From a virus: DNA of 26,410 nucleotides. Position numbers and translations under genes: made by a program. The notes beneath the pieces were generated by a model, which was not told the DNA's origin, ran no database searches, and saw only the letters and a list, made by a program, of their open reading frames with translations. The DNA lies in the IMG/VR virus record IMGVR_UViG_3300049483_000059, positions 1 through 26,410 of that record; one strand, given 5' to 3'. Shown here piece after piece: positions 1 to 26,410 of the stretch (positions are counted from its first letter, which is position 1; every line of letters starts with the position of its first letter).

Positions 1-175
1 GTTCTAATTTATTTTCAATTTCAATTTCATTATCATTTGTTTGTATCTGTGCAATTCTTGCAATAAGTTCACAAGTAAAATATTTTTTATTCTGGTCATA
101 TGCCAGCCATTCCGTCCATTGTGTGAAAGGATCGAATGGATTATCCATAGTTGTTAACAAACCTTTCTTATCCAT
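1..175 (-). CDS. Small conserved-looking phage protein, C-terminus beyond the window
   Basis: The gene starts at an ATG whose first bases overlap the stop of the RNA polymerase-like gene (TAATG), with an AAGGTGAG ribosome site 5-6 nt upstream, so translation is probably coupled. The 58 visible codons run off the left edge without a stop. The visible protein starts MDKKGLLTTMDNPFDPFTQW and goes on through WLAYDQNKKYF to an acidic, Asn/Glu/Ile-rich end. No catalytic motif or membrane segment is visible. The Asn-Pro-Phe-x-Pro-Phe...Trp...Tyr-Asp opening resembles small phage proteins of unknown function that I recall from Gram-positive phages, but I cannot name the family. No function is assigned. 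Confidence 0.8.
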   Translation of the reverse strand, partial: MDKKGLLTTMDNPFDPFTQWTEWLAYDQNKKYFTCELIARIAQIQTNDNEIEIENKLE

Positions 176-2892
176 TACTCACCTTGATTGATACGCACAA
201 CAGAGCTAACAGAAATCCCTAAAATACTAGCAATTTCATTGTATGTGTAATCACCACTTAACAACAATTGTTTAGCACGTTGTTTAACATTATTAGGAAT
301 TTCTCTTGCTGACTTAGGCATAAAGCGATCACGAATTTCTTGCCCAGTCAGTGCTAGTAATATGGTATTTATAATATTGCTTGACACAGCACCAGTTTCA
401 ATTGCCAACCACTCATCCTCACTCAGGTGGATGGGAGGTCGTTCTGCTTTGACCATCATGCGAGCTGTAACAACAGCATAACCTTTTTGTTTCTTTAACT
501 TATCTTTGTTTGATTTAAGATTTGGATCTTTAAGTTTAGCTTCATCGATAAGTCTATTAGCTAGCGTCATAGCTCGACGTTCATGTGGTTTTGCTTGAAG
601 AATAAGTTGAACCTTAGCAATTAAACTGTCAACAGCAGACTTCATTGCTTCTTTAGCACGGGGATCCATCTTTTGGGTTGGTATGTTTACTGCTTCTGCT
701 CTAGCCTTGTTAGCCATAGCCTTAAGAGCATTAGCATAGTTCCCGTATATGTTCTCCATATAGGTCCCACTGCTTAGATCTAGTGCATTCTTAGTCTCGT
801 CCATTAGTGTGGACTGCTGCTGTGCAGGGATGATACGATCTACTGGGTTCCCATCCTTGTCTAGATCTTTAAAGCGATACTTCCTGTTGGATGGTATATG
901 GGATAGTTCTCCAGTTACTTTGTCAATGATAGAACGTTTACGCTCATCGACCCAGACTGTGGACTTTGCACGTGATATTAATGTACTAGATCCACCCCCA
1001 TCTTGATACTTATCTTTTAGTTCTTGAATGCCGTGATCAATAGCAGATTGTTTGTAGTTCAGCTTGTGTTTCTCTGCATCAATAACGACCATCGAATGTC
1101 GTACAGCTCTAACAATTTCAGGTAGACTTGCTTTACGCAATGTCATATCTGTAATTAAATTAGAAACAATACCCATCTCAATTTGTTTTCTGTGTTCTGA
1201 TATGACAGGCATCCCCTCAAAATGCGGATATGAGGCCTTATTATCAAAGTTCAGAAGAGCTGGGATAGCTTGTTCTGTTCGGATAGCACCACCCCTATTT
1301 GGTATAAGGATAACACTATCCCCATCGAAGTCAGCCCCTGATAATATCTTAGCGACATTGGCGTTAATACCAACAGCATCACGAGCCATGCCTGTTGTGT
1401 CAACACCCTTCCCCAATATTCGTCTGGCATCGCGGTTCCTATTGTTTACTACTAACTCTGGGATCTCGAACTTACCACCATGAGGATGACGTATTAATAC
1501 AACACGTTCGCCATCTTTATATTTAGGTGCATAAACTTCGTTATCTCGTAACGAATTAATAGGAATAATAATCGCCTGCGTTTGCCCAGGCATTGGGGAT
1601 GCTTTCAGTTCACGGGCAGCAGTATCGGCTGATTCTGCAAAATTCAGTAATAGATGCCGACGTACTTCTCCGTTACCCACCCCCCGTATTTCTTTTAGTT
1701 TCTCTTCTTGATGAGCGAGCGCAAGTCCTAGCTGTTGTTTAGCTAGTTCGCTGGGTTGCTTAGATAAGAACTGACTTGACAAACGGTTAGCCCATTCATC
1801 CCAGTCCCCTTCCTCCGCAACAATATTAATCGGAGAGAGTTTAGTTTTACCCCCCTCCTCATATTCAGCTTGTCTTCTGATGTGAGCACCGAATGGGTTT
1901 CCCGGTTCATCTTTCAGTTTTTTCATAGCTTCATATGGACCTTTAGCTCGGTCTTTTGATGTATTATATCGTACATCAATTCCTGGTGGTAAATCGTCGC
2001 TATATACAGCAACGCCTTTCATAAAATGATTTGGCCCAACTTGTATACGAACTTGTGCATAGTGATTAGCGCCAAGTGATAAATCTTTTTTGCCTGGTCT
2101 AATCTCTATCAAGCCATCTTTTGTTTTGCCTTCATCATCTGAGTAAGTAAACTGTACACGATCAATGTCGAGCGGAACAGGGGGCTTAATCTGATTGTAA
2201 GTCATCCCCCCAGTTGTGCTGTACTGAATGGGAGTTCCGATTTCATAACGATGTGCGATCAGATCCCCCTTGGTAACATCTTTCGGTAGTAATACTTTGT
2301 ATTTTGTCAAATGTCCTGTTCCAGGCTGTTTAATCTTGATGTACTCAATATGTGCACCCTCCCGCTTTAAGTTCTCAATAGCTAGATCTAGCTTCGAGCG
2401 AGTGATGCCAAATTGTGTTTCAACACCTAGACCTACATCCAGATATACACGTTCTTTCAGAGATGTACGAAGAGCTTCAGTAGTCTGCTCAAGAACCTGA
2501 AACTGACGGTCTGTCCGAGGTTTCAGCCAACCTCGCACTGTTGAAGAAGGAACCTTCATGCGCTTAGCGATATTTTCTTCACTGAATCCGCGTTCACGCA
2601 ATCGATTAGCCATGGATACGTTGGCTGCTATCTTAGATTGTTTGTTGAGACTTAGAATGTTTCTTAGACCAGTAACATTCGTGCCAAGATCTGCTGCTAT
2701 TTCAGGCTGTGAATAGCCCTTAGATTTAAAGTAACTAACTGCAGCAGAAAAATTCTCTTCAGAGCTAAACGGATCTTCCACTTCGCCCCAAGGGAGTTTA
2801 CCCTCACGACGAAGACGCTGATAAGGAACCAGTCCAGTCCCCCATGGCTGTCTGCCAGATCGTTCTCTGACACCACTGTGTTTTATCGTCAT
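175..2892 (-). CDS. Single-chain DxDGD (YonO-like) DNA-dependent RNA polymerase
   Basis: This 905-residue protein probably transcribes phage genes as a single-chain polymerase distantly related to the two large subunits of cellular RNA polymerase. The diagnostic feature is GADFDGD at residues 519-525. D521, D523 and D525 match the metal-binding triad of the beta-prime double-psi barrel, and the preceding GVGIN-like loop and following hydrophobic strand fit this class. Three helix-turn-helix-like segments are visible: about 58-80 (SQPEIAADLGTNVTGLR), about 103-124 (SEENIAKRMKVPSSTVRGW) and about 882-902 (YNEIASILGISVSSVVR). They could contact promoter DNA. Databases often label relatives 'RNA-dependent RNA polymerase', after the related eukaryotic QDE-1 fold; DNA-dependent activity is known for SPbeta YonO. 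The start ATG overlaps the upstream nuclease stop (ATGA). It is last of the replication genes before the small gene at the left edge. Template and promoter choice cannot be read from the sequence. Confidence 0.85.
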   Translation of the reverse strand: MTIKHSGVRERSGRQPWGTGLVPYQRLRREGKLPWGEVEDPFSSEENFSAAVSYFKSKGYSQPEIAADLGTNVTGLRNILSLNKQSKIAANVSMANRLRERGFSEENIAKRMKVPSSTVRGWLKPRTDRQFQVLEQTTEALRTSLKERVYLDVGLGVETQFGITRSKLDLAIENLKREGAHIEYIKIKQPGTGHLTKYKVLLPKDVTKGDLIAHRYEIGTPIQYSTTGGMTYNQIKPPVPLDIDRVQFTYSDDEGKTKDGLIEIRPGKKDLSLGANHYAQVRIQVGPNHFMKGVAVYSDDLPPGIDVRYNTSKDRAKGPYEAMKKLKDEPGNPFGAHIRRQAEYEEGGKTKLSPINIVAEEGDWDEWANRLSSQFLSKQPSELAKQQLGLALAHQEEKLKEIRGVGNGEVRRHLLLNFAESADTAARELKASPMPGQTQAIIIPINSLRDNEVYAPKYKDGERVVLIRHPHGGKFEIPELVVNNRNRDARRILGKGVDTTGMARDAVGINANVAKILSGADFDGDSVILIPNRGGAIRTEQAIPALLNFDNKASYPHFEGMPVISEHRKQIEMGIVSNLITDMTLRKASLPEIVRAVRHSMVVIDAEKHKLNYKQSAIDHGIQELKDKYQDGGGSSTLISRAKSTVWVDERKRSIIDKVTGELSHIPSNRKYRFKDLDKDGNPVDRIIPAQQQSTLMDETKNALDLSSGTYMENIYGNYANALKAMANKARAEAVNIPTQKMDPRAKEAMKSAVDSLIAKVQLILQAKPHERRAMTLANRLIDEAKLKDPNLKSNKDKLKKQKGYAVVTARMMVKAERPPIHLSEDEWLAIETGAVSSNIINTILLALTGQEIRDRFMPKSAREIPNNVKQRAKQLLLSGDYTYNEIASILGISVSSVVRINQGE

Positions 2893-3443
2893 AGATCATC
2901 TTCCTTCATTAGGATACTCACACTTTCAACGATCCTGACCATTATTCTTTTAACAGCCTCTGGTTCAGGGTTGGCGATATCGACATCTACGCCATGATAC
3001 AAGCGCAGATCAAACTTAATTGTTTCTGGATCTACCATATACTGCAAGCAAAACAATGCCGCATACAGCATAACTTGCAGCATATTACCACCAGAGTCGC
3101 CAGTCTTGAGATCAAAAATTCTTAGCCACTCCCCGTCAAATGCAATCGAATCACATGTTCCGTAACAATACGGACTGTGAAACAAGACTATCTCAGTATC
3201 CATTCGATAGCCTATAGAGTCGTTAATATAAGCATTTATAGCTTGTTTGTCTCTGGGCATATGAACGCCTAGACGTATTAGTTTAGCTGCCACATCATGG
3301 AGCTCTGAACCACGCGCAGCCGAACGATGATTCTTGTAGGTACGCTTTAACTTTTCAACATCATAAGCCAGCCAGTGATACTTACTGGGGCTTAAGAAGG
3401 CGTGCCCGTCTCCGAGCCTCTGATATTTGAGATCGAATTTCAC
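2889..3443 (-). CDS. PD-(D/E)XK nuclease, Cas4/RecB-like
   Basis: A 184-residue probable DNA exonuclease or endonuclease of the Cas4/RecB nuclease type. The catalytic series is in order: H49 (GSELHD), D98 (GTCDSI), D111-L-K113 (IFDLKTG) and Q123 in the QVMLYA helix. These match the His, Asp, (D/E)xK and Gln-x(3)-Tyr signatures of the family. There is no Cys cluster, so an iron-sulfur site as in true Cas4 is unlikely. The start is GTG with AGAGG 6 nt upstream. It overlaps the VRR-NUC-like gene by 62 nt in another frame, and its stop overlaps the polymerase start (ATGA), so the three genes are tightly coupled. Likely role: processing of replication or recombination intermediates, or host DNA breakdown. 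Confidence 0.82.
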   Translation of the reverse strand: MKFDLKYQRLGDGHAFLSPSKYHWLAYDVEKLKRTYKNHRSAARGSELHDVAAKLIRLGVHMPRDKQAINAYINDSIGYRMDTEIVLFHSPYCYGTCDSIAFDGEWLRIFDLKTGDSGGNMLQVMLYAALFCLQYMVDPETIKFDLRLYHGVDVDIANPEPEAVKRIMVRIVESVSILMKEDDL

Positions 3444-3723
3444 TTAAAACCTCTTCGCTGTTTTGTGGGGAAACGAACACGCCGTTCTTTGAGACATAGT
3501 GCGTTTGATTCGGACGCCTGGAAGATCGTCTAGTTCGTTTGAATTCAAGATCTTTCCAGTACAGAGCGCCGTCGTCAAACAAACAATTGATGGTAACATC
3601 AGGTATTCCCTGTGTTTCTTGAGGATTATTCGTAGTTATTCGGCACGCACCGCTGTATTCACTTAGCAATTGTGCAAGAAATTTTTTCTTAAATGTTTTT
3701 TCTAACGGAATTTTGTATGGCAT
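3382..3723 (-). CDS. VRR-NUC-like PD-(D/E)XK nuclease
   Basis: I place the start at the ATG at 3723 (113 residues), not at an upstream in-frame codon, because GAGG lies 9 nt before it. The protein has the small VRR-NUC pattern: a basic N-terminus (FKKKFLAQLL), GIPD with D42, then E60-F-K62 (DLEFKR) and Q73 (RRPNQTHYV). Stand-alone VRR-NUC proteins of about this length are common in phage replication modules and act on branched or double-stranded DNA. The gene follows a roughly 440-nt non-coding stretch holding a large RNA-like structure, and its ribosome site can pair with the 3' closing strand of that structure (see 3732-3784). The last 62 nt encode the start of the next nuclease in another frame. 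The family call is good; the substrate is unknown. Confidence 0.78.
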   Translation of the reverse strand: MPYKIPLEKTFKKKFLAQLLSEYSGACRITTNNPQETQGIPDVTINCLFDDGALYWKDLEFKRTRRSSRRPNQTHYVSKNGVFVSPQNSEEVLSEIRSQISEARRRARLLKPQ

Positions 3724-3731
3724 TTTATTTT

Positions 3732-3784
3732 CCTCAAAGAAAAAAATATAACATGTTGTGATCATTTGAGAGAGCTATGAGATA
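3732..3784 (-). promoter_or_regulatory. Possible ribosome-site sequestration for the VRR-NUC gene
   Basis: On the minus strand the Shine-Dalgarno of the VRR-NUC-like gene is inside UUUGAGG (plus 3732-3738). The 3' closing strand of the upstream structured RNA contains UCUCAAA (plus 3765-3771). These can form six Watson-Crick pairs plus one U-G pair and would hide the ribosome site. The same UCUCAAA bases are used in the 21-bp closing helix of the structured RNA, so the two pairings exclude each other. This is inferred from complementarity. The 21-bp helix is far stronger, so something would have to open it, such as protein binding, cleavage or a new transcript start. Confidence 0.35.
3741..3760 (-). 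promoter_or_regulatory. Weak copy of the phage promoter-like element
   Basis: On the minus strand AACATGTTATATTTT aligns with AACATGGTATATAGT of the element at 4145-4170, sharing AACATG and TATAT. It lies just before the ribosome site of the VRR-NUC-like gene and could give that gene its own short leader without the structured RNA. The upstream AAAAT half of the element is poorly kept and the region is AT-rich, so chance similarity is a real alternative. Confidence 0.22.
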
Positions 3785-4079
3785 GGGACTGCGTTCTGTA
3801 TTACCAAGTGCCGAAAACCATGACGGAAACGGCGGATGACAATAAGAAACAATGCTGCAAACAGGATCCAGACAAAGCTGGAACCAGGGCTCAACGTCTT
3901 AAACGCGGTTAAGCGCGACGGAGCGACTCAAGCCTCAAGCACCGAAGTGACGACCAGCGAGCCAAGGCAGCTGGTAGGGCGAGTAATAACCAATAAGGTT
4001 TAGGCGAAGTCAAAAAGCCAGGGGGGTGGCTCGACAGACGCACAGGCAGCGAACAGTATATCTCATAACTCTCTCAAAT
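3764..4079 (-). ncRNA. Candidate large structured phage RNA, about 316 nt, unknown class
   Basis: No ORF is supported here. A 21-bp inverted repeat closes the region: on the minus strand UUUGAGAGAGUUAUGAGAUA (4078-4059) pairs along its whole length with UAUCUCAUAGCUCUCUCAAA (3784-3765), plus one more pair outside. One position is U-G on the minus strand but C-A on the plus strand. Inside, on the minus strand, are AGCCA/UGGCU around a C6 loop, AACC/GGUU, ACCAGC/GCUGGU, CACUUCGGUG (a C(UUCG)G tetraloop), CGCG/CGCG enclosed by GGCUU/GAGCC, UCCAG/CUGGA, and GCCG/CGGC. ACUG/CAGU can extend the closing helix. The interior looks richer in G+C than its flanks. A promoter-like element lies about 65 nt upstream. 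I see no tRNA, group I core or familiar riboswitch core. Alternatives are a structured leader of the nuclease gene or a replication origin. Confidence 0.6.
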
Positions 4080-4105
4080 TGAAAAAGATATCCAATGTTT
4101 TAAAG

Positions 4106-4123
4106 TTTCGCCTTTACGCGAAA
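4106..4123 (-). other. Small hairpin in the leader before the structured RNA
   Basis: TTTCGC and GCGAAA form a perfect 6-bp stem around a 6-nt loop. It lies between the promoter-like element at 4145-4170 and the 21-bp closing helix, so it would be near the 5' end of that transcript. No T-tract follows it on the minus strand, so it is not a terminator for minus-strand transcription. It may protect the 5' end or be part of the RNA structure. Confidence 0.45.
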
Positions 4124-4144
4124 AAATATAATAGTTGGTTATCT

Positions 4145-4170
4145 CTTCTACTATATACCATGTTATTTTA
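4145..4170 (-). promoter_or_regulatory. Phage promoter-like element, copy 1, upstream of the structured RNA
   Basis: The minus strand begins TAAAATAACATGG and ends TATATAGTAGAAG, the same 26-nt pattern as the copies at 13398, 15331, 17027 and 17559. The -10 hexamer would be TATAGT (4155-4150), placing the start near 4143. No -35 hexamer is evident. The TAA stop of the SF2 helicase gene lies inside the element. The nearest thing downstream is the structured RNA, not an ORF. Confidence 0.6.
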
Positions 4171-5341
4171 AAAAACGACGTTCGTTGAAATTCTTTTTGT
4201 TTGCTAGTGCCATGAGTATACACAGGTCTATTTCACTACGAGTTTTGAATGTGTAGTAATATAATGAAGAGAACGGACTATCCATGCGGTCTATTCGGCC
4301 AGCAGCTTGTATCATCGCTCTATAAGAGTAGTTCATGCTCCAGAATACTACCGTGTCAGTAGTCGTGCAGTTCCATGCTTCAGCTCCAGCAGCGTACTGA
4401 ACGAGATAGATCCACTCTTCTGATGTCGGAATCGGTTCATGCATGTGACCATTGTATTCAGCTATCTCGCATTCCATGTTGGCTTTTATATATTCTAGTT
4501 CATAGTCGAAGTTATAGAATACTATGAGCTTACGATGTTTTTCAACCAAATGGTGCAACTGTGCGATTCGTCCCGGAGTTATGTTCCCGACCTTGCGCAT
4601 TAGATAACAGGCCTCGGACGCATTCTTTACAGGCTCATCAGTCCATGGATTCCATCTATCTTTTGCAATGGTTTCGTATGTCTTTTCGTCGTATTCGGTT
4701 TCAATGTGTATGTAGTGCTTAAGTTTATCTTCTCCATAATTTGGAATTGGAACTAATAACTTGTCCCTGTAATACTCTAACTTCGGTATGTTGTTGTATC
4801 TTATTATTTTTGGAAAGTTTAAGTATTGATGATACACTACATGCTCAAGCACGAAACTCCTACGTGATTCATAGAATCCATTAGCCAGGAACATCGGTAC
4901 GTAATCGATCCAAACATCGCCAGGAGTAGCTGTAAGCAGAATAAACTGATTAGACTTAGTCACTTTAAGAAATGACTTAACCCAGGCTCCAGATCCTACG
5001 ATTCGTTGTTCGTCAAACAAAAAGAAAGCGTTCTTTACTTTGTCATACTTGTGGAGATTATTCCACGAGTCGACAGTTACTTTCACGTTCTTCTGCATTT
5101 CTATTAGCAGCCAGCTGAGTTCTTTATCCCATTCGTGTTTATCGCGTTTAGCTGCTGGCGTGATGATATATAGGTCCATGGGATTTTTGAACGGTGTACG
5201 TTCGAACTCAACTCCGCCGCACTTGCGAACATAATAAACCAGTGAGGTCAAGGATTTCCCTGACCCCACTGTTCCGTACAATATTGAGCCATTGTGCAGC
5301 TTGTCAATAGCCTCTAGCTGACCCTGCTTAAGCGTGACCAT
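4163..5341 (-). CDS. SF2 DNA helicase / ATPase
   Basis: A 392-residue superfamily 2 helicase that probably unwinds or remodels DNA during phage replication. Visible motifs: Q-like KQGQLEAI (5-12), Walker A GTVGSGKS (23-30), a variant Walker B FLFDEQR (107-113, usually DEAH/DEAD), motif III LLTATP (135-140), and motif VI QAAGRIDR (345-352) with both arginines. The C-terminal RecA-like half around VFYNF and VVFWS supports a complete two-domain core with no large accessory domain. The ATG overlaps the end of the ssDNA-binding-like gene by 14 nt and I see no strong ribosome site, so translational coupling is likely. Small helicases with D-E-x-x and QxxGRxDR motifs are common beside polymerase, SSB and VRR-NUC genes in Gram-positive phages. 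The exact substrate is unknown. Confidence 0.85.
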   Translation of the reverse strand: MVTLKQGQLEAIDKLHNGSILYGTVGSGKSLTSLVYYVRKCGGVEFERTPFKNPMDLYIITPAAKRDKHEWDKELSWLLIEMQKNVKVTVDSWNNLHKYDKVKNAFFLFDEQRIVGSGAWVKSFLKVTKSNQFILLTATPGDVWIDYVPMFLANGFYESRRSFVLEHVVYHQYLNFPKIIRYNNIPKLEYYRDKLLVPIPNYGEDKLKHYIHIETEYDEKTYETIAKDRWNPWTDEPVKNASEACYLMRKVGNITPGRIAQLHHLVEKHRKLIVFYNFDYELEYIKANMECEIAEYNGHMHEPIPTSEEWIYLVQYAAGAEAWNCTTTDTVVFWSMNYSYRAMIQAAGRIDRMDSPFSSLYYYTFKTRSEIDLCILMALANKKNFNERRFLK

Positions 5342-5798
5342 CTACTGCGAAGTAGCGGTCGTGCAAAGGATCTGGCATAAGTTCAAAGAAACCTTCTTCC
5401 AGGAAACCGCTGACCTTCTGAGGCTTTTCCTGCCAGATGTACTGGTTGATCTTCAGGCTGACGCTCTGGAACCTGGCAAAGTCCAGGATGTTATACTCTT
5501 CGGGTGCCATCAATTCGGGACGGCGACCCGGACGAACAAGCCACAGACGAGGCGGAAACTTGCTGTCCGTTTTCACAGTGAAAGAGATAAACTTCCCAGG
5601 AACAACATCGGGATCGGATGATTTGCCAATGCGGATGTTCCAACCAATGTCCGCAAGCCTCGCAGCCAGAGCATCATCGATCAGAACGCAGGCATTTCGG
5701 TCGCCAGCTTTATTGTATTCGGTTGGAGCCCCAGAGAAATTGGGGAACAGGAGTTGAGCATCCTGAAGGATAATTGGTTCATAATGCGGTCTAGCCAT
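5328..5798 (-). CDS. Probable phage single-stranded DNA-binding protein
   Basis: The start at 5798 (156 residues) has AAGGAG 7-8 nt upstream. The ribosome site lies in the last codons of the DNA polymerase gene. The N-terminal pattern LLFPNFSGAPTEYNKAGDRN, then a V-L-I-D strand and a GWNIRIG segment, resembles a family repeatedly found next to phage replication genes and usually annotated as ssDNA-binding or gp32-like. No zinc-binding Cys set is present. The rest is predicted beta-rich with aromatic residues (about FTVK, RLWLV, FARFQSVSLKINQYIW) that could stack on bases. The tail is acidic (FFELMPDPLHDRYF), as often in SSBs. Position between polymerase and helicase supports the role. Function rests on pattern and context, not on a named fold. 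Confidence 0.62.
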   Translation of the reverse strand: MARPHYEPIILQDAQLLFPNFSGAPTEYNKAGDRNACVLIDDALAARLADIGWNIRIGKSSDPDVVPGKFISFTVKTDSKFPPRLWLVRPGRRPELMAPEEYNILDFARFQSVSLKINQYIWQEKPQKVSGFLEEGFFELMPDPLHDRYFAVDGHA

Positions 5799-5799
5799 T

Positions 5800-8700
5800 T
5801 TAATTCTCCTTAGAAAAGAACAAATCGAAATTGCCCATAGCGCGAATCGGTTCAATAGCTTCGGCTAATAGGTTGTTGTAATATGCTTTGTCGACTGGTA
5901 GTTCGAGTTCTTTTACCATGGCAGTCGGGAACCACTCGTGTCCTATGGTCCCAGCAACATGATAATACTTTCCGTCCTTAAGGCGGTACAGTTCTCCGCC
6001 CTCAGCTAAGACCGGCATAAAAGAGCCGGTTCTTCCCTGGAATGTATAAGTATCGCCCTTCTTAAGATAGATGGCTGATCCTCCAGTAACGCTCTTGATC
6101 TCTCCGCAGTCGTCATAAGTCAATGGCTTACCAGGCTCAAAGAGATTCTTATATACCCATGGGTGCTGATACTGCGCGCCTACAGCTTCCCATTTATCGG
6201 TGTCAATCTTTCGCGCAATGTAAACTGCTTTGTTTAGTAAGCAGAAACGATCATACGTGTCCTCTTCCGAGAACTTATAACCATATTTCATTCCAAACTC
6301 ATGCACGAACCAAACATCTTCGTCGGTAGGATCTAGCAGCTTTACGCTGTCAGTCTTAATGTGCAAAACTTTGGCGCCACGATCTTTGAGAGCTTCAAGC
6401 AGGTCTATCATAAACAAAGCGCCACGTTTGGCTACAATGTTGTCTACATTGCGAGGATCTCTGAACGGTCCGCCCTTGGCCATTGTTAAGCCATAGACCG
6501 AATTAATTGCGTGAATCTTAAGGGCGAACGCCATGTCCTTAGCATTCTCAGGGGTAAGCAAGTGCGCTTGTTCTCCGAGTAGTTCTTTAGCCAAGTCATA
6601 ATCTTTATGCTTGATAGCCAAACGAATATGAACTAGCCTTGCAAACTTGTGCGTGTACTCGTCACCAAACAGATTCAACTGGATGATAGAGTTTGGATGC
6701 ATGGATTCAACATCAAGCACACGGATCTTTCCCATGTACATTCCTGGCTCGGCATAAACAAAACCGCCTTCGCCTGCCTCGTATCCTCTATAGTGACTTA
6801 CCTTTCCGTCAAACGTATAGCCTGGGAACATCTCATCTAGATGCGTGTACACAAATTTGGATTTTGGATTTGGATCGTCACCAAATATGATACGGGCGTC
6901 ATGCTCCATAGTGCTGGCATTCAGTGGAAGACCACTCATCGCAGCTAACATTTGACGAGCCTTGTAATCAGCATCGTATATTTTGTGAATCTGCTTTAGC
7001 GTCACGACATCATTTTTGCAATACTTTATGATGCCTGGTATCTCGTTCGGTTTTACAGGCTCGTTCCACGGTTTTTCGAGTTCCATATGAACTAGGCCGT
7101 GTTCAATCTGCAGCTTCTTCAAACCTTTCTTATCAGAAAGCATTTCATAGATGTCCAGGTACGACAGTCCGACTGCTTCACGGTAGTACCACCGTTTGCC
7201 ATTGTTAATGATATCATCTGATATTTGGTAAATCTTTTCAGGCTTATGCCCTAACGAAATACCATAAAGAATATGGTTATCATATCCTTTATTATTAAAA
7301 CCGACCAGCTTCTGTGTTAGTAGCCACTCAGCATCTTCTTTAGTCGGATTAGCTATCGCTACCGGTTCGTCGGAAGTTTCTGCTTGGTATACAACGCAAT
7401 TAAAATTTGGATAAACTTCCATATCGAAATAGACCAATGGCCGATCATCCACAACCATTTCAGACGTAGCATGTTCAATCTCCGTGTGAGCTGATTTCCA
7501 CTTCATCTTCGAAACGCATCGCATTGATTCTTTGGGATGATTCGTTGATGACATGGCGAAATTAAGAATTGTTTGTTGCATGTCGCTGACATCGTAACGA
7601 AGGCCGTTCTTGTAAGCCTCGTCTAGTATTGTTTGTATGAACATAACGCTTGGGTATGTACCCGCGTGTATTTCTTTTTTCAGATTGCGTTCTATAAGAT
7701 CTCGCAATCCTTTTTCAGTTTGAATAGCTTTAGCTTCAGCCAACTTACGCTCCTTCGTGGGCAGAGGCCCAGTCAGCTTGGTTATAGGATGATTGTTGCA
7801 CAAAGATAGTCTGCGGCGAATAGCAGAGTGTCCGGTGCTCTTCTTGATCTCAATTCCGTTGCTGAAGTTTCCCTTCAACTTTTTGATGTCACCAGTGTAT
7901 ATATAATGAAGGTGCAAGGCATTGCCAGAGTTACTGACCTCAGCATACGTTGGAGGAAATTCTTTAGCCGCCTCTTTAGCTCTGGTCAAATCTTTCTGAC
8001 CATTCTCGTCTTTTAGATCAATATCGATTACGATATGATCAGGCGGAAGAACAACGAAATGTGTTTTCTTTTCGTCAATCTCATCCAATACTAATTCTGA
8101 TTTTGTAACATCGATGTGAACAATGCCGTCACTGTCGGCATACGCAGCCCGACAATCTCTGCAGACAGCTTTCAGAATGGACTTAGACGGCGCTTGATTT
8201 AGTTCCAAGAAGTCTTCAAAATCACCAGAGTCTAGATCGTCGTATTCGATCGTGGGTGATAGACGATGCTTCAAGAACCCGATGAAAACATCGGTAAGAC
8301 GTTTAGCACCATCTTTGTAGTTTGAATGGAACTCTTTGAAATAAACTTTGAGTTCTTCTCTAAACTTATACTTTGGCATTACGCCCTTAATGTTTGAGTC
8401 TGCGCAATATTCTTTGTAAAGTGTGTAGGCTTTACTGAGAAGAATATATGGTTCACTGTCAAACATGTCTGCATAGTTTGCAATGAAGTTAAACGTCGTG
8501 TCAGTCTCAAACATCATTTGCAACGGTTTATATATGCTGTAATAATCAGCGCCAGCCTTCTTAAAAACTTTAAGGCAGTGATGAGCTATTGCACCGAGCT
8601 CCATCTTGATACGCTTAACTAGGATAGCATATTGAATTTCGGGCACTCGTTTTCCTGACGGTTTAATGTCAATCAAACGACGGACAATACCAGATTTGGC

Positions 8701-9546
8701 ATCAGTAATCTTTACAGCCCGGTTTGACCCAAGGAACAAAGTCGCGTTGATACGCATGGGAAACGTTGACCTGTTCTTGATGTTCATAACAATCTCTTCA
8801 TGAGAAACTATAGCGTTCAGCTTAGCATTGTCAGTTACTTCGGAAAGATCAACATCGTGTTGTATACCAACCAACGGATTTGATCTCAAACTTTCAAATG
8901 CAAACGAACTGTTTCCAACTAGAGCTTTAGCATCAAACGCGGTCCAGTACCCAGCGAACAGATCTTGCATAATATTCATTGCCGTAGATTTGCCAGATCC
9001 GCTCTCGCCATAGAAGACATAAAACTTCTGAATGTTAGGGCTTTCACCAGCGATAACAGAGCCAATGGCCCATTCAATCTTGTGCAATTCTTCTGGGTTA
9101 TACAAAACCCCCATCAGCTTATCATATGACGGATGCTCTCCAGGCTCTAGTGCATAATCAAGTTGTTTGCTGACTAAAGATTCTCTGGTTATTACATCGC
9201 CACGAAAACTAAGTTTCTTGTCAAGATCTCGGTAGTTATCTCCGAGTTTGCTCATATAGGCTTTAAAGTTGGCCCAGGATCTGGATGAGAAGTTGGTCAT
9301 TGTGCTAACAGTAACTTTAGCTTTTGTCTTCTTCTCGACCTCTTGTTTCTTTAGATATAGTTCTTGGTCGATCATCTGGGCGACTCTGTACTCGTCAGTA
9401 GACCATAAATTGGCTTCTTGATCCCAGACAGCGTAGAAACCACCGCCGCGGATCATCAGGTCTTGACTTCGCATAACTTTAAAGTCCGGGACTATGTGGA
9501 CGCCGCCGGACTTCTTTTTTGTTACGGTTATCTTTAGGAAGTCCAA
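5800..9546 (-). CDS. SF3 helicase / primase-like / family B DNA polymerase fusion
   Basis: A 1248-residue replicase that seems to combine unwinding, priming and synthesis. Residues about 140-300 are a D5-like SF3 helicase: Walker A GESGSGKST (180-188), an HDVD Walker B-like segment (230-233), sensor LGSNR (272-276) and R289/R290. Residues about 480-600 look like an archaeo-eukaryotic primase: IDID with D508 and D510, then SGNALHLHY with H545/H547. Residues about 700-1248 are a family B polymerase. Exonuclease motifs are intact: FDME (D708, E710), FNNKGYD (D756), YCKND (Y842, D846). Polymerase motif A is DVESMHP (from 945), motif B KIHAINSVYG (1010-1019), motif C HIKTDS (1062-1067). Motif C has Lys where the first Asp of DTD is usual. 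The start is TTG with AGGAGG 4 nt upstream, overlapping the previous gene by 13 nt. Domain order comes from motifs; primase activity is inferred. Confidence 0.9.
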   Translation of the reverse strand: MDFLKITVTKKKSGGVHIVPDFKVMRSQDLMIRGGGFYAVWDQEANLWSTDEYRVAQMIDQELYLKKQEVEKKTKAKVTVSTMTNFSSRSWANFKAYMSKLGDNYRDLDKKLSFRGDVITRESLVSKQLDYALEPGEHPSYDKLMGVLYNPEELHKIEWAIGSVIAGESPNIQKFYVFYGESGSGKSTAMNIMQDLFAGYWTAFDAKALVGNSSFAFESLRSNPLVGIQHDVDLSEVTDNAKLNAIVSHEEIVMNIKNRSTFPMRINATLFLGSNRAVKITDAKSGIVRRLIDIKPSGKRVPEIQYAILVKRIKMELGAIAHHCLKVFKKAGADYYSIYKPLQMMFETDTTFNFIANYADMFDSEPYILLSKAYTLYKEYCADSNIKGVMPKYKFREELKVYFKEFHSNYKDGAKRLTDVFIGFLKHRLSPTIEYDDLDSGDFEDFLELNQAPSKSILKAVCRDCRAAYADSDGIVHIDVTKSELVLDEIDEKKTHFVVLPPDHIVIDIDLKDENGQKDLTRAKEAAKEFPPTYAEVSNSGNALHLHYIYTGDIKKLKGNFSNGIEIKKSTGHSAIRRRLSLCNNHPITKLTGPLPTKERKLAEAKAIQTEKGLRDLIERNLKKEIHAGTYPSVMFIQTILDEAYKNGLRYDVSDMQQTILNFAMSSTNHPKESMRCVSKMKWKSAHTEIEHATSEMVVDDRPLVYFDMEVYPNFNCVVYQAETSDEPVAIANPTKEDAEWLLTQKLVGFNNKGYDNHILYGISLGHKPEKIYQISDDIINNGKRWYYREAVGLSYLDIYEMLSDKKGLKKLQIEHGLVHMELEKPWNEPVKPNEIPGIIKYCKNDVVTLKQIHKIYDADYKARQMLAAMSGLPLNASTMEHDARIIFGDDPNPKSKFVYTHLDEMFPGYTFDGKVSHYRGYEAGEGGFVYAEPGMYMGKIRVLDVESMHPNSIIQLNLFGDEYTHKFARLVHIRLAIKHKDYDLAKELLGEQAHLLTPENAKDMAFALKIHAINSVYGLTMAKGGPFRDPRNVDNIVAKRGALFMIDLLEALKDRGAKVLHIKTDSVKLLDPTDEDVWFVHEFGMKYGYKFSEEDTYDRFCLLNKAVYIARKIDTDKWEAVGAQYQHPWVYKNLFEPGKPLTYDDCGEIKSVTGGSAIYLKKGDTYTFQGRTGSFMPVLAEGGELYRLKDGKYYHVAGTIGHEWFPTAMVKELELPVDKAYYNNLLAEAIEPIRAMGNFDLFFSKEN

Positions 9547-10082
9547 CGCTCCTCCTCTTGTTCGATCAAATATGCGTTCATTTGGAACCAGATTTCTACA
9601 CGTCGTTGATCTTCAGCGGGATGCTTTAGTGGAAACAATAGTCCGTGCATGCCATATTTCCGTTTTATTACTTTTTGCAGAATATTGTAAACGTCTGCAT
9701 CGATTCTATCTGTATCTATATACTGACTATCTGGTATACATATACCTAAATTTTCCAATAGTTCGAAAAAATATGATGGTATGTTGTCTTCGCGGGATGT
9801 TATTTCGCCCATGTCATAAGCTAACTGTATTAGCAGCTCTAACATAGATATTCGTTCTTCCCCGAAGTCATCAGCGTAAGATATATGATACGTTCTGAAA
9901 AATTCTCTACGCAAATCCAGCGCGTATGACACTCGATTAGCATCGAGCGGTACTCTATCATCCGCCTGGAACTTCGTTCTGTCTAAGGCTCTGAACAAAC
10001 ATAGAAAAGTCTGCCCTGGCCGGGCGGATTCGACCAGGGCAAACAACCAGTCCAGATACAATCTTCTTGTACTGGCTAACAC
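9534..10082 (-). CDS. Unknown protein translated just ahead of the DNA polymerase
   Basis: A 182-residue soluble protein that I do not recognise. It starts at GTG with GGAG about 10 nt upstream and begins 7 nt after the previous stop. It ends inside the first codons of the polymerase gene, whose strong ribosome site lies in the tail of this ORF, so the two are made together. The sequence is mainly helical with many aromatic and charged residues: RRLYLDWLFALV near the start, LDLRREFFRTYHISYADDFG around 55-75, and an acidic tail with LIEQEEERW. No nucleotide-binding loop, zinc site or membrane segment is visible. Position suggests a replication accessory role, which is inference only. Confidence 0.75.
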   Translation of the reverse strand: MLASTRRLYLDWLFALVESARPGQTFLCLFRALDRTKFQADDRVPLDANRVSYALDLRREFFRTYHISYADDFGEERISMLELLIQLAYDMGEITSREDNIPSYFFELLENLGICIPDSQYIDTDRIDADVYNILQKVIKRKYGMHGLLFPLKHPAEDQRRVEIWFQMNAYLIEQEEERWTS

Positions 10083-10089
10083 GGCTTTT

Positions 10090-10665
10090 CTACTCCCCGG
10101 TTTTTACAGGGGAAACTTTCTTATGCGGATTCCCACCGCCAGTCATACCCGGAGTTTCTCCACGTAATGAAGAGAATGTTGAGGTTACTGCTTTGGTGCT
10201 GTTCGTCGTTGAAACCGGCTTTGCAGCAGGCTCTTTTAACGCTGCCATATGCTCACCCGCGGTTAAGGGCTGGACAGGTTGAGTGGTCTTAACTGGTTTC
10301 GCATATTTGGTCTTAGGCGCGATCTTAGACGTAACCGATTTCTTGACTTCCTCGAAGGATTCTGAATCGATTGTCCCTGTGATGGTGACTCCGTCTTTGT
10401 CCATAGCCAGCGATGTAACCTGAGCGATTGGCGTGCCGTCGTGCTTGAACGGGATAGGCTGGTTGAGTTCTTCTCGCAGCAAAGCCTGTTCGGGAGTGTC
10501 GTACGGCGGGATCATTTCATATTCGACTTCGGGGAAGAGATATGGTTCCACGGTCTTTGCGATCGCAAAACCAACAGCGCCGCCAACAACCAGGCCGATG
10601 GCTATTCTCTGCACACGTTTGTTCTTCGCGAATTCAATCGCGGTCTTAATTATTTCTTGCGGCAT
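10090..10665 (-). CDS. Single-TM protein with long Thr/Pro/Lys-rich tail
   Basis: I choose the ATG at 10665 (191 residues) because AAGGAG lies 7 nt upstream; an upstream in-frame ATG lacks one. A basic amphipathic N-terminus (IEFAKNKRVQR) is followed by a Gly-rich membrane segment IAIGLVVGGAVGFAIAK at about 21-38. A 'YEMIPPYDTPEQALLREELN' stretch comes next. The C-terminal half is low-complexity and rich in Lys, Pro, Thr and Ser. A C-terminal soluble tail of about 150 residues is therefore expected. Membrane topology cannot be settled by eye. The start overlaps the end of the upstream small gene by 20 nt. No family is recognised. Confidence 0.78.
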   Translation of the reverse strand: MPQEIIKTAIEFAKNKRVQRIAIGLVVGGAVGFAIAKTVEPYLFPEVEYEMIPPYDTPEQALLREELNQPIPFKHDGTPIAQVTSLAMDKDGVTITGTIDSESFEEVKKSVTSKIAPKTKYAKPVKTTQPVQPLTAGEHMAALKEPAAKPVSTTNSTKAVTSTFSSLRGETPGMTGGGNPHKKVSPVKTGE

Positions 10666-10918
10666 CAGTTTCTCCTTGTGCGCGTGAAAGTAAATCTTGG
10701 AAAGCTTCTCGTACATCACCCACAGTGTCTAGATTAACACTGAGAAACCAGGTTTTATCAGGAAATTGCGGGCTTGTTACTCTAGCATTTTGGAAAGCGT
10801 ATCCATTATTACTGTAGGACTCAGGCCATTTATACTCTAGCACAAACTTGATACCAGATTCCTCAATAACAATTATTTGGTTCAGATACGGATCGTAAAA
10901 CTGTGTTATGCTGATCAC
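10646..10918 (-). CDS. Small unknown protein, paralogue of the adjacent upstream gene
   Basis: A 90-residue protein starting at GTG, which overlaps the previous stop (TAGTG) and has GGGAG 8 nt upstream. It shares a pattern with the 84-residue product of the neighbouring gene: ITQ near the N-terminus, EE-x-G-x-x-F-x-LE around 18-28, SP-x-FPD around 49-54 and a C-terminal RE...L...A-x-GE helix. The pair probably arose by tandem duplication. The fold looks beta-rich with a terminal helix. No function is known to me. Confidence 0.72.
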   Translation of the reverse strand: MISITQFYDPYLNQIIVIEESGIKFVLEYKWPESYSNNGYAFQNARVTSPQFPDKTWFLSVNLDTVGDVREAFQDLLSRAQGETDAARNN

Positions 10919-11172
10919 TACAGTTCTCCCTTTTTGGCTAATGCCAGCAAACGATCATACAGTTCGCGCATTGTCCGTAGTTCTTCGGGAGCTGCACTAA
11001 CGACCTCTGAAAGATCTGGAAATGAAGGAGAGGACAACATAAACTTGATGCCCTCTCCGTAATACCGGCCGTCCATGCTTTCGCTTTCTAGCCTGAATAT
11101 TACTCCGTTTTCTTCCAGCTCAAAAACGACACTGTTGTCTTCTTCGTTTCTATGTTGAGTAATTTTGAGCAT
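10918..11172 (-). CDS. Small unknown protein, paralogue of the adjacent downstream gene
   Basis: I set the start at the ATG at 11172 (84 residues), which has AAGAGG about 8 nt upstream. The frame is open further upstream (to 11295), but that stretch lacks a ribosome site and does not align with the paralogue. MLKITQ at the start aligns with MISITQ of the neighbour, and the shared EE-x-G-x-x-F-x-LE and SP-x-FPD motifs follow. The C-terminus is a charged helix ending AKKGEL. No membrane segment, catalytic motif or known family is visible. Confidence 0.7.
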   Translation of the reverse strand: MLKITQHRNEEDNSVVFELEENGVIFRLESESMDGRYYGEGIKFMLSSPSFPDLSEVVSAAPEELRTMRELYDRLLALAKKGEL

Positions 11173-11302
11173 GGTTCCAACCTCTTTGTTTTGGAGGATC
11201 AAATGCGGGCTGGCTTTCATAACAGCCTTGACCAACTGGCTTTTCATAAAGCAACTGCTCTGAGAGACGGACACCAGTCGAGCCGTTACATACAAACAGT
11301 TC

Positions 11303-11373
11303 CGGACGATTTATCCGATTTATGTAGAAGTACCCGTCTTTTCCAACGGGTACCTCACTGACTAGCCCGTCCG
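11303..11373 (-). promoter_or_regulatory. Hairpin-rich leader between the DUF6353-like gene and the small paralogue pair
   Basis: The stretch 11173-11377 has no well-supported gene. It contains a perfect 8-bp stem GTACCCGT/ACGGGTAC (11330-11337 and 11346-11353, 8-nt loop), enclosed by a 6-bp CGGACG/CGTCCG stem (11303-11308 and 11368-11373). On the minus strand the inner hairpin is followed by TTCTACATAAAT, which is too poor in T for a strong terminator. It could be a weak terminator, an attenuator or a stabilising leader for the small paralogue genes. Confidence 0.4.
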
Positions 11374-11377
11374 CTTC

Positions 11378-12253
11378 TCAAATGAGCTTGAAAACAACGC
11401 CCATGACGTTCGATTCAATCATTACTTCCGAGGGGGCGAAACCCGAAACCGTTCGCACTGGGAACAGCACGATATGAGCATCCGGGTGATTGGCATCGCG
11501 GACCCATCCGACTACCTGGCCAACATCTGTGCGCCGGACATCGAACTGATCATGGAGTTCATTCAGGAACACATGGCCGCGCCCGACAAGCAACTGGTTT
11601 AGATAGCGTTCGACCTGCTGGATGTGGAATGCATTGGCTGCCTGGTCGTGTTCGCGATAGTGACAAGAGAACTTGTCCCAGACGAATCCAAAGCCGGTGC
11701 CGGTGCTCTTAATCTTTTCCGGTTGCAGACCAAGTTCTGTCAGGTCTTTTTCCAGTTGACCGTTCACATCCTCAGCGAATGTATGGGCAGGAAGTGTTGC
11801 GCCCTTGCCATCTTCATCGGCGACAGCACCAGGGAAAGCTGCAAGAATTCCACCAGTTCGTTCGCGGTACTGGTTAAAAGCTTGCGTCACTGAAGTCAAA
11901 GCTGCGGCTGTTGCGGCATACCGACCGTTCAGGATCCTGTATGAAGCGGCTGCACAAGCTGCACTGACTAACGCACCTGCGACCATCGGAATTGCTGGCT
12001 TGGCGAGATCACGAAGAGTCCCCATGATGATTTCTTCACGGGCTTTCTTGTCGTTCGGACCGGGATTTTCCTTGAGATCGATGAGTGCAACCCGAGCATT
12101 GCGGATCGTTCCATCGCGCTCAATTTTCTGACCGTACTTCACGCCCTGGTACAGCGCAAATCCGCCAGCCAGAATACTCAAACCAAGAAAGATTTCTGGT
12201 GAGCGCTGCTTGGCGAACAGTCCTACTTTTGCTGCATAATTGTTTATGTCCAT
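11378..12253 (-). CDS. DUF6353-like two-TM phage membrane protein, paralogue 1
   Basis: A 291-residue membrane protein of unknown role. The start has AAGGA about 7 nt upstream. Visible order: N-terminus with RSPEIFLGLSILAGGFALYQ (first membrane segment, about 17-38), a charged loop with KARE, a second membrane segment about 86-107 (AIPMVAGALVSAACAAASYR), a helical AATAAALTSVTQAFNQYRER stretch, then a soluble domain to the end. The SPEI...TM...TM...YR pattern and C-terminal 'LGW/VGW...DA...PV' beta region fit DUF6353-like proteins of Gram-positive phages. The gene at 13421-14071 has the same plan. Function is unknown. A membrane-bound host-takeover or superinfection role would be a guess. Confidence 0.72.
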   Translation of the reverse strand: MDINNYAAKVGLFAKQRSPEIFLGLSILAGGFALYQGVKYGQKIERDGTIRNARVALIDLKENPGPNDKKAREEIIMGTLRDLAKPAIPMVAGALVSAACAAASYRILNGRYAATAAALTSVTQAFNQYRERTGGILAAFPGAVADEDGKGATLPAHTFAEDVNGQLEKDLTELGLQPEKIKSTGTGFGFVWDKFSCHYREHDQAANAFHIQQVERYLNQLLVGRGHVFLNELHDQFDVRRTDVGQVVGWVRDANHPDAHIVLFPVRTVSGFAPSEVMIESNVMGVVFKLI

Positions 12254-12263
12254 GTTTTCCTTT

Positions 12264-12836
12264 TTAGTTTTGCAATGGGAATGGGCGAGGCATCACTAGC
12301 TGAACGCCTCCAGACGGAAGATTACGAAGTTCATAGCGGGCCAGCTGCACCATGTTCCAACCAAACTGGACGTAGGTGTAGTCTGGAACTTGCAGTCCAA
12401 CAATTTCGTACAGATCTCCTACGGTCGCATAGGAATATTGTTCAATGCGATCGTATAATGCATTCACCACTAGCGTGGCGTCGTACTCATTACGAAAAAC
12501 CATGTCCTCTAGTTGAGGAAACTGCGATCGTACTTGCTGATATTGCTGGAAACGCTCACGTTGAGCTACACCAGAGAATTTGAGATCTTGTCCAAAATGT
12601 TTCTGGTAGCTAACGCGTCCTGAACCTAAAGTTGTGCTAGGCCCTGGACCACCTTGCTCACCGTACAGTACACGTTCGACGATAGACAGTATGCTGCCCT
12701 TTATCAAGGGAACTAATAATCCCCCGATTATATCTTGCACGATCGGATTCTGAAAAAAGCTAGGTGCTTTTTTGATTTTTCCGATTGGTCTTACGATTGC
12801 TTGCGGCGGCTGTTGTTCTTGAGGAGTGTCTGTCAT
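12264..12836 (-). CDS. Unknown phage protein with Pro-rich N-terminus
   Basis: A 190-residue protein starting at ATG with AGGA 7 nt upstream, just downstream of a hairpin terminator. The N-terminal 12 residues are Gln/Pro-rich. Residues about 30-58 contain a hydrophobic, possibly membrane-associated stretch (IIGGLLVPLIKGSILSIVE). A Gln-rich helix follows (RERFQQYQQVRSQFPQLEDM). The C-terminal half is conserved-looking, with ALYDRIEQYSYATVGDLYEI, which resembles a compact helical domain. No catalytic motif is visible. It lies between two membrane-protein genes and probably shares their operon. Family unknown to me. Confidence 0.72.
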   Translation of the reverse strand: MTDTPQEQQPPQAIVRPIGKIKKAPSFFQNPIVQDIIGGLLVPLIKGSILSIVERVLYGEQGGPGPSTTLGSGRVSYQKHFGQDLKFSGVAQRERFQQYQQVRSQFPQLEDMVFRNEYDATLVVNALYDRIEQYSYATVGDLYEIVGLQVPDYTYVQFGWNMVQLARYELRNLPSGGVQLVMPRPFPLQN

Positions 12837-12846
12837 TATTTTTCCT

Positions 12847-12877
12847 AAAAAAAATTAACCCGATGTTTTGGGTTAAT
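12847..12877 (-). terminator. Hairpin terminator with shared loop, copy 1
   Basis: On the minus strand ATTAACCC, loop AAAACATC, then GGGTTAAT and a T-tract of eight: a standard intrinsic terminator. It follows the 98-residue protein gene. No promoter-like element lies between it and the next gene, which starts 11 nt beyond it, so it probably ends only part of the transcripts. Confidence 0.85.
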
Positions 12878-12888
12878 TAATTTCTTTG

Positions 12889-13185
12889 CTACTTGGCAGA
12901 CTGTTTGGTCTGCTTGGATTTAGCTTGGGGTTCTGGTTCAGCGGGAATTTCTTCCAGTTCGGCTGAAGGTACAGCGATGTTCTCAAATGTGTTGACAATA
13001 CGGTTTTCGATGTATGTCATTATTGAGTCGACGGCTGCTGCTTGGATCAATGCTGTGCCAATGGTGGCGACTGCATCTTTCTTGAATTCGTCCATGGATA
13101 CGGGAAGTATCTTGTTCATGGCTTTTTCTACGGCGATTCCTCCGAAGAGGGTTACAGTGCGTAGTACAAACTGTGGGATGATCAT
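12889..13185 (-). CDS. Small hydrophobic protein with charged tail
   Basis: A 98-residue protein starting at ATG with AGGAG 6-7 nt upstream. The start overlaps the stop of the 56-residue gene (ATGA). Moderately hydrophobic segments are IPQFVLRTVTLFGGIAVEKA (about 3-22) and ATIGTALIQAAAVDSIMTYI (about 39-58); the second looks more like an amphipathic helix than a clear membrane span. The C-terminal third is acidic, then Lys/Gln/Ser-rich (SKQTKQSAK). A terminator follows 12 nt after the stop. No family is recognised. Confidence 0.75.
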   Translation of the reverse strand: MIIPQFVLRTVTLFGGIAVEKAMNKILPVSMDEFKKDAVATIGTALIQAAAVDSIMTYIENRIVNTFENIAVPSAELEEIPAEPEPQAKSKQTKQSAK

Positions 13186-13352
13186 TTGATCTCCTGTTCG
13201 TTGATTGGTTCTACGACTTCGGTAGTTTCGATCTTGCTGGCGATGAAAGCGCCGGTGACGGCTGCGATAGCGACCATCAGGACTTGCGTTGCGTTCTTGC
13301 GGAACAGCGGGGTGTTGACAAGTGCTTTAATTACTTCGATCTGTTTGTTCAT
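13182..13352 (-). CDS. 56-residue single-TM protein
   Basis: A small gene whose ATG at 13352 has AGGAG 11 nt upstream. Its stop overlaps the next start (ATGA). The protein begins MNKQIEVIKALVNTPLFRKN, then a membrane segment ATQVLMVAIAAVTGAFIAS (about 21-39) and an acidic tail ETTEVVEPINEQEIK. A basic segment before and acidic tail after the helix suggest N-in, C-out topology, though this is inference. It is the first gene after the promoter-like element at 13398. Confidence 0.78.
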   Translation of the reverse strand: MNKQIEVIKALVNTPLFRKNATQVLMVAIAAVTGAFIASKIETTEVVEPINEQEIK

Positions 13353-13397
13353 TTTCGGTATTTCTCCTTTTGTGTGGTGGTTTTGGGTATGGGTGTG

Positions 13398-13423
13398 GTT
13401 CTATTATATGCCCTGTTATTTTA
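13398..13423 (-). promoter_or_regulatory. Phage promoter-like element, copy 2
   Basis: On the minus strand it begins TAAAATAACAGGG and ends CATATAATAGAAC, matching the 17027 copy at all 26 positions. TATAAT is a perfect -10. There is no visible -35. The first three bases are the TAA stop of the 216-residue gene. The leader to the next start is about 45 nt, with no G until the ribosome site. The next three genes (56, 98 and 190 residues) are probable targets. Confidence 0.75.
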
Positions 13424-14071
13424 GTGCATGTACTTGGGCAAAGGATTAACAGAAAGCACCACAACAGGATATGTTTCGTCTTTTAGACGCGTGGAAAGAT
13501 TAAAGACGATTGGTCCGTCTGTCCAACCAAGTTGGCTGCCTCCGCTGATGTGCTGTAAACCTAATTCATCGCAGAAGTCATCCATTGTGGCCATCATATG
13601 GTTGATAACCTGGTAGTTCAGAGCTTGACATACTTTGTGGATTTTTTCAACGCTTGCCACAAAGGATTGCCCTGTTGTGTTGTCCAGACAGTAGGTATTT
13701 GGTTGAACAAGTAATTCAGATCCAGCAGGTACTTTGAATTCGTTGTCAACCTTTTCTTGAAGAATACGAGCTTCAGCATCCACTAGAACCTTTTCAGGTA
13801 TAGATTTCTGCAGATCCTTGAGAGCCCCTCGGGTCATATCATAGGCTCCCATCAATGCGTCGAATCTGCGAGCATCTCGTACGTTAGTGATGACGAGGAT
13901 TCCAGTGGCTACTGTGAACAGAGTTAAAGCAGGCGCGTAAGCCATAGCGTGTTCCCGTACATTGCCTTCTACAGGCTTATTATTCAGCCGTCGAGTGGCT
14001 AATACAGCACTGACGACCGAACCAGCATACAGTCCGATCGACAGCGCTAACATGGCTTTAGAGGTTTGCAT
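13421..14071 (-). CDS. DUF6353-like two-TM phage membrane protein, paralogue 2
   Basis: A 216-residue membrane protein with the same plan as the 291-residue gene at 11378. A first membrane segment lies at about 5-25 (KAMLALSIGLYAGSVVSAVL) and a second at about 45-63 (AYAPALTLFTVATGILVITN). A helical DARRFDALMGAYDMTRGAL region and a soluble beta-rich end follow. The end has LGWTDGPIVFNLS and PVVVLSVNPLPKY, close to the DUF6353 C-terminal pattern (L-G-W-x-D-G then a final P-x-P-x-Y). The start overlaps the previous gene by 14 nt; the ribosome site is weak (AAGAGA). Function unknown. Confidence 0.75.
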   Translation of the reverse strand: MQTSKAMLALSIGLYAGSVVSAVLATRRLNNKPVEGNVREHAMAYAPALTLFTVATGILVITNVRDARRFDALMGAYDMTRGALKDLQKSIPEKVLVDAEARILQEKVDNEFKVPAGSELLVQPNTYCLDNTTGQSFVASVEKIHKVCQALNYQVINHMMATMDDFCDELGLQHISGGSQLGWTDGPIVFNLSTRLKDETYPVVVLSVNPLPKYMH

Positions 14072-14360
14072 TGGTTCTCTTTTGAATATCTTTGATGAAA
14101 CCAGTGAGGTAACCGCGCAGTGCAGTTACAACAAGTGCAGGCATCTTCCAGGATGGAAACGTCTTGAAGTCATCCGGTCCAATCTTCACAAGCGTGAATG
14201 CGCCATTGGCTTTTTGCGGATCGATCGATGCCAAGACTATCAAATTTTCACGTTCTGAATAGATCAGATACCGGTCTGTGCATCCCGGCACTTGGGAAAG
14301 ATTCTTGAGGAGAACATGGGCCGTTTGGCTGAATGTGTCGCGAATCAGCGTGTCACTCAT
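14058..14360 (-). CDS. Unknown 100-residue protein
   Basis: A 100-residue, probably soluble protein. Its ATG overlaps the previous stop (ATGA), so translation is likely coupled. The sequence alternates short beta strands (RYLIYSERENLIVLASI) with a C-terminal helix (PALVVTALRGYLTGFIKDIQKR). A KIGPDDFKTFP stretch sits in the middle. No cysteine pair, catalytic set or membrane segment stands out. It precedes the second DUF6353-like gene. Family unknown. Confidence 0.72.
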   Translation of the reverse strand: MSDTLIRDTFSQTAHVLLKNLSQVPGCTDRYLIYSERENLIVLASIDPQKANGAFTLVKIGPDDFKTFPSWKMPALVVTALRGYLTGFIKDIQKRTNANL

Positions 14361-14659
14361 TCTTCCACCTCATTTATCTTGTTGTTTCTTTCATGGCGTT
14401 TACGATTCTTCTTAGCGTGAAGAACCTTATCTTTTTCTTTCCTAAGCTTTTCAAGACGCTTGCTCAGGTGAATAACCTCAGGATCGGCCAGACCGGAGAG
14501 CAGTGGTTTTCCGTTCATATGCATATAGATATCAGATTCGACATCTTCGATCAAAAGCTCGATCCGTTCTTCTGGCGACACTTCTTCGACCCGTATCGGA
14601 TTAATCATGATCGGGGCATTGTGAACAACTGGTGCCATCTTACGCGATCGCCGGGTCAT
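14357..14659 (-). CDS. Unknown 100-residue charged coiled-coil protein
   Basis: Starts at ATG with AAGGTGG about 4 nt upstream, inside the last codons of the previous gene. Residues 1-25 are basic and Pro/Asn-rich. Residues about 28-48 are acidic (EVSPEERIELLIEDVESDIY). The last 35 residues form a highly charged helix (SKRLEKLRKEKDKVLHAKKN then more Arg/Lys/Glu), likely a coiled coil or nucleic-acid contact. No family is recognised. Confidence 0.7.
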   Translation of the reverse strand: MTRRSRKMAPVVHNAPIMINPIRVEEVSPEERIELLIEDVESDIYMHMNGKPLLSGLADPEVIHLSKRLEKLRKEKDKVLHAKKNRKRHERNNKINEVEE

Positions 14660-15158
14660 TTTCCACCTTTTTCGATTTTTTCACACGGGGTTTTTTTGCC
14701 TTAACAATTTCGATTTCAGGCTCGAGGAATTCACCGACAGGAACATCTGGGCCGATGACTACTGCGGAGCTTTCAATCTGAACTGGTTTCGGCGCTGTTA
14801 CGTCCAAGAGACGCTGATCAATAGCCAAAGCATCTGCTTGCTCGGAATTAGCCAGGGCTGTCTTGACAGCAGAGAACTCTGCAACAAGTTTGTCCTGCTC
14901 AGATTTGCGTTTGTTGCCTGATGCGCCAGCGACGAAGTCAATGGTCTGGCCAGCTCCACTACGAACAATTTCGGAGTAAGTATGAGGAAGTCCCTTTACC
15001 ACGTTGATGTGGTTGGTAACGCTCAACAGTTCGCCGTTAGCCTGGCGAGTTGAAACAATAATCTCGACGGTGTAATTCTGGTTATCGAGATCTAAATGCT
15101 TGCGCTCGCAAACCGAGCTAACGTATGAGCTGACCATCTTTACGATTCGGTGTAACAT
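14640..15158 (-). CDS. Unknown protein with basic C-terminal tail
   Basis: I choose the ATG at 15158 (172 residues) because AAGGAG lies 7-8 nt upstream; the frame is open to 15218 but that start has no ribosome site. Residues about 20-60 look like a beta-rich domain (YTVEIIVSTRQANGELLSVT). A helical, Lys/Glu-rich middle follows (NKRKSEQDKLVAEFSAVKTA). The tail is acidic, then strongly basic (KAKKPRVKKSKKVE), as in some nucleic-acid-binding or scaffold proteins. No membrane segment. Function unknown. Confidence 0.72.
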   Translation of the reverse strand: MLHRIVKMVSSYVSSVCERKHLDLDNQNYTVEIIVSTRQANGELLSVTNHINVVKGLPHTYSEIVRSGAGQTIDFVAGASGNKRKSEQDKLVAEFSAVKTALANSEQADALAIDQRLLDVTAPKPVQIESSAVVIGPDVPVGEFLEPEIEIVKAKKPRVKKSKKVENDPAIA

Positions 15159-15274
15159 GTATATCTCCTTAGTCATGATAGGATATGGTCTCGTTTTTAA
15201 TCGAGTCGGTACGGACATTATTGCCGTGCGATATATGGTATTTTATTTCTTCTTGTTTCCTCCGTAGAAATTAG

Positions 15275-15338
15275 AAAAAAAATAGAATCCCATGATGAGC
15301 TCAAGCGGGTTGCGAGCTTCGAATCGTGGGGTTCTATT
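15275..15338 (-). terminator. Hairpin/T-tract overlapping a promoter; possible short RNA
   Basis: On the minus strand AATAGAACCCCA (15338-15327) can pair with TGGGATTCTATT (15292-15281) with one wobble. AGCTC/GAGCT nests inside, and a run of eight T follows at 15282-15275. The 5' arm overlaps the -10 region of the promoter-like element at 15331. Readthrough from upstream would make the full terminator stem. Initiation at the element would make a short RNA of roughly 50-60 nt, or an attenuated leader for the 172-residue gene. Confidence 0.6.
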
Positions 15339-15356
15339 ATATGCCCTGTTATTTTC
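15331..15356 (-). promoter_or_regulatory. Phage promoter-like element, copy 3
   Basis: Identical to copy 2 except for the first base: on the minus strand GAAAATAACAGGG, then CATATAATAGAAC. TATAAT lies at 15341-15336. It sits immediately downstream of the terminator at 15361-15389, the usual place for a fresh start. No -35 is visible. Unlike the other copies it runs directly into a hairpin with a T-tract. Confidence 0.72.
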
Positions 15357-15360
15357 GCGG

Positions 15361-15389
15361 AAAAAAATAACCCGATGTTCTGGGTTATT
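15361..15389 (-). terminator. Hairpin terminator with shared loop, copy 2
   Basis: On the minus strand AATAACCC, loop AGAACATC, then GGGTTATT and a T-run. It lies 11 nt after the stop of the 74-residue gene and just before promoter-like copy 3. The loop differs by one base from the other three members. Confidence 0.88.
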
Positions 15390-15399
15390 GTAAATCTTG

Positions 15400-15624
15400 T
15401 TACTTGCGGTAAATCAAAACGCTGATAGCGATCTGAAATTCGTTAAACATTTTGCTGATGTTCGACTGCAAATCATGGTAACGTAAATCAGTAACTTCTT
15501 CTTCTGCCATTGGCGGTCTGCCGAGTAGTGCGGCTTCGATCAAGTGCTCATTGTATCTAGCGAGAACTTCGATACGTTTCATTGCTGCGTGGATAGTTTG
15601 CAGCTGTGCTTGATTGAGGTTCAT
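15400..15624 (-). CDS. Small helical protein, 74 residues
   Basis: Starts at ATG with AAGAGG 5 nt upstream. Two helices are likely: LNQAQLQTIHAAMKRIEVLA at the N-terminus and LRYHDLQSNISKMFNEFQIA near the C-terminus, joined by an acidic MAEEEVTD linker. There is no clear membrane segment and no recognised family. It follows the 52-residue two-TM gene by 12 nt and is closed by a terminator, so it is the last gene of this small cluster. Confidence 0.7.
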   Translation of the reverse strand: MNLNQAQLQTIHAAMKRIEVLARYNEHLIEAALLGRPPMAEEEVTDLRYHDLQSNISKMFNEFQIAISVLIYRK

Positions 15625-15636
15625 TTGATCCTCTTG

Positions 15637-15795
15637 TTACTTGCGAGCAAATGGATTAATCTCAAGGGCCATTGTGACAAAAGCTATCATTCCTAGCAAT
15701 ATGAGATTGTTTTGAGTAGGCTGAATAGCTCCGATTACGAGCATAAATATGCCTAGGATAACAACGATCCATCCTAGTTTAGCGAGAAGTTCCAT
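15637..15795 (-). CDS. 52-residue two-TM protein
   Basis: A very small gene starting at the ATG at 15795, with AAGGA 7 nt upstream, ending TAA. The protein has two hydrophobic helices, LGWIVVILGIFMLVIGAI (about 7-24) and LILLGMIAFVTMALEI (about 31-46), joined by QPTQNN and ending NPFARK. It resembles a helical hairpin membrane peptide. Holin-like or host-membrane roles are possible but not shown. It lies between two other membrane micro-genes. Confidence 0.72.
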   Translation of the reverse strand: MELLAKLGWIVVILGIFMLVIGAIQPTQNNLILLGMIAFVTMALEINPFARK

Positions 15796-15808
15796 TTCGT
15801 TCTTCCTT

Positions 15809-15964
15809 TTAGTGCTGGCGGCGGATGATGAGAAACAGCAAGTCTACAATCAGACTTAAGAACTTGAAAAGGATGTGGTCAGAATCTTTAGTATTTCCCA
15901 TAGATTCGTGCAATGAAACTGAATCTTTCAAGTCTCCGTACTTAGTTTCCAAATCTTTATACAT
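15809..15964 (-). CDS. 51-residue protein with C-terminal TM
   Basis: The ATG at 15964 starts 4 nt after the stop of the 30-residue gene, with a modest GGTG ribosome site. A charged N-terminal half (MYKDLETKYGDLKDSV) is followed by a C-terminal hydrophobic segment FKFLSLIVDLLFLIIRRQ (about 33-50), typical of a tail-anchored protein with its N-terminus in the cytoplasm. The coupled spacing and weak ribosome site suggest translation depends on the upstream micro-gene. Confidence 0.62.
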   Translation of the reverse strand: MYKDLETKYGDLKDSVSLHESMGNTKDSDHILFKFLSLIVDLLFLIIRRQH

Positions 15965-15968
15965 TATA

Positions 15969-16061
15969 TCACCATCCCACTATTGCAGGATAACCTATCA
16001 TGAAAATCAATAGACCCCAGATGAGGACCATCAAAAAATAAGATTTCCAATTCTGTTTCAT
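15969..16061 (-). CDS. 30-residue single-TM micropeptide
   Basis: ATG at 16061 with AAGGAG 5 nt upstream, ending TGA. The product is almost only a membrane helix: a short basic start (MKQNWKS), then YFLMVLIWGLLIFMIGYPAI. It lies 20 nt beyond a terminator and 4 nt before the next start. Size makes it easy to miss. The strong ribosome site and coupled neighbour support it as real. Confidence 0.62.
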   Translation of the reverse strand: MKQNWKSYFLMVLIWGLLIFMIGYPAIVGW

Positions 16062-16081
16062 TGTTCTCCTTTATGAAAGTG

Positions 16082-16111
16082 AAAAAAAACCAATCCGATG
16101 TTTTGGATTGG
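16082..16111 (-). terminator. Hairpin terminator with shared loop, copy 3
   Basis: On the minus strand CCAATCC, loop AAAACATC, then GGATTGG and a T-run of eight. It follows the 31-residue gene by 13 nt. The next gene starts 20 nt beyond with no promoter-like element between, so termination is probably partial. Confidence 0.87.
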
Positions 16112-16124
16112 GTGGATATGCTTT

Positions 16125-16220
16125 CTACTTTCTGGTATCACGCTCCATATAAACGATGAAGAGTGTGAATGCGGTGACGACTATTACTGTGAAGATGATC
16201 AGAGCGACAGGTGGTGTCAT
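16125..16220 (-). CDS. 31-residue single-TM micropeptide
   Basis: ATG at 16220 overlaps the stop of the HicA-like gene (ATGA). The product is MTPPVALIIFTVIVVTAFTL followed by a short charged end YMERDTRK, so it is a membrane helix with a charged C-terminus. There is no independent ribosome site, so translation should be coupled to the HicA-like gene. That coupling hints that the two products work together, which is inference. Confidence 0.62.
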   Translation of the reverse strand: MTPPVALIIFTVIVVTAFTLFIVYMERDTRK

Positions 16221-16489
16221 AATAGCACGCATGCTGCGAAAATTGCCAAGACGAACACAGCGATGAGTGTGACAAGGCCAGCGGTCTTGAAGAAGTTCCA
16301 CACTTGTGACGCGACGCCGATGCTCATTTCCTTTTTACGGACTATGGTGACATGCCTTCCGTCTTTGATGAGCTTAGCATGATCGCCGTTGCCATTCTCT
16401 ATATCGCAGCCATGCTGAACAGCAAAGGTGATGACCTTGGACGTATCTTTACAGTCGTGCTTGTTACGTATTTCGGCCTTTCCGCTCAT
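16217..16489 (-). CDS. HicA-like domain protein with C-terminal TM anchor
   Basis: I choose the ATG at 16489 (90 residues), which has AAGGAG 8 nt upstream. Residues about 15-70 follow the HicA mRNA-interferase pattern (double-stranded-RNA-binding-like fold). VITFAVQHGCDIENGNGDH contains the G-x-G-(S/D)-H site with likely catalytic H37. Then come KDGRHVTIVRK and the C-terminal helix MSIGVASQVWNFFKTAG, matching the HicA 'K-x-G-x-x-x-x-I-x-K-x-A-G' end. Residues about 72-90 (VTLIAVFVLAIFAACVLL) form a membrane segment, not usual for HicA. No HicB-like gene is recognised beside it. The next gene upstream, a 68-residue acidic protein coupled by ATGA, could be a partner. RNA cleavage is inferred from the pattern; a non-toxin RNA-binding role is possible. 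Confidence 0.62.
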   Translation of the reverse strand: MSGKAEIRNKHDCKDTSKVITFAVQHGCDIENGNGDHAKLIKDGRHVTIVRKKEMSIGVASQVWNFFKTAGLVTLIAVFVLAIFAACVLL

Positions 16490-16692
16490 TTCGAGTCTCC
16501 TTCTGCGAAGCTTTCCACAGTTGTTTCTACGGGAGATGTCCAATTGCCTTTGAATTCTTCAACAGCTTTTTCGACATCGAAGCCTGCCAATTTGTTCAAA
16601 TACTTGTCGAACCATTCGGCATCTTCTTTATTGTCGAACACTACGGTTATTGTGTAGCACTTTTCTGTTACTTTTTTGTTGTCGTCCATCAT
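16486..16692 (-). CDS. 68-residue acidic protein upstream of the HicA-like gene
   Basis: Starts at the first of two ATG codons, with AAGGAG 5-6 nt upstream; the second ATG is 3 nt on. Its stop overlaps the next start (ATGA). A strand-helix pattern KCYTITVVFDNKEDAEWFDKY suggests a small alpha/beta fold, and the C-terminus is acidic (VESFAEGDSK). It does not look like HicB (no RNase H-like core or ribbon-helix-helix). Being acidic and coupled to the HicA-like gene, it could be a partner or inhibitor. That is a hypothesis only. Confidence 0.68.
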   Translation of the reverse strand: MMDDNKKVTEKCYTITVVFDNKEDAEWFDKYLNKLAGFDVEKAVEEFKGNWTSPVETTVESFAEGDSK

Positions 16693-16719
16693 GGTTTCTC
16701 CTTTTTATAGATGGTTGAG

Positions 16720-16749
16720 AAAAAACATAACTCGATGTTTTGAGTTATG
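16720..16749 (-). terminator. Hairpin terminator with shared loop, copy 4
   Basis: On the minus strand CATAACTC, loop AAAACATC, then GAGTTATG and a run of six T. It follows the 74-residue membrane protein gene by 14 nt. The next gene starts 28 nt beyond without a promoter-like element between. Confidence 0.87.
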
Positions 16750-16763
16750 GGGATTGCTTTCTG

Positions 16764-16988
16764 TTACTTGGAAATGCTTTCGATCATGGTATTGAAATCG
16801 TTTTCGTATTCAGAACGAATTTCTGGGTCGTTGATGAATTCGAATAGGACTTTCATGTACAGTCTTGCTAATTGTTTTCGGAAGTTGTACAGTCCGATTA
16901 GTATAATGACCTGGGCGATGATGAGTGCCAGGGTGAATGCTATGGTTACTAGTACAGTGATAAGTACGAGGTGCATTAGGTTAATCAT
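16764..16988 (-). CDS. 74-residue membrane protein
   Basis: The ATG at 16988 has AAGGAG about 8 nt upstream; in-frame sequence upstream crosses the promoter-like element and is not coding. One long or two short membrane helices span about 5-36 (HLVLITVLVTIAFTLALIIA then QVIILIGLYNF). A charged helical tail follows (RKQLARLYMKVLFEFINDPE to ESISK). It is the first gene after promoter-like copy 4 and is closed by a shared-loop terminator. Family unknown. Confidence 0.76.
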   Translation of the reverse strand: MINLMHLVLITVLVTIAFTLALIIAQVIILIGLYNFRKQLARLYMKVLFEFINDPEIRSEYENDFNTMIESISK

Positions 16989-17026
16989 TTTATTTCTCCT
17001 TTTAGGGTTGGGTGGGGTATGTTGTG

Positions 17027-17052
17027 GTTCTATTATATGCCCTGTTATTTTA
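17027..17052 (-). promoter_or_regulatory. Phage promoter-like element, copy 4
   Basis: On the minus strand it begins TAAAATAACAGGG and ends CATATAATAGAAC, identical over 26 nt to copy 2. TATAAT is the -10. It lies directly downstream of the terminator at 17060 and about 40 nt before the ATG of the 74-residue gene. The leader has no G between AGAACC and the GGAG ribosome site. Confidence 0.77.
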
Positions 17053-17059
17053 GCGTTAT

Positions 17060-17094
17060 AAAAAAATAAAGCCAAGTTATTTACCTGGCTTTAT
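17060..17094 (-). terminator. Hairpin terminator of the 132-residue gene
   Basis: On the minus strand ATAAAGCCA, an 11-nt loop, then TGGCTTTAT and a T-run. It lies 14 nt after the stop of the 132-residue gene and just before promoter-like copy 4. Its loop (GGTAAATAACT) is unlike the shared loop of the other four terminators. Confidence 0.87.
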
Positions 17095-17108
17095 GTATTT
17101 ACTGACCC

Positions 17109-17507
17109 TTAGTCTCTGATGAGGCCAAAGGCTTTCGAAATGATCGCGTTACCGCTATGTTCGAATACGAGTATGATGCCAACTGTTAAAAGCTTGGCAG
17201 CGATATCGACATTCTTTTGACGCTGGGCTGCATCAATCTTTCGTTGTTCAATTCTGATTGCGGCCATTTGCTTAAGATCTTCGACGATAACGGTGTGCTC
17301 GTGTTTGACATCTTCTTGAGCATATTCGGTTTGCTTCAACTCAAGAGTTCGTGAATGAGCATCAAGGCTTGCGATCTGGGCTAAGATCTTTGTATATTGA
17401 TCAGATCCTGGCTCTACGTTCTCTAAGGAAACGTACAGTCTTAATTCTTGTTCCTTACGTAATTCTTCTACGCTCGGTAGTTTAGGTACGGACATTTTCT
17501 TTGTCAT
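17109..17507 (-). CDS. Coiled-coil protein with C-terminal hydrophobic segment
   Basis: A 132-residue protein starting at ATG with AAGGAG 6 nt upstream, first gene after promoter-like copy 5. Residues about 14-100 are highly charged and helical (VEELRKEQELRLYVSLENVE, then a Gln/Lys/Glu-rich stretch to about 98), a probable long coiled coil. Residues about 101-126 (DIAAKLLTVGIILVFEHSGN then AIISKAFGLI) are hydrophobic and may anchor it in the membrane. I recall similar small proteins from gut phages without known function. No enzyme motif is visible. Confidence 0.72.
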   Translation of the reverse strand: MTKKMSVPKLPSVEELRKEQELRLYVSLENVEPGSDQYTKILAQIASLDAHSRTLELKQTEYAQEDVKHEHTVIVEDLKQMAAIRIEQRKIDAAQRQKNVDIAAKLLTVGIILVFEHSGNAIISKAFGLIRD

Positions 17508-17558
17508 GGTTTCTCCTTACGGGTGTGTATGAGTAGTTCTTGGGGTTAATAGTGTGTG

Positions 17559-17584
17559 GTTCTATTATATCCCATGTTATATTA
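17559..17584 (-). promoter_or_regulatory. Phage promoter-like element, copy 5
   Basis: On the minus strand it begins TAATATAACATGG and ends GATATAATAGAAC, differing from copy 2 at three or four positions but keeping TATAATAGAAC. It lies 32 nt after the holin-like gene and about 50 nt before the 132-residue gene. The leader is C/A-rich with only two G before the ribosome site. It opens the small-gene region downstream of the lysis genes. Confidence 0.7.
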
Positions 17585-17615
17585 ACCCTTCCAACTATCA
17601 TTTTGACGGTCGTGG

Positions 17616-18116
17616 CTATTCCTTAGGCTTGCCAGGAAGACCAACAAGCTTGGACAGCAGGTCCGACAGGTTGCCTTTGACCCAGTCCGTAAGGTTGCCA
17701 TTCTGCGTGGAGTATATACCCAGGATAAGGCCTAGGAAGACCTGGATAATTACTGCAGTCTCAACAACAGGCATAACTTTATATAGACGCACGAACATAC
17801 CAAGCACGTAATAAGCAGTAGCGAACGCAGGAAGCCAATATAGGGTTATATCTTGAAGTGTCTTATACACCTGGACAGGCATGGACGGTATAGTAACATT
17901 GCCTCCCCTACCAGTGATGTAGTAGAGAGATGAACTTACGGTCAACAGCATACCAATGGCCGCTGATAGACCGGTCAAACCGGCGATGATATCCTCGTTA
18001 ATCGGGACTGTCCATACCTCAGCGATAGCGACAATGGCGCCGATGAGTGTTGGTATGACAAGAAGAGCGATCCACTTGATGACATCGTACACTTTATCAT
18101 TTAACGGTTTAAGCAT
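17616..18116 (-). CDS. Holin-like protein with an internal duplication
   Basis: A 166-residue membrane protein likely to be the holin that permeabilises the membrane for the lysozyme. The first half (about 9-66) resembles phage r1t-type holins: VYDVIKWIALLVIPTLIGAI, then a second hydrophobic segment ending GMLLTVSSSLYY. The second half (about 82-140) repeats the layout: VYKTLQDITLYWLPAFATAY, then VVETAVIIQVFLGLILGIYS. The Val-Tyr start, a Pro 13 positions later and a final G-x-x-L-x-x-x-S recur at equal spacing. So about four membrane helices are expected instead of two. The tail is short and soluble. Start ATG overlaps the previous stop (TAATG) with AAGGAG upstream. The order lysozyme, small TM protein, holin supports the call. 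Confidence 0.74.
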   Translation of the reverse strand: MLKPLNDKVYDVIKWIALLVIPTLIGAIVAIAEVWTVPINEDIIAGLTGLSAAIGMLLTVSSSLYYITGRGGNVTIPSMPVQVYKTLQDITLYWLPAFATAYYVLGMFVRLYKVMPVVETAVIIQVFLGLILGIYSTQNGNLTDWVKGNLSDLLSKLVGLPGKPKE

Positions 18117-18430
18117 TACGTTTGCTCCTTGATTTCAATTTTTAATTGGAAGACGGCTTCCATCATCCGAGATATGTTGCCGTTACCCCCAACGTCTCGG
18201 TAAGCCTCGAATAGTTCATTAATGACCCGGAAGTCCTCCGGGCTTATGTGATTTGCCGATATATGTTTCTGAGCTAAGTACGACAGCCTGTCATGTAAAA
18301 GCCCTTTCACGGCACGTTCTATTTTTCCGGTCTTTGTCATTCTTGCGCCAAAGAAAGTCCAAAAGCCCTGGCTAGCTGCCAAGGCTGTTATAATAAGTAA
18401 CAGTTGTTGTATTATGGGATCTATACTCAT
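18116..18430 (-). CDS. Small one-TM phage lysis-region protein
   Basis: A 104-residue protein with an N-terminal membrane segment (about 5-28, PIIQQLLLIITALAASQGFW) and a soluble end. The end has LLHDRLSYLAQKHI, HISPEDFRVINELFEAYRDV and GGNGNI. The LLHDR...I...DEL/EDF...LF-x-AY-x-x-x-GGNG pattern is a familiar small phage family of unknown function that sits beside holins and lysins in Gram-positive phages. It may be a second holin-like or spanin-like helper, but this is unproven. ATG overlaps the previous stop (ATGA); the ribosome site is weak, so translation is probably coupled. Confidence 0.74.
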   Translation of the reverse strand: MSIDPIIQQLLLIITALAASQGFWTFFGARMTKTGKIERAVKGLLHDRLSYLAQKHISANHISPEDFRVINELFEAYRDVGGNGNISRMMEAVFQLKIEIKEQT

Positions 18431-18705
18431 TGTGCTTCTGGGTCCTTTTCAGTGTATGTGCTAAAAGTTGGAATAATTTTTTGTAAACCTGGTTCAAATG
18501 TCATCACAACTTCAACAACTCTTGCCGGAACTATCGTCCCAGTCTTCTCTTCTAGAATGCCGACAACGTCTCCCAGTTCGTAATCTGTACCAAACTTATA
18601 CGGGCCAGTATCATTAGCGACACCGTCCGTGAATAAAAAACGTTCTGAATTTTTAAGATAGACACGTGCATCAGTGGCTATCAGAGCGGGGATATCAATT
18701 GCCAT
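18427..18705 (-). CDS. C-terminal part of a Gp37-like tail protein, encoded separately
   Basis: A 92-residue protein with AGGAG 6-7 nt before its ATG. It matches the usual C-terminal end of siphovirus ReqiPepy6 Gp37-like tail proteins: KFGTDYELGDVVGI (compare the typical Y-G-x-D-Y-D-L-G-D-I-V), then ARVVEVV and KIIPTFS (typical R-I-x-E-V and P-T-F-G). The N-terminal part of this family is in the 700-residue gene at 22490-24592, which lacks this end. It therefore looks like the two halves of one ancestral protein, now separated by fibre and lysozyme genes. It has its own start and may associate with the other half in the tail tip. Confidence 0.7.
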   Translation of the reverse strand: MAIDIPALIATDARVYLKNSERFLFTDGVANDTGPYKFGTDYELGDVVGILEEKTGTIVPARVVEVVMTFEPGLQKIIPTFSTYTEKDPEAQ

Positions 18706-18717
18706 TATTTGCTCCTA

Positions 18718-20070
18718 CTATTTCTTTACCAGAGCAAGTAGAGGAACCCACCACGGCCCGCCTAAAATCGGGCAGACAATATTTTGTGGAAGTGGGTTTC
18801 CGAGATTGTCACAAACCATGTGAAACAGCCACGGTGTTAGATGCGGAGATAACTTTGCCAAATCCGCAGTACCATCAATCGGTATTGATTCGATCCGTGC
18901 CCAGGATCCAGAAATCTCTAGCACGTTGACTATGTTGTTTTGATTAGCGTTTGACGGATATACAAGGCCGATGTACCGTAACAGTCCATTGCCGTTTATC
19001 CCTTTAGATGGGCCATAGTCTTTTGCTGAGATTTTCTTCCATCCTCTTTCATCGTTGAAACGCTGAATATACTGTTGCCATTGTATGGGCAACAACGTTT
19101 CTTCGTAAGCGGTTTTAGGTGTATGGCTCATCGTTTGAGTGAGCGGTCCACCATTCGGCGGAATTTTTAATGGAGCATGGGTGAACTTCCAGTTTTCCGC
19201 GGCAACACGATAGAAATTTTTTGATGGGGTTGTATTCGGCGGATTCGTTACTCGTTGGTCAACAAAGGCCATGTGTTCAACATTGTTCAGTGTGTATGTA
19301 ACTGTAACAATTCCATTGATAGGGGTATTACCCAATGAAACTTTTTTGAACGTTACAACTGGTTCAGGATCGGGATTGGGATTAGGATCGGGCTCAGTCT
19401 CTGGAACATTCCCAAAGTAAGCTGCCAATTCTTCCTCCGAACCATAAAACAGGTTGCAGTCCAAGAAATGTCCAGGGGCACCAGGCAATAAGAACTTATC
19501 GCCGAATTGCCACATCTTTACTGTTCCTGGGCAGTTCATGTAATTGAACGGTTTGTCCAAACGTTCGATGCGTGTCTTTAATATGTCCCAATCAGCAACC
19601 TGATTAAAGAACGTATCGAATGTAGGATATTGAGCCCACCAATAATCCGTTTTAGGCCAGCTGGTTAGGTTTAATAAAAACCATTCGCCTGTATAAATAA
19701 TTGTTTTCCACAGTGGCTTGCAAAGATTTAAGAACTTTATAAGTTCTCCGGCATAAGTATTAGCCGCATAACCAAACTTAGAGACTTCCACATCGACTGC
19801 TACAGATTTTGCTTCTGCTGGCATATTAGCCTTCAGCCAATTATAATTACCCTGGCCATCGACCCATGGGTTGTACACGAAGTATGGGAATCGTACAAAG
19901 TTTTTAGACTGTTCCCATTGTATCACAAAATTTTTGTCCATATGATGTCCGCCGTTCATATCGTTCAGGCGAATACCAATGCCAGCAACGCCACCAGCTT
20001 TAAGGACGGCTTCATCCAGATCCGGATTGCCTTCCCATACATCAATTACGAGACAAGTATTTGGTTTCAC
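18718..20070 (-). CDS. GH25 lysozyme (endolysin) with Pro/Asp linker and C-terminal module
   Basis: A 450-residue peptidoglycan hydrolase that should cut the glycan chain of the Gram-positive wall. The GH25 domain covers about 1-222: VIDVWEG (D10), an FPYFVYNPW region, AVDVE (D93, E95: the catalytic D-x-E), YTGEWF, YWWAQYP, and WQFGD...PGAPGHFLDCNLFYG near the end of the domain. A linker TEPDPNPNPDPEP (about 225-237) leads to a C-terminal module of about 210 residues with NVLEISGSWARIESIP near residue 390, which may be SH3-like and bind the wall. No signal peptide is seen, so release by the holin is expected. Start is GTG with AAGGAG 6-7 nt upstream. A tail-tip role is an alternative, because it lies between fibre and tail fragments. 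Confidence 0.86.
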   Translation of the reverse strand: MKPNTCLVIDVWEGNPDLDEAVLKAGGVAGIGIRLNDMNGGHHMDKNFVIQWEQSKNFVRFPYFVYNPWVDGQGNYNWLKANMPAEAKSVAVDVEVSKFGYAANTYAGELIKFLNLCKPLWKTIIYTGEWFLLNLTSWPKTDYWWAQYPTFDTFFNQVADWDILKTRIERLDKPFNYMNCPGTVKMWQFGDKFLLPGAPGHFLDCNLFYGSEEELAAYFGNVPETEPDPNPNPDPEPVVTFKKVSLGNTPINGIVTVTYTLNNVEHMAFVDQRVTNPPNTTPSKNFYRVAAENWKFTHAPLKIPPNGGPLTQTMSHTPKTAYEETLLPIQWQQYIQRFNDERGWKKISAKDYGPSKGINGNGLLRYIGLVYPSNANQNNIVNVLEISGSWARIESIPIDGTADLAKLSPHLTPWLFHMVCDNLGNPLPQNIVCPILGGPWWVPLLALVKK

Positions 20071-20080
20071 TTATTTCTCC

Positions 20081-22489
20081 TTATGAGGCTAGATAGCAGC
20101 CAGTGAATGTTACTGATCCTGCTGTGTCAATTGGAACGTTAGTCAATGCACCGCTACCAACTTCCTGGAACGCTGCATACGATGTTCCGCCAAGTCCATT
20201 TAGAAACAGTTTGTTTCCAGCGGCAAGAAGTGTAATACCAGTCCATGACATAATGAACCCAGCATTAACACCGGAGTTTACGAATCCAAACGGGAAATTA
20301 ACCACACGCATGGATCCAGTTCCAGTATGAGCACTCCAAATTAGTTCCACCTGAATAAATATTAGCTTTCCGAGTCTCCAGTAGAAACCAAGTTGAGACG
20401 AATATGTTCCAACGCCAGCCGTTGTTGACCCTGCGATTGCAGGCGCAGTCGGCCAGGCTGTTCTATCGTATTGGTCAGATAAACCAGTTGAAGGTATAGC
20501 AATAGCTGCGCTACCATCAAAGTTTACACCAGCGATTGCTCTTGGGGTTGCCAGTTTAGTGGCTGTTCCAGCATTGCCTGACACGCTTGACTGATCTCCA
20601 GTGTTGTTTCCAGAAACTACCGCGTTATAATCGATGTTACTTCCGTAAATACGTCCCGAGCTTTGTATACCATATTCGTTTATGGTTGCCCGAAGAACAT
20701 GATTATTCTCGACACTTCCGTCAGCACCTGAAGATGGGGTAAAGAAAGTAATTTCAGATGCGCCAAGGCCCGTAGATTTTCCTGATCGCAAAACAAGATT
20801 GCCACCAACTTTATTTGGAGCGGCTGGACTATCACCAGCGTCAATGAGTAGAGCGTTTCCACCTCCGGCAGACGGGGCTGCTTTATCTATGCTAATATAA
20901 TGAGGCATATCTCCACTAAACTTGAGTCTTGATCCAGTCAAAGGGGCATTACTTAAATCCAGTTTTAGCAATGCTGCTAGTGCGGTTTGCAAATCAGTTT
21001 GATTACCAATAGTTCCAGTAATTCCACCCCAAGCACCACTGCCACCTGCGTTATTTAACGCGGTCTGTAAATCGGTTTGGTCAGAGAGGTCTCCAGTGAT
21101 ACCGCCCCAAGCAGCAACGGCACTTGCGTCCTCTAACGCCGTCTGCAAATCTGTTTGGTCAGAGAGGTCTCCAGTGATACCGCCCCAGACACTTCCTGGG
21201 TTATCGTGAGTATGCGGCACACCATCAATGTCGTACGTTTTACCTGCTGGAATGTTCAGGCCGTTCGCTCCGAATTTCATTGTGGAGTTTGCCGTTCCTC
21301 CAGCGTCGGTTATGACTACACGAAATTCTGTTCCACGTTTGTCAGGGCCAATGCTCCAGTCTTCACTGGCGAAGAAACCCATCGAGATTGCGTTCCAGAA
21401 ATCAACGCCGTCATAACCATTGCCAACTATGCCAAACAAACTGTTTCCAGCGGTTATAGCTGTCGGCGTAACCTTGGTTCCCTTAGCACGGAATCCTTGT
21501 ATCACACCGCCAGAACCGAATCCCCAAAGGTTATACCTAGGAGGATTTACATCTTCTTGCACCTGGTTCACCGCGTTAATACTAGCGGCTGTAGGGAAGT
21601 TCGTCGTGTCAAGGGGATCTCCGAAAAGATCAAGTCTCTTGCTTGTCGGTTCGTATGACCCAAAAGCAATGCCTAGTGGAGTCTCTGCACTGCCATCGCC
21701 TTGAAGACTGTCGTCTGTCGTTATTGTCACAATGCCGCCTTCTCCAGATCCTGCTCCGCCTCCAGTGAGACGCAAATCAAAAATATCGCCACCGGTTTCC
21801 TTATCTTCTAGCTTCACTTTCTTTGCACTAGCTCTTACCACGCATACTGGATGTGTCCCAGCTGGTATCTTAGGGAAATCGGCAGGGGCGACGATCTTAG
21901 CCTTGCTAGTACCCTGTGTAACTATCATTTTGACGGTAATGACGCCGTCAACATCCACCAACCCAACAGATAAGAGCACGAACCTAGCTCCTGTACCTGG
22001 TCTGTAGGCTTCGACTGACAGTATCTCGCCTGGGTACTTATAGGCTTGATCGCCAAACACTACCCAACCTGGTTTGATGGTGATATCCCAAGTGCCAGAT
22101 ACAGTCGGGCGCAATGGTAAGAACGTCCTGGTGTCAACATAGACAGGGTCAACACTGTAGGCAGAATGATTAGGGCCATGATTCTTTATGAACGAGAACC
22201 ACAGGTCGGACGGCTTGTATTGAGTGGATGGATATCGAGCCCGTGGCACTCCATCTAAGCCTTTATACACATATACCTGAAGATCAGTCATTAAAGGAAC
22301 AGACTCATTGTAGACTTCAGCTTGAGTGTTATCATCTAAATAACGAACCTTGATAAAATTAGGACGGGCAGATGATGACAATGTACCATCTGTCCATCCA
22401 GTCCTAGCCGGTCTCCGTTTTTCGATGAACACACTGGACTGCAAAATAAATTGTTTTATTGTTTCCCAAGATATGGGTTGACTGAGCAT
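20081..22489 (-). CDS. Tail fibre / receptor-binding structural protein
   Basis: An 802-residue fibre-like protein. The N-terminal part (about 1-240) is a globular, beta-rich attachment region. Residues about 240-280 are Gly-rich (GGGAGSGEGGIVTI) and lead to a shaft-like region. At about 434-490 three copies of a 26-residue unit with WGGITGDLSDQTDLQTAL are seen, typical of trimeric fibre shafts. Later parts are Ser/Gly/Asn-rich (VSGNNTGDQSSVSGNAGTAT), with a final beta-rich knob of about 130 residues ending in FTGCYLAS. Position between the tail-tip gene and lysozyme fits. The start has GGAGG 5 nt upstream. Which part binds the host cannot be told from sequence. Confidence 0.78.
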   Translation of the reverse strand: MLSQPISWETIKQFILQSSVFIEKRRPARTGWTDGTLSSSARPNFIKVRYLDDNTQAEVYNESVPLMTDLQVYVYKGLDGVPRARYPSTQYKPSDLWFSFIKNHGPNHSAYSVDPVYVDTRTFLPLRPTVSGTWDITIKPGWVVFGDQAYKYPGEILSVEAYRPGTGARFVLLSVGLVDVDGVITVKMIVTQGTSKAKIVAPADFPKIPAGTHPVCVVRASAKKVKLEDKETGGDIFDLRLTGGGAGSGEGGIVTITTDDSLQGDGSAETPLGIAFGSYEPTSKRLDLFGDPLDTTNFPTAASINAVNQVQEDVNPPRYNLWGFGSGGVIQGFRAKGTKVTPTAITAGNSLFGIVGNGYDGVDFWNAISMGFFASEDWSIGPDKRGTEFRVVITDAGGTANSTMKFGANGLNIPAGKTYDIDGVPHTHDNPGSVWGGITGDLSDQTDLQTALEDASAVAAWGGITGDLSDQTDLQTALNNAGGSGAWGGITGTIGNQTDLQTALAALLKLDLSNAPLTGSRLKFSGDMPHYISIDKAAPSAGGGNALLIDAGDSPAAPNKVGGNLVLRSGKSTGLGASEITFFTPSSGADGSVENNHVLRATINEYGIQSSGRIYGSNIDYNAVVSGNNTGDQSSVSGNAGTATKLATPRAIAGVNFDGSAAIAIPSTGLSDQYDRTAWPTAPAIAGSTTAGVGTYSSQLGFYWRLGKLIFIQVELIWSAHTGTGSMRVVNFPFGFVNSGVNAGFIMSWTGITLLAAGNKLFLNGLGGTSYAAFQEVGSGALTNVPIDTAGSVTFTGCYLAS
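21075..21187 (-). repeat. Two identical 35-bp direct repeats in the fibre gene
   Basis: The 35 bp at 21075-21109 and 21153-21187 are identical and start 78 bp apart, which is exactly one 26-residue protein unit. A third, diverged copy lies just below (about 20995-21035). The identity suggests recent duplication or gene conversion, and the number of units could change by recombination. Confidence 0.85.
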
Positions 22490-24592
22490 TTATCCTCCAA
22501 GAATTGGCCAACAATATATTGGCCACTCGGCTAGCATACCGTCACCAGATAGACCAGACGACTCAATAAGATAATCTTTTAGGAACGGAGTCATAACTGT
22601 TGGGTCAGAAAGATCGTCATTAGTAGAAACGAAAAAGGCAGGCGATGATTGATCCCAACCACCAGGTGCACCCACGCCTCTAACAAGAGGCAACCAACCC
22701 CACTGTTGTTTTTTAGTTGTATAATCAGTACCAGCATTAGCATACCGGTGAATATTTGTATCACGCGGACCTAAAGTTTGTGTTGTTCCGCCCATAGTAT
22801 CTGCGCCGAATTTTATTACCATCGGAACATTGTAGTTATCTCTGGTAATGAACGACTTGCCGTCCACTGAAAAATCTCCATCAAACGGACGGAAAGGACC
22901 AAGCGGTAACGTGCAATGGTCTAGTTCTTCCATAGGATCTTCGTTGAACATGTCCTTGCTTCTATGTATGTGCGGTGCAGTTTGGTCCCAAACAGCCGTA
23001 AAGTAGGCTACATCGTTAGCGTATTCTGGACGCATATGCCACGACAATTCAAACCCAGTATTAATAAAACATTTGAGTTCAACGTTGGACCATGTTCCTG
23101 ACGATGCACGTTCAAGTGTTCTGGAACTCAATGTTCCATAAGTGCCGCTCATTGTAATGCGACCATTCCGGATAACCATCCTGTACATATCGGTCTGGGG
23201 ATATCCTAATTCAATGGGTTTTGATGGGCCAGCAAATCCTAATTCGTAAGCAGTGCCATCGAAGAATAACCCATTGTGGGATGATGACCATTGCCAACCG
23301 CCATTAAATTCGCCAGTAGGGTTAACAATCGTGCCCGAAACTTGACCGGTAATAGGATCCATGCCGAACGACCCAATAATATTAGCGGCGTTAGGATATC
23401 CAAGAGATACATCTTCGGCATTAAGAATCTGTTCAGCTTGGGTAAAATATCTTGACCCGAACCAGCCGCCAACCATAGATGCTCGATATATTTTTTTTCG
23501 GTCTGAAGACGCAAAAATAAAATCTCCACTTCCGATTGCGACTTTTGAGTTGGTTGCTGTTACTTGAACAGCAAGACCGTCCACTGGCTCAGGAGTAACG
23601 TCGTACCACATATCTGGAACTGGCAGGCCTGGATAGAGCGCGCAGCCGAGTACGCGTGACTTATTCGTAAGAACATACAAGCCAACCAAAGTGGTTTCTG
23701 GCATTGGATCGGGATTCGGATCAGGATCAGGGTCGGGATTGGGATCTGGGATCTTAGGTCTAGGCGGAAATGGTTCATCTGGAACTCCTGGAAGTTCACC
23801 ATGTCCAGTGGATATAAAGCCTTCTCGAAGTTCGATCCCTGTCTTTGTAGTACCCCGATTAAATATTTTGAGATCATCAAAATTCTTAACATACACGCGA
23901 GTCTTGTACGGGGCTAAGTCAATAATAGACTTAATATCTTTCAGCGTTTCTGACTCAGCTGATAATGTCACTGTCTTCACTTTAGGGGCGCCGTGCGTCA
24001 AAGATGTGAAACCACTACACAAATTGTTTCCAGGTATAATCATGAAAGTAAACAGTTTAGAACTGATGTCATATGTCGCCTGGTATCCAAGATTCTTAGA
24101 CTCAAGAAGATTTGATATAGCGGACATGACGGTGACCCCGGATACAAGTCCCTTTACTTTTTGAGCGACCACGATTGAATCTCCAGAGGTTGCAAACCTA
24201 AAGAAACTTACAGTTCGCGTATTATCTTCTGGACTGATGATACTTTCATTTATTAATGCTTCTATTGATGATTGAAGACTTGCGCCGTCGAGCATTTTAT
24301 CTTTAAAAACGATTCTTTGCTCAAGAAATCCTTCTGCTGAATTTCCTTTGATTATGACAGCTTTTTTGTCGCCGAGAACAGTGTCACGCTCAACAAAATC
24401 TATTAGAAATAGACTTTTTGTTTCATGATGATACAGGTACATAAGTTCTTTTACAACTACTGCAGCGCTAGAGGCTTCAGACAGTGTCATGTCCATCAAG
24501 CTGGGCGAAGAAAAGCGAATACTCAGTGTGGCTGAGAGATAATCAGTGATTTCCATGACTGGATTTCTGGAGGAATCTAATAACAAAAACAT
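22490..24592 (-). CDS. Gp37-like tail protein (N-terminal part) with added distal module
   Basis: A 700-residue tail-tip protein. Residues about 1-260 match siphovirus Gp37-like proteins: beta-rich opening, HETKSLFLIDFVE, GNSAEGFLEQRIV, then LAPYKTRVYV and TGIELREGFIS near 226-260. Where the usual C-terminal barrel should follow, there is a Pro/Asp/Asn linker (about 268-299; PDPNPDPDPDP) and an unrelated 400-residue module. That module is rich in Trp, Gly and Asp, with repeated phrases such as FFDGTAYELG and VMTPFLKDYL, and may be a beta-propeller-like or carbohydrate-binding domain. This is inference. The missing barrel seems to be encoded at 18427-18705. Start ATG overlaps the previous stop (TAATG), GGAGG upstream. 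Confidence 0.76.
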   Translation of the reverse strand: MFLLLDSSRNPVMEITDYLSATLSIRFSSPSLMDMTLSEASSAAVVVKELMYLYHHETKSLFLIDFVERDTVLGDKKAVIIKGNSAEGFLEQRIVFKDKMLDGASLQSSIEALINESIISPEDNTRTVSFFRFATSGDSIVVAQKVKGLVSGVTVMSAISNLLESKNLGYQATYDISSKLFTFMIIPGNNLCSGFTSLTHGAPKVKTVTLSAESETLKDIKSIIDLAPYKTRVYVKNFDDLKIFNRGTTKTGIELREGFISTGHGELPGVPDEPFPPRPKIPDPNPDPDPDPNPDPMPETTLVGLYVLTNKSRVLGCALYPGLPVPDMWYDVTPEPVDGLAVQVTATNSKVAIGSGDFIFASSDRKKIYRASMVGGWFGSRYFTQAEQILNAEDVSLGYPNAANIIGSFGMDPITGQVSGTIVNPTGEFNGGWQWSSSHNGLFFDGTAYELGFAGPSKPIELGYPQTDMYRMVIRNGRITMSGTYGTLSSRTLERASSGTWSNVELKCFINTGFELSWHMRPEYANDVAYFTAVWDQTAPHIHRSKDMFNEDPMEELDHCTLPLGPFRPFDGDFSVDGKSFITRDNYNVPMVIKFGADTMGGTTQTLGPRDTNIHRYANAGTDYTTKKQQWGWLPLVRGVGAPGGWDQSSPAFFVSTNDDLSDPTVMTPFLKDYLIESSGLSGDGMLAEWPIYCWPILGG

Positions 24593-25401
24593 TACAGACC
24601 TCCATAGTTTGATTGATATGTTACTGCAAGCCCAGTGTTAGGAACCCCTGTAGCTTCTATCTCATTGTCACCCGGATCTATCTGGATCCAAGTGTAGGGC
24701 AACGTTACTGCTGAGAAAATGTTATGCCTGGTATTTTGAGAGATCAACTCGCAGGATTTTATGTCGCCTGTTTTGAGAAGTATCTGACTATCTGCTGGGA
24801 CAGGATCTAATAATGCGGCAAGTTTGGTCATACTTATTTTCATTGACGTATTATTTTCATTGTTCTTTATAGTTAACGTTCCTGTGGTTGGAGATCCAGT
24901 AAGTGTAAGAGCTATATTGCATCCGCAAGATACATCACCATCATTGGTAAAACCAACAGTGTCACCCCCAATGAGATTTGTAAGTGTTTTAGATGAAGAT
25001 AAAAACTCCGACTTAGGACATATTATTGTCACAACCATTATAGATTCCTTAACGAAAACAGGATTATTGCAGGATTCAACAACCCCGGATATTTCTCGGT
25101 AGGTAACTTCGCTTGTCTTGAACACAAGTTTCACGCTGTTCCCTGCCCTGAACACGGTCATCAAAGTTGCTCGTCTTTCTTCCACATTTGTATCTGTGAT
25201 TCGTATCGACATAACTATGATACGTTGTTTTGGTGCTACACTGGAAATTACGGTCCTGGTGTTCAGTTTATCTACCGTAATTTCTCTACTATCTTCAGCG
25301 ATACCAGTAATATCGAATATGAGTGCCCCATCAGATTCTGAAGCACTCATATCCAATACACACTGGTAACTGCCCGAGTAAGCAGTTACTTTTTCTAACA
25401 C
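24592..25401 (-). CDS. Distal tail protein (Dit-like)
   Basis: A 269-residue protein in the normal position of the distal tail protein, directly after the tape measure gene and before the Gp37-like tail protein. The N-terminal 135 residues look like the Dit tail-tube-like domain: VLDMSASESDGALIFDITGI, KLNTRTVISSVAPKQRIIVM, VEERRATLMTVFRAGNSVKL and CPKSEF. The second half (GDVSCGCNIALTLTG, then TGTLTIKN and an end with TWIQIDPGDNEIEA) is a galectin-like beta sandwich by pattern. Such proteins form the hexameric hub joining tail tube and tip. Start is GTG with AGGAG 6-7 nt upstream. Confidence 0.8.
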   Translation of the reverse strand: MLEKVTAYSGSYQCVLDMSASESDGALIFDITGIAEDSREITVDKLNTRTVISSVAPKQRIIVMSIRITDTNVEERRATLMTVFRAGNSVKLVFKTSEVTYREISGVVESCNNPVFVKESIMVVTIICPKSEFLSSSKTLTNLIGGDTVGFTNDGDVSCGCNIALTLTGSPTTGTLTIKNNENNTSMKISMTKLAALLDPVPADSQILLKTGDIKSCELISQNTRHNIFSAVTLPYTWIQIDPGDNEIEATGVPNTGLAVTYQSNYGGL

Positions 25402-25403
25402 AT

Positions 25404-26410
25404 TTATCTCCTATTTTGCCCGATTAAGCTAGCAGTGCGTCGCGCTACTTCCTCAACGGAAAGTGGTGACGGAGAAGTATTATACTGATTGTAGACAGTT
25501 TGTGGTCCTCTTAAATCCGGAGAGGTTAAACCCACAGGGCTGGAATACAAACTATGTCCAGGCGTTAAACCTAGATCAAACTGCTTCGGCCCGAAGGCGC
25601 TAGAAATTGTTTTTTCGATTGCAGACATGGCACTCATGTCCAACACTGGAGACAGCACAGGCTGGAAATTAAGATTGCTCGATAGGGATCCATCCATAAA
25701 GCTTAACATAGCGTCTTTGACTGTGTCTAACTTTTTGGTTATCATTGACGGATCAAGACCATTAACTAGGCCTTGCATGTAATAGTCAGAGATCTCAAAT
25801 GCTTTCTTAGATGGAGAGTGTTCGTCGAGACCCTTGCGGAACTTATCGAGCAGAATACCGACGATCATGCCAACTGCATTCCCCAAGTTAAGCAATCCTA
25901 ATGGATCCAGAAGTCCGATAACTATTCCAGTTACCACGTACTTTCCGATAGCTGCAAAATCTTTGAGTCTGTCTATTGTCTCTTTGCCCATTTGTGACGC
26001 AATATACTGAGTCAACCAGGTTGCGCCTTTATCTAGTTCATCCGAAGATTCTACTAATCCATCGAGAACAAACTTGATCATTGCCTTGGCCAGACGGCGA
26101 AGTTGGGCTCTAAGTTTACCGCCATCTTTTTCGATCGTATCAGCTAATGCTGAAATAACATTTATAAAGTAATTGTACACCGCATCAACAAGTGGTCCAA
26201 CGCCTTTAGCTGCTGAATTAACAAACTTTGTTAATATACTGGTCCATAAAGTTACATAAGTACCAATATTTTTTTCTAGATGCATCAGGGACCGCAAGAA
26301 CCACTTAGCGATAAGAGGATATACTGTTTCGGCTATTTTGTCTAGAGCCTTGAAAACCTCAACGAAAACAGTAGCAAATGCTGAGGAAATCCACGGGGCT
26401 GCGTCTATAA
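25404..26410 (-). CDS. Tape measure protein, C-terminal part (gene continues right of window)
   Basis: The frame stays open to the right edge: upstream of an apparent TTG at 26297 it reads on as IDAAPWISSAFATVFVEVFK, so the true start is outside the window and TTG is not the start. Visible are about 335 residues of long helical sequence with hydrophobic segments (IGKYVVTGIVIGLLDPLGLL, NAVGMIVGILL), the hallmark GLDEHSPSK of tape measure C-termini, and a Ser/Pro-rich end. The protein sets tail length and probably helps DNA pass the membrane. Tail genes follow immediately. Confidence 0.88.
   Translation of the reverse strand, partial: IDAAPWISSAFATVFVEVFKALDKIAETVYPLIAKWFLRSLMHLEKNIGTYVTLWTSILTKFVNSAAKGVGPLVDAVYNYFINVISALADTIEKDGGKLRAQLRRLAKAMIKFVLDGLVESSDELDKGATWLTQYIASQMGKETIDRLKDFAAIGKYVVTGIVIGLLDPLGLLNLGNAVGMIVGILLDKFRKGLDEHSPSKKAFEISDYYMQGLVNGLDPSMITKKLDTVKDAMLSFMDGSLSSNLNFQPVLSPVLDMSAMSAIEKTISSAFGPKQFDLGLTPGHSLYSSPVGLTSPDLRGPQTVYNQYNTSPSPLSVEEVARRTASLIGQNRR

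What the first reader, a model, noticed from the sequence alone, without database searches (positions are those of the whole stretch)
3764..4079. Candidate new 316-nt structured phage RNA between helicase and VRR-NUC genes
Seen: a 21-bp inverted repeat closes a non-coding, hairpin-dense region with no ORF. Strand clues agree on the minus strand: one closing pair is U-G there but C-A on the plus strand, one internal hairpin is a C(UUCG)G tetraloop only on the minus strand, and a promoter-like element sits upstream. At least seven internal stems can be drawn. Inferred: a large ornate phage RNA of a class I do not recognise, in the spirit of ROOL or GOLLD but shorter. It may be abundant or act in replication or translation control.
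Basis: partly seen in the sequence, partly recalled or inferred. Interest (0 to 1): 0.92.

Follow-up and report, generated by a model that had tools for sequence, protein, structure and literature searches.

The report
New structured RNA in two phages
Two related phages, seen only as environmental sequence fragments, carry the same elaborately folded RNA of about 300 letters next to their replication genes; it matches no known RNA family and evolution has clearly kept its shape, but what it does is not known.

Summary
Minus-strand 4079-3764 folds into a closed, multi-branched RNA, the strongest of 84 windows tested, with no Rfam match. A second phage contig (L006) has a 295-nt homologue in the same place, between the helicase and VRR-NUC genes. 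Between the two, 8-12 base pairs changed on both sides. In 16 curated helices every one-sided change is G.U on the minus strand. The paired-alignment fold has SCI 0.84, z -9.8. RNA-specific tetraloops sit on that strand. The RNA is 72.5% identical with a 39-nt unchanged run; four-fold sites of four neighbouring genes are only 41-57% identical. It is an RNA under selection, not coding, not chance.

No third member was found in about 340 loci searched with a core covariance model; phages with ~50% identical helicases lack it. It lies just downstream of a promoter-like element shared across this phage family, as leader of the VRR-NUC / Cas4-like exonuclease / YonO-like RNA polymerase genes. I favour an autonomously folded RNA made from that promoter and acting as a free, probably processed, RNA; a cis-acting leader is the main rival. 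Function is inferred, not shown.

The parts
3764..4079 (-). Structured RNA domain, 316 nt (homologue L006:6243-6537, 295 nt)
4059..4079 (-). P1 5' arm, 21 nt, pairs with 3764-3784; 4 pairs changed on both sides and 2 on one side (both G.U) against L006; 2 outermost pairs broken in L006
3764..3784 (-). P1 3' arm
4046..4057 (-). 5' strands of P2 (ACUGU, 4057-4053) and P3 (GCUGC, 4050-4046); partners 3792-3788 and 3858-3854; invariant in both phages
4003..4044 (-). P4 hairpin arm; variable, its lower stem only weakly supported
3988..4000 (-). P5, AACC/GGUU; loop UUAUU here, UUCG in L006 (misaligned in A2, aligned by hand)
3926..3984 (-). P6 with two hairpins: P6a (3975-3953; 2 pairs changed on both sides) and P6b (3949-3940, C(UUCG)G); lies largely in the most conserved part
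3889..3924 (-). P7, GCUC-CGUC/GACG-UU-GAGC; GCAA tetraloop in L006, extended by 14 nt here
3864..3885 (-). P8 hairpin, GG/CC and CCAG/CUGG
3793..3850 (-). P9 arm, ending in the invariant motif CCGUUUCCGUCAUGGUUUUCGG (3832-3811)
4149..4164 (-). Promoter-like element AACATGGTATATAGTA, identical in L006, overlapping the helicase stop codon
4081..4148 (-). Leader hairpin GAAGAGATAACCAA...TTGGATATCTTTTTC between promoter-like element and RNA (compact in L006, loop enlarged by 30 nt here)
3746..3757 (-). Second box AACATGTTATAT just after the RNA, present in both phages; possible promoter for VRR-NUC, untested
3382..3723 (-). VRR-NUC-like gene, first gene downstream; start codon 41 nt after the RNA (name from the annotation of the homologous actinophage genes; no Pfam hit of its own)
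2889..3443 (-). Cas4-like exonuclease (phrog_3953)
175..2892 (-). YonO-like single-chain RNA polymerase (phrog_4291, there named RNA-dependent RNA polymerase)
   Evidence: PMC5467207 for YonO
4163..5341 (-). DNA helicase (phrog_62), gene upstream

Best explanation
An unreported structured RNA of a small phage lineage. Shown by sequence: it is a conserved RNA fold on the minus strand, and it sits just downstream of a promoter-like element of the phage. Inferred: transcription from that element (by the phage's YonO-like RNA polymerase or the host's) makes a leader that carries a short 5' hairpin and then this domain ahead of the VRR-NUC, exonuclease and RNA polymerase genes. The domain folds on its own; its 19-21 bp closing stem is long enough to be an RNase III substrate, so it is probably released as a stable RNA of about 300 nt that works in trans by offering its invariant loops (the 39-nt core around P6/P7 and the P9 tip) to a protein or nucleic acid. 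The partner is unknown.
For: Homologue in the same place with 8 pairs changed on both sides in the curated list and 12 in the automatic count, against 6.1 in shuffles and 0/500 reaching it; SCI 0.84, z -9.8. Strand: 7 G.U and 0 A.C cells in the curated helices; C(UUCG)G and GNRA loops on the minus strand; better plus/minus scores. Selection: 72.5% identity and a 39-nt identical run against 41-57% at four-fold sites of helicase, exonuclease, polymerase and RNAP genes. Non-coding: indels of 1, 1, 2, 14 and 1 nt and stops in every frame. Autonomy: in folds of the whole leader the 5' hairpin, the domain and the VRR-NUC start region do not compete in either phage. Promoter-like element in the right place and orientation.
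Against: No transcript data. Nothing found here separates a free RNA from a leader that stays attached. No intrinsic terminator was found right after the RNA, and only 41 nt separate it from the VRR-NUC start, so much of it could simply be 5' UTR. Cleavage by RNase III is an inference from stem length alone. Only two members, so covariation rests on one comparison.
Confidence: 0.42

Rival explanations
1. A cis-acting leader: the RNA stays in the 5' UTR and acts on the transcribing polymerase or the ribosome, for example as an antitermination or polymerase-modifying element (as put RNA of phage HK022 does; own knowledge) or as a stabiliser or regulator of the VRR-NUC-exonuclease-RNAP mRNA.
For: Same orientation as, and 41 nt upstream of, the first gene of that run; preceded by a promoter-like element followed by a hairpin with a U run that resembles a terminator; the downstream run includes the phage's own RNA polymerase.
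Against: No conserved alternative pairing with the ribosome-binding site or a terminator was seen in the leader folds of the two phages. Relatives with the same gene order do without it. A second promoter-like box after the RNA could serve the genes independently.
Confidence: 0.33
2. A DNA-level element, such as part of the replication origin, extruding a cruciform; the pairing is kept for DNA.
For: Several relatives carry long nested inverted repeats and iteron-like repeats in the interval between helicase and VRR-NUC or just upstream of VRR-NUC; the neighbours are replication genes.
Against: One-sided changes are all G.U on one strand and none A.C; UUCG and GNRA loops on that strand; minus strand scores better in both single and paired folding; no iterons or AT-rich centre; no sequence match to those repeats.
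Confidence: 0.08
3. A non-autonomous mobile element (MITE-like) with 21-bp terminal inverted repeats.
For: Terminal inverted repeats around a non-coding centre; absent from more distant relatives.
Against: Single copy in each phage; no target-site duplication seen at the ends; arms co-evolve pair by pair at the same site in two phages; internal fold conserved too.
Confidence: 0.03
4. A diverged member of a known class (group I intron, retron ncRNA, ROOL, GOLLD, 6S, tmRNA and so on) that the models miss.
For: Covariance models can miss divergent members; the a1/a2-like closing stem recalls retron ncRNAs.
Against: No Rfam hit at E<=10 with permissive filters for either sequence beyond plainly spurious short ones; no tRNA or tmRNA in the window; no reverse transcriptase in either contig (both contigs may be incomplete).
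Confidence: 0.06

Closest known systems
ROOL and GOLLD RNAs (large ornate phage/prophage RNAs; PMC12286853)
   Same: Phage-encoded, non-coding, elaborately branched, function unknown.
   Different: No sequence or structure match in Rfam scans; 295-316 nt against 659 nt (the ROOL example) and more than 800 nt (many GOLLD); not beside tRNA genes (no tRNA in the window); multimer formation unknown.
Non-coding RNA at the head of the YonO-transcribed late operon of Bacillus phage SPbeta (PMC5467207)
   Same: Non-coding RNA in a phage with a YonO-like RNA polymerase, at the head of a run of genes in the phage's own transcription programme.
   Different: The SPbeta interval between yonN and yonK is 1.68 kb, holds an Rfam DUF3800-VIII hit (RF03075, E 9e-7) and has no match to the core model. 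No homology is claimed.
put RNA of phage HK022 (own knowledge)
   Same: Structured leader RNA near the start of a phage transcript; would be a model for the cis rival.
   Different: put elements are short (about 65 nt, two hairpins, own knowledge); no similarity was tested beyond Rfam, and no effect on the polymerase is known here.
Retron non-coding RNA (own knowledge)
   Same: Closed by a long inverted repeat.
   Different: No reverse transcriptase found in either contig; multi-branched core instead of msr/msd.

Membership tests
ROOL / GOLLD | Match to the family's Rfam covariance model | tested here: not met
   cmscan of the window and of both RNA regions, E<=5 and E<=10: no such hit
ROOL / GOLLD | Length of about 600 nt or more | tested here: not met
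   The closed domain is 316 nt here and 295 nt in L006; an unseen longer transcript is not excluded
ROOL / GOLLD | Location often near tRNA genes | tested here: not met
   No tRNA gene in the 26.4-kb window
ROOL / GOLLD | Ordered homo-oligomer or cage | not testable with these tools
   Needs native gels or cryo-EM
Retron ncRNA | Adjacent reverse transcriptase gene | tested here: not met
   No RVT_1 (PF00078) in either contig; the control search finds it in 3 of 14 reference genomes
Group I / group II intron | Match to the intron model (catalytic core) | tested here: not met
   No Rfam intron match at E<=10
Terminal-inverted-repeat mobile element (MITE) | More than one copy at different sites | tested here: not met
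   One copy in the window record and one in L006's contig; both records may be partial
Conserved structured RNA (general) | Covariation above control in homologues | tested here: met
   12 pairs changed on both sides, 0/500 shuffles as high; slid controls 1-5; z -9.8. Only two sequences
Conserved structured RNA (general) | Stable transcript of the right strand | not testable with these tools
   No transcriptome available

The most novel reading that the evidence does not exclude
The RNA is a dedicated partner of the phage's transcription or replication machinery, for example an RNA that binds and redirects the single-chain YonO-like RNA polymerase encoded two genes downstream, made from a promoter of a kind shared across these phages; it would be the first RNA regulator known for that polymerase type.
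Probability: 0.12. Interest if true: 0.88.

Novelty: new variant of a known kind. Interest (0 to 1): 0.6.

Why it matters
Few large structured RNAs of phages are known and the best described have no settled function. This one adds a separate, shorter class with covariation support, a defined gene neighbourhood and a candidate promoter, in phages that carry their own unusual RNA polymerase. Because it stands alone as one compact domain, it can be made in vitro, probed, and tested by deletion if a host is found. It also shows that near relatives do without it, which gives natural comparisons.

Tried and rejected
Further homologues: blastn of the RNA against phages and plasmids gave none. Six pattern scans of viral and genome contigs gave only L006's contig as a true match; matches are coding or fail the core model. 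The core model R1 was run on all fetched loci and on 25 whole records. L057 (23 bits, E 4.5e-4) was rejected: it was fetched by a pattern taken from P7, which supplies most of its score, P6 is missing and the rest is a terminator hairpin. Ungapped search for the conserved segments in about 100 family loci was no better than shuffled patterns. Large intergenic gaps at the same place in other phages turned out to be small ORFs, repeated promoter-hairpin units, or nested repeats, not this RNA. A conserved pseudoknot was looked for among unpaired segments and none of 4 bp or more with 2 G-C pairs was found. Folding in 160-nt windows does not single out the region, since it cuts the closing stem. 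A first 316-nt scan timed out and was repeated more coarsely. The first covariation call failed on a length error. The VRR comparison used a wrong frame and is ignored.

Full report
What was checked. The window is a complete 26,410-bp IMG/VR virus record. On its minus strand run a PolB-type DNA polymerase with primase parts (phrog_4210), a single-strand annealing protein, a helicase (phrog_62), a VRR-NUC-like gene, a Cas4-like exonuclease (phrog_3953) and a large protein of phrog_4291. That family is labelled RNA-dependent RNA polymerase; I take it for a YonO-like single-chain DNA-dependent RNA polymerase, because YonO of SPbeta, shown to be one (PMC5467207), belongs to the protein group long annotated that way. 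This assignment rests on the family label and on my own knowledge, not on a direct comparison made here.

The element itself. The 21-nt arms, the single U.G pair, the UUCG hairpin and the inner stems are all present. The minus strand folds at -112.4 kcal/mol, z -6.3, the plus strand at -104.8, z -4.8. Single-sequence folding alone is not decisive: two other 316-nt windows in coding sequence reach z -5.8 and -5.6.

The homologue. Searching with the helicase found IMGVR_UViG_3300045974_000391 (L006; helicase 84% identical), with a 295-nt homologue at L006:6243-6537 between the same two genes. On the plain MAFFT alignment A2 the consensus fold scores -90.3, SCI 0.84, z -9.8 against 200 column shuffles on the minus strand, and -72.5, SCI 0.71, z -7.0 on the plus strand. 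For the structure predicted from the window, 92% of cells pair, 12 pairs changed on both sides (shuffles 6.1, 0/500 as high) and slid controls give 1-5. Because that structure was predicted from one of the two sequences, the slid control favours it. A list of 16 helices curated by hand gives 62 unchanged, 5 one-sided, 8 two-sided and 2 broken pairs, the broken ones at the outer end of P1; G.U occurs 7 times and A.C never. P4's lower stem and the middle of P9 differ between the phages and are only loosely supported.

Selection and coding. The RNA is 72.5% identical over 298 aligned positions with a 39-nt identical run. Four-fold degenerate sites are 48% identical in the helicase gene, 57% in the exonuclease, 53% in the RNAP and 41% in the polymerase. 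Indels of 1, 1, 2, 14 and 1 nt and stops in each frame argue against coding. RNA rather than DNA is indicated by the G.U bias and by tetraloops: C(UUCG)G in P6b of both phages, in P5 and (in the consensus) P6a of L006, and GCAA in P7 of L006.

Distribution. A covariance model of the core (135 positions) finds the window and L006 and nothing else credible in about 340 loci and in 25 whole records. Among the 80 best helicase relatives (all about 47-55% identical), where VRR-NUC follows the helicase closely the gap is mostly 30-125 nt. The RNA is therefore a lineage-specific element as far as these collections show; the gap between 84% and 55% helicase identity is unsampled here, and metagenome contigs could not be searched.

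Surroundings. Just upstream of the RNA, overlapping the helicase stop codon, lies AACATGGTATATAGTA, one of 5 copies in the window and of 8 intergenic or gene-border copies in L006's contig, all on the coding strand (a ninth, one-mismatch match there lies inside the polymerase gene). A similar element, roughly TCGCG-N(2)-AAAAACA-N(4)-(C/T)TATAATAGAAG, lies upstream of VRR-NUC in many relatives: 25 of 78 loci match a 13-letter core fully, against 1 of 1560 shuffles. The loci are partly near-duplicates and the shuffles keep only base composition, so these numbers are indicative. In most it is followed at once by a hairpin and a U run; in the window and L006 such a hairpin lies between the element and the RNA. 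No sequenced transcript start supports the element as a promoter. The polymerase that would use it is unknown; PMC5467207 states that the promoter recognised by YonO was undetermined.

Mechanism. Shown: conserved RNA fold, strand, place. Inferred: transcription from the element; folding as an independent domain, supported by leader folds in which the three parts do not compete; release by RNase III at the 19-21 bp closing stem; action in trans. The main rival is a leader that stays attached and acts in cis. Nothing here decides between them; I put the free RNA slightly ahead because the closed domain is self-contained and shows no conserved link to the ribosome-binding site or to a terminator.

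Relation to the known. The comparison with ROOL and GOLLD is loose: no model match, less than half the length, no tRNA neighbourhood. Retron and intron readings fail on a missing reverse transcriptase and missing model matches. I therefore file it as a new class within the known kind of orphan structured phage RNAs.

Noticed in passing
window 4149-4164, 13402-13417, 15335-15350, 17031-17046, 17563-17578 (-); L240/L241; upstream of VRR-NUC in many loci of L004-L239: Family-wide promoter-like element (about TCGCGNNAAAAACANNNNYTATAATAGAAG), repeated in both phages, often right after a terminator, and upstream of VRR-NUC usually followed at once by a hairpin with a U run. Candidate promoter of the YonO-like polymerase, or a host promoter without a -35 box.
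   Followed up: partly
window 15256-15340 (-); same place in L006's contig (G003): Possible second small RNA of about 60 nt: promoter element, then a hairpin (UAGAACC.../...GGAUUCUA with an inner stem) ending in a U run, with no ORF; similar fold in both phages although the inner sequence differs.
   Followed up: partly
L199:7236-7637; L181 and L191, gap after helicase: The promoter-plus-hairpin unit upstream of VRR-NUC is repeated in tandem (3 copies in L199, 2 in L181 and L191), nearly letter for letter.
   Followed up: no
L010:3323-3975, L014, L020, L023, L024-L028, gaps upstream of VRR-NUC or after the helicase: Long nested inverted repeats and iteron-like repeats (such as AGTGGGCAG, GTGGCCA, CTGTCAAATC, GTGTACACTAGTGT) in many relatives; candidate replication origins.
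   Followed up: no
L243:9154-10834 (SPbeta, yonN to yonK): The 1.68-kb non-coding interval that precedes yonK, where the YonO transcript is reported to start with a non-coding RNA, holds a DUF3800-VIII RNA hit (RF03075, E 9.4e-7; PMC5467207).
   Followed up: partly
window 25201-25440 (-) and 9797-10112 (-): Unusually strong predicted folding inside coding sequence (z -5.5 to -6.2); not explained.
   Followed up: no
phage records NC_048876, NC_031224, NC_041948, NC_042042 and phrog_4291: Homologues of the YonO-like polymerase are annotated as RNA-dependent RNA polymerase or only as helix-turn-helix DNA-binding protein in about 250 phage records; probably misleading names.
   Followed up: no
window 13421-14071 and 11378-12253 (-): Two DUF6353 (PF19880) proteins in one phage, 1.2 kb apart, among small genes that follow the promoter element.
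   Followed up: no

Follow-up and report, generated by a model that had tools for sequence, protein, structure and literature searches.

A putatively divided Sipho_Gp37-type tail hub with fibre and lysozyme-like genes between its two parts

Introduction

How can a phage build its tail hub when the hub gene stops short of the usual C-terminal end and a piece resembling that end lies about 3.8 kb away, behind other genes? The question is raised by a 26,410-base virus fragment (the window, meaning the whole stretch that was analysed). A sequence-only reading had proposed that an ancestral Gp37-like gene was broken open here by the acquisition of host-recognition genes, with both parts kept. We put a probability of roughly three in four on the following answer: the two genes encode complementary parts of a gp27/gp44-type hub (Tal) opened in a loop, host-recognition genes lie between them, and the two chains co-assemble.

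Results

Tail-tip genes of the window

The genes considered here are all encoded on the minus strand. Their order is the end of the tape-measure gene, a Dit-like gene, the 700-aa gene, an 802-aa fibre, a 450-aa lysozyme-like gene, a 92-aa gene, a 104-aa gene and a Dp-1-type holin. Further genes extend downstream of the holin as far as a primase-polymerase (5800-9546), whose tblastn identity to its counterparts in Rhodococcus, Gordonia and Streptomyces phages is 45-46%. The features of the tail-tip region are as follows.

24592..25401, minus strand: distal tail protein (Dit-like), upstream of the hub; phrog_33, E 2.8e-10
22490..24592, minus strand: 700-aa gene, putative hub N-part plus added module; PF14594 positions 4-242 at residues 4-235
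23807..24592, minus strand: putative hub N-part, residues 1-262; HMM positions 10-258 and Foldseek matches of the 700-aa model
22493..23806, minus strand: added module, residues 263-700; a Pro/Asp-rich linker, then about 400 residues with no family match
20081..22489, minus strand: tail fibre, 802 aa; phrog tail-fibre matches and local matches to T4-type distal long tail fibres
18718..20070, minus strand: lysozyme-like gene, 450 aa; phrog_291 (endolysin), E 8.6e-8, and phrog_3084, E 4.6e-4
18427..18705, minus strand: putative hub C-part, 92 aa; PF14594 positions 304-368, HMM positions 271-355, four invariant residues kept
18116..18430, minus strand: 104-aa protein; phrog_4105, downstream of the hub in several relatives too
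17616..18116, minus strand: holin (Dp-1 type); PF16938, E 2.1e-18, downstream of the hub in relatives too

From Dit to holin, these are seven close-packed genes on one strand. The fibre gene immediately follows the TAA of the 700-aa gene, in the same frame, the lysozyme-like gene ends TAG TAG and shares its frame with the 92-aa gene, and the start of the 104-aa gene overlaps the end of the C-part. Six of the seven genes have a clear ribosome site, that of the 92-aa gene being AGGAG, in agreement with the earlier statement that both parts have sites of their own; the 104-aa gene is the seventh, and overlaps the C-part instead. Third-position GC is 0.315 in the C-part, 0.359 in the hub N-part, 0.352 in Dit and 0.481 in the 104-aa gene. 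The C-part is nearer to the hub N-part and Dit than to the gene adjoining it, which over 92 codons is no more than suggestive. The Dit-like gene also matches SPP1_Dit, at E 0.0018, below the cut-off, and no lysozyme family in Pfam or NCBIfam matches the 450-aa protein. A search of the window for RNA elements gave no Rfam match at gathering score and no tRNA gene.

Some further features of these sequences were observed. The motif PILGG occurs at the end of the 700-aa protein (22490-22510) and near the end of the lysozyme (18740-18800); blastp found no similarity between the two proteins. Residues 608-667 or so of the fibre are 43-64% identical to tail fibres of unrelated phages, including T4-type distal fibres. 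Elsewhere on the minus strand, DUF6353 (PF19880) matches at 11378-12253 (E 3.3e-28) and at 13421-14071 (E 1.1e-24), with shorter gene candidates between these two genes.

Two ORFs match complementary parts of one hub family

Both ORFs are present as previously described, 700 aa and 92 aa long and about 3.8 kb apart on the minus strand. PF14594 (Sipho_Gp37, 370 positions) matches the 700-aa protein at positions 4-242 only (E 3.7e-11, 43.1 bits), which upholds the view that its N-terminal 260 or so residues are Gp37-like and that the C-terminal end is absent. The 92-aa protein is matched at positions 304-368 (E 5.9e-11, 42.4 bits); the curated cut-off is 26.2 bits, and both ORFs score above it. 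In the window, therefore, the N- and C-parts of the family are carried by two ORFs and not by one chain, and the whole 26,410-base record holds no PF14594 match beyond these two. A second profile, phrog_538, agrees (33-253 in the 700-aa gene, 309-379 in the 92-aa gene). Between the matched parts lie the added module (438 aa), the 802-aa fibre and the 450-aa gene with its phrog endolysin matches, again as had been claimed.

An HMM built from 125 hubs (369 positions) matches the window pieces at 10-258 and 271-355. When the pieces are placed as fragments in an alignment of 50 hubs, their ends come together in a single loop whose length varies among relatives: "..ELREGFIST" closes the N-part, and the C-part begins just before the helix "A-L---G---L". 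By these alignments, little of the hub sequence appears to be lost between the two pieces. All four residues that are invariant in a 21-row alignment of the C-part are kept (G45, D46, E65 and P79 of the 92-aa protein). The strings RVYVKN and RVYLKN near the two ends were considered as a duplication; they occupy different positions in the alignment, and the idea was rejected. The nearest known hub by tblastn is that of Bifidobacterium phage BitterVaud1 (QIG78144, 392 aa), 29% identical over residues 1-177; this is a phage of Bifidobacterium asteroides. Scans of viral contigs with single-protein and two-row queries gave no near relative of the window's hub, and sequence searches of the PDB gave no useful match. 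The complementary coverage suggests that the 700-aa and 92-aa ORFs are parts of one hub that is a single chain in unsplit relatives.

Relatives carry the hub as one chain

Related records were scanned in a set of 80 contigs with a related polymerase and seven reference phages, 87 in all, of which 54 have a PF14594 match (38/50 plus 16/37). Reading the ORFs of the retrieved loci directly, we obtained 50 different hubs no shorter than 320 aa, in which the C-part is joined to N-part sequence; the 40 of 90 hub ORF matches left out of the 50-row alignment were repeats of one protein or shorter than 320 aa. Fifty joined hubs speak for the ancestral single gene assumed by the sequence-only reading, and they dispose of its counter-case, in which the two ORFs would never be joined in relatives. 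A few of the 50 are incomplete at the N-end because the contig begins there or, for contig89, because the frame is broken. None of the following was counted as split: the hubs cut by the contig start in G026 and G048; two matches at opposite contig ends in G031, taken as probably one gene across a circular junction; and Siphovirus contig89, from saliva. In the last (L010 280-1622), the hub, at the very start of the contig, is spread over two broken ORFs that overlap, through a frameshift or a sequencing error.

A search based on the C-part yielded 96 loci, 80 from viruses and 16 from genomes, of which four are on contigs of the first set. In 95 of these, an ORF of 337-623 aa contains the C-part or ends with it; L205 is the exception, its C-part standing alone in a 107-aa ORF. 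Whole-genome scans of overlapping sets gave matches in 58/391, 22/398, 29/394, 42/349 and 22/345 genomes and one clear split (G1063), most matches being judged from match ranges and not from ORFs. Wherever a split or an insertion is claimed, the ORFs were read directly; the reported open-frame length (755 for L205, in spite of many stops) is not a stop-to-stop length. Several candidates were rejected: barrel-only and N-only matches in G1161, which are at contig ends; G1508 (L265) and G1575 (L266), apparent hub remnants in degenerate prophages; G1356 (L267) and G1432 (L268), truncated hubs in which no C-part was found; and the stand-alone barrel candidates Dulem virus 36, nd12, MT837771 and MT839464, which are joined hubs.

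The break precedes the last helix of the hub fold

A model of L043, an unsplit relative of 390 aa, was built from 19 sequences and has a mean pLDDT of 79.9. Foldseek matches this model to tail hubs, with E values down to 3.8e-16. A second structural alignment gave hub chains at Z from 21.9 to 14, among them Douge (21.9), Bxb1 (21.3), Mu gp44 (18.2), gp27 (2z6b, 15.3) and p2 (2wzp, 15.1). Because the L043 model has the gp27/gp44 hub fold, the split protein of the window is most simply read as the baseplate hub (Tal).

The window's split maps to L043 residues 272|282, between a strand (268-272) and a helix (280-297). From the model we infer a break within a loop region and a last beta domain to which each chain contributes. 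The N-part would hold the first domains of a gp27-type hub and the first half of that last domain, and the C-part the helix and the last strands. A break at this point, immediately ahead of the helix leading into the last strands, would require a single beta domain to be rebuilt from two chains. Since the earlier strands belong to the N-part, the 92-aa protein is probably half of a domain. It had been described as carrying just the C-terminal barrel: that it consists only of the Gp37 C-part holds, and "barrel" is too loose a word for it.

The 700-aa protein itself was modelled from a shallow alignment (20 rows) at a mean pLDDT of 49.8. Its first domain is confident (residues 1-90, in blocks of 89-95), and residues 192-273, the N-part's half-domain, are mostly below 50, compared with 70-89 for the same region of L043. 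Even at this low confidence, the model matches hub proteins by Foldseek over about 190-255 columns, with E values down to 4.8e-7. For the added module (residues 263-700) there is no accepted Pfam or NCBIfam match, tblastn of the 700-aa protein against phages gave no match outside residues 1-176, and the model confidence is too low for a fold to be read.

Other split hubs and in-frame insertions

Hub N- and C-parts are separate genes in at least three systems: the window, the virus contig L205 and the prophage L260. This count is a lower bound, many N-only or C-only partial matches having been judged from ranges alone. In L205, the hub N gene (4964-5830, PF14594 4-293) is followed by 88-aa and 269-aa genes, then by hub C, which starts with ATG (6902-7210, PF14594 285-370), and a fibre-like gene. 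Over 6902-7207, this C-part strongly matches phrog_33036 (E 4.5e-12), a 120-position family without assigned function.

L260 is a prophage on a 230-kb contig, with the order Dit, hub N (8567-9475, profile 4-263), a collagen-repeat gene, a 402-aa gene, hub C (6573-6971, profile 259-370) and a fibre-like gene. The unsplit L261 has the same neighbours; between the two, Dit is 45% identical, hub N 46%, hub C 43% and the next fibre 40%, and the 582-aa hub of L261 carries about 200 extra in-frame residues where L260 is broken. Because the order on both sides of the L260 break is that of unsplit L261, the cassette must have entered the hub gene. Extra in-frame residues also occur in L255, about 125 around the window's break place (HMM 283/261), and in L208, about 115, one strand earlier than the window's place. 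The insert of the L208 hub (5669-7165) is a paralogue of the start of the next gene (7165-8307), 47% identical over 130 aa. A prophage remnant, L265 (4180-5190), has a hub N-part with seemingly another domain inserted in the same loop, and is then truncated.

Alternative explanations

In the window, the end piece of the hub could instead have been copied behind a pre-existing fibre and lysozyme, the added module replacing the original end and the chains still co-assembling. Many relatives have other genes between the hub and the 104-aa gene or the holin, often one or two; with tail genes already in that place, the C-part of the window may have moved and not the cassette. However, L260 and L261 show insertion, with the Dit-hub N and hub C-fibre order of the unsplit relative, and in-frame insertions are known in the same hub region. 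Moreover, the window's C-part is directly followed by the 104-aa gene and the holin, genes that also stand behind the hub in relatives, and in some of these, such as L026, the 104-aa gene family comes directly after the hub. The claim that a hub was broken open by host-recognition genes is thus decided by L261 in the case of L260; in the window, insertion is only likely, relocation of the C-part being an unlikely but serious alternative.

The 92-aa protein could also be an adaptor in its own right, anchoring for example the lysozyme or the fibre and not completing the N-part. Its gene is directly behind that of the lysozyme, in the same frame, and the strong phrog_33036 match of the L205 C-part indicates that stand-alone hub C-parts may exist in other phages. 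Against this, coverage is complementary in three systems, the end of the domain being absent from the N-gene in each, and we consider such an adaptor improbable. A decaying remnant, dispensable for the tail tip of the window phage, is more improbable again. The scans gave no relative close enough for a test of selection, and real hub remnants occur in prophages (L265, L266), but the ORF here is intact, has its AGGAG site, overlaps the next gene and keeps the invariant residues, and the record holds no other copy of the C-part.

Stop read-through, yielding a lysozyme-barrel fusion that would fix the lysozyme to the tail tip, is scarcely credible: only TAG TAG and three codons separate the two ORFs in their common frame (18700-18730), but the stops are consecutive, the second TAG lies inside the ribosome-site sequence of the 92-aa gene's own ATG, TAG ends five of the 28 listed ORFs (8,078 codons, which by construction lack internal stops), and no tRNA gene was found in the window. 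Recoding of TAG was rejected, ORFs of 700, 802, 905 and 1,248 aa being open under the standard code. Nor do we give more than negligible weight to an assembly artefact, since, in this single metagenomic contig, the joints are at gene boundaries with ribosome sites, the Dit-hub N and hub C-104 aa-holin order matches the surroundings of the hub in relatives, and another split, L260, sits on a 230-kb contig.

Discussion

We return to the preferred reading, a hub gene opened by insertion. The opening would lie in the long loop of this hub's last beta domain (called the HDIII region in T5 and lambda nomenclature), leaving the first domains and first strands of that domain in the N-part and the helix and remaining strands in the C-part. 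With a stop and a new start, a whole fibre cassette would turn the hub into a two-chain protein. Most likely, the two chains, made from one operon or message, would meet in assembly and rebuild the last domain, giving a hub trimer with two kinds of chain. The new tail of the N-part, the Pro/Asp linker and about 400 residues, would emerge sideways from the hub at the loop, taking a recognition module outward. The lysozyme might be either packaged or an endolysin, and the position of its gene fits both. The sequences and models establish the complementarity, the place of the break, the fold of a relative and the recurrence; we infer this co-assembly, the presence of both products in virions, the placement of the module and, for this phage, insertion as against relocation.

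More tentatively, the loop before the last helix of Sipho_Gp37-type hubs may be a recurrent landing site for in-frame domains and fibre cassettes, a proposal we hold at somewhat less than even odds. It draws on the in-frame cases L255, L261 and L208 and on the two-chain cases of the window, L205 and L260. If true, fused tail tips could be divided repeatedly in this way, arriving at arrangements like those now fixed in lambda and RcGTA. The tail tube is closed by the hub ring, in which a cut through a beta domain ought to be difficult to achieve; that such cuts recur in one region would mean that the ring tolerates non-covalent assembly, and would point to the place where phages attach new recognition parts. 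In practice, gene callers will file the small hub piece as an unknown protein.

Divided hubs are known elsewhere. The lambda K gene product is a cell-wall peptidase. The hub of lambda is shared out between two proteins, gpL with HDI and gpJ with HDII-IV, whose genes have K and I between them; the two proteins assemble in the tail tip, one domain itself being common to both chains (PMC10721106). The window likewise has hub domains on two genes with others between. However, the lambda cut falls between HDI and HDII, through the HDII-insertion, and the window has no break between HDI and HDII-IV: its cut comes near the end of the chain, ahead of the final helix and strands (HMM 258|271 of 369). 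Unlike lambda L/J, the window's family is otherwise fused.

RcGTA has a hub, g13, and a megatron, g15, with the peptidase g14 between them (PMC7296036). RcGTA g13/g15 and the hub and megatron of roseophage R4C together hold domains that superpose on T4 gp27, and their genes flank a wall hydrolase gene (PMC7296036, PMC10276861, PMC10038345). The window resembles them in having two hub genes with a wall hydrolase gene between, here lysozyme-like. In RcGTA, however, the break is near HDI and the first hub protein has four iron-sulphur cysteines; the window is broken late and lacks those cysteines, with one Cys in residues 1-262 and none in the 92-aa protein. With lambda L/J and RcGTA g13/g15 as precedents, the encoding of a hub by two genes that flank a wall hydrolase gene is already known to work.

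Evolved Dit and Tal proteins carry carbohydrate-binding modules inserted inside tail-tip proteins, as described in PMC8540738. Both they and the window add recognition domains, but the evolved proteins stay one chain, whereas the window has whole genes in the break. In the literature searched on split hubs, tail-tip designs and Sipho_Gp37, mostly outside subscription journals, we found no late-broken Sipho_Gp37 hub. That family, PF14594, recognises both pieces of the window, and the unsplit members read are single chains. The window may belong to a series leading from fused hubs to the split arrangement that has so far been documented in lambda and RcGTA, and what differs from the known systems is the place of the break, its origin within a fused family and its recurrence.
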